A DNA stretch of 41,064 bases from Bacteroidales bacterium (lineage in GTDB: Bacteria; Bacteroidota; Bacteroidia; Bacteroidales; WCHB1-69): assembly GCA_017650305.1 (NCBI GenBank), contig JAGCFD010000047.1:1-41064 (forward strand), read 5' to 3'. Below, piece by piece: positions 1-41,064 of the stretch; within the stretch, counting starts at the first letter, position 1; each line of letters opens with the position of its first letter. The notes beneath the pieces were generated by a model that saw only the letters and a program-made list of their open reading frames with translations, ran no database searches and was not told the origin of the DNA. A program made the position numbers and the translations under genes.

Positions 1-168
1 AAACGTGAACAAAAATGCCGGCCGGAGCAAAAAGGAAACTAACTCCGAAGGCTTGGCATTTTTGTAAACGCAAGCGCCTTTGCACGCCGCTGTTGGAGGC
101 CGGCCATTCACGCCGCGTCCGCCTCGCCATGTCGGCCTTCCCACCCGCATGCTCCATGGCGAAATATT
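1..168. repeat. Dispersed intergenic repeat, copy A (cut by window edge)
   Basis: This block aligns without gaps to 26638-26805, at a constant offset of 26637. By eye there are about 11 mismatches over the first 160 bases, roughly 93% identity. It is GC-rich and lies outside any recognisable gene. Short open frames cross it on both strands, but none has a recognisable start context or family. I infer a dispersed non-coding repeat whose left part lies outside the window; its mechanism of spread is unknown. Confidence 0.85.
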
Positions 169-386
169 TTCTTGATTCCACAATGCCTGTGCGCAGGTCG
201 GTCGCCAAGGCGCTCGGACGCACCTGTGCGGGCTTGTGGTTCCCCGTAGGGGATACAGATCGGTAGCCCAGATGAATGCGTGTGCGGGTAATAGGTCGCG
301 GCGCGGGTGACATCTGCCAAGATGCATGTGTCGTGCCCGCCGCGAAAGGGAGGCTGTGCCATCAGGTATATAATCACCAAAAAAAA
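169..386. other. Gene-free stretch downstream of rnc
   Basis: No convincing gene is seen. The stretch contains a small perfect hairpin, TCCCCGTAGGGGA, near 241-253, and GC-rich sequence that looks like the adjoining repeat in composition. Open frames here on both strands are short and unsupported. It may be a further part of a dispersed repeat, but no second copy lies in this window. Confidence 0.5.
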
Positions 387-1076
387 TTATGGTTCGGGAT
401 TTAGTAGATGCCAAGCCTTTTCAGAAGCGAGTTGCTCGGCCTGTTTGATGGAAAGGCCGTCACTTTCAGCCACCACTTCCTCGCCAATGAGAATCTGAGA
501 GTGGAAGCTGTGCTCTTGGTTGGAGTCGGAACGTTTGTTGACAAACCGGATCTTTTTCCTGTTCCGCTGGGCCCAAATGAACATGCGGCTTTTGAAATCC
601 CCCTCTTCTTCTTTGATACTTTCAATGTCCAGATGAGTGAGGAAGATCTGTTTGATGAGCACTTTGTAGGTCTTTTTGTAGCCATGGTCGAGGTAGATGG
701 CGCCGATGACGGCTTCGAGGGCGTTGCCGTCGATGCTGCCTCCTTGTATGTGGGAGCCTGTGCGTATCATGTCGTGCAGACCCAATTTCCCAGCCAGTTT
801 GTTGAGGCGGGCGCGGTTGACCAGTTTGGAACGCAATTGGGTAAGTTGCCCCTCGGTCTCCAAGGGATATTTGTGGAATAGATAATCAGCGATGATGGCA
901 TCCAAGACGGCATCGCCGAGATATTCCAGCCTTTCGTTGTTGAATTTGCCGAAATGCTGGTCTTTTTCAACCAAGGAACGATGGGTAAGTGCGATCCGGT
1001 AAGGCTCCAGATTGTGGATGCGTAGTCCGAAGATATTTTTGAAATAGTGCCGTATCTCTTTTTCGGAGTGCTCCAT
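387..1076 (-). CDS. rnc: Ribonuclease III
   Basis: Ribonuclease III cleaves double-stranded RNA, including rRNA precursors and antisense duplexes, in the cytoplasm. The 229-residue product has the family signature ERLEYLGDAVLDA in its N-terminal third, the second catalytic segment NALEAVIGAIYLD, and a C-terminal double-stranded RNA-binding domain over about the last 70 residues. The length is normal for the family. It is the last gene of an acpP-fabF-rnc run, with 8 bases between the fabF stop and this start, so co-transcription is likely. The acpP-fabF-rnc order is common in bacteria. Nothing looks damaged. Confidence 0.97.
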   Translation of the reverse strand: MEHSEKEIRHYFKNIFGLRIHNLEPYRIALTHRSLVEKDQHFGKFNNERLEYLGDAVLDAIIADYLFHKYPLETEGQLTQLRSKLVNRARLNKLAGKLGLHDMIRTGSHIQGGSIDGNALEAVIGAIYLDHGYKKTYKVLIKQIFLTHLDIESIKEEEGDFKSRMFIWAQRNRKKIRFVNKRSDSNQEHSFHSQILIGEEVVAESDGLSIKQAEQLASEKAWHLLNPEP

Positions 1077-1084
1077 GGGTGATG

Positions 1085-2338
1085 TTATTCGACGTATCGT
1101 TTGTAAAGGAGAGATACGTTGTGTCCGCCGAATCCGAAGGAGTTGGACATTACGACATCGATGGGATGTTGCACGGGGCCCTGTGCGCAGAAGTTCCAGT
1201 CTTGAGGTATGCGCTCGTCCAGTTTCTCTATGTTGATGGTCGGGTGCACGATGTTGTTTTGGATAGACTTGAGAATGGCCACGGATTCAACTGCGGGGCC
1301 GGCGCCCAGGAGGTGGCCCGTCATGGATTTGGTGGAGTTGAGCAAAAGTTTGCGGGCATGGTCGCCGAAGGTGCTCTGGATGGCGATGCATTCGGAGATG
1401 TCGCCTTGCGGGGTGGAGGTGCCGTGCATGTTGATGTAGTCAACCTCTTCGGGTTTTATGCCGGCGTCCTGAAGGGCGAGTCTCATGGAGGCTGCAGCGC
1501 TTTTGCCGTCAGGGGCAGGCGCTGTGATGTGGTAGGTGTCCGCTGTCATGCCGATGCCGCAGATCTCGCCGTAGATCTTGGCACCGCGGGCCAGGGCGTG
1601 GTCTAAGCGCTCCAGGATAAGCGTGGCGGCGCCTTCGCCCATGACGAAACCATCACGCTTGCTGTCAAAGGGACGCGAGGCGTGCATGTAGTCGTCATTG
1701 CGCGTGGAGAGGGCATGCATAGCGTTGAACCCGCCGATGGCAGTCTCGTTGATGCTCGCCTCCGTGCCTCCCGTGACAATGATGTCGGCTTTTCCCAACT
1801 GGATCAGATGCATGGCATCGCCGATGGCATTGGCCGCCGAAGCACATGCCGCAGACGTGATGTAGTTGGGCCCGCTAAAACCATATTTCAGGGAGATGTG
1901 CCCCGAAATGACATCGCCCAACACCTTGATGAGCAGGTATGGACTGAACCGAGGGACACGATCACTCGCAATGAAGGAAATGGCACTGTCCATCATGGAG
2001 GTGAATCCCCCGATGCCAGAACCGATGATGACACCAACACGATCCTTGTTGATGCGCTCGAGATCCAAACCGGAATCCTCCAGCGCCTCCATCGTGCTGA
2101 TCATGGCATATTGCGCACACAAGTCCATGCGCGCAATCGTCTTCTTGGGAATAAAATCTTCTACTGTCAACCCCTTGACCTCACAGGCAAAGCGGGTCTC
2201 GAACTTCTCTGGGTCAAAATGCGTAATAGGACCAGTCCCTGAAACACCTTTCAGAAGAGCGTCCCAATAATCATCAACATTATTACCGACAGGGGTGAGA
2301 GCACCCATGCCGGTAATAACAACTCGTTGAAGTTCCAT
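1085..2338 (-). CDS. fabF: Beta-ketoacyl-ACP synthase II
   Basis: This enzyme condenses malonyl-ACP with acyl-ACP in the elongation cycle of fatty-acid synthesis. The 417-residue product carries the thiolase-fold Cys-His-His triad: the nucleophile in ITSAACASAANA, the first histidine in NMHGTSTPQGD and the second in KSMTGHLLGAG. It starts MELQRVVITGMGALTPVG, typical of FabF. It follows acpP by 15 bases on the same strand, and its substrate carrier is encoded by that neighbour. Length and motifs are complete. Confidence 0.97.
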   Translation of the reverse strand: MELQRVVITGMGALTPVGNNVDDYWDALLKGVSGTGPITHFDPEKFETRFACEVKGLTVEDFIPKKTIARMDLCAQYAMISTMEALEDSGLDLERINKDRVGVIIGSGIGGFTSMMDSAISFIASDRVPRFSPYLLIKVLGDVISGHISLKYGFSGPNYITSAACASAANAIGDAMHLIQLGKADIIVTGGTEASINETAIGGFNAMHALSTRNDDYMHASRPFDSKRDGFVMGEGAATLILERLDHALARGAKIYGEICGIGMTADTYHITAPAPDGKSAAASMRLALQDAGIKPEEVDYINMHGTSTPQGDISECIAIQSTFGDHARKLLLNSTKSMTGHLLGAGPAVESVAILKSIQNNIVHPTINIEKLDERIPQDWNFCAQGPVQHPIDVVMSNSFGFGGHNVSLLYKRYVE

Positions 2339-2353
2339 AAAGAAATAGTAGTA

Positions 2354-2596
2354 TTATTTCTCTGCAATTAATTTCTCGATGGCATTGACGGCATCACCAA
2401 CAGTGATGATGTTCTCCATTTCTTCTTGCGGCATCTTGATGCCAAAAGCGTTTTCGAAATCCAATACCAATTCTGCGGTGTCCAAAGAGTCTGCACCTAA
2501 ATCATCAGAGAAACTTTTTTCTGGTGTTACATCAGCCGGGTTAACGCTAAGCTTCTCGGCAATGATGGATTGAACTTTTTCTAAAATTTCTGACAT
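2354..2596 (-). CDS. acpP: Acyl carrier protein
   Basis: This small acidic carrier holds growing acyl chains on a phosphopantetheine arm for fatty-acid synthesis. The 80-residue product has the modification motif GADSLDTAELV, with the serine receiving the prosthetic group, and the usual four-helix length. I chose the ATG that gives MSEILEKVQ, because the nine upstream in-frame residues (MPPNLKTTT) match no ACP and begin within the putative promoter. It is the first gene of the acpP-fabF-rnc operon. Confidence 0.97.
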   Translation of the reverse strand: MSEILEKVQSIIAEKLSVNPADVTPEKSFSDDLGADSLDTAELVLDFENAFGIKMPQEEMENIITVGDAVNAIEKLIAEK

Positions 2597-2620
2597 AGTA
2601 GTAGTTTTTAAATTTGGCGG

Positions 2621-2628
2621 CAAAAATA
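2621..2628 (-). promoter_or_regulatory. Putative -7 box for acpP operon
   Basis: The minus strand reads TATTTTTG, an exact match to the Bacteroidota -7 consensus TAnnTTTG, about 25 bases before the acpP ATG. No good TTTG -33 box lies at the expected 19-21 base spacing, so the call rests on the -7 box alone. Confidence 0.5.
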
Positions 2629-3057
2629 CATTTTTTTTGATTATATCGTTTTTTGCCTGTTTCTGTGGTGGAAAATATGACCGTATTTAGTATATTGTCT
2701 TCTTTATATGGTTGATATAGAAATGTTTATGGCGAACTTAAAAATTTCACTTTTTTTCTTATTAGTGAAAATCGCACCAGTCCATGCTCTTGTTTTTCCT
2801 TGCTCTTTCCAGCGCTTTTGGAGTCCGCTGAAACTATAACCCGCAATTTGCATGGGTTGTCAAGGGGGCATCTGAGCGCTGCTGTTATTCCCGTTTTTTC
2901 CTCTCTTCTTCAAAAATCTTCCATTTTCCCATTCGTAAAACACCCTTCAAAACCTCTCTTTGAAACCGTTTTAAACGTAATAATTCATTGTTTTGTCAAT
3001 ATATCTTTTTGATTATAAGTGCGATATGAAATATTTTAAAAAAAACCGTTTCTTGTG
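2629..3057. other. AT-rich intergenic region, no gene seen
   Basis: About 430 bases between the divergent acpP operon and the tRNA cluster. I see only short unsupported frames, a small inverted repeat (CACTttttttcttattAGTG near 2748-2767), and A/T-rich sequence. A small RNA cannot be excluded, but I recognise none. Confidence 0.5.
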
Positions 3058-3088
3058 GTTGCGAGATATTGAAAAAAGTATATTTTTG
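3058..3088 (+). promoter_or_regulatory. Promoter of the tRNA cluster
   Basis: GTTG at 3058-3061, close to the TTTG -33 box, is followed after 19 bases by TATTTTTG at 3081-3088, an exact -7 match. The first tRNA begins 37 bases after the box. Spacing and position fit a Bacteroidota primary-sigma promoter. Confidence 0.65.
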
Positions 3089-3125
3089 CAGCCGCAAACA
3101 GCACGAGTTCTTTGAGTGATTTTAT

Positions 3126-3198
3126 GCCGATATAGCTCAGTTGGTAGAGCAGCTGATTTGTAATCAGCCGGTCGTGGGTTCAAGTCCCTCTATCGGCT
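3126..3198 (+). tRNA. tRNA-Thr (anticodon TGT)
   Basis: A 73-base cloverleaf: acceptor stem GCCGATA/TATCGGC, D-arm AGCTCAGTTGGTAGAGC, anticodon stem GCTGA/TCAGC around loop TTTGTAA, and T-arm with GGTTCAAGTCC. The TGT anticodon reads ACA. CCA follows the discriminator T at 3199-3201, so the 3' end is encoded. Confidence 0.97.
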
Positions 3199-3221
3199 CC
3201 AGGCATAAAGAAAATATTGTT

Positions 3222-3303
3222 GGGAGAGTTCCAGAGCGGTCAAATGGGACAGACTGTAAATCTGCTGGCTAAGCCTTCGGAGGTTCGAATCCTTCCTCTC
3301 CCA
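3222..3303 (+). tRNA. tRNA-Tyr (anticodon GTA)
   Basis: An 82-base class II tRNA: acceptor GGGAGAG/CTCTCCC with discriminator A, anticodon stem CAGA/TCTG around the GTA anticodon, and an extended variable arm (TGGCTAAGCCTTC region), as bacterial tyrosine tRNAs have. The 3' CCA is not encoded. Confidence 0.96.
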
Positions 3304-3315
3304 CTTGTTTTTTAT

Positions 3316-3388
3316 GCGGAAGTAGCTCATTTGGCAGAGCGACAGCCTTCCAAGCTGTAGGTGGCGGGTTCGAGCCCCGTTTTCCGCT
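3316..3388 (+). tRNA. tRNA-Gly (anticodon TCC)
   Basis: A 73-base cloverleaf: acceptor GCGGAAG/TTTCCGC with one G-U pair, anticodon stem ACAGC/GCTGT around loop CTTCCAA, and T-arm GGCGGGTTCGAGCCCCG. The TCC anticodon reads GGA/GGG. CCA is not encoded. It is the last member of the Thr-Tyr-Gly cluster. Confidence 0.96.
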
Positions 3389-3438
3389 CCCATTTTTCAT
3401 ATCATTCATTTCATTAAATCATAATTGTGTTTGTTTTT

Positions 3439-3466
3439 GGAGTGCAGCGATGCACTCCTTTTTTGT
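3439..3466 (+). terminator. Rho-independent terminator after tRNA cluster
   Basis: Perfect 8-bp stem GGAGTGCA/TGCACTCC around a GCGA tetraloop, followed at once by a T-rich tract. It closes the tRNA transcript and sits directly before the murD promoter. Confidence 0.9.
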
Positions 3467-3497
3467 TTTGTCCGTCTGCTTATTTTTTTTACTTTTG
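3467..3497 (+). promoter_or_regulatory. Promoter of murD operon
   Basis: TTTG at 3467-3470, exactly 19 bases of spacer, then TACTTTTG at 3490-3497. Both boxes match the Bacteroidota consensus TTTG-N19-TAnnTTTG. Transcription would begin around 3503, giving a leader of under 20 bases to the ATG at 3520. This supports the shorter murD start. Confidence 0.85.
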
Positions 3498-3519
3498 CCG
3501 CACCATATTATTATATTGT

Positions 3520-4917
3520 ATGCGTCCTGATTTTATACTGCAAAAACTGGAAGGAAGAAAGATTATCATACTTGGTTACGGCCGAGAGGGCCGCTCCTCT
3601 TATCAACTTATCCGCCGCTATTTTCCCGAAATGAAAATCACTATCGCGGATAAAAGCGAGACGCTGTTGCAGGAAGACTTTTCCGGCGATGCGCACCTTG
3701 CCCTTGTTACGGGCAAACAGTATGACCGTAACCTGAATGACTATGACCTTATCCTCAAATCTCCAGGCATCAGTTTCAACAATCTGGATTATCTCGTCGA
3801 GACGGAGCGCATCACCTCCCAGACCGATCTTTTCCTGCAGGCGTTTCATGCCCAGGTGGTAGGCATTACCGGCACCAAAGGAAAAAGCACCACCGCATCC
3901 CTGACATATCACCTCTTCAAAGAGGCCGGCAGAGATGTGATCCTGGCAGGCAATATCGGAGTCCCGCTTTTTGATGTGATAGATCGGATGACCCCTCAAA
4001 CGCTTGTGGTCGCAGAACTCTCCGCCCATCAGCTCGAATTCCTTCACCGTTCTCCCGATTACGCCGTCCTGCTCAACATCTATCAGGAGCACCTTGATCA
4101 CTTCAACTCCTTTAACAATTATCAGATAGCTAAAATCAATATCGCCCGTTTCCAAGAAGAGCGTCAGTTCTTTGTCTATAATGGCGATGATCATCTGATA
4201 GAGGATCTTATTCAAGCGTATGACCTGAACCGAGACCGTGTCATCTTTGGCACGAAACCCCATACGGGCATCTATGCTATGTGCGATGACCATGTGGTGC
4301 ATTTCTATAATGGCAAGACTTTGTTGGATGAATATGATTTGACCGACCATACGCATCTTCCCGGTCGGCACAATTATTTCAACATTATGGCGGCTATTGC
4401 GGTGGCACGTCGTTTTGGACTTTCCCAAGAGGAGATTCTCCGGGGGCTCTCTTCATTTCACGGCCTTCCGCATCGGATCGAGTTCGTGGGCAAGTTCCAG
4501 GGCATCAATTTTTACAACGATAGTATCTCCACGATTCCGGAGGCCGCCATCGCCGCCATCAAGGCGTTGCGTAAGGTGGACACCCTTGTCATAGGCGGCT
4601 TTGACCGCGGCATCGACTACTCCGGGTTGATCGACTATCTGGGCGAGCATCCCGTCCGCAATGTGGCGTTCACCGGACCTGCTGGCCGCCGTATCCTCGC
4701 TGAATGGCAGGCGACGGCTCTGCCATTGCCAGAACAGATTTTTGTGGAGGAAGATTTCCGCAAGATCGTGGCCTTTGCCTTCGAGCACACCGCACCTGAC
4801 AAAATTGCTCTCCTCTCACCCGCCGCCGCAAGCTATAACCAATTCAAGAATTTTGAAGAACGGGGCGACCTGTTCAAACAATATATAGTAGAATATTCTA
4901 AAAACCATACCCTATGA
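3520..4917 (+). CDS. murD: UDP-N-acetylmuramoylalanine--D-glutamate ligase
   Basis: MurD adds D-glutamate to UDP-MurNAc-L-alanine, a cytoplasmic ATP-dependent step of peptidoglycan synthesis. From ATG 3520 the product has 465 residues. The N-terminal Rossmann-like domain has IIILGYGREGRSS, the central ligase domain has the Mur P-loop GITGTKGKSTTA, and later segments include NIYQEHLDHF, LPGRHNYFNIMAA and NDSISTIPEA. The frame stays open 31 codons upstream, but that stretch crosses the terminator and promoter, so I reject the longer start. It is not in a dcw cluster here; its stop overlaps the next gene by 4 bases. Confidence 0.95.
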   Translation: MRPDFILQKLEGRKIIILGYGREGRSSYQLIRRYFPEMKITIADKSETLLQEDFSGDAHLALVTGKQYDRNLNDYDLILKSPGISFNNLDYLVETERITSQTDLFLQAFHAQVVGITGTKGKSTTASLTYHLFKEAGRDVILAGNIGVPLFDVIDRMTPQTLVVAELSAHQLEFLHRSPDYAVLLNIYQEHLDHFNSFNNYQIAKINIARFQEERQFFVYNGDDHLIEDLIQAYDLNRDRVIFGTKPHTGIYAMCDDHVVHFYNGKTLLDEYDLTDHTHLPGRHNYFNIMAAIAVARRFGLSQEEILRGLSSFHGLPHRIEFVGKFQGINFYNDSISTIPEAAIAAIKALRKVDTLVIGGFDRGIDYSGLIDYLGEHPVRNVAFTGPAGRRILAEWQATALPLPEQIFVEEDFRKIVAFAFEHTAPDKIALLSPAAASYNQFKNFEERGDLFKQYIVEYSKNHTL

Positions 4918-5459
4918 AGAAAACCATCCTGATGGCGCTGCTCCTTCCGTTTCTTTTCGGATGCTGCCAGCAGAAAAAAAACACCTCTCCCGATCAGATT
5001 GCCAATGCGGATAATCCAACATCTGCTTCGGTGGAATCACGACCCTCGTATGATCCAGAACTGCAAAACAATAATCCCCAGTCTGTTGACGAAGACCTTT
5101 CTGGCAAAGTGATCTCGCTGACTGCCCGGGATTTCAAGGAGAAGATCATCGAAGTGGATCCGAATAATGGCTATCGCTACAAAGGAAATACTCCCTGCGT
5201 GGTTGATTTCTATGCCAATTGGTGCCGTCCTTGCATGAACTTCAAGCCTGTTTTTCATAAACTTGCCGAACAATACAAAGGGAAAATCATCTTCTATCAG
5301 ATAGATGTGGATAAAGCCCAGGATATCTGTTCTCTGTTTGGAGTGCAGAGTATTCCCACGCTCATCTTCTTCAACCGTGGTGTCCAGCCTGTCAAGATGG
5401 TGGGCGCTCCTACAGAACAGGAAATGAAAAAGGCCGTTGAGGATTTCTTAGCCAAGTAA
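4914..5459 (+). CDS. Thioredoxin-fold lipoprotein
   Basis: Probably a membrane-anchored thiol-disulfide oxidoreductase. The 181-residue product begins with a lipoprotein signal ending in LFGC (Cys17 predicted lipidated), then a polar linker to about residue 65, then a thioredoxin domain with the redox motif WCRPC at 103-107 and the cis-proline segment SIPT at 146-149. WCRPC differs from the classical WCGPC by Arg. The start overlaps the murD stop (ATGA), implying translational coupling. Role in the cell is inferred: reduction or repair of exported proteins, or general envelope redox. Confidence 0.85.
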   Translation: MKKTILMALLLPFLFGCCQQKKNTSPDQIANADNPTSASVESRPSYDPELQNNNPQSVDEDLSGKVISLTARDFKEKIIEVDPNNGYRYKGNTPCVVDFYANWCRPCMNFKPVFHKLAEQYKGKIIFYQIDVDKAQDICSLFGVQSIPTLIFFNRGVQPVKMVGAPTEQEMKKAVEDFLAK

Positions 5460-5462
5460 TCT

Positions 5463-6311
5463 TTGAGAAGGCTGATTCTGTTGTCGATCTTTTGGATGAC
5501 AGTCGCTGCTACCTTTGCGCAGAGTGACTGCGATTCATTGTTGTCTCAACTCTCCCGATGGGAGACGCGTGTCGGGGAACTGACTACCGAGGATCCAGAA
5601 CTCATAGCGCTCCACTATCTCTTTCTTCAGGATATCATACGCGACCTTGACTATGTGCGGACTCGTCAGCTCCCCAAGCTTACGAATTGCCCCAATATGG
5701 ACTATTACCAGATCCGGTCTGTCTATCAACGGGTGCGTGGCAAAGCGGATGCCAAAGATGAGAAACTGCGCGTTCTTCGTGAACATGTCGATGATATGTT
5801 CTATCAAAAGGCTGAAAATGAACTACTCTATCAAGCTTCATCACAGTGCCATTATTATCTTGACCGTGCCCTTCAATACAATCCCTATCATGGCGATGCC
5901 CTTCTCCTTAAGGCAAAACTGCAACTGGAAGAGGGTAGGTCTGAAGAGGCTGTGGAGACTATTCACGTTTTATATTCCAAGTCAACACTGACGGATGAAC
6001 AGGAGCATCGCGTTTCGGATTTTACATTGCTTCTCTATGAAACCTTGTATAACAAAGGACAAACGCTGATTCAGCAAGGACTTGCGGCTGAGGCGCTGGA
6101 AACCTTCCAGACCTTAGAGCATTTCTGCAACAACATGCCCTCCGGTTATTGCAATGACGACTACTATCGAGGCATCTTGGCGTCCCGCGAAGGTGTGTAT
6201 GAGTCCTATATCTCCATTGCAAAGGCTGCGGAAAAACGGCACAACTATGAGATGGCCAAGAAATTCTATGGCTATGCCGAAGAGTATAAGAGGCAGATGG
6301 AACAACGGTGA
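5463..6311 (+). CDS. Secreted helical-repeat (TPR-like) protein, TTG start
   Basis: Unnamed protein of 282 residues. The TTG at 5463, three bases after the preceding stop, restores a complete signal peptide (MRRLILLSIFWMTVAATFAQ). The next ATG, at the internal Met, would cut it in half, so TTG is preferred. The mature part is helical, with TPR-like segments such as HYYLDRALQYNPYHGDALLLKAKLQLEEG (first 20 residues HYYLDRALQYNPYHGDALLL) around the middle and AAEKRHNYEMAKKFYGYAEEY near the C-terminus. It likely acts as a periplasmic scaffold. It is third in the murD-thioredoxin transcription unit; its partner is unknown. Confidence 0.75.
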   Translation: MRRLILLSIFWMTVAATFAQSDCDSLLSQLSRWETRVGELTTEDPELIALHYLFLQDIIRDLDYVRTRQLPKLTNCPNMDYYQIRSVYQRVRGKADAKDEKLRVLREHVDDMFYQKAENELLYQASSQCHYYLDRALQYNPYHGDALLLKAKLQLEEGRSEEAVETIHVLYSKSTLTDEQEHRVSDFTLLLYETLYNKGQTLIQQGLAAEALETFQTLEHFCNNMPSGYCNDDYYRGILASREGVYESYISIAKAAEKRHNYEMAKKFYGYAEEYKRQMEQR

Positions 6312-6356
6312 GAGTTGTCAGTTGAGGAACAAACTGCGATCCCCGAAGTTTCAAAA

Positions 6357-6436
6357 ATTAAGAAACTAAGAAATTAAGAAACTAAGAAATTACGGCTAAC
6401 AGCCAATAGCTAATAGCCAACAGCCAAAGGCCGGCA
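6357..6436. repeat. Short-period AAGAAACT and GCTAATAGCCAA repeats
   Basis: Positions 6357-6395 consist of alternating AAGAAACT/AAGAAATT octamers ending in ACGG. A near-identical block lies at 9134-9173. It is followed at 6393-6427 by a second low-complexity run built on AGCCAATAGCTAATAGCC. The pair sits between convergent genes, at the end of the YfcC/esterase transcript. Function unknown. Confidence 0.75.
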
Positions 6437-8041
<1,605 letters not shown>

Positions 8042-8056
8042 GGGAGGGAGGATTTG

Positions 8057-9025
8057 CTATTGGAACTTCTTGAGATCCTTGATTTTGTAACCGCCGATAC
8101 TCCAGTGCTGGATATAGGGGGAATAGTAGGTCTCGTCAATCTGTAGGAACTTCTGTTCGAAGACATAGTCGTGGATGAAACCTAATACGAGGTCTGACTC
8201 ATAGACGTGGCGTGCGGCGGCCTCGTGGCCCAGCATCTCGTAGCGTTTGATATGGTAGGGGTAGTCATATTTCTCAAACTGCTTGGCGAGGGCGTCGCTG
8301 CCGAAGATGCCGATATTGAAGAGCTGGATCTTGCCATAGGGCACGAGATGGTCGTCCATGCCGTGACAGAGCAGGGTGGGGGCGGGCTTTCCCTTCTGGT
8401 ATTTGATCTTCCCGTGGTTGGAGAAGATGCCGCCCGCAAAGGAGAGCACCCCTGCGTAGCGGAAGGTGTCGGGCAGATAGATCTCGAAGGGCGCCTCGTT
8501 GTGCAGGTAGTAGTCGGCCTGCAGCACGGTGATGGCGCCGGCGCTGCTGCCACAGGTGATGATATAGTTGGGGTTGATGGTGCAATGACCGACCGTCAGG
8601 CGGTTCCGAAGGATGTAGCCCGTGGCTTCCAGCAGGTCCTCCGCCGCCATGTCGATGGATCGTTGAAAGCTACGCATGCCCGAGAGGATGCCAAAGTCCG
8701 ATTGTCCCTTCATCCCGAGCCGGTAGTCAATGGAGATGATGACAAATCCCTCTTCCAGAAGGTAAGGGGCAATGTGGGAGATGCTTTCGGTCCGCTCGCC
8801 GCCGATAAAGCCGCCTCCGTGCACGTATAGGAAGCAGGCGTGCTGCTCGTTTTGCTTGTCGGGCAGGTAGATGTCCAGGCGCAACGCGGAGTCCCGGGTG
8901 ACGAAGATGTCCGTGGCGTAAGGGGTCTGCTCTATCGAGGGTAACAATTTCTCATAAAGGCTGTCCTGCGCCATCAATGATAGCGTGGCAGCCAGAACCA
9001 TGGTGAGAAGGATTATTTTTTTCAT
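8057..9025 (-). CDS. Secreted alpha/beta-hydrolase (carboxylesterase-like)
   Basis: Predicted exported esterase of 322 residues. A signal peptide (MKKIILLTMVLAATLSLMAQ) occupies residues 1-20. The oxyanion-hole motif HGGG is at 69-72 and the nucleophile elbow GSSAG at 159-163, so Ser161 is the likely nucleophile. A later DDHLVPYG segment supplies a candidate acid and LGHEAAA a candidate histidine. This is the hormone-sensitive-lipase/BD-FAE-like layout. I chose the ATG giving MKKII over the one three codons upstream because it gives the cleaner signal. Sharing a unit with a transporter suggests hydrolysis of an ester outside the cytoplasm and uptake of the acid product; that link is inference. 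Confidence 0.85.
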   Translation of the reverse strand: MKKIILLTMVLAATLSLMAQDSLYEKLLPSIEQTPYATDIFVTRDSALRLDIYLPDKQNEQHACFLYVHGGGFIGGERTESISHIAPYLLEEGFVIISIDYRLGMKGQSDFGILSGMRSFQRSIDMAAEDLLEATGYILRNRLTVGHCTINPNYIITCGSSAGAITVLQADYYLHNEAPFEIYLPDTFRYAGVLSFAGGIFSNHGKIKYQKGKPAPTLLCHGMDDHLVPYGKIQLFNIGIFGSDALAKQFEKYDYPYHIKRYEMLGHEAAARHVYESDLVLGFIHDYVFEQKFLQIDETYYSPYIQHWSIGGYKIKDLKKFQ

Positions 9026-9050
9026 CGCGACCATTTTTACAAAAGAAGCC

Positions 9051-9121
9051 GCAAAGATAGGAAAAATGTTGAAATGTTGAATTGTCGGGGGCTCGTTCGT
9101 GCCGTGCCCTATGGGGTGATG
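9051..9121 (-). repeat. Promoter-bearing duplicated block, copy 1
   Basis: This 71-base block matches 11977-12039 closely apart from one 8-base insertion. Both copies lie just upstream of a minus-strand signal-peptide gene and both contain TATCTTTG on that strand (here 9052-9059), a -7 consensus match. Shared bases continue upstream as TTGAAATGTTGA and CCGTGCCCTATGGGGTGATG. No TTTG -33 box lies at exact spacing. Confidence 0.75.
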
Positions 9122-9133
9122 AACCCGATGAAA

Positions 9134-9226
9134 GACTAAGAAACTAAGAAGTTAAGAAACTAAGAAATTACGGGAGGTGCTTTGCCATAACACAACTCTT
9201 AACTCTTAACTTTTAATTCTTAACTC
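9134..9226. repeat. AAGAAACT octamer block and CTTAACT run
   Basis: Positions 9134-9173 repeat the AAGAAACTAAGAAATTACGG pattern found at 6357-6395. A second run, around 9192-9226, is built of AACTCTTAACTTTTAATTCTT units. It lies immediately after the stop of the minus-strand T9SS cargo gene. No gene is seen. Confidence 0.7.
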
Positions 9227-11698
9227 TCATCTCACCACCGTCACTCTTCCCGTCACGTCCCTTGTCTCGTGTCCGCGGCTCTTGTAGCGGATGAAGACCA
9301 CGTATGTGCCTATGGGCATGCCCGCGGCGTCCCAGCCCTGGTCCAGGCGCCGTGTCATGTACTGCACCATGCCACCGCGGTCGTAGATGGTCATCTCGAA
9401 GCTCTCCACCTCGTCAGGGTAGGCAAACACCGGCAGGAATAGGTCGTTGAGACCGTCCCCGTCGGGCGTGAAGCTGTTGGGCATCCAGAGCTCTTGGTCG
9501 CACGGCTCGTACTCCACCACTATGTCATCGCCATGCTCGAAGCACTGGTTGGTGGCGGTGACACTGTAGGTGCCTGGGTATCTTACCGTGTAGGTGGACT
9601 GCGTGCTGCCGTCCTGCCACTCGTAGTCGCACCAGGGGTTCTCAGCCGAGAGGAGCAGCGTCCTGCCCTCGCAGATCGTGGTGTCGGGGCCGAGATTGAC
9701 GGTGAAGTCAGTGAGGTATCCGATGGCGATGGTGTCGGAGGCGCCGAGGCAGTGGTCGGTGATGACGACCCAGTACTGGCCGTCCTCATAGACGGTGTAG
9801 GTGGTGTTGGTGCTCAGGTCCTGCCACTCGTAGGTGGCGGGGTGCGGCTGGGTGGCGTCCAACAGGAGGGTGGCCAGCTCGCAGAGGATGCTGTCGTTGC
9901 CGAACTCCACGGACGACTGCGGGTAGAGGTCGATGGTAAAGAGGTCGCTCTCGGCCTTGCAGCCCAGGTTGGTGACGGTCACCGAGTAGGTGCCCGCGCT
10001 GTCCACCGTGATGGCGGGTCCGGAGGAGCCGTCGCTCCAGAGGTAGCTCAGCACGTTGGGCTGCTGCACGGAGAGCTGCGCTCCGTGGCAGAGGGTGTCG
10101 TCATGGCACACCTCGAAGATGGGCGGGGGCACCACAACGATGAAGGTGGTGGTGGTGTCGGGACAGTTGTCGTAGTGCAGCACGAGCTGGGCGGTGAGGG
10201 TGTCCACGGAGGGCAAGAGGAAGGAGAGTTCTTGTCCCATCCCGACCATGTAGGAAGTACCCTCATAAATCCATTCGAGTGGAATATTGTCGGGGTTGTA
10301 CTCCACCTTGAGCACAAGCGTGTCGCCTACGCAGCGATAGACGGTGTCGGAGTCCAACATGCTCAGATTGGAGTGGGCGTAGGGAAAGTCATGAAAATCA
10401 TAACCCGATGAATTGTGCATGGCATAGGCAAGTCGAAATGTTGGATTCCGGGTGTAGCCAATCTCTGAAATGTAGGCGGTGAAACCATGGGGGTTTTCTA
10501 TGGTGATATAGTCGGGCAGACTGTCGCTATCATACCAGCAAAGTTGAGCTACATAATATTCCCCATTGGTGGCAGGGAAAGTATCGAAGGAACTTGCAGG
10601 GATTATATTTCCGTCAAAAAATGTGCTATTCAGTCCGTCGGCATGTACAAAGATGGTAAGATCCACATAAGAAGTATCAATCCAGGGCGCTGAAGAGGAG
10701 AAAGTGTTTTTGGTTATCGGATAATCCCAATGGGTTACCATTTTTTCGGTTGGATGATGTAGAGAATGATTATAATACCCTGTGTCGCCTATGCATAAGT
10801 GTATGTACATCAAGCTGGGATTCGCATATCGATCATACGCATATATCACCGAATCGAACAACGGATAATCGTAGTTGTCATGATACAAATAGGTGTCATA
10901 ATTTCCATTTGGATAAGGATATCTGGAAACTGGCGTCGAATTTCCAATCAATCTTGAACAAAAAAAACGGTTGGAAAATGCCTTGACCATAAAGTCTTGT
11001 CCTTTAACGATATTAAGGTCAGGAGGATTTGAGAAGGACGGTGCGTGTTCAACGCCCGTAAAAACGGCGATTGGTTTGCAGTTTGTGTAAATAGTGTACT
11101 TGTCGTTAGGGTTATGATAAATGAAGCAGATATCCCCTCGGTTCAAATGAATCATCCAGTTGCCCCGGTAAATAATCGTACTGTCCTCGATGGCCAAAAC
11201 GTAAAAATCTCCAGACAACACGCTCCATATCTCCTCGTTGAATTCCTTGAGAAAATAGTCTTTTGGAAAAAGTGTTAGCTTAAAAGGGTAAATGTAAACC
11301 CAATGATTGCTGTAAGAGGGGGACTGGACCCATGCTTGAACGTTCACGTCAGTGTGGATATATAAAGAGAATCCCTGCAACTTTATATGATAAAGTTCTC
11401 CTGGATTGTATTGAGGTTGAAAAACCAGTTCTTCTTCTGAAACAGCTATTTTCACAAGAGAATCAGGGTAGATATTGAAAGGAATGTACGTGGAGGAATG
11501 TGGATTTTCAATATATCCTGTGCCAGCGTGATGACCGAGTATATAAATGTAGGCGGAGTCCACGCTTGCATTGTAGATAAAGCTGCCTATCATGCGCTTA
11601 ATGCCGCACGTGAGCCAAAACTCCTTTCCTTCATACTGGGCGTGAAGGGAAAGGCCAAAGGCACATAGGGCCATGCAGGTTACGAACAGGCGTCTCAT
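9227..11698 (-). CDS. T9SS cargo: IgGFc-binding-like head, Ig-like repeats, gliding-type C-terminal domain
   Basis: Large surface protein of 823 residues, probably exported by type IX secretion. Signal peptide: about residues 1-21 (MRRLFVTCMALCAFGLSLHAQ; core LFVTCMALCAFG). Residues about 25-330 begin YEGKEFWLTCG and resemble the IgGFc-binding N-terminal domain seen in Bacteroidota adhesins. From about 450 come repeated Ig/PKD-like modules with the pattern YEWQDGST...TYTV...GTYSVT. The last 88 residues (from ELWMPNSFTPDGDGLNDLF) are a gliding-motility-associated C-terminal domain. The ATG 11698 is preferred over one three codons upstream. The 5' half is AT-rich and the 3' half clearly GC-richer, suggesting a mosaic gene. 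It lies 1 base after a small secreted-protein gene. Confidence 0.85.
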   Translation of the reverse strand: MRRLFVTCMALCAFGLSLHAQYEGKEFWLTCGIKRMIGSFIYNASVDSAYIYILGHHAGTGYIENPHSSTYIPFNIYPDSLVKIAVSEEELVFQPQYNPGELYHIKLQGFSLYIHTDVNVQAWVQSPSYSNHWVYIYPFKLTLFPKDYFLKEFNEEIWSVLSGDFYVLAIEDSTIIYRGNWMIHLNRGDICFIYHNPNDKYTIYTNCKPIAVFTGVEHAPSFSNPPDLNIVKGQDFMVKAFSNRFFCSRLIGNSTPVSRYPYPNGNYDTYLYHDNYDYPLFDSVIYAYDRYANPSLMYIHLCIGDTGYYNHSLHHPTEKMVTHWDYPITKNTFSSSAPWIDTSYVDLTIFVHADGLNSTFFDGNIIPASSFDTFPATNGEYYVAQLCWYDSDSLPDYITIENPHGFTAYISEIGYTRNPTFRLAYAMHNSSGYDFHDFPYAHSNLSMLDSDTVYRCVGDTLVLKVEYNPDNIPLEWIYEGTSYMVGMGQELSFLLPSVDTLTAQLVLHYDNCPDTTTTFIVVVPPPIFEVCHDDTLCHGAQLSVQQPNVLSYLWSDGSSGPAITVDSAGTYSVTVTNLGCKAESDLFTIDLYPQSSVEFGNDSILCELATLLLDATQPHPATYEWQDLSTNTTYTVYEDGQYWVVITDHCLGASDTIAIGYLTDFTVNLGPDTTICEGRTLLLSAENPWCDYEWQDGSTQSTYTVRYPGTYSVTATNQCFEHGDDIVVEYEPCDQELWMPNSFTPDGDGLNDLFLPVFAYPDEVESFEMTIYDRGGMVQYMTRRLDQGWDAAGMPIGTYVVFIRYKSRGHETRDVTGRVTVVR

Positions 11699-11699
11699 A

Positions 11700-11951
11700 T
11701 CAGTCAAAGATTACAATCTTTTTTACATCTTCGTTTCCCTCTTTATCCACGGCATGAATCTGTGCGACAGATATCATATGATTCGGGTCAGTCTGGAAAA
11801 AATAAACCTTTCCGTCACTATGAGCAATGTATGCAGTACTGGTAGGGTGTGTTATATACCAATTAGAGTGATAATTCCAATACTGGTTCTGCGCCACGCC
11901 ACCGAGCGCAAATCCAACCAACAGGAAGAAAAGGGTGAGATTCTTTTTCAT
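11700..11951 (-). CDS. Small secreted protein of unknown function (possibly truncated)
   Basis: An 83-residue protein with a clear signal peptide (MKKNLTLFFLLVGFALGGVAQ; core LTLFFLLVGFALGG). The mature part is only about 62 residues, aromatic-rich, and ends KKIVIFD. I do not recognise a family with confidence. Its stop lies one base before the start of the large T9SS cargo gene, so the two are probably translated from one mRNA. The mature part could be the N-terminal remnant of a longer surface protein that lost its 3' end when the next gene arrived. Alternatively, it is a genuine small partner. Confidence 0.6.
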   Translation of the reverse strand: MKKNLTLFFLLVGFALGGVAQNQYWNYHSNWYITHPTSTAYIAHSDGKVYFFQTDPNHMISVAQIHAVDKEGNEDVKKIVIFD

Positions 11952-11976
11952 AACTTTGTTGTTTAAATATTTCGTG

Positions 11977-12039
11977 GCAAAGATAGGAAAAAAGTTGAAA
12001 TGTTGAGAGCTCGTTCTCGCCGTGCCCTATGGGGTGATG
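11977..12039 (-). repeat. Promoter-bearing duplicated block, copy 2
   Basis: Second copy of the block at 9051-9121, 63 bases long because it lacks an 8-base segment. The minus strand reads TATCTTTG at 11978-11985, 27 bases before the ATG of the 83-residue gene, so this is also that gene's likely promoter. It runs directly into the palindromic repeat at 12041. Confidence 0.75.
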
Positions 12040-12040
12040 T

Positions 12041-12068
12041 GTAGAGACGTTCCGTGGAACGTCTCTAC
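12041..12068. repeat. Palindromic repeat unit 1
   Basis: Perfect inverted repeat: 13-base arms GTAGAGACGTTCC/GGAACGTCTCTAC around GT. A second copy lies 112 bases away at 12155-12178. After both come AGGG, an ACC segment, a run of A and, further on, CGAACAAA, so the palindrome is part of a longer imperfect tandem unit of about 112 bases. Confidence 0.85.
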
Positions 12069-12154
12069 AGGGACCACCGCAAAAAAATGAATCGTGATGC
12101 GCGGTGGCACCGAACAAATCCGTTGGTTGTCATTGTTTCCTAAATCAAAAAAAA

Positions 12155-12178
12155 AGAGACGTTCCATGGAACGTCTCT
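12155..12178. repeat. Palindromic repeat unit 2
   Basis: Eleven-base arms AGAGACGTTCC/GGAACGTCTCT around AT, followed by ACAGGGGCACCG as in unit 1. The outer two bases of the left arm differ from unit 1. Together with unit 1 it fills the gap between the FISUMP lipoprotein gene and the 83-residue gene. It may fold as a hairpin in the minus-strand transcript. Confidence 0.8.
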
Positions 12179-12232
12179 ACAGGGGCACCGAAAAAAACGT
12201 ATGTCGCGTCAGCAGCGAACAAACCCGTCTGC

Positions 12233-12976
12233 CTAATCTTTTACACAGCGTACCGACATGGCGACGTTGTAGTTGGCAGAGAGCCTTAGCAAGAGAGGAC
12301 TGTCGTAGTCAACCCAGCGATCCCAAGAGGAGTTGAAACTGTTGGCTGAGGCGGTCCAGAAGAATGCGGTGGCACCAAAACTTCCCCAGGAGTGATCTTG
12401 GAACTTGCCTGCCGGAACTGCGGAGAATCCAGTCGCATTGTTGGCATCCGGGTTGTTTCCAACATGACCTTCGTGATAGGAGGGGGCTTCGTTCCAGCCT
12501 ACCGTGGAAGCCAATGCCTTGCCGATATGTCTGGCATCGTCTCCATACACATAGTCACTTTGAGAGCTGACATACTCTTCCATCTGCGTCCATTCGGCAT
12601 CGGAAGGCACATGCCATCCTTCAGGGCAAAGGCCTTTCTCATTATCCACTGCTTTCCAGTTGTAATAGAGACCATGTGTCTTCTCATCGTAGGCGGCAAA
12701 TACTTGCGTGGTGGGCTGGTAAAAGAGCGGGTCGTGGGCACTGATGTTGTCGGTGCCTTGCTCGATGGAGCTGCCGTCACGGTAATGCTTCGTGCGCAGG
12801 TTGGTCTGCATCCACACCTGGTCGCCCAGCTTGACCGCGTCATATTTGTTGCCGTCCACATCGGTCACGGCATTGCGGATGATCTTGCCATTTTGTCCGC
12901 CGCCATGGTCGCAAGCGGAGAAGGTGATGACTGAAAGTAACGCCATCAAAGGAATTAGATAGAAATGCTTTTTCAT
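12233..12976 (-). CDS. FISUMP-domain lipoprotein
   Basis: Surface or outer-membrane lipoprotein of 247 residues with the Fibrobacter succinogenes major paralogous (FISUMP) domain. The lipobox ends FSAC, with Cys22 predicted lipidated. The domain shows its usual landmarks in order: VTDVDGNKYDAVKLGDQVWM, LRTKHYRDG, GLYYNWKAV, CPEGWHVPSDAEW, a small-residue segment with FSAVPAGK, FFWTAS and the terminal VRCVKD. The start giving MKKHFYL is preferred over the upstream ATG nine codons earlier. Function of the family is unsettled; it is linked to surface layers and adhesion in gut bacteria. Flanked by T9SS cargo genes on the same strand. Confidence 0.9.
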   Translation of the reverse strand: MKKHFYLIPLMALLSVITFSACDHGGGQNGKIIRNAVTDVDGNKYDAVKLGDQVWMQTNLRTKHYRDGSSIEQGTDNISAHDPLFYQPTTQVFAAYDEKTHGLYYNWKAVDNEKGLCPEGWHVPSDAEWTQMEEYVSSQSDYVYGDDARHIGKALASTVGWNEAPSYHEGHVGNNPDANNATGFSAVPAGKFQDHSWGSFGATAFFWTASANSFNSSWDRWVDYDSPLLLRLSANYNVAMSVRCVKD

Positions 12977-13101
12977 AAGGGGTTGGTTTTGATTGGCGGA
13001 CATGCATAAAAAATACCATCAGCCATCGCGATGTCCGATAGGCGACGACTAACATTGTATAAGACGAAATTTGGGGGGTAATTGTTGCAGTTGAGGTGAT
13101 G

Positions 13102-13158
13102 AAAAAACGGATCACGTGAATGGCGTGGTGATGTTCCGCGCAGATTCGCGTGATCCGT
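13102..13158 (-). terminator. Terminator-like long inverted repeat after the 1433-residue gene
   Basis: On the minus strand, 15-base arms (13144-13158 and 13107-13121) pair with one mismatch, then TTTTTT follows at 13107-13102. The arm core is ACGGATCACG/CGTGATCCGT. It starts 27 bases after the stop codon at 13185, so it is well placed to end that transcript. The spacer is 22 bases, longer than usual. Confidence 0.65.
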
Positions 13159-13184
13159 AGCGATGAAGCAAAGAGGATCTAGGC

Positions 13185-16100
13185 CTATTGCTTCATAATC
13201 TTGGTCGTGACGACACCGTCTGTGGTGACGATGCGCACTTGGTAGAGACCGGTGGCATAACCCGACAGGTTGAGGGTAGCCTCCGTGTCGTTGACGCTCA
13301 TCGTGCCAACCAGTTTGCCGAAGGTGTCGTGTACTTGTACGGACTCGATCAGGACTCCGTTGGCAGTGAGATGACATACGTTGGCGGTCGGGTTGGGATA
13401 GACCGTGCAGATGATGGTCGCATCTTGAATGCCCGTGTGCGTCATGGTGACCACAGCACTGTTGACCATGCCCTCTTTCATGGCGATGGCCTTGACGGTG
13501 AACTCGCCGCCGTCATGCGGGATGGCGGTGGTGTAAAGGGTGGCGTTCACGTCAGGCATGGTGCCATCGAGCGTGTAATAGATGGAAGCTCCATCCGTGG
13601 TGCAGGTGATGGCTACCGTCACGTTGCCGTCGCCGTTGTCGGTGATGGTGATGACCGGCGTGGCCACGGTGTCTTGGGTGACGGTGATGAAGGTGATGTC
13701 GTCATTGTCGCGCGGTGCGATCTGGTAGTTGCCTTCATATTGCAGTACGAAGCCCACTATGTCGGCATGCTGTCCGGCGGGGATGGTCATGTCGAGGGTC
13801 TTGAAGTCGTTGCGACACTGCAGGGTCTCTCCGTTCTGCTCAATGATGAGGTTGTTGGCGGTGCTGGTGTTGTATGCGCCGCCCTCGGTGAAGACCACGT
13901 CGGTGAGCTTCACGAGACGGGACTCATAGACATAGTACTGGGCCTCGATGGTCTCGATGTCCACCTCTACAGGGGTGATGGCGCCCACGTTGCTGGTGGC
14001 AGTGGCGGGGTTGGCCAGCGGGACCATCTCCACAAGGCCGTGGTATAAGGAATAGGTGCCGCAGATGCCACCGCTGATGACGTCACCTTCGTTGTATTCG
14101 TTGGTGATGTTGCCATTCTGGTTGAAGATGAGCAGTCCGCCCGTGGCATCCTGGACGTAGATGTTATTGCCGTGCTGGAAAACGAAGGTCACATCGCCCG
14201 TGATCTTATACGGGGTGCTGTTGGTGGCGGTGTTGGCAGCCTTGAAGGCAGCGATGTTGGCCACCTCCGTCGGGAAGGTATAGGTGGCGGTGGCCACATT
14301 GCTCGGGGTCATGGAGCCGAAGAAGGCCATGGCCTTGACGGTCGTGGTGGTGTTCACCGTGAAGGGAGCGCTATACAGCGTGGAGGTGCTCGTCGGCGTG
14401 GTGCCGTCGGTGGTGTAACGGATCTCCGCACCGGCGGTGGCGCAGGTCATGGACACCGTAACAGGCTCCAAGTAGCTGCCGCTGTTGGGGGTGATGACCG
14501 GCATCTCTACCGTGGAGGAGGGAGCGCTCGGGTAACCGAAGATGTTCACACTGTCGATATAGACTCTGGAGGTGCTCGTCGGGGCCGTGGCAGGCAGCGC
14601 TATCTCGAACTTGAAGCGTACGTTGTCAAAAGAACCGGTGCTGCTGACTTCCATGTTGTACATGGCCAAGGTGCTGCCCAGCTCGAAGAGGTTGGGGGTG
14701 CTGTAGGTGTTGCCGCCATCGGTGGAGTAGGAGACGTTCACGTTGAGGCCGTTGGTGCTTGCTGCTGCAAACTGGATGCGGGAGGCGTGGGCCACGTCGA
14801 AGTTGGTGTAGGTGTAGCCTAACGTGGTGGCGGAGGCGACGTACCAGCGCATCTGCATGGATTGTGCCCCTTGGATGGCGCCCGTGGTGGCCGGTGTGCC
14901 GAAGACGGTGCCCCATTGGTGACCGGCAGCGCCGCTGAAGGTTACGTCTGGGTTGTTGTAGACGGTGGCGGCGACGAAGCCGTCGGTGGCCTCAAAGCCA
15001 GTGTGGTATAGCAAGGTGTCGTTGTAGTCGGGTGTCGGCGGCACGGGGGCCACGATGGTGTAGGTGGCGGTGACCACCTCGCTGTTATCCCAGCCACTCA
15101 GCATGGCGATGGCCTTGATGGTATGCTCGCCCACCGTATTCAAGGTTATGGCGCTGTTGTAGAGCGTGCTCGTGGCGTCGGGCGTAGTGCCGTCCATGGT
15201 GTAGCGGATCTGAGCACTGGCATTGTCGCTGTTGATGGTGACAACGATCAGCGTGTCGCTGGCGCCGCTGGCAGGTGTGAACACGGGTGCGGACAAGGTG
15301 GCGGTGCCAGTGAGCGCAATGGTGTGCGTCAGTGTGCCGCTGGCGACTGTCAGCGTGCCCGTGGCGGGCTCGGTTCCGTCAAAGGTGACCGTCACCGTGG
15401 TGTTGCTGTTGGGGTTGCTGATGGTGGCCGGACTGGCGGTGAAGTGCGTGCTGCTGCTCGTGATGGCAATGGCATCGGTGAGGTGTGCGCCGCTGACGGT
15501 GAAGGTCTGTGTCAGTTGAGCACTGTTGAAACTCAAGGCAGTTTCGCTAACTGTCAGAACGGGCTCATAGACCACCGTGTAAAGACCTGTGGCGGTCTCG
15601 CTGTCTGCCCAGTAATTCTTGAAGGCCTTGGCCTTGAGAGTCGTGGTCGTCGTCAGCGTGATGGGGTTTGCATAGAGCGTGGAGGTTGCGGTAGGCTCAG
15701 TGCCGTCGGTGGTGTAGCGGATCTCAGCACCCGTGGTGCCACAGGCGATGGATACCGCCACGCTGTCAGCGTAGGTGCCAGCCACTGGAGTGAAGGTCGG
15801 TGTGGGCAGCTGCGGCATCGTCACCGTGAAGGTGGTGGTGGCAGAGACTGCCGGGGTGAGCGGAGCCTGTGTCATGTCCACTAAAGCGGCCGTGATGGTA
15901 TGCGTGCCGGCAGGCAGCGGACTGAAGACCGACTGTAATAAGGTGGTGAGCCCAGTCTGGTCCAGATAGAGCGGGTTGGTGAGACCCGCGGAAGTGAGCA
16001 GCGGAGACTCAACCTTCAGATAGCCATCGGTGCCCAACACGAAGTTGGTGATGTTGATGCCAACAGGCAGGGTGTCCAGACTGCTGAAGTTGGCTCCGTT

Positions 16101-17486
16101 GGCCGGAGCGGTGATGGACAATGTCGGCTGAGGCGTGGGAACCGTGGCCGCCAAGTCTTGGTTGTTACGAGGATATATCTGGATGCTGGTGCCGTAAATG
16201 GCCGCGAAACCGGTGACGTTGGTCACCGTGTTGGCGGCTAAGGTGGTGTCAAGGGTGAAACGTTTGTAGAGGGTTATCTGATTGCTGCCCTGTGTGATGT
16301 CCGTGGAGTTGGCACCGGTGAAGCCGTTGGGGAAGGTGACGTTCTCCAAGGTGATCAGCTGGGCGTCATATTGGCTGTAGTTGGCCAACAGCTCGCTCAT
16401 CGTCACGGTGATGGGGGTCACGGTGCCGGTGTTGGAGGTGGCGGCGGCAGGATTCTGCACGTTGGTCATCTCGATCTGTCCTTGATACTGGGAGAAGGCA
16501 CCTGTCAGGTTGCTGATCTGGTCGCCTTCGTCAAACTCGGTGGTGAAGCCGGGACCATAGACCAACAGGCCGGCGGTGGCGTCCTTGACGTAGGTGTAGT
16601 TGCCGCTGTGGAAGACGAAGGTGACATCGTTGGCGATGGTGTAGGGCTGGCTGCCGGCAGTCAAGGCCTTGAAGGCTGCGATGTTAGCCACTTGTGCCGG
16701 GAAGGTGTAGGTGGCGCTGGTGACAGGACTGTCGCCATAGCCAGTGGCAACGGCGAAAGCCTTGACAGTGGTCGTCTGGCTGACGGTGATGGGGGCGGAA
16801 TAGACGGATGAGGAGGTCGTGGGGGTGGTGCCGTCCAGGGTGTAGTAGATGGTGGCACCCGTGGTGGCGCTGCTCATTGTCACGCTGACAGGCTCCGTGT
16901 AGGTGCCCGCAGCCGGTGTGAAGACCGGCGCTGCCGTGGAGGTGATGCCGGTGTTCTGCGTGATCACCACGTTGTCGAGGAAGAAACGGCCCTTGGCAGC
17001 CTGCTTGCCCTCGAACTTGATCGTGGTTGCCGCCGTGCCGCCTGTGAGCGTCAGCGTGAAATGCTGCATCGTCTCATAGCTGGGATTGGAAGAAGGATGC
17101 ACGTTCGACAATCCTGTTACCAAAGTGGGCGTTCCATTGACGTACACCTTGATGGTGGTGGAGTCGTTGTGCCAGGCGGTGGCATCGAAACTCAAGGTGA
17201 AAAGACCATTGTCGTTGGAAAGGTCGATGGCGGGAGTCTGGATCCAGCCCAAAGCGCTGGATGTGCCCATCTTCACCTTTCCTTTGAAATCATAAACCCT
17301 GGAGCCTGTCCAGCCCGTCAGGGCGGTGTGGTTGTCCAAAGTAGAGGCGATGTCGTTATTCGGCAGGGAATCGGAGAATCCGCTGAAGTCCTCCTGGAAA
17401 ACGATGGTCTGACCTTGCAGGGTCGTGAAACCTAACAGGATAACACACAAGGTGATAAACTGTTTGAGAAGGTAATGCTTTTTCAT
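13185..17486 (-). CDS. Large multidomain T9SS type A cargo protein
   Basis: Predicted secreted protein of 1433 residues. After a signal peptide ending LQGQ (about residue 26), it has a jelly-roll-like domain (about 27-175), then repeated chitobiase/hexosaminidase-C-terminal-like Ig modules, each with YYTLDGTTP or RYTTDGT and TVKA. Two copies of a module begin VANIAAFKA and contain DVTFVF and VQDATGGLL or VKDATAGLL (DUF5689/OB-like), and a second jelly-roll begins near YHTGFEATDGF. The last 75 or so residues (VYPNPTANVCHL to TTKIMKQ) are a Por-type sorting tail. No catalytic domain is visible. Likely surface-attached, with binding roles. A promoter is seen at 17534-17564 and a terminator-like repeat after the stop. 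Confidence 0.88.
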   Translation of the reverse strand: MKKHYLLKQFITLCVILLGFTTLQGQTIVFQEDFSGFSDSLPNNDIASTLDNHTALTGWTGSRVYDFKGKVKMGTSSALGWIQTPAIDLSNDNGLFTLSFDATAWHNDSTTIKVYVNGTPTLVTGLSNVHPSSNPSYETMQHFTLTLTGGTAATTIKFEGKQAAKGRFFLDNVVITQNTGITSTAAPVFTPAAGTYTEPVSVTMSSATTGATIYYTLDGTTPTTSSSVYSAPITVSQTTTVKAFAVATGYGDSPVTSATYTFPAQVANIAAFKALTAGSQPYTIANDVTFVFHSGNYTYVKDATAGLLVYGPGFTTEFDEGDQISNLTGAFSQYQGQIEMTNVQNPAAATSNTGTVTPITVTMSELLANYSQYDAQLITLENVTFPNGFTGANSTDITQGSNQITLYKRFTLDTTLAANTVTNVTGFAAIYGTSIQIYPRNNQDLAATVPTPQPTLSITAPANGANFSSLDTLPVGINITNFVLGTDGYLKVESPLLTSAGLTNPLYLDQTGLTTLLQSVFSPLPAGTHTITAALVDMTQAPLTPAVSATTTFTVTMPQLPTPTFTPVAGTYADSVAVSIACGTTGAEIRYTTDGTEPTATSTLYANPITLTTTTTLKAKAFKNYWADSETATGLYTVVYEPVLTVSETALSFNSAQLTQTFTVSGAHLTDAIAITSSSTHFTASPATISNPNSNTTVTVTFDGTEPATGTLTVASGTLTHTIALTGTATLSAPVFTPASGASDTLIVVTINSDNASAQIRYTMDGTTPDATSTLYNSAITLNTVGEHTIKAIAMLSGWDNSEVVTATYTIVAPVPPTPDYNDTLLYHTGFEATDGFVAATVYNNPDVTFSGAAGHQWGTVFGTPATTGAIQGAQSMQMRWYVASATTLGYTYTNFDVAHASRIQFAAASTNGLNVNVSYSTDGGNTYSTPNLFELGSTLAMYNMEVSSTGSFDNVRFKFEIALPATAPTSTSRVYIDSVNIFGYPSAPSSTVEMPVITPNSGSYLEPVTVSMTCATAGAEIRYTTDGTTPTSTSTLYSAPFTVNTTTTVKAMAFFGSMTPSNVATATYTFPTEVANIAAFKAANTATNSTPYKITGDVTFVFQHGNNIYVQDATGGLLIFNQNGNITNEYNEGDVISGGICGTYSLYHGLVEMVPLANPATATSNVGAITPVEVDIETIEAQYYVYESRLVKLTDVVFTEGGAYNTSTANNLIIEQNGETLQCRNDFKTLDMTIPAGQHADIVGFVLQYEGNYQIAPRDNDDITFITVTQDTVATPVITITDNGDGNVTVAITCTTDGASIYYTLDGTMPDVNATLYTTAIPHDGGEFTVKAIAMKEGMVNSAVVTMTHTGIQDATIICTVYPNPTANVCHLTANGVLIESVQVHDTFGKLVGTMSVNDTEATLNLSGYATGLYQVRIVTTDGVVTTKIMKQ

Positions 17487-17533
17487 AATATCTTTATTTT
17501 AAACTTTAAATTATAGACTTTTTTTAGGGAGCG

Positions 17534-17564
17534 CAAAAATAGTATTTTTCTCGATAGCGAGAAA
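17534..17564 (-). promoter_or_regulatory. Promoter of the 1433-residue surface protein
   Basis: On the minus strand TTTC at 17564-17561, one base off the -33 TTTG, is followed after 19 bases by TATTTTTG (17541-17534), an exact -7 match. The leader to the ATG at 17486 would be about 40 bases. Confidence 0.6.
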
Positions 17565-17676
17565 GCTGTTTTGCTGACATTGTTCATAAAGTATTGTAAA
17601 CATCATTGAATCAATAAGAAAATTCTTGTTGAGGCATTGGTTGATGATTTCTGGCGCCTGACTCGTGAAAAAAGTG

Positions 17677-17684
17677 TATCTTTG
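17677..17684 (+). promoter_or_regulatory. -7 box ahead of the sigma-54 activator gene
   Basis: TATCTTTG matches TAnnTTTG exactly and lies 24 bases before the ATG at 17709. No clear -33 TTTG is found at the expected distance. It is divergent from the promoter at 17534-17564, about 110 bases away. Confidence 0.55.
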
Positions 17685-17708
17685 CACCCCTTTTAGAATA
17701 TTCGCTGA

Positions 17709-18929
17709 ATGAGTGCAGATTTTGATTCGATAAAGCGTCGTTTTGGAATGATTGGCTTCAACAAAGCCTTTGAACATGCGGTGTATGTGGCAGTGCAGGC
17801 TGCCAAGACCGATTTGTCGGTGCTGGTGACCGGCGAGAGTGGTGTGGGTAAGGAGAATATCCCCAAGATCATTCATGCTTATAGCTCCCGGAAGACAAAG
17901 AATTACATCGCGGTTAACTGCGGAGCCATTCCGGAGGGCACTATCGATTCCGAGTTGTTCGGTCACGAGAAAGGCGCGTTCACAGGAGCGGTGGATAAAA
18001 GGAGCGGCTATTTCGAGGATGCCAATGGTGGCACCATCTTTTTGGATGAGGTGGCCGATCTCCCCCTCGCGACACAGGTTCGCCTGCTGCGTGTCCTCGA
18101 GAACGGCGAGTATATCAGGGTGGGCTCCTCCAAGGTGCAGAAGACGGATGTGCGTGTCGTGGCCGCCACTAATGTCAACATCGGCGACCGCATCGCCAAG
18201 GGCAAGTTCCGCGAAGACCTCTACTACCGTCTTAGCTCCGTGCCTATCCGAATGCCGGCATTGCGTGAACGCCAAGAGGATATCTTGCCGCTGTTCGTCA
18301 AATTCGCCAGCGATTTCTCTGCTAAATACCAATCTCCCATCATCACCCTGACTGACGATGCCAAAGAAGAACTGAAACGCTACGGCTGGCCGGGCAACAT
18401 ACGACAACTGAAAAATGTCACGGAACAGATTTCCCTTATTGAGGATACACGCGTGATTACCGCTGAAATGCTGAAACCGTACTTGACCTCTCCCACATCC
18501 AATCTGCCTGTGCTGGTTCACACCGAAACTGATGCGGATACATTCAATCAGTTCCGATGGGATACTTTGAAACTTATCTCCGACCTGAGCAAAGAGATTG
18601 TGGATCTGAGAAAGCAAGTCCAGATGATGCAAGGAGCCGCCCAGCCAAAGACTGTCGGCGAACATGCCGTGCACAATATTGAACTTCCAGGGCATGATAG
18701 CATGCGTGTCACGAAACTTTCAGAAGATGACATGAAGACCATACCCGAATCTACATACAGTGAGGTGAAAGAAAGTCACGAATATACGCTGTCAGAAACG
18801 GAGAGGAACGCTATGATAGATGCGTTGCGTCGTCATCATGGCAATCGCAAGAAGACTGCAGAAGAATTGGGAATCTCGGAGCGGACGCTCTATAGGAAAA
18901 TCAAACTTTATGAATTGGAAGATGAATAA
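17709..18929 (+). CDS. Sigma-54-dependent transcriptional activator without receiver domain
   Basis: A bacterial enhancer-binding protein of 406 residues that would drive sigma-54 RNA polymerase. The AAA+ domain starts almost at the N-terminus: Walker A GESGVGKENI, the sigma-54 contact loop GAFTGA, Walker B GGTIFLDEV, and arginine-finger region FREDLYYRL. The C-terminal 40 residues form a Fis-type helix-turn-helix (RKKTAEELGISERTLYRKIK). There is no N-terminal receiver, GAF or PAS domain, so activity is not controlled by a fused sensor. An inserted acidic linker of about 100 residues separates the two domains. The stop overlaps the lptE start; targets are unknown. Confidence 0.93.
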   Translation: MSADFDSIKRRFGMIGFNKAFEHAVYVAVQAAKTDLSVLVTGESGVGKENIPKIIHAYSSRKTKNYIAVNCGAIPEGTIDSELFGHEKGAFTGAVDKRSGYFEDANGGTIFLDEVADLPLATQVRLLRVLENGEYIRVGSSKVQKTDVRVVAATNVNIGDRIAKGKFREDLYYRLSSVPIRMPALRERQEDILPLFVKFASDFSAKYQSPIITLTDDAKEELKRYGWPGNIRQLKNVTEQISLIEDTRVITAEMLKPYLTSPTSNLPVLVHTETDADTFNQFRWDTLKLISDLSKEIVDLRKQVQMMQGAAQPKTVGEHAVHNIELPGHDSMRVTKLSEDDMKTIPESTYSEVKESHEYTLSETERNAMIDALRRHHGNRKKTAEELGISERTLYRKIKLYELEDE

Positions 18930-19434
18930 AAAGGCGCTGAAAATCGGTCTGGCACTGTTGCTGGCGGTCTTGATGATCTCTTGCAAGATGTCGATTTCGC
19001 TGACGGGCGGCACTATTGACGCGCGGGCTAAGACGGTTGCCATCACCAACTTCCCCAATAACGCCTCCCTGGTGAACCCGACCCTCAGCCAGTCGTTCAC
19101 CACTGCCTTGAAAGATAAGATACAGGGGCAAACGCCTCTTACTATTGTCAGCCGCAACGGGGATTACTCTATCGAAGGCGAGATTACAGGCTATACCGTT
19201 TCCCCAGTTGCAATCCAAGGCAATGATGCAGCGGCCATGAACCGCCTGACGATCACCGTGCGGGTTCGCTTTGTGAACAGCTTTGACGAAACCCAAAACT
19301 TTGACCAGTCGTTCTCTCGCTATGCTGATTACTCCAGCACCCAGAACCTGAGCAGCGTGGAGGCTGGCCTCATCAGCTCTATCAACGACGCCCTGACGGA
19401 CGACATATTCAATAAAGCCTTCGTGAATTGGTAA
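18922..19434 (+). CDS. lptE: LptE-like lipopolysaccharide-assembly lipoprotein
   Basis: Outer-membrane lipoprotein of 170 residues that plugs LptD during lipopolysaccharide insertion. The signal ends LMISC (Cys21), and the mature part starts KMSISLTGGTIDARAKTV, followed by TLSQSFTTALKDKIQ and QSFSRYADYSS, as in Bacteroidota LptE-related proteins. I chose the ATG at 18922, which overlaps the activator stop, because it places the lipobox at the usual distance. The ATG four codons upstream (18910) is possible. Neighbours are envelope and secretion genes. Confidence 0.85.
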   Translation: MNKKALKIGLALLLAVLMISCKMSISLTGGTIDARAKTVAITNFPNNASLVNPTLSQSFTTALKDKIQGQTPLTIVSRNGDYSIEGEITGYTVSPVAIQGNDAAAMNRLTITVRVRFVNSFDETQNFDQSFSRYADYSSTQNLSSVEAGLISSINDALTDDIFNKAFVNW

Positions 19435-19450
19435 CCTAATAACAACAAAT

Positions 19451-20062
19451 ATGGAGAAAATCTTTTTTAATGATTTTGTCACTGCCGAGCAAGACGAGAC
19501 CCTGCAGTCGAAGCTGACGAGACTCTCTAAACGCTATCCCGCATCCTCGCTGGTCAACATCTTCTATCTGAAGCTGTTCTCCGGCCGTGCTTCGGCGCGT
19601 AGCCGGGCGCGCATGCTGCTTACCCTGCCCGACAGGATCCGGTTCTCCCAACTGGATGTGGAGTTTGAACCAGTTGTGGCACCTCGCCAGGAAAAGCCCT
19701 CCGTCGTGGCCGCGGCACCCCATGCAACGCACAACGATGCACTGCACTCCGTATTCGTGAAAGATCATGAGGGCCAAGACCTTCATAAAACCGCCCTCAT
19801 TGATCAGCTGATTGAAAAATTTTCTTCCAGTGACGCCAAAATCCAGATTCCTGTCGATTCGCAAGAGATGCTCGCCGATTACGGAATCTCCAGCGCAGAA
19901 GAGGATATGTCTATTGTAAGTGAAACATTAGCAGGAATTTACGCTGAACAGGGCTGCTATGATCGTGCAATCCAGATGTATGAAATTTTAAGCTTGCATT
20001 TTCCAGAAAAAAGTTCTATTTTTGCCGCCCAAATAGAAAATTTGAAAAAGAATTTTTCATAG
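19451..20062 (+). CDS. Conserved hypothetical protein with C-terminal TPR-like motif
   Basis: Protein of 203 residues with no signal peptide or membrane span. The C-terminal 40 residues (LAGIYAEQGCYDRAIQMYEI then LSLHFPEKS) form one or two TPR-like helices. The N-terminal part is helical, and a middle segment is rich in Pro, Ala and Val and probably disordered. It begins 16 bases after lptE and precedes secG, a position I recall for a comparable gene in other Bacteroidota. Function unknown; probably a cytoplasmic adaptor. Confidence 0.75.
   Translation: MEKIFFNDFVTAEQDETLQSKLTRLSKRYPASSLVNIFYLKLFSGRASARSRARMLLTLPDRIRFSQLDVEFEPVVAPRQEKPSVVAAAPHATHNDALHSVFVKDHEGQDLHKTALIDQLIEKFSSSDAKIQIPVDSQEMLADYGISSAEEDMSIVSETLAGIYAEQGCYDRAIQMYEILSLHFPEKSSIFAAQIENLKKNFS
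19993..20024 (+). promoter_or_regulatory. Candidate internal promoter for secG
   Basis: CTTG at 19993-19996, 20 bases of spacer, then TATTTTTG at 20017-20024. It lies inside the 3' end of the upstream gene and about 75 bases before secG, so secG could be transcribed independently of the lptE unit. Confidence 0.5.
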
Positions 20063-20099
20063 ACAAAAGGAATTATAAGTTTTAAAAAAAAATTAGAAG

Positions 20100-20393
20100 A
20101 TGTTTACGCTTTGTGTTGTATTGATTATCTTAGCCTGCTTCGTGCTGGCATTTGTAGTGTTGATTCAGAATTCTAAGGGTGGCGGTCTTGCCTCCAACTT
20201 CGCCTCTTCCAACCAGATCATGGGTGTCCGTAAAACGACGGACGTTTTGGAAAAGACCACCTGGAGCGTCGCCGCTTTCATCATGGTGCTCTGCTTCGTA
20301 TGCGCCTTTCTCTCTAAAAACGAGATTAATACACTGCGTCCTCAGCAGAATCAAGTCGAGCAAACCCAGCAGACTGACGGTGGTGAAGAATAG
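20100..20393 (+). CDS. secG: Preprotein translocase subunit SecG
   Basis: SecG is a small inner-membrane part of the SecYEG channel and aids SecA cycling. The 97-residue product has two hydrophobic spans (about 3-23 and 52-71) joined by a loop containing the family motif LIQNSKGGGLAS and ending FASSNQIMG. The polar C-terminal tail is Gln-rich (EQTQQTDGGEE). Length and motif fit the Bacteroidota family. Confidence 0.93.
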   Translation: MFTLCVVLIILACFVLAFVVLIQNSKGGGLASNFASSNQIMGVRKTTDVLEKTTWSVAAFIMVLCFVCAFLSKNEINTLRPQQNQVEQTQQTDGGEE

Positions 20394-20498
20394 TCAACTG
20401 CCGAATAATTGATAAATGAAGAAATCATAGACATGCAACCCTTCCCCAAAGTGTTGTGTGTCTTTTGTGTTATTAAGTATAACTAAATAGTAAAGTAG

Positions 20499-21983
20499 AT
20501 GAATATCAAACACGAGAACGTTCCTGGCTTGTTGCAGGAAGTGGTTTTTGAAATTTCCAAAGAAGATTACGCAGCTAATTTGGAGGCTGCATTGAAGAAA
20601 CAAAGACGTGCTGCCGCAGTGCCTGGATTCAGAGTCGGCAATGCACCCATGGGCATGATCAAGAAGATGTACGAACCTACTCTCCTTGTACAAGAAGTTG
20701 ACAAGCTGGTCAACGATGCCATGGCCAATTTCATTAAGGACAATAACATCCAATATATCCTGGAACCTCTGCCTGTAGAGGAAAAATCCAAAGTGGATTT
20801 CCAGAACCCCGACAATTTCGTCTTTGCGTATGAGTACTCGCTGAGACCAGAAGTGGAAGTTGATTTTTCCAAACTGCCCGTGGTGAAGGATTTCCGCTAT
20901 GTCGCTTCCGATGAGGAGATCGATCGTCAAGTGGACCAACTCCGTGAACGCTATGGCAACTACACCACTCCGGAGTCCGTCCTCACCGATAAAGACAATG
21001 TATCCGTCAAATTCGGTGAAGACAAGACTGGTTATATCTTCCTGAAAGACCTTACCGAAAAGGCTGCGAAGAAATTCGTCGGCAAGAAAGTGAAAGAGAC
21101 CGTCAAGATCAAGTTGAGAGAGGCTTTCACCTCCGAGTCCACCCTCGCCAGATTCTACCGTATCGATGTTAAAGACCTCGAGGAAGGCAATGCTTACGAA
21201 GAGGAACTGACCATCGACTACATCGGACATCTCGACTTGGCCGAAATCAACGAGGATTTCTACAAGAAAGCTTTCCCTGATGGCAGCGTGAAGGATGAGA
21301 AGTCCATGCGCGAGGCCGTTGCCAAGATGATGGCCCAACAATATGAGACTACCATCAACCAGCGTTTCATGAACGATGCTATTGAGGCGCTTATCGACAA
21401 TGTGCCCGTGGAATTGCCTGACGATTTCGTCAAACGCTATATCATGGTAGCCCAGAAAGATATGACCCAAGAGAAACTGGAAGCTGAATATCCGCAATAC
21501 AAACGAGCTTTCCAATGGCAGCTTATCGAAGGTAAGTTGTTGGAAGAAAATGATATTCATGTATCAGGAGACGATGTGCGCGGTTATTTCAGACAGTACT
21601 TCATCGATAACTATTTTGGTGCTATCTATTCCAAAGAGATGGAACCCCGTATCGACGAGATGGTGAAAGAGGCCATGAAGAATCAAGAGACGGTGAAACA
21701 GGTCTATGACATGCTCTTCGACATGAAACTTTCCAACAAACTTCGCGATAAACTCAATATCGAGGTTGTGGAGGGCGATGGACAGGCCTTTATGAACTAC
21801 ATCACCAAGAGCGAAGAGGCCGCTGCTGAAGCTCCTGCCAAGAAGACTAAAGCCAAGAAGGCTCCGGCTAAGACAGCTGCCAAGGAAGAGGATGCCAATG
21901 CCCCTAAGGAGGAAAAAGCCCCGAAGGCCAAGAGTGCTGCCAAGCCGAAGACGACAAAGAAATCCACCAAAAAAGATGAATAA
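20499..21983 (+). CDS. tig: Trigger factor with Lys/Ala-rich C-terminal tail
   Basis: Ribosome-bound chaperone of 494 residues. The N-terminal domain has the ribosome-docking signature as PGFRVGNAP. A degenerate FKBP-like domain follows (NVSVKFGEDKTGY to about residue 250), then the helical C-terminal arms. Unlike classical trigger factor, it ends with about 58 residues (437-494) almost entirely of Lys, Ala, Pro and Glu (AKKTKAKKAPAKTAAKEE and KSAAKPKTTKKSTKKDE). It heads the conserved tig-clpP-clpX neighbourhood and is followed by clpP after 19 bases, so folding and degradation are encoded together. Confidence 0.94.
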   Translation: MNIKHENVPGLLQEVVFEISKEDYAANLEAALKKQRRAAAVPGFRVGNAPMGMIKKMYEPTLLVQEVDKLVNDAMANFIKDNNIQYILEPLPVEEKSKVDFQNPDNFVFAYEYSLRPEVEVDFSKLPVVKDFRYVASDEEIDRQVDQLRERYGNYTTPESVLTDKDNVSVKFGEDKTGYIFLKDLTEKAAKKFVGKKVKETVKIKLREAFTSESTLARFYRIDVKDLEEGNAYEEELTIDYIGHLDLAEINEDFYKKAFPDGSVKDEKSMREAVAKMMAQQYETTINQRFMNDAIEALIDNVPVELPDDFVKRYIMVAQKDMTQEKLEAEYPQYKRAFQWQLIEGKLLEENDIHVSGDDVRGYFRQYFIDNYFGAIYSKEMEPRIDEMVKEAMKNQETVKQVYDMLFDMKLSNKLRDKLNIEVVEGDGQAFMNYITKSEEAAAEAPAKKTKAKKAPAKTAAKEEDANAPKEEKAPKAKSAAKPKTTKKSTKKDE

Positions 21984-22002
21984 CCTGTAGAGATTCACAA
22001 TT

Positions 22003-22680
22003 ATGAGAATGCAAGACGATTTTAGAAACTATGCGCTGAAGCAGCATGGCATCAGCAGTCTGAAAATGGACCGTTACATGTCCATGACCCGCAACTATAT
22101 CACTCCCTACATCATTGAAGAGCGTCCGATGAACATCACCCAGCTGGATGTGTTCTCCCGCTTGATGAAGGATCGTATCATCTTCCTGGGCGTACCCATT
22201 GACGATGATGTGGCCAATATCATCCAAGCCCAATTGCTCTTCTTGGAGTCCCAAGATCCAGAGCGCGACATCCAGATCTACCTGAACAGTCCTGGAGGAG
22301 TGGTCTATGCCGGTCTGGGTATTTATGACACCATGCAGTATCTGAAGCCGGATGTCTCCACCATCTGTACAGGTATGGCAGCCTCCATGGCAGCAGTTTT
22401 GCTCTGTGCCGGCGCCAAAGGCAAGCGTTTTGCGCTCCCGCACTCCCGCGTCATGATCCATCAACCGATGGGCGGCGCGCAAGGCCAAGCTTCCGATATC
22501 GAAATCGAAGCCCAGGAGATTCAGAAAATCAAGAAGGAACTCTACGAGATCATCGCCTATCATACGGGCAAAGATTATGATCAGGTGTGGAAAGACTGCG
22601 ATCGCGACCACTGGATGATCGCTTCTGAAGCCCAAGAGTACGGACTGATTGACAAGGTCCTTACCCACGAGCGCAAATAA
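22003..22680 (+). CDS. clpP: ATP-dependent Clp protease proteolytic subunit
   Basis: ClpP forms the tetradecameric serine-protease chamber. The 225-residue product contains the nucleophile segment [11 protein letters not shown], the histidine segment [11 protein letters not shown] and the aspartate-bearing RDHWM region, all in the expected order. It also has [18 protein letters not shown]. There is an N-terminal extension of about 30 residues before the conserved core, probably a propeptide. It lies between tig and clpX; a hairpin terminator separates it from clpX. Confidence 0.97.
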
Positions 22681-22707
22681 TCTACACAATTTTTTAAAAC
22701 GAATAGA

Positions 22708-22735
22708 GAATGGAGGGAATACCCTCCATTCTTTT
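22708..22735 (+). terminator. Hairpin terminator between clpP and clpX
   Basis: Perfect 10-bp stem GAATGGAGGG/CCCTCCATTC with an AATA loop, followed by TTTT. It lies 28 bases after the clpP stop and ends 17 bases before the clpX ATG. It could attenuate read-through so that clpX is made at lower levels than clpP; no separate clpX promoter is obvious. Confidence 0.75.
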
Positions 22736-22751
22736 AAATGTAACAATAGCA

Positions 22752-23978
22752 ATGGCCAAAAGAACAACAATCGACCGGATATGTAGCTTTTGTGGTCGTG
22801 AGATACCCCGTGACCGTTTTATTATCGGAGGTTTGGATGCCACGATTTGCGAAGACTGTATCCGGGCCGCCATGGATATCTATCAAGAGCAGAAAGCCCA
22901 ACTCAATCGGAATGATTTGAGCGACCTGAAGACCAAGATGATGAAGCCGAAAGAGATCAAGGCACGCATGGACGAATATGTCATCGGACAGGAGGAGGCC
23001 AAGAAGACTATCTCCGTGGCAGTGTATAATCACTATAAGCGACTCTTCTCTACCACAGAAACGAAAGACGACGAGGTGGATATAGAGAAATCCAACGTGT
23101 TGATGGTCGGTGAAACCGGAACGGGCAAGACCTTGATTGCCCGCACGATAGCCAAGATGTTGGATGTGCCTTTCTGTATTGCGGACGCAACCGTCTTCAC
23201 CCAGGCCGGCTATGTGGGCGAGGATGTGGAAAGCATCTTGACGCGCCTTCTGCAAGCTGCCGACTATGATGTGCAGCGTGCAGAACGCGGTATCGTCTTC
23301 ATCGATGAAATCGACAAACTGGCTCGCAAAGGCGGAGAGAATCCCAGCATCACCCGCGATGTGTCCGGCGAGGGCGTCCAGCAGGCTATGCTGAAACTTC
23401 TGGAAGGCTCCATCGTCAATGTGCCCCCGCAAGGCGGACGCAAACATCCCGAGCAAGAGTTTATCCAGGTGAACACACAACACATTCTCTTCATCGGTAG
23501 CGGCGCCTTCAATAATATCGATCAGATCATCGCTGAACGTGTCAACACCCACACTATCGGCTATAATCAGGAGGGAAGAAACATACAAAGAGACGAGATG
23601 CTGCAACATATTACCATGCAGGATGTCAAGTCGTTCGGCCTGATCCCGGAACTTTGCGGTCGTTTCCCCGTCATCACAGCTCTGGCCCCGCTGGACAAGG
23701 TCGCTTTGAAAAATATTCTCACTCAGCCAAAGAACGCCATCGTCAAACAGTATGTGAAACTGTTCAAGATGGACGGCATCAATGTCTCTTTCGAGGAAGA
23801 GGCCCTCGACTATATCGTGGAGAAGGCGGAAGTGCTGAAACTCGGTGCTCGTGGACTGCGTTCTATCGTGGAGAAGATCATGAATGACGCCATGTTTGAA
23901 TTCCCCAGCAGCGGAAAAAAGAAAATGACCATCACGAAGGCTTACGCTGTGGAACATTTTGAAAAAGCAAAATTCTGA
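22752..23978 (+). CDS. clpX: ATP-dependent Clp protease ATP-binding subunit ClpX
   Basis: Hexameric AAA+ unfoldase that feeds substrates to ClpP. The 408-residue product has the N-terminal zinc-binding cysteines C11, C14, C33 and C36, Walker A GETGTGKT, the pore-loop GYVGEDVE, Walker [10 protein letters not shown] and the RKH-containing loop GGRKHPEQ. The ClpP-docking loop reads [10 protein letters not shown] in place of the usual IGF. I use ATG 22752, since the frame's upstream ATG (22710) lies inside the terminator hairpin and adds non-conserved residues. Confidence 0.97.
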
Positions 23979-24058
23979 TTTTTTTTGAGAATCGACTGCA
24001 ACAATCGGAAGGCTTATTCGTTATTATAGATGTTACTTTGAATCAAATTTCTTGGAAT

Positions 24059-26365
24059 ATGAAAAAATCTCTGGTGCTATTGTTGTTTATTTCTCTTGTG
24101 GGCATGCTGGCAGCCCAAAATCCGACTCCTTATAATGGTACGCCGCCTACTTTCAACACGTTTGACGCCAATTATGTGAGGTGCAAGTATAAGTCTGGAT
24201 CTAGTAGTTGGGCTGGGTGTAATACCTCAAACCAAATCTGGAAGTACAACACCTCTGGCTCGAATTATACATGGTATCAGACAACATATACGGCAACATA
24301 TAACAATGCTACTACAGGCGTGCTGAATAGCGGTACAGACTTTAGCCATCGTCTGATTGTGGGACAAAATGCAAACTTCCCCGGCACTGGCGTGGTGAAC
24401 GGTCGTGACAAGTGCATGTGCTATCAGGTAGGTAATAATTATGTACAGGAATATGTGATGCCCTATGGCGGTTGGGATGGCAATCCGAATACAACAAACG
24501 ATGCCATTGACACGATTATCCAAATTGGAGGTCCTGTCAATCAAGGAAAATGTTCCCAGTCCATCGAGTATTGGTTCAAGCCGGATACGAATAACAGTGT
24601 GTTGATGGTCATGTTCTCCTTTGCGCAAGAGAAGGCCTGCCACGAGGTATGGTATAATCCATTCTTCACCATCGAAGTGTTGGACCAGAACTATAATCTT
24701 TTGAATTTGGGTTACTATTCCAATTTGAATGGCCAGCCTATGAGCAACCCCAGCAATGCCAACTATTGGCCCTATTCCCAATTCTTGATAGTCCCCATCC
24801 CTGAATGTTCGAGTTATCCGTCCATCCCATATTGCAGAGCCACCCCTTCCACATACGACTATTATGGCACCAATGCCCAAGACCTTGCTTTCCAGATCCA
24901 CTCTTGTCCGTCTGGTCAGTATAGTGGTCAGATTCCGTCAACCGCGTATCATGGTAGCATCAATTGCGAATGGTTCCAATATACGCCGATTGCTTTTAAC
25001 TTGACAGAGCAAGCCCGCAACAACCAGACTGTCATTTTCCGTGTGAAGGCAACTGCATGCCAAGCCTCATACCACTGGGCCTACGGTTACTTTGCAGCCA
25101 AGATGGTGCCTGCCTATATTCAAGTGGATGCCTGTACGAATGAGCTCTCCCTCTCTGTGCCTTATGGATTCCGCCCTACATCGTATCAGTGGTATGCAGG
25201 AGTGGACTCTGCCAGCGCTTCCTATAAAGGAGAGTATGAAGGTATGCGTGACCTTGTGCTGAACAGCGAGAATGGAACCCGTATTTATCCCTACTACCGT
25301 TGCGAGATGCTCTCCATGACTGGTGTGCCTTTTGTCTATGAGGCATACACCAAGTTCTATGACTTGACTCCTTATTTCAACTACGTGCAGCTCAAACAGA
25401 ATTGTGATTATAAGGTGAGTTTCTCTGACAGCAGCACCATTATGCTGCGTTCTCCTGCAGCAGTGGCAGGTGGTAACGAAGACACAACGTATCAGACAAC
25501 CCAGCTTATCCGGTGGTACAACCTGATTCCCAATGCAACAGGAGGTTATGATACGGTGCTGTTTGCCGAAAACAATAATACTCCCCAATTCACTTATGCT
25601 AGTCCGGGAGATCATCAGGTGATGATTTCTATTTGGGATAATGATCATACCTGCTCTGCCGATACCGTTCTGACCATCCATCTGGATTCGCTCATCTCCG
25701 GTTCTGGCGTGGATACTATATTCACCTGTGAGGAGAATCTGCCAATTATCTATGATCAAGCAACCTTTGGGGAACTCTACACCTGGCATGAGTCGGGAAC
25801 GCGAACAGTTATCTACCCCGGAGGCACATGGAATGGTTGCGACAGTATCGTGGAGGTGAATCTGACAGTGCAAAAACCGAAGGTCGAAATCGCTGTGGGC
25901 GCCGACTATTGTGACAACTTCACCACGACCTTGACCGCTGTCTCCAACGTGGATGTGGAAACATACGAATGGAACACAGATGCCAACACACCTACCATCG
26001 ACGTTATAGAACCGGGTGACTATGCGGTGACCATTACTGACGAGGGCGGATGTGTGGCTGGAGCTACGGTGACGATCCCCGCCTGTACTCCCTTCGTGAA
26101 TCTGCCTAACGCCATCACACCCTCCGACTACAATGGTCTGAACGATGTGCTGACATTGCCACAGAAGAATTTGATTCAGTCTATAGAGCTTACCATCCTC
26201 AATCGCAACGGCGAGGTGGTTTTCTATACCACGAGCAAGGACTTTGAATGGGACGGCCGTGTCAACGGCAAGCTCTATGTGAACACCGTTTACAACTATA
26301 TCTTGAAAGTGGTGGACTACAATGATTACGCCACGATGTTCAGGGGGTCGATTACGGTGTTGTAA
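24059..26365 (+). CDS. T9SS cargo with gliding-type C-terminal domain
   Basis: Predicted secreted surface protein of 768 residues. A signal peptide (MKKSLVLLLFISLVGMLAAQ) is followed by a long Tyr/Asn/Thr-rich N-terminal region of unrecognised fold. A Cys-bearing module near residue 560 ends NGCDSIVEVNLTV, the same type as in the giant repeat protein at 37079. The last 90 or so residues (NLPNAITPSDYNGLNDVLTL onward) form a gliding-motility-associated C-terminal domain, here with SDYNG in place of the usual DGDG-like loop. It follows clpX on the same strand but is separate in function; a strong terminator comes after it. Confidence 0.85.
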   Translation: MKKSLVLLLFISLVGMLAAQNPTPYNGTPPTFNTFDANYVRCKYKSGSSSWAGCNTSNQIWKYNTSGSNYTWYQTTYTATYNNATTGVLNSGTDFSHRLIVGQNANFPGTGVVNGRDKCMCYQVGNNYVQEYVMPYGGWDGNPNTTNDAIDTIIQIGGPVNQGKCSQSIEYWFKPDTNNSVLMVMFSFAQEKACHEVWYNPFFTIEVLDQNYNLLNLGYYSNLNGQPMSNPSNANYWPYSQFLIVPIPECSSYPSIPYCRATPSTYDYYGTNAQDLAFQIHSCPSGQYSGQIPSTAYHGSINCEWFQYTPIAFNLTEQARNNQTVIFRVKATACQASYHWAYGYFAAKMVPAYIQVDACTNELSLSVPYGFRPTSYQWYAGVDSASASYKGEYEGMRDLVLNSENGTRIYPYYRCEMLSMTGVPFVYEAYTKFYDLTPYFNYVQLKQNCDYKVSFSDSSTIMLRSPAAVAGGNEDTTYQTTQLIRWYNLIPNATGGYDTVLFAENNNTPQFTYASPGDHQVMISIWDNDHTCSADTVLTIHLDSLISGSGVDTIFTCEENLPIIYDQATFGELYTWHESGTRTVIYPGGTWNGCDSIVEVNLTVQKPKVEIAVGADYCDNFTTTLTAVSNVDVETYEWNTDANTPTIDVIEPGDYAVTITDEGGCVAGATVTIPACTPFVNLPNAITPSDYNGLNDVLTLPQKNLIQSIELTILNRNGEVVFYTTSKDFEWDGRVNGKLYVNTVYNYILKVVDYNDYATMFRGSITVL

Positions 26366-26395
26366 TCAGTCAACAGTTGTTGGAATAATCTCTAT

Positions 26396-26428
26396 GGAGG
26401 CGATCTTGATGAACGCCTCCTTTTTTTT
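26396..26428 (+). terminator. Rho-independent terminator
   Basis: Seven-bp stem GGAGGCG/CGCCTCC with an 11-base loop, followed by eight T. It ends the transcript of the T9SS cargo gene 31 bases after its stop. Confidence 0.88.
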
Positions 26429-26554
26429 GAGGAATTATATACATGATGGCACAAATGAGATTGTGAAAAAAAAACTCTTCTTTCGAGATTTCTTTGCAAA
26501 GAGCAATATTGTGATTTATTGTAAGTGTCAGTATATTAAACAATTATAGTCTTT

Positions 26555-26805
26555 AACTTTTCTCTTGATAGAAAAGTTACAAAAGATCAAGCCGATATGA
26601 AATCCGCCCGCTCTGTCCGCCCTCTGACAGCGGCGGCAAACGTGAACAAAAATGCCAGCCGGAGCAAAAAGGAAACCAACACCGAGGGCCTTGCATTTTT
26701 GTAAACGCAAGCGCCTTTGCACGCCGCTGTTGGAGGCCGGCCATTCACGCCGCGTCCGCCTCGCCATGTCGGCATTCCCGCCCGCATCCAACATGGCAAA
26801 ATGTT
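26555..26805. repeat. Dispersed intergenic repeat, copy B
   Basis: Copy B of the block at 1-168, here seen in fuller form. It is preceded by a perfect 8-bp hairpin AACTTTTC/GAAAAGTT at 26555-26578 and then a GC-rich stretch (26595-26637) that is not visible for copy A because the window starts there. The homologous part is 26638-26805. It fills the interval between a terminator and the promoter of the next gene. A minus-strand open frame of about 88 codons crosses it, but only repeat sequence supports it. Confidence 0.85.
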
Positions 26806-26878
26806 AGAATCGGGAGGCGTGGCGGAGGTATTTCTATTTTGTTTACGATAATTTTAAGTCTTGTTCGTTTTAAAATTG

Positions 26879-26886
26879 TATTTTTG
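26879..26886 (+). promoter_or_regulatory. -7 box ahead of the M28 peptidase gene
   Basis: TATTTTTG matches the Bacteroidota -7 consensus and lies 25 bases before the ATG at 26912. No TTTG at the expected -33 spacing; only CTTG somewhat too close. Confidence 0.5.
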
Positions 26887-26911
26887 CACTTTGAATTATT
26901 GTGACAGGGAT

Positions 26912-27901
26912 ATGAAAAGAATATTTTTTCTGCTGTGCATCTTCTTGCTGATTTTTGCTGGTTGTCATCGCAAAGACAAACAGGGGACGGTTGATTCCTC
27001 TTCCTCTAATGTGGAGGTTGTGAAGCCTGCCTTTGACTGTGATTCTGCCTTTGCTTTTGTGAAGGCGCAGACCGATTTCGGGCCTCGCGTGCTCGGCAGT
27101 GAGGCGCATCGCCAGTGCCGCGACTATCTGGTCAGCAAGCTGCGTCAATATTGTGACACGGTTTACGTACAGACCTTCACCGCCAGAACATACGACGGCA
27201 AGCAGTTCGTGGCAGAGAACATTATAGGCTCGGTCAATCCGACTGCGGAAAGACGTATCGTAATGGCTTCGCATTGGGACTCCCGTCCGTTTGCAGACCA
27301 GGACCCTGTGCCGATGCACCGCGAGGAAGCCATTGATGGCGCTAATGATGGCGCGTCAGGCGTGGGCGTTCTCTTGGAGGTAGCCCGTCAACTCAGCCTC
27401 CAAAAACCGAATGCCGGAATCGATATCATTTTTTATGATGCGGAAGATTACGGCCCTCGTGAGAGCGACAATGCCTCAGAAGGCGAATGGTGGGGGCTCG
27501 GCTCTCAATATTGGGCCAAGAACCCGCATGTTGATGGATACAAGGCTGACTATGGCATCCTGCTCGATATGGTAGGCTCGGCCAACCCTAAGTTCTATCA
27601 GGAACAATTCTCCACCCACTACGCTCCAAACATAGTGCAAAAAGTGTGGGGAACCGCCTATAGCTTGGGCTATGCCAACTACTTTATCAACCAGCCGGGA
27701 GGCGTCATCACTGACGACCATTACTATGTCAACAAATATGCCCATATCCCGATGATCGACATTATCCACTATGACAGAGTCTCCGGTACCGGCTTTGACC
27801 CAGTTTGGCATACCTCTCAAGACAATATCCAGCATATAGACAAACAATCGTTAGGGGTTGTAGGTACTACTTTATTACAAGTTATCAAAAACGAACAATA
27901 A
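26912..27901 (+). CDS. M28-family metallopeptidase / glutaminyl cyclase-like lipoprotein
   Basis: Predicted lipoprotein of 329 residues; the signal ends IFAGC with Cys18 lipidated. The zinc-peptidase fold shows the M28 ligands in order: SHWDSRPFAD (His and second-shell Asp), DGANDGASG (bridging Asp), FYDAEDYG (acidic pair), LLDMVGS, and the C-terminal histidine in DPVWHTSQD. The WDSRPFAD and DYGPRES variants match the glutaminyl-peptide cyclotransferase branch seen in Bacteroidota. If so, it would form N-terminal pyroglutamate on exported proteins whose signal cleavage leaves Gln, as after AQ signals in this window. That role is inference. It overlaps lysC by one base. Confidence 0.88.
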   Translation: MKRIFFLLCIFLLIFAGCHRKDKQGTVDSSSSNVEVVKPAFDCDSAFAFVKAQTDFGPRVLGSEAHRQCRDYLVSKLRQYCDTVYVQTFTARTYDGKQFVAENIIGSVNPTAERRIVMASHWDSRPFADQDPVPMHREEAIDGANDGASGVGVLLEVARQLSLQKPNAGIDIIFYDAEDYGPRESDNASEGEWWGLGSQYWAKNPHVDGYKADYGILLDMVGSANPKFYQEQFSTHYAPNIVQKVWGTAYSLGYANYFINQPGGVITDDHYYVNKYAHIPMIDIIHYDRVSGTGFDPVWHTSQDNIQHIDKQSLGVVGTTLLQVIKNEQ

Positions 27902-29154
27902 TGCAGGTATTTAAATTCGGCGGAGCCTCTGTTAAGGACGCTCCCGCAATCCGTAATCTTTCCAACATCCTTCGTCTTTTTTCTGGCGAAGAATTGGTCG
28001 TGGTCATATCCGCTATGGGCAAGACAACCAATTTTTTGGAACGTCTGCTCAAAGCATATAGCAATCAGGAGAATACATCCAGTCTGGTCGAGGAGCTGAT
28101 GCGCTACCATCTGGATGTCCTGGAAGAATTGTTGCCAGGAGATAACGAAGGGAGAGGCCGCCTGACGTCATTACAACAGGAGTTGGAAAATCGCTTGGCT
28201 GTGCCCTATAGTGGTCGTTATGACTATGAGTATGATCAGATTGTCAGCTTTGGAGAACTGCTCTCCACTACGCTGATATCCTATTATCTGCAGCAAGTGG
28301 GTGTGTCAAACACATGGCTTAATGCTACAGAACTGGTGATAACGGATACCACCTATCGTGAAGGCAAGGTGGATTGGGAACAGACAGCTTCCAAGATCTG
28401 CACGGCTGTTCCGCTTGCTTGGAAAAATCAGTACGTTGTTGTTACGCAAGGATTTATCGGTGGTACCGATGAGGGTACCCGCGTGACCCTCGGTCGTGAA
28501 GGCTCAGACTATACGGCCGCTATCTTTGCCTACTGTCTGGATGCCAGTCGAGTGACTATATGGAAAGATGTGCCCGGCCTGCTGAATGCTGACCCTAAGC
28601 GCTTTCCGGATGCCGTCAAGTTGGATCAGCTTCCTTACCAAGAAGCCCTCGAATTGTCATACTATGGCGCTTCGGTTATTCATCCGAAGACCTTGAAACC
28701 TCTTCAAAACAAGCATATCCCGTTGTTTGTCAAGTCTTTCTTCCATCCGGAAGATCCTGGCAGTATGATTGGTGATTGCCAACTCTCCACCACGATCCCG
28801 TCGTTCATAGTGAAAGATCACCAAACCTTGCTGACAATCTTCCCCAAGGACTTCTCCTTTGTGGCGGAAGAAAATCTGTCGGAGATATTCACGCTCTTTG
28901 CCAAGCACCGGGTACATATCAATATGATGCAGAACTCCGCACTGAGCTTTTCCGTATGTACAGGCACGGAGATTGAGCGTCTGAAAGCCTGTGTGGCGGA
29001 GTTTCAGCCTCGCTATAAGGTTAAATACAACGAACAGGTCACGCTGGTCACGATTCGCCATTATACCCCCGAAGCTATCAAGCGCGTGATTGAAGGTCGG
29101 ACCATCCTGTTGCGTCAGACAAGCCGTACCACGATCCAGTATGTGCTGCTGTAA
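27901..29154 (+). CDS. Aspartate kinase
   Basis: Phosphorylates aspartate at the start of the lysine, threonine and methionine pathways. The 417-residue product begins MQVFKFGGASVKDAPAI with the kinase signature KFGGAS, followed by VVVISAMGKTTN, FGELLSTTL, and the GTDEGTRVTLGREGSDYTAA nucleotide/aspartate-binding segment. The C-terminal quarter carries ACT-like regulatory sequence (FTLFAKHRVHINMMQNSALS), so feedback control by an amino acid is likely. ATG 27901 overlaps the preceding stop as TAATG, and I reject the longer frame upstream. Monofunctional: no homoserine dehydrogenase fusion. Confidence 0.93.
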   Translation: MQVFKFGGASVKDAPAIRNLSNILRLFSGEELVVVISAMGKTTNFLERLLKAYSNQENTSSLVEELMRYHLDVLEELLPGDNEGRGRLTSLQQELENRLAVPYSGRYDYEYDQIVSFGELLSTTLISYYLQQVGVSNTWLNATELVITDTTYREGKVDWEQTASKICTAVPLAWKNQYVVVTQGFIGGTDEGTRVTLGREGSDYTAAIFAYCLDASRVTIWKDVPGLLNADPKRFPDAVKLDQLPYQEALELSYYGASVIHPKTLKPLQNKHIPLFVKSFFHPEDPGSMIGDCQLSTTIPSFIVKDHQTLLTIFPKDFSFVAEENLSEIFTLFAKHRVHINMMQNSALSFSVCTGTEIERLKACVAEFQPRYKVKYNEQVTLVTIRHYTPEAIKRVIEGRTILLRQTSRTTIQYVLL

Positions 29155-29195
29155 AGGGTTGAGAGGTTGTCTTGCCTTTTGAAAGCATAAATCAG

Positions 29196-29236
29196 AGCCT
29201 GAGGTGATTCAGTCAGAGTGTGGATTGAATCAGGCT
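29196..29236. terminator. Possible hairpin between convergent genes
   Basis: AGCCTGA at 29196-29202 pairs with TCAGGCT at 29230-29236, and ATTCA/TGAAT inside it can extend the stem with a bulge. It lies between the convergent aspartate kinase and holB genes. There is no immediate T-tract on either strand, so termination is uncertain. Confidence 0.35.
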
Positions 29237-29248
29237 AAGCTATGTCTG

Positions 29249-30418
29249 CTATTTTTTGGGAAGCAAGAAGGATACCAGTTGGAAATAGAGGTCTGTCAGG
29301 ATGAGGGATGTGTTCCCATTGCGTGCGACTTGACGAATGACGGTGTCCAGGGCCACGTTGAACTGACTGACAAATCGCAGAGAGAAAGCGTTCTTCAGAA
29401 GCTCGTATGTCTGCTGCTCAGAAGGTGTCATCTTGATGATAGTTCCGTCGTCAGATTTTGACAAGAGAAATTTGCGTGAGAGTTCCTGCCAGAATTGGAA
29501 GTACTGTTTTTGTATTTCGCGACTGAGTCCGGCAATCTTCTCTATAACCTCCTTGGCATGCGCAAAGTCCACTTTGTCCAAAGGCTGACGCTGTGCATAC
29601 AGTATGACGCTCTGCATATACTCGCGGAAGTCGGCAAGCATCTGCTCCGAAAGGTCGTCGTTGGGATAGCTTTTGCGGGCTTTGATGTAGTTGTGGTCTG
29701 CGTGGATGGCAAGGCTGCGTGCTGTTTCAGGATCCAGGTCGGGGAACTCTTTCATCAATGCCTGCTCGATCTCCTCCTCGCTGAGCTGCGGAAACTTCAC
29801 GGCTTGCGTGCGGGAGAGAATGGTATTCAACATCTGGTCCGGATGCTCCGTGATGAGGATGAAGAGACTCTTGTCTTCAGGTTCTTCCAAAGTCTTCAAT
29901 AACTTGGGCGCTGCATCGTGACGGAGTCTGTCGGCACACCACAGAATGTAAATCTTATAACCGCCCCTATAGGAACGGGTGCTGTTTTGGTTGATGATCT
30001 GACTGCAGTCGCGAATGTTGATGGTCAGCTGCTTATTGGCACCGTCCAGAATGGTCAGCCAATCGGTCAGGTCAATATGGAAGTTGTTGGCAGAGACAAA
30101 TGAGCGGAATTCGTTGAGAAAGAGCATCGACTCGCAGTCTTTGCTCTTCACATCTTTGGTGCCGCAGTTGGGGAAGTACAGGTGTACGTCAGGATGTTCG
30201 AGTTTGGCGATTTGTTTGCAGGAGGGGCACTCGCCGCAGGAGTCGCTTTCGGTCGGGTGCTCGCAGCAGATATACTGAGCCATGGCTACGGCGAGTGCGA
30301 AACCGTCGTTGCCCGGTTGGCAGGTGAACAGCTGCGCGTGACTGATCCGCCCTTCATGAATTTGATGCAGAAGACGATCCTTGAGTTCTTGAGATACTAT
30401 AACATCCTTGAATTGCAT
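29249..30418 (-). CDS. holB: DNA polymerase III subunit delta-prime
   Basis: Clamp-loader subunit, 389 residues. The N-terminal AAA+ domain starts with SHAQLFTCQPGNDGFALA: the position of Walker A lacks GKT, as expected for the non-ATP-binding delta-prime subunit. A zinc module follows (cysteines in CCEHPTESDSCGECPSCKQ), then HPDVHLYFP and the SRC-like segment reading ILSRTQAVKFP. It is last in the minus-strand run and starts 24 bases after the LOG-family gene. The C-terminal helical collar domain is present, so the gene is complete. Confidence 0.9.
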   Translation of the reverse strand: MQFKDVIVSQELKDRLLHQIHEGRISHAQLFTCQPGNDGFALAVAMAQYICCEHPTESDSCGECPSCKQIAKLEHPDVHLYFPNCGTKDVKSKDCESMLFLNEFRSFVSANNFHIDLTDWLTILDGANKQLTINIRDCSQIINQNSTRSYRGGYKIYILWCADRLRHDAAPKLLKTLEEPEDKSLFILITEHPDQMLNTILSRTQAVKFPQLSEEEIEQALMKEFPDLDPETARSLAIHADHNYIKARKSYPNDDLSEQMLADFREYMQSVILYAQRQPLDKVDFAHAKEVIEKIAGLSREIQKQYFQFWQELSRKFLLSKSDDGTIIKMTPSEQQTYELLKNAFSLRFVSQFNVALDTVIRQVARNGNTSLILTDLYFQLVSFLLPKK

Positions 30419-30442
30419 GGTGATTTTATCTTTGGATAGGTT

Positions 30443-31030
30443 TTAATGTTTGATTTTGGAAAGCCAACTCTCGCTGTTGGTGTTTTCGTATTTGTCTAAA
30501 GCTGTGAAGATATCCTCTACGGTATCCACAAAGTAGGCTAGATTTTTGTGGAATGCTCTGAGAAAACCCTCTTCCATGAAATGGTCCAGCAGAGCCAACA
30601 GGTGGTCGTAGTAGCCGTTAGGGTTATAAACGATGATGGGTTTCTTGTGCAAGCCCAATTGCGCGTCCGTGATGATTTCGAAGAACTCGTCCATGGTGCC
30701 GTATCCGCCCGGGAAGATGACAAAGGCGTCGGCGCGTTTTTCCAGGAGCTGTTTGCGCTCGCTCATGGTCTTGACGTAGATCATCTCGGTGATGTTGTCG
30801 GCGAGCACGGGACCCATCTTGAAGAAATCTGGAGCCACCCCTATGACAGTGCCGCCTTGCTCCATCATAGCCTCAGCAACCACTCCCATGATGCCAATGC
30901 TGCCCCCTCCGTAGTAAAGGGTCATCTCTTTCTGAACCATAATGCGGCCGAAAGTGACGGCGTCAGCTGCATAGTCAGGGTTGTTTCCTCTGGCGGAACC
31001 GCAAAATAAAGCAATGGATTGGTGGGTCAT
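30443..31030 (-). CDS. LOG-family nucleoside 5'-monophosphate phosphoribohydrolase
   Basis: A 195-residue Rossmann-fold enzyme of the TIGR00730/LOG family. It begins with the phosphate-binding segment IALFCGSARGNN and has the diagnostic PGGYGTMDEFFEI motif, a TLYYGGGSIGIMG loop and LGLHKKPIIVYN. LOG enzymes cleave N-glycosidic bonds of nucleoside 5'-monophosphates; in plants they activate cytokinin, while in bacteria the role is housekeeping nucleotide turnover or unknown. The start overlaps the pssA stop by 4 bases, so the two genes are likely translationally coupled. Confidence 0.92.
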   Translation of the reverse strand: MTHQSIALFCGSARGNNPDYAADAVTFGRIMVQKEMTLYYGGGSIGIMGVVAEAMMEQGGTVIGVAPDFFKMGPVLADNITEMIYVKTMSERKQLLEKRADAFVIFPGGYGTMDEFFEIITDAQLGLHKKPIIVYNPNGYYDHLLALLDHFMEEGFLRAFHKNLAYFVDTVEDIFTALDKYENTNSESWLSKIKH

Positions 31031-31743
31031 ATATTTTGGAATTTAATGATAGCGTGATAAATGAGACATATCAGCAAATAGCTGAGAATGATGATGGGAA
31101 ACGAGCTCCATCGGAATATGATAAAGAGTAAGATGCCCAAAGCCATGATGACATAACGGACAATGTTCTCTCCTTTGAACTCAAAACTTTTGAATTTGAG
31201 GGATATCATGTTGATTTCGCTGACTAACAGCAGGGCAAACAGGATTGCAAGAACCCAGACCACCCAGAAGTTGTTCAGGAAAGGGACTTTTTCGGCCGCA
31301 AAAGGTATGAAGGCGAGGAAAAGAGCGTTGGCAGGGGTGGGCAGTCCAATGAAGTTGGTATGCTGCCGCTCATCCATGTTGAAACGGGCCAGCCTGACCG
31401 CCGAGAGTGAAGGTATGAGGAAGAGCGTGTAGGGCAGCCAACGCAGAATGCTCTCATGGAAGATGGCAGGCATCTCGTAAAAACAACGGCTGAGCCATAC
31501 AAAGACAATCATCGCAGGCGCCACGCCGAAAGATACGATGTCTGACAGGGAATCAAGCTCTTTGCCAATAGACGAAGACACGTGGAGAAGCCGGGCTGAG
31601 AAACCATCCAGAAAATCAAAAACCGCTGCTGTGATAATCCATAGTGCTGCCGTCTCCAGATTTCCCTTCAGAGAAGTCATGATGGAGATGCATCCGCATA
31701 CTAAGTTCAGGCAGGTGAGGGTGTTGGGGATATGCTTCTTCAT
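31027..31743 (-). CDS. pssA: CDP-diacylglycerol--serine O-phosphatidyltransferase
   Basis: Makes phosphatidylserine, the precursor of phosphatidylethanolamine, in the inner membrane. The 238-residue product starts MKKHIPNTLTCLNLVCG and contains the CDP-alcohol phosphotransferase motif D-x2-DG-x2-AR-x8-G-x3-D-x3-D, seen as DFLDGFSAR then GKELDSLSD. About seven or eight hydrophobic spans. It begins 9 bases after the stop of the HU-SPOR gene and overlaps the LOG gene. This neighbourhood groups phospholipid and wall-related functions. Confidence 0.95.
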   Translation of the reverse strand: MKKHIPNTLTCLNLVCGCISIMTSLKGNLETAALWIITAAVFDFLDGFSARLLHVSSSIGKELDSLSDIVSFGVAPAMIVFVWLSRCFYEMPAIFHESILRWLPYTLFLIPSLSAVRLARFNMDERQHTNFIGLPTPANALFLAFIPFAAEKVPFLNNFWVVWVLAILFALLLVSEINMISLKFKSFEFKGENIVRYVIMALGILLFIIFRWSSFPIIILSYLLICLIYHAIIKFQNI

Positions 31744-31752
31744 AGCGCTTTG

Positions 31753-33288
31753 TTATTTAAGTACCCAATAATGCTTGTTGATGCTGTCGATGAAAGCTTG
31801 TGCTTCCTCTTCGGTAGGATAGATGCCGATGCAGATCCGGATGTTTTTGACGCCGTCTTGCAACACCAGGGTAGGGGAGTATTGTGCCAATCCAGTCTGG
31901 CGAATGTGAGTCTCTACATCTTTTTCTGATTGGAAACTGCCAGCGATGACGTAAAAATGTCCTTGCTCAAATTGAATGTAAGGATATTTTTTGTCTGCTG
32001 TTAACCGAAGCGTGTCGGGGATATAGACGGCAGGGGTGTCAACCTCTTCGGGCTCAATGATATACAAACTGTCGTCAAGCGTAATGGCGTCTGTCTCTTG
32101 AGGCTGAGATTCGATTACCTGGTCGCTGCTTCTTTTGTGCGGCAAATGATCTAAAATGTCCATTACCTGTTGGCGTAAGATGAAAAATAGTACAGCCGCC
32201 GCAGCCAATAGGAGTAAGAGCAGGATCCATGGCCATATACGTCTTTTGCGTTTGCCGGTATTCTCTTTTGGATCGTCATCACCATGGGAAGTGTCTGTCT
32301 CTTCATCGGACTCGGGCTCTTCCACGGGTTCCGGCTCTTTAACAGCAAGCGGCTCTTCAACCGGCTCTGGCTCTTCTGCGGGCTGGGGCTCGGCAATGGA
32401 TGCGGGCTCTTCCGCGGCAGCAGGCTCCTCGATAGTGTCCGTCTGGGGCTCCTCGTCCGCCACGTGACTGTATTGGATGACCGGCTCGGGTTCTTCCACA
32501 TGTTCAGGCTCGGCAATGGAAACGGGCTCTTCCTCCATTTCTTCCACCGGTGCTGCAACAGGTATTGTAACGGGTGTCGGCTCTACCACTGGCTCGGGTT
32601 CGGGCTCAACGACAGGTGCAGGCTCTTCCGCGGCAGTCGGTTCTTCAGTCGGTTCTGTCTTGGGTTCCTCGTCCACCACGTGACTGTATTGGATGACGGG
32701 CTCCGGCTCTTCTGCAGGCTGGGGCTCGGCAATGGATACGGGCACTTCCTCCAGTTCTTCCACCGGTGCTGCAACAGGTATTGTAACGGGTGTCGGCTCT
32801 ACCACTGGCTCGGGTTCGGGCTCAACGACAGGTGCAGGCTCTTCCACGGGTTCAGGAGTGTAATCGTCCTCTTCCATGGGAGGAACGGCGCCTGGTATCA
32901 AGGAAAGCGCCTTCATGCCTTCAAACTCTAAGTTGAGGCCTTCTATGGTCTCACTTTCGAAATGAATGTCCCCTTTGACCAGGGAGAAGGTGCCAAAACC
33001 TTCAAAAGTGACGCTTTTATTGTTGCTCAAAGCTTGTTTTAGCTCATCCACCCATTGGAGGATTTCAGCATTGGCTTGTGTGAGCATGCACTGGCGCTCT
33101 CGGCAGACCAAATTGGTGAAGATGATCTCTTCGTGGTCTATGTTGGTGTCAAGAGATACCTCGTAATGCGGAGGTAGCAGCGTGTCGCCGTCTATACGAG
33201 CCGACACATAGTGTTTGGTGAATGTGCCGAGGTCGTTGACGTAGATGGATTCGTTCTCTTGAAGGCCTTTGGTGATATAGTGTATCAT
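31753..33288 (-). CDS. HU-like DNA-binding / transmembrane / SPOR protein
   Basis: A 511-residue single-pass membrane protein. Residues 1-130 hold two HU-like domains of the CCDC81-bac type (INDLGTF-like VNDLGTF at 17-23 and FEGFGTFSLVKGD at 95-107). Residues 140-335 are a Glu/Pro/Val-rich linker with a 72-residue duplication (151-222 and 223-294). KRKRR at 347-351 precedes a transmembrane helix (351-371), and residues 435-511 form a SPOR domain (HFYVIAGSFQSEKDVETHIR). SPOR domains bind denuded septal peptidoglycan, so the topology puts HU in the cytoplasm and SPOR in the periplasm. It overlaps kdsB by 4 bases and is followed by pssA. Confidence 0.87.
   Translation of the reverse strand: MIHYITKGLQENESIYVNDLGTFTKHYVSARIDGDTLLPPHYEVSLDTNIDHEEIIFTNLVCRERQCMLTQANAEILQWVDELKQALSNNKSVTFEGFGTFSLVKGDIHFESETIEGLNLEFEGMKALSLIPGAVPPMEEDDYTPEPVEEPAPVVEPEPEPVVEPTPVTIPVAAPVEELEEVPVSIAEPQPAEEPEPVIQYSHVVDEEPKTEPTEEPTAAEEPAPVVEPEPEPVVEPTPVTIPVAAPVEEMEEEPVSIAEPEHVEEPEPVIQYSHVADEEPQTDTIEEPAAAEEPASIAEPQPAEEPEPVEEPLAVKEPEPVEEPESDEETDTSHGDDDPKENTGKRKRRIWPWILLLLLLAAAAVLFFILRQQVMDILDHLPHKRSSDQVIESQPQETDAITLDDSLYIIEPEEVDTPAVYIPDTLRLTADKKYPYIQFEQGHFYVIAGSFQSEKDVETHIRQTGLAQYSPTLVLQDGVKNIRICIGIYPTEEEAQAFIDSINKHYWVLK
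32407..32838 (-). repeat. 216-bp in-frame tandem duplication inside the HU-SPOR linker
   Basis: Two adjoining 216-base copies, 32623-32838 and 32407-32622, encode 72 residues each. Landmarks recur exactly 216 bases apart: CACGTGACTGTATTGGATGA at 32461 and 32677, and CTCTACCACT at 32581 and 32797. Differences between copies are concentrated near VHEEPE/QPAEEP and in the acidic tail. Confidence 0.9.
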
Positions 33289-34037
33289 AGGGGTTTTGAA
33301 TTATCGGATTGCGGATATTGTGCGTTGAATAGCTCCAAGTCTTCAGGGGTGTCGATGCCGATTCCTTGATAGTCGCAGGTGGTGGCATAGATGTCGAAAC
33401 CGTTTTGAAGCCATCGAAGCTGTTCCAATTTCTCTGTCTTCTCCAAAAAGGAGGGCTTTAGTTTCGTGATGGCTTGGAGGGTCTTGAAGCGGTATGCGTA
33501 GATGCCAAGATGCTGGTAACGGGTGACAGGGCCACTTCCGGGATCTCGTTGGTAGGGTATGGCATGGCGACTGAAGTAGAGCACTTTCCCATTGTCGGCC
33601 AAGACAGCCTTTACCACATTGGGGTTGGTTGCCCGATCCTCATCGGTAAAGGGTTTCACCAAGGTGGCGAGGTTGACATCCGGATTCTGGAAAAGAGTGG
33701 TCAGCAGCGAAATCTCCTTGTCGCTGATGCCGGGCTCGTCGCCTTGGATATTCAGTATGACATCCTCAGGGTCCAGGTTGAGGGCGGCGGCCACCTCACC
33801 GCAGCGGTCGGTGCCGGATGGATGGTCGGGGGAGGTCATCATGACTTCCCCTCCGAATGATTGTACGCAGTCGCGGATCAAGGGGTGGTCGGTGGCGACA
33901 ATCACTTGCGACAGCGAAGAACTCTTGACCTGCTCGTACACACGCTGGATCATCGGTTTGCCCTGGATGATGGCCAAGGGCTTGCCCGGGAATCGTGTGG
34001 ACGCGTATCTGGCTGGGATAATGCCGATGTGCCTCAT
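33285..34037 (-). CDS. kdsB: 3-deoxy-manno-octulosonate cytidylyltransferase
   Basis: Activates KDO as CMP-KDO for the lipopolysaccharide inner core. The 250-residue product starts MRHIGIIPARYASTRFPGKP, the nucleotide-binding signature of the family, and carries HPSGTDRCGEVA and NIQGDEPGI. The frame stays open 32 codons upstream, but that region overlaps the deoxynucleoside kinase gene and does not resemble KdsB. The start is 4 bases after the kinase stop, and the stop overlaps the HU-SPOR start (4 bases), fitting a compact operon. Confidence 0.95.
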   Translation of the reverse strand: MRHIGIIPARYASTRFPGKPLAIIQGKPMIQRVYEQVKSSSLSQVIVATDHPLIRDCVQSFGGEVMMTSPDHPSGTDRCGEVAAALNLDPEDVILNIQGDEPGISDKEISLLTTLFQNPDVNLATLVKPFTDEDRATNPNVVKAVLADNGKVLYFSRHAIPYQRDPGSGPVTRYQHLGIYAYRFKTLQAITKLKPSFLEKTEKLEQLRWLQNGFDIYATTCDYQGIGIDTPEDLELFNAQYPQSDNSKPL

Positions 34038-34041
34038 GCCG

Positions 34042-34659
34042 TTACTGGAACAAGCCGAACAATTCGGCATCGATTTTTTCAATGACGGTTCCGAAATCCT
34101 CGGGACGCTCGGCAAATTTGATAGTGTTGACATCTACAATGAGCAGTTTGCCGTCAGTATAGTTGTTGATCCACTTCTCGTACCGCTCGTTCAAGTTTTC
34201 CAGATAAGAATAGCGGATAGTGTCCTCGTAGGCGCGTCCGCGTTTGCCAATCTGCGTGATGAGGGTGGGGATGTCGGCCTTCAAGTAGATGAGCAGATCT
34301 GGTGGTTGCAGAAATTGCTTCATCAATTCAAAGAGGGATTTGTAGTTCTCAAAATCCCGAGTGGCCATCAGATCCATGTCATGCAAGTTCGGGGCGAAGA
34401 TGTAGGCATCTTCGTAGATGGTGCGGTCTTGAATGACGCTCTTCTTGCGCTTGCGGATATCAATAACCTGACGGAAGCGGCTGTTGAGGAAATATATTTG
34501 GATGTTGAAAGACCAGCGTTGCATGTCTTGATAGAAGCTGGCCAGATAGGGATTGTCGTCCACACTTTCATACAGGGCATCCCAGCCATAGTGTTTGGCC
34601 AGCATGTTGGTGAGGGTGGTCTTTCCAGAACCGATGTTTCCTGCGACGGCTATATGCAT
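34042..34659 (-). CDS. Deoxynucleoside kinase
   Basis: Salvage kinase of the deoxyadenosine/deoxyguanosine kinase type, 205 residues. It has Walker A GNIGSGKTT at the N-terminus, the catalytic DRTIYEDAYIFA segment (the ERS/DRS-like motif), and the lid region RGRAYE. QIYFLNSRFRQ also matches the family. It phosphorylates deoxynucleosides with ATP in the cytoplasm; the exact base preference cannot be read. It starts 33 bases after the OPT transporter stop and precedes kdsB by 4 bases. Confidence 0.9.
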   Translation of the reverse strand: MHIAVAGNIGSGKTTLTNMLAKHYGWDALYESVDDNPYLASFYQDMQRWSFNIQIYFLNSRFRQVIDIRKRKKSVIQDRTIYEDAYIFAPNLHDMDLMATRDFENYKSLFELMKQFLQPPDLLIYLKADIPTLITQIGKRGRAYEDTIRYSYLENLNERYEKWINNYTDGKLLIVDVNTIKFAERPEDFGTVIEKIDAELFGLFQ

Positions 34660-34692
34660 AGTTTAGATTGTTATTTGGTGAATAATAATGGT

Positions 34693-36711
34693 TTACGAAA
34701 GTTGGTCTGTGCTTTTCTTAGCGCTAAGCGCATGGAATACAAGGTAGCAGCACAGGGCTACGAACATGACGATGGCGAGGATGTTGTAGAGTGGCGATCC
34801 GAGGTAGTTGACCATGAATGTCGGCTCTACGCCAGCGTATTTGAGGATGGCGCTGATGATGCCCATGATGGCGCCGCCGGCGAGAAGACCGGAGGCGAGC
34901 AGGGTGCCCTTCTCGCCGCGAGCTTTGTTGAGGGCCTCGTCTTTGCTGCGGGTCTTGATAAACCAGGCTAAGAAACCGCCAACCAGCAAGGGCAGGTTGA
35001 GTTGCAAGGGGATGAACATGCCCAAGGAGAAGGCCAGGGCCGGAACGCCTACCACATCCAACAGGATGGCCAGAATGGCGCCGATGATATAGAGCAGCCA
35101 GGGGGTCTGTCCGCCAAACATCAGCGGCTCGATGATGGCTGCCATGGCGTTGGCTTGAGGAGCCACCAGCGCGCCTTCACCCGTGTATCCATAGGTCTTG
35201 GACAACAACATGATGACTGCACCCACGGTCAGTGCCGACACCAGGGTTCCTACGAATTTGAAAGCCTCTTGCTTGTAAGGGGAGGTGCCGATCCAGTAAC
35301 CTATCTTCAGGTCGGTGATGAAGCCGCCTGCCATGGCCAAGGCCGAGCAGACGATGCCGCCCACTACCAAGGAGGTGATGATTCCAGTGCCGCCTTTCAA
35401 CCCAACTGCAGAGAGGATGAAGGAGGAGAGAATCAGCGTCATCATCGTCATGCCGGACACGGGGTTGGTGCCGACGGTGGCGATAGCTGTCGCTGCCACT
35501 GTGGTGAACAGGAAGGCAAAGAGGAAGACCACCAATAGGCCAACGATGACCTGCGTGATGTTCATCTCCATGCCGCCGACAAAGAAGAAGATGGTCATGA
35601 GGATGATGAGAGCGGCAAAGCCTATCAAGATGATCTTCATGGGGATGTCGCGCTGAGTGCGGAGCATCTGTTGTTCACCGCCACTTTGCTTGCCAGCCTT
35701 GAGAGCGACACCAATGGATTTCTTGATGACACCTGCCGATTTGATGACGCCGAGGATGCCGGCCATGGCGATACCGCCGATGCCAATGTAGCGAACATAG
35801 TTGGAGAAGATAAACTCCGGATCCAATGTGCTCATGGGTGTCAAGTCAAGGGTGATGCCGTATTGGCCGAGGAGCGGCACGATGATCCACCATGAGAGGG
35901 CGGAACCCGCACAGATGATGGCAGCATATTTGAGACCAATCAGGTAGCCAGTGCCCAAAAGAATGGATTCCGCACTCATCTTGAAGACAAACTTGTGGTC
36001 CATGGCCAATTTCTCGCCCCAACCGCACATGCGCGTGGAAATGGTGTCAGCCCAGAAATGGAAGGTGGTCATCAGAAAGTCGTACAGACCGCCAATGAGA
36101 CCGCTGATGAGCAATAACTTGGCTTGGTTGCCACCCTTGGCGCCCGATACGATGATCTCTGTTGTGGCCGTGGCCTCCGGGAAGGGATATTTCCCGTGCA
36201 TGTCGGAGACGAAATATTTGCGGAAAGGTATCAAGAAGAGAATGCCCAAGAATCCTCCAAAGAGTGAGGATAGGAAGATCTGCCAGAAGTTGACTTGAAT
36301 GTCAGCCCCCAATGCAGGATTAGTCTCCTTGATGATGTAGATGGCTGGCAACGTGAAGATGGCACCCGCCACGATGACTCCTGAACTGGCACCGATAGAC
36401 TGGATGAGCACATTCTCAGACAAGGGACTCTTGCGCTTGGCCAGCGTGGATGCACCCACGGCAATGATGGCTATCGGGATGGCAGCCTCGAACACCTGAC
36501 CAAAACGAAGGCCAGAATAAGCCGTGGCCGCCGAGAAAATCACCGCCATGATGATACCCCAGATGATCGTCCAGGCATTCAACTCGGGATACTTCTTCTC
36601 ACCTAACAAGATGGGCTTGTATTCTTCACCCTCTTTTAACTCCCGGTAGGCGTTGTCCGGCAGTTTGATGTCTTCCATGTTTTCCACAAAGGATTCTTCT
36701 TGTTCTTTCAT
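34693..36711 (-). CDS. OPT-family oligopeptide transporter
   Basis: Inner-membrane transporter of 672 residues with about 14-16 hydrophobic spans. Landmarks of bacterial OPT proteins are present: WTIIWGIIMAVIFSAATAYSG (first 20 residues WTIIWGIIMAVIFSAATAYS), LRFGQVFEAAIPIAI, GKYPFPEATATTEI, and the glycine-rich GGFITDLKIGYWIGTSPYKQ. OPT transporters import peptides or peptide-like or metal-chelate substrates with protons. I start at the ATG giving MKEQEES because the in-frame ATG 14 codons upstream falls within the promoter. It is first in the minus-strand run, with a strong promoter 40 bases upstream. Confidence 0.92.
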   Translation of the reverse strand: MKEQEESFVENMEDIKLPDNAYRELKEGEEYKPILLGEKKYPELNAWTIIWGIIMAVIFSAATAYSGLRFGQVFEAAIPIAIIAVGASTLAKRKSPLSENVLIQSIGASSGVIVAGAIFTLPAIYIIKETNPALGADIQVNFWQIFLSSLFGGFLGILFLIPFRKYFVSDMHGKYPFPEATATTEIIVSGAKGGNQAKLLLISGLIGGLYDFLMTTFHFWADTISTRMCGWGEKLAMDHKFVFKMSAESILLGTGYLIGLKYAAIICAGSALSWWIIVPLLGQYGITLDLTPMSTLDPEFIFSNYVRYIGIGGIAMAGILGVIKSAGVIKKSIGVALKAGKQSGGEQQMLRTQRDIPMKIILIGFAALIILMTIFFFVGGMEMNITQVIVGLLVVFLFAFLFTTVAATAIATVGTNPVSGMTMMTLILSSFILSAVGLKGGTGIITSLVVGGIVCSALAMAGGFITDLKIGYWIGTSPYKQEAFKFVGTLVSALTVGAVIMLLSKTYGYTGEGALVAPQANAMAAIIEPLMFGGQTPWLLYIIGAILAILLDVVGVPALAFSLGMFIPLQLNLPLLVGGFLAWFIKTRSKDEALNKARGEKGTLLASGLLAGGAIMGIISAILKYAGVEPTFMVNYLGSPLYNILAIVMFVALCCYLVFHALSAKKSTDQLS

Positions 36712-36750
36712 ATTGATTTTTAGTTTGTTGATAATCGAAAAATAAAGCGA

Positions 36751-36781
36751 CAAAAATACAAAAAAATGTTTCAGTTACAAA
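36751..36781 (-). promoter_or_regulatory. Strong Bacteroidota promoter of the OPT operon
   Basis: The minus strand has TTTG (36781-36778), exactly 19 bases of spacer, then TATTTTTG (36758-36751). Both boxes match the consensus fully. Transcription would begin near 36745, about 35 bases before the OPT ATG at 36711. Confidence 0.85.
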
Positions 36782-37078
36782 ATTATATATGCTGCTTTTT
36801 TTAAGTCTCCAACCCCCTCGAATTCCTCTTTTTATTAAGGTCGAAAATGGAAAAGATGTGCAATGTGCATTGTGCATAACTTGTTGAATATCCGTCTTTT
36901 TTTCTTTTGGATTTTAATATTTTTGCCTTTTAAAAATATGTAATATGCATAAAAGGACCATTTTCTTGCAAAATGGGGATGACTTTTGGCAATGACTTTT
37001 TGTGCATTTTGGCGAGTTGGATGTTGGGAGATACGAAACAGTGTTCTTTTTTGACAAATTTACAAATATTATAACTTT
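36782..37078. other. Divergent intergenic region with leader hairpin
   Basis: About 300 bases with no gene. On the plus strand a -7 box, TATTTTTG (36918-36925), lies about 150 bases before the giant gene. A 7-bp hairpin CCATTTT/AAAATGG with a 5-base loop (36958-36976) lies in the resulting leader. A partly repeated ATGACTTTTGGCA/ATGACTTTTTG follows at about 36979-37002. AT-rich elsewhere. No riboswitch is recognised. Confidence 0.55.
36918..36925 (+). promoter_or_regulatory. -7 box ahead of the giant repeat protein gene
   Basis: TATTTTTG matches TAnnTTTG exactly; no good -33 TTTG is seen at 19-21 bases. A leader of about 145 bases would result if used. Confidence 0.45.
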
Positions 37079-40000
37079 TTGAAACTGTCTTCTTTTATAC
37101 GAATCCTGCTGGCAATCATGTTGTTGCATTTCCTCTTGATAGAGGCGGATGCTCAATGTGCAGATCCTCAAAGTACGGAGGATGGTTCTCCTTGTGCTTT
37201 TCAGGGTATTCGTCCCTTCTGCACCGACTTGAACCCATACGGCATCACATATGCTTCCGGAACAGTTGGGAATGCCTTTGGATCCTATTTTCCTGATACC
37301 AATCGTATTGCCTGTCTTGAGTCGGCCCCAGCTCCCGCTTGGTACTATCTTCGGGTCTCAGAACCTGGCGAGATCCTCTTTCTGATCCAGCAGTTCGACG
37401 CAGATAGCATGGGCATTGATGTGGACTTTGCCTGCTGGGGCCCTTTCCAGGCTTCAAGCAATTTTGAATTTGTCGAGAATCTGTGTTGCGGTGTCTATTC
37501 ATTGAATACAACCCATTATGCTAACAGCCATGTGGTGGATGCTACCGGCCATCACCAGCCACCCAACACTACCAACAATCCCTATCCTTGGGGCAATCTG
37601 ATTGACTGCAGCTATGCCACGCACCCCATCGAATGGTGTTATATTCCGAATGCCCAAGAGGGTGAATACTACCTGATTCTCATCACCAATTTCGCGGCAC
37701 TTTCAGGTCGCTATGGTACGATTACCTTCTCCACAGCTACCAATACGGCAGATTCCCTTAATGCCATAGCCGACTGTTCCATCACCGAAGCCATCGCGAG
37801 CAATTCGCCTGTCTGTGAAAACGATACACTCTTCCTCTACTGCAATACACCCTCCTTCGGTGTCACATACCTCTGGAATGGGCCTAACGGCTGGACCTCC
37901 AATGAAGCCAACCCCGTCATTCCTCAAGTGTCGGCCGACATGAACGGTCTTTATACACTTGTCTTGACCAATGGAATCGACACGACCGATGCTGATTCCT
38001 TATTTGTCGTGGTGCATCAACAACCCGACATGATTATGAGCCTGTCGTCGAATCCTGTTTGCCAGCACGATACGGTAGTCGTGTCGGCCTTTGGCGCAGA
38101 CCAGTATCTTTGGCAGGACAGCACCTCCGAGAGCTCCTTTACAGTCGTTGTTGATAGTTCTCAATATGTTCTGTTGACGGGATACTCCCCGAACTGCCAG
38201 CTTACAGACAGTATCCTGATAGAGATGTATCCACCGCAGCATGAGTCGGAAACGGTGACGGCATGCGAGAGCTACACCTGGCATGGCACCACCTATACGG
38301 CCACGGGTACTTATCACTATGTCCATACGGATAATAATGGGTGCCTTCAAGATGACACACTCCACCTGACCATTAATCATCATTCGCAAAGCAATGTGTA
38401 TCATGCTATTGTGGAAAATCAACTGGCAGGATGGCAGTACCATGGCAACCATTTCGGCGGCGACACCGACACGCTCATCCATATCCAGAATGCGTCGGGC
38501 TGCGACAGCGCGGTGCATTACCATCTTCACGTTTATCCGAACCTGTATGTCACGTTGGACAGTGTGCTGTGCGAGAACGATTTGCCGCTGATATGGAACG
38601 GCGAGACCTTCACGGCCAGTGACGAGCGCGTGGTGACGATCCTGGCCTCCACGGGGGCTGACAGCGTCATCACGATGCGGGTGACGGTGCACTACAACAC
38701 GACCGGCACGGATGTGCAGACGGCGTGCGAGAGCTACACTTGGATTGATGGGCAGACCTACACGGAGACGCCCGAGACGGCGCCGGTGTACACCATAGTC
38801 GGGGGCAACCAGTGGGGCTGCGACAGCGTGGTGACGCTGCAGCTGACGGTGTGGCACGCGCAGCACGAGTCCGACACGGTTACAGCCTGCGAGAGCTTCA
38901 CCTGGAACGGTACCACCTACACTCAGTCAGGCACCTACCATTACACGCACCCGGATGTACACGGTTGCACGCAGGTGGACACACTGCATCTGACGGTTAA
39001 CTACAACACGCAAAGCGCTGTGTGTGATACTATTGTGGAGAATCAGCTGGCGGGATGGCAGTACCATGGCAACCATTTTGGCGGCGACACCGACACGATC
39101 ATCCATATCCAGAATGCGTTGGGCTGCGACAGCGCGGTGCATTACCATCTTCACGTTTACCCGAACCTGTACGTCACGTTGGACAGCGTGCTGTGCGAGA
39201 ACGCGCTGCCGCTGATATGGAACGGCGAGACCTTCACGGCCAGTGACGAGCGGGTGGTGACGATTTTGGCCTCCACGGGAGCGGACAGCGTCATCACGAT
39301 GCGGGTGACGGTGCATTACAACACGACCGGCACGGATGTGCAGACGGCCTGCGAGAGCTACACCTGGATTGACGGGCAGACCTACACGGAGACACCTGAG
39401 ATGGCGCCGGTGCACACCATAGTCGGGGGCAACCAGTGGGGTTGCGACAGCGTGGTGACGCTGCAGCTGACGGTGTGGCACGCGCAGCACGAGTCCGACA
39501 CGGTGACGGCATGCGAGAGCTACACTTGGAACGGCACCACCTACACTCAGTCAGGCACCTACCATTACACGCACCCGGATGTACACGGTTGCACGCAGGT
39601 GGACACACTGCATCTGACGGTTAACTACAACACGCAAAGCGCTGTGTATGATACTATTGTGGAGAATCAGCTGGCGGGATGGCAGTACCATGGCAACCAT
39701 TTCGGCGGCGACACCGACACGCTCATCCATATCCAGAACGTGGTGGGCTGCGACAGCGCGGTGCATTACCATCTTCACGTTTACTCGAACCTGTACGTCA
39801 CGTTGGACAGTGTGCTTTGCGAGAACGAGCTGCCGCTGCTGTGGAATGGAGAAACCTTCACGGCCAGTGACGAGCGCGTGGTGACGGTCCTGGCCTCCAC
39901 GGGTGCGGACAGCGTCATCACGATGCGGGTGACGGTGCACTACAACACGACCGGCACGGATGTGCAGACGGCCTGCGAGAGCTACACTTGGATTGACGGG

Positions 40001-41064
40001 CAGACCTACACGGAGACACCTGAGACGGCGCCGGTGCACACCATAGTCGGGGGCAACCAGTGGGGCTGCGACAGTGTGGTGACGCTGCAGCTGACGGTGT
40101 GGCACGCGCAGCACGAGTCCGACACGGTGACGGCCTGCGAGAGCTTTACTTGGAACGGCACTGCCTACACCCAGTCGGGCACCTACCAAGATGAGCACCC
40201 GGATGTGCATGGTTGTACGCAGGTGGACACGCTGCATCTGACCATCAACTACAATACGCAAAGCGCTGTGTATGATACTATTGTAGAGAATCAGCTGGCG
40301 GGATGGCAGTACCATGGCAACCATTTTGGCGGCAATACCGACACGATCATCCATATCCAGAACGCGGTGGGCTGCGACAGCGCGGTGCATTATCATCTCC
40401 ACGTCTACCCGAACCTGCACGTCACGTTGGACAGTGTGTTGTGCGAGAATGAGCTGCCGCTGCTGTGGAATGGGGAGACCTTCACGGCCAGTGACGAGCG
40501 TGTGGTGACGATTTTGGCCACCACGGGAGCTGACAGCGTCATCACGATGCGGGTGACGGTGCACTACAACACGACCGGCACGGATGTGCAGACGGCGTGC
40601 GAGAGCTACACCTGGATTGACGGGCAGACCTACACGGAGACGCCTGAGACGGCGCCGGTGCATACCCTCGTTGGTGGCAACCAGTGGGGTTGCGACAGCG
40701 TGGTGACGCTGCAGCTGACGGTGTGGCACGCGCGGCACGAGTCCGACACGGTGACGGCGTGCGAGAGCTACACCTGGAACGGCACCGCCTACACCCAGTC
40801 GGATACCTACCATTATGAGCACCTGGATGCACACGGTTGCACACAGGTGGATACACTGCATCTTACCATCAACTACAATACCCAAAGCGCTGTGTATGAT
40901 ACTATTGTGGAGAATCAGTTGATGTCGTGGCAGTACCTTGGCAATCATTTCTCAGGCACAACCGATACGGTCGTGATCTTGGATAATGCCGTGGGTTGCG
41001 ACAGCATAGTGAGCTATCATCTCCACGTCTACCCGAACTTGCACGTCACGTTGGACAGTGTGCT
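37079..41064 (+). CDS. Giant secreted repeat protein (5' part; runs off the right edge)
   Basis: The open frame continues past the window end; at least 1328 codons are visible. A TTG at 37079 gives a complete signal peptide ending EADAQ (core ILLAIMLLHFLL). The first ATG in frame (37118) would remove its basic start, so TTG is preferred. Residues about 27-235 form a Cys-rich N-terminal domain (PFCTD, WYYLRVSEPGEILF, DVDFACWGPF, EGEYYLILITNF) that I recognise from Bacteroidota T9SS proteins. An Ig-like module (SPVCENDTLFLYC) follows, then modules of about 52 residues with ACESYTW...GCDSVVTLQLTV. Four modules make a 208-residue unit repeated in tandem from 38411. A C-terminal T9SS signal is expected but not seen here. 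Confidence 0.85.
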   Translation, partial: MKLSSFIRILLAIMLLHFLLIEADAQCADPQSTEDGSPCAFQGIRPFCTDLNPYGITYASGTVGNAFGSYFPDTNRIACLESAPAPAWYYLRVSEPGEILFLIQQFDADSMGIDVDFACWGPFQASSNFEFVENLCCGVYSLNTTHYANSHVVDATGHHQPPNTTNNPYPWGNLIDCSYATHPIEWCYIPNAQEGEYYLILITNFAALSGRYGTITFSTATNTADSLNAIADCSITEAIASNSPVCENDTLFLYCNTPSFGVTYLWNGPNGWTSNEANPVIPQVSADMNGLYTLVLTNGIDTTDADSLFVVVHQQPDMIMSLSSNPVCQHDTVVVSAFGADQYLWQDSTSESSFTVVVDSSQYVLLTGYSPNCQLTDSILIEMYPPQHESETVTACESYTWHGTTYTATGTYHYVHTDNNGCLQDDTLHLTINHHSQSNVYHAIVENQLAGWQYHGNHFGGDTDTLIHIQNASGCDSAVHYHLHVYPNLYVTLDSVLCENDLPLIWNGETFTASDERVVTILASTGADSVITMRVTVHYNTTGTDVQTACESYTWIDGQTYTETPETAPVYTIVGGNQWGCDSVVTLQLTVWHAQHESDTVTACESFTWNGTTYTQSGTYHYTHPDVHGCTQVDTLHLTVNYNTQSAVCDTIVENQLAGWQYHGNHFGGDTDTIIHIQNALGCDSAVHYHLHVYPNLYVTLDSVLCENALPLIWNGETFTASDERVVTILASTGADSVITMRVTVHYNTTGTDVQTACESYTWIDGQTYTETPEMAPVHTIVGGNQWGCDSVVTLQLTVWHAQHESDTVTACESYTWNGTTYTQSGTYHYTHPDVHGCTQVDTLHLTVNYNTQSAVYDTIVENQLAGWQYHGNHFGGDTDTLIHIQNVVGCDSAVHYHLHVYSNLYVTLDSVLCENELPLLWNGETFTASDERVVTVLASTGADSVITMRVTVHYNTTGTDVQTACESYTWIDGQTYTETPETAPVHTIVGGNQWGCDSVVTLQLTVWHAQHESDTVTACESFTWNGTAYTQSGTYQDEHPDVHGCTQVDTLHLTINYNTQSAVYDTIVENQLAGWQYHGNHFGGNTDTIIHIQNAVGCDSAVHYHLHVYPNLHVTLDSVLCENELPLLWNGETFTASDERVVTILATTGADSVITMRVTVHYNTTGTDVQTACESYTWIDGQTYTETPETAPVHTLVGGNQWGCDSVVTLQLTVWHARHESDTVTACESYTWNGTAYTQSDTYHYEHLDAHGCTQVDTLHLTINYNTQSAVYDTIVENQLMSWQYLGNHFSGTTDTVVILDNAVGCDSIVSYHLHVYPNLHVTLDSV
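38411..41064 (+). repeat. 624-bp tandem repeats (4 full copies plus part of a fifth)
   Basis: The landmark GTGGARAATCARCTGG (first 16 bases with minor variants) recurs at 38411, 39035, 39659, 40283 and 40907, each exactly 624 bases (208 codons) apart. Units 1-4 are nearly identical by eye, while the fifth, at 40907, diverges quickly. A divergent single module (about 38236-38410) precedes the array. The repeats keep the reading frame throughout. Confidence 0.95.

Follow-up and report, generated by a model that had tools for sequence, protein, structure and literature searches.

FtsN and DamX are inner-membrane proteins with a cytoplasmic N-terminus and a periplasmic SPOR domain; the division machinery of the Bacteroidota is less studied. 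The HU-CCDC81 families of this phylum and the overall architecture described here are already known, and Burroughs et al. in 2017 reportedly predicted a role in chromosome partition for an HU-CCDC81-SPOR-type protein. In bacteria where their roles are known, SPOR proteins are division or morphogenesis proteins, and a general statement on their layout agrees with that of FtsN and DamX (PMC6895207, excerpted text). Among eukaryotes, CCDC81 members, compared here by description, are ciliary or centrosomal, and CCDC81b was proposed to be a microtubule inner protein in Tetrahymena axonemes in the excerpted text of PMC11961760. We analyzed a 41,064-nt stretch of DNA (the window) from a Bacteroidales organism related to rumen metagenome-assembled genomes, which carries a gene of this kind, here designated HU-SPOR.

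The HU-SPOR gene (31753..33288, minus strand, as are its domains and gene neighbors located below) is a single open frame with an ATG start, encoding 511 aa plus a stop. Pfam assigned HU-CCDC81 domain 1 to residues 3-45 (33154..33282; PF18174, HU-CCDC81_bac_1, 27.2 bits against a cut-off of 26), HU-CCDC81 domain 2 to residues 59-113 (32950..33114; PF18175, HU-CCDC81_bac_2, 35.9 bits against 35), and a SPOR domain to residues 442-504 (31777..31965; PF05036, 26.1 bits against 21). These are the same two HU domains, in the same order, as in the described bacterial HU-CCDC81 proteins of the Bacteroidota. The scores are modest for the window protein, with both HU domains exceeding their cut-offs narrowly; both HU families were matched at E<=0.01 by 51/51 aligned N-termini (window included), and the SPOR family by 45/49 aligned C-termini. 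Left out of these alignments of 51 and 49 sequences were duplicates (L001, L004, L036, L037, L065, L067), non-HU loci (L002, L061, L066), cut or uncertain starts and fragments (L026, L049, L059, L063, L064), and single-HU proteins (L032-L034), while L043 and L058, each cut at the 3' end, entered the N-terminal set only.

Between the HU pair and the C-terminal domain lie a linker rich in Pro/Glu (residues 136-350, 32239..32883), with a net charge of -65 over residues 131-340, and a hydrophobic helix (residues 351-371, 32176..32238) immediately preceded by KRKRR. Within the linker is a tandem repeat (32401..32849) of 2.1 copies of a 216-bp (72-aa) unit, with 88% matches. The initial annotation had described two HU-like domains, an acidic linker, one transmembrane helix and a C-terminal domain of wall-binding type. 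The Pfam matches and the open frame bear out this order, the charge bears out the acidity of the linker, and both the single strong hydrophobic stretch and the above-cut-off SPOR match support the remainder.

Profile searches against PDB sequences gave an uneven picture of the two HU domains. The HU-pair profile, built from 51 sequences, matched E. coli HU-alpha (6oaj, E 9.2e-6) over profile positions 57-110 only, corresponding to domain 2, which therefore has its fold in common with canonical HU/IHF; domain 1 had no significant match in this search, the sole one being 1b8z at E 0.42. As read from alignments, domain 1 lacks the first HU helix; it also lacks the basic arm. The long arm is absent from domain 2, which has an acidic stretch after the GxF turn. 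The N-terminal 138-aa fragment of the window protein also matched the eukaryotic family HU-CCDC81_euk_1 (27.8 bits, cut-off 26.1), while the whole protein, at 23 bits, fell below that cut-off. The SPOR profile matched CwlC (1x60, E 2.9e-8) and FtsN (1uta, E 4.4e-5).

The window helix was called from its own sequence and by analogy with a hydropathy scan of relatives, in which the equivalent stretch scored 2.7-2.9 (L003, L004, L005). We place the HU part in the cytoplasm because the protein has no N-terminal hydrophobic signal and carries KRKRR before the helix. Counting Lys/Arg on either side of the helix gave an equivocal result among 20 genus relatives, with 10 for N-inside, 5 ties and 5 against, so that a cytoplasmic HU part and a periplasmic SPOR domain are likely rather than proven. 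Like FtsN, DamX and DedD, the protein has one membrane helix and a C-terminal SPOR domain; unlike them, it has its long linker N-terminal of the helix, an HU pair as its head, and an Ile in strand 1 of the SPOR domain. Among the 20 genus relatives, between 88 and 223 aa separate residue 140 from the helix, a measure of linker length. The acidic linker is longer in the window genus than in outgroup HU-CCDC81 members, where the helix mostly starts near residue 160-210.

This layout had led to the proposal that the protein tethers the chromosome to the cell wall, with the HU pair holding DNA and the SPOR domain holding septal glycan, so that nucleoid position would be coupled to division. The membership of the head in the HU fold family fits this proposal, but its charge does not. 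The HU pair of the window protein has a net charge of -13, the lowest of the 51 aligned proteins (tied with L005), and none of the 51 is net positive (range -13 to 0, mean -5.3). By comparison, canonical HU proteins were positive in 13/13 cases, from +2 to +12. This set consists of the window genome's own HU (L066, +9) and 12 proteins from Bacteroidota genomes, namely those surfacing as short-frame matches in the PF18175 phylum survey. A rank test of the two groups gave p 3e-8, uncorrected for relatedness; the sequences in this test and in the Gln test below are related and hence non-independent. In relatives from other classes, the HU2 domains likewise have values between -18 and 0; those of eight stand-alone HU1 proteins run from -9 to +3, 2/8 of these having been counted with some upstream residues.

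The difference extends to the arms. The arm regions of the 13 canonical HU proteins average 8.8 Lys/Arg and 1.3 Asp/Glu, compared with 3.0 Lys/Arg to 2.4 Asp/Glu in domain 1 and 1.75 to 3.4 in domain 2 across the relatives; the window protein has 2 Lys/Arg and 4 Asp/Glu in domain 1, and 1 and 6 in domain 2. The HU-SPOR head thus differs from canonical HU/IHF in being acidic rather than basic, in its reduced or missing basic arm, and in its membrane anchorage. At every column of the HU-pair alignment, at most 57% of members have a basic residue. Position 42, beside the PP motif of domain 1, is Lys/Arg in 25/51 proteins (0.49), and three of the stand-alone HU1 proteins exceed the cut-off of Bac_DNA_binding, a model that marks the fold rather than tested binding. 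A conserved arm-tip proline was considered as a sign of DNA binding and dropped, since it is also absent from 8/13 canonical Bacteroidota HU proteins; nor did the invariant P40 hold up as the tip proline, as alignment with stand-alone HU1 proteins suggests that P40 is the later proline, after the arm. The assumption that the HU-like domains bind DNA therefore retains its fold assignment and is weakened by the acidic pair and by arms poor in Lys/Arg. A charge count can still leave room for a local DNA site on an acidic protein.

The SPOR domain also departs from its characterized relatives. When crystallized with glycan, the RlpA SPOR domain is seen to touch the sugar through the side chains of Q270 and of a cluster of arginines, with main-chain contacts also of importance, and Gln is favored at the Q270 position across SPOR sequences (all from the excerpted text of PMC6895207). 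The corresponding strand-1 position in the window protein is Ile448, and Gln was found there in 0/83 HU-linked SPOR domains. These comprise the 49 aligned domains (Ile 36, Met 6, Val 6, Ala 1) together with 13/13 domains of a spaced class sample and 21/21 other-class domains in which the residue is likewise Ile, Val, Met or Ala; L162, the remaining one of 22 other-class frames, yielded no SPOR column. The class sample was of 40 loci, approximately every fourth among the matches listed, after two partial entries had been swapped for others and two more included. Among its SPOR domains without HU, 21/27 carry the strand-1 Gln, as read by motif on the matched segment, and a Fisher test of HU-linked against unlinked domains, using 11 HU-linked domains read by eye, gave p 1e-5. 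The motif reading replaced a whole-frame HMM alignment of the unlinked domains, in which 17/27 were placed (7 with Gln, 10 without) and several were misplaced. All 20 of the top-scoring SPOR domains taken as a first control have Gln, but this set is biased to the Pfam consensus and is not relied upon. The six unlinked domains without Gln (L176, L181, L192, L201, L202, L203) lie in frames of 452-542 aa; Gln loss is thus typical of HU-linked SPOR domains, not unique to them.

By sequence alignment only, R484 in the window protein is the likely equivalent of FtsN R285, a single residue of the basic patch, and Arg occupies this position in 24/49 aligned members. A Trp near the C-terminus, W508 in the window, is found in 44/49. 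The statement of the initial annotation that the SPOR domain binds denuded septal glycan thus keeps its family assignment and R484, and is weakened by the loss of the strand-1 Gln; glycan binding by HU-linked SPOR domains is possible and, judging from these residues, probably altered. Only two SPOR genes were found in the window assembly (84.65% complete), HU-SPOR and L002, the latter having kept the Gln and starting with a signal-like hydrophobic N-terminus. In the complete relatives G057 and G154, the single SPOR match (E<=0.001) shares its frame with the HU match.

Taken as a whole, the nucleoid-to-peptidoglycan tether draws on the two domain families, on the probable cytoplasm-to-periplasm layout, and on the reported 2017 prediction of chromosome partition. 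Against it are the acidity of both the HU pair and the linker, the missing basic arm, the lack of a widely conserved basic column, and the absent strand-1 Gln, and our search of the open-licence literature found no experimental report of it. The domain order and the SPOR family thus stand, while the DNA-binding signs and the Gln do not, and we consider the tether unlikely.

We instead favor, at about an even chance, an inner-membrane SPOR protein with the layout of FtsN and DamX, in which a cytoplasmic head, a single helix and a periplasmic SPOR domain would be arranged in series and the HU-fold head would bind a protein partner. The head would be a paired HU fold that has lost its basic, DNA-gripping arms, and its ligand would more likely be a protein of division or envelope synthesis than DNA. 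The linker, long, acidic and rich in Pro/Glu, may lend the head reach from the membrane, and the SPOR domain may anchor the protein at remodeled peptidoglycan, perhaps with a changed ligand preference. A protein-binding head is favored because the HU pair is acidic, with few Lys/Arg in the arms and no widely conserved basic column, and because the eukaryotic HU-CCDC81 relatives are structural proteins. Counted against such a head are the basic residue at position 42 in about half of the proteins and the three HU1 proteins that pass Bac_DNA_binding; counted against the explanation as a whole are the lack of independent recognition of domain 1 in the PDB search and the equivocal positive-inside count.

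A broader version of this explanation is that HU-SPOR proteins form a Bacteroidota-wide subfamily that has moved off both textbook ligands, its paired HU domains binding protein and its SPOR domain lacking the Gln. Such a protein would span the envelope as an adaptor in place of FtsN-type proteins, and would parallel in bacteria the structural, rather than DNA-related, role of eukaryotic CCDC81. We advance this only tentatively, and would lean somewhat against it.

The gene is conserved among close relatives of the window organism. HU-SPOR was found (E<=0.001) in 22/23 same-genus genomes and 6/16 same-order genomes, or 29/40 including its own, and the single same-genus genome without a match is 59% complete. 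Across 198 genomes sampled evenly from the phylum, PF18174 (E<=0.001) was matched in 36/49 from the same class, counting the window organism's own, and in 4/149 from other classes; this census counts domain 1, with SPOR linkage established for only part of those genomes. PF18175 alone also catches ordinary HU (102/198 genomes) and gives no clean census.

Purifying selection acts on the HU-SPOR gene and is strong in its HU part. Against L004, dN/dS was 0.03 for the HU part, 0.05 for SPOR and 0.13 for the linker; against L003 it was 0.07 for HU and 0.14 for SPOR, and against L005 it was 0.04 for HU. The 36 codons around the helix gave 0.93 against L003, a value based on very few changes, and several other region comparisons were saturated.

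In other classes of the phylum, the head is divided between two genes. At 22/23 such loci (L150-L169 and L032-L034), HU1 is encoded by a small gene of its own, directly upstream of and on the same strand as a gene for HU2, the transmembrane helix and SPOR, with the matched stretches <=~60 nt apart. The HU1 model was built from 11/22 of these loci and recovered the remaining eleven with E values no worse than 5e-19. At the 23rd locus, L163, HU1 is matched only in part and no HU2 frame was recognized. Pfam scores are weaker for the split form, its HU1 proteins being assigned to Bac_DNA_binding and not to HU-CCDC81_bac_1 (16.8 bits for L161, cut-off 26). For the split forms, HU2 passes the PF18175 cut-off in 1/3 tested and SPOR passes its own in 3/3. 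Fusion in one class and gene adjacency elsewhere suggest, by the fusion/fission argument, that HU1 and HU2 work as a pair and that HU domains 1 and 2 are probably one paired unit.

The gene neighborhood was examined for indications of a partner. The initial annotation placed HU-SPOR between kdsB and pssA, and Pfam and TIGR matches confirm both neighbors. The tight row begins with a deoxynucleoside kinase gene (34042..34659, PF01712), followed by kdsB (33285..34037, family match), whose stop overlaps the HU-SPOR start by 4 nt. Downstream, 9 nt separate the end of HU-SPOR from pssA (31027..31743; CDP-diacylglycerol-serine O-phosphatidyltransferase, TIGR00473, 116.9 bits against a cut-off of 107), and a gene for a LOG-like/TIGR00730 protein (30443..31030) overlaps pssA by 4 nt. 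The kdsB frame itself extends over 33285-34133, and starting it at the first ATG would give a 92-nt overlap with the deoxynucleoside kinase gene; as the family match covers the frame only from residue 33 onward, 34037 is the probable start. The order OPT transporter, deoxynucleoside kinase, kdsB, HU-SPOR, pssA and LOG-like is kept in 11/11 genus-level loci (10 genomes), with holB next in the row in 9/11.

This conserved flanking, together with the 4-nt overlap and the short pssA gap, could reflect a scaffold for envelope synthesis, whose head would recruit or sense KdsB and PssA, enzymes of LPS and phospholipid synthesis, and whose SPOR domain would place them at sites of wall growth. Outside the genus, kdsB lies directly upstream of HU-SPOR in 2/12 loci (L126, L127), but tblastn with the window genes matched neither kdsB nor pssA in the other 10/12, and some of these have ExbB-type or DprA neighbors instead. 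Since the row also holds the deoxynucleoside kinase and holB genes, operon membership may be housekeeping packing, and we regard the scaffold as rather improbable.

At three of the outside loci (L122, L123, L125), an ExbB/TolQ-family gene lies directly downstream of HU-SPOR, with an ExbD/TolR gene confirmed in L122. HU-SPOR might then belong to an envelope system driven by the proton motive force, working with these motors as Tol-Pal does in outer-membrane constriction. According to the excerpted text of a 2025 survey of force-transducer operons (PMC12204202), tol-pal loci are not identifiable in Bacteroidetes, which would make such a link informative and makes the ExbB adjacency worth a wider look. 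Within the stretches fetched, however, the adjacency is confined to 3/12 outside loci and 0/11 genus-level loci, and the motor genes may be part of an ordinary Ton system, so that a motor-driven role appears very improbable. Elsewhere, L118 has a DprA gene upstream on the other strand and a thioesterase gene downstream, and DprA-like neighbors were noted by eye in L119, L120, L121 and L129; the Pfam check of outside neighbors covered ten proteins, of which three were ExbB-type and one DprA. Neighbors vary outside the genus, with no single one common throughout the class. The gene context therefore suggests an envelope role and names no partner or process.

In the open-licence literature, we found no account of what a bacterial HU-CCDC81-SPOR protein does, and no earlier mention of the acidic HU pair, the arms poor in Lys/Arg, the missing Gln or the separately encoded HU1; essential-gene papers on P. 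gingivalis and B. fragilis make no mention of SPOR in the main text seen. If the HU head binds protein, the DNA-tether guess would misdirect experiments, and the charge, arm and Gln results are concrete reasons to try protein partners first, with the separate HU1 gene of other classes offering a ready-made two-protein test of pairing. If the acidic head does bind DNA, the protein would be a physical link from chromosome to wall, and of high interest.

Elsewhere in the window, C-terminal signals for type IX secretion (CHU_C or Por_Secre_tail) are present in three large frames (9227-11707, 13185-17486 and 24038-26365), and the 1433-aa frame among them also has chitobiase-C/Fn3-associated repeats and DUF5689. 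Three consecutive tRNA genes lie at 3126-3388 on the plus strand.
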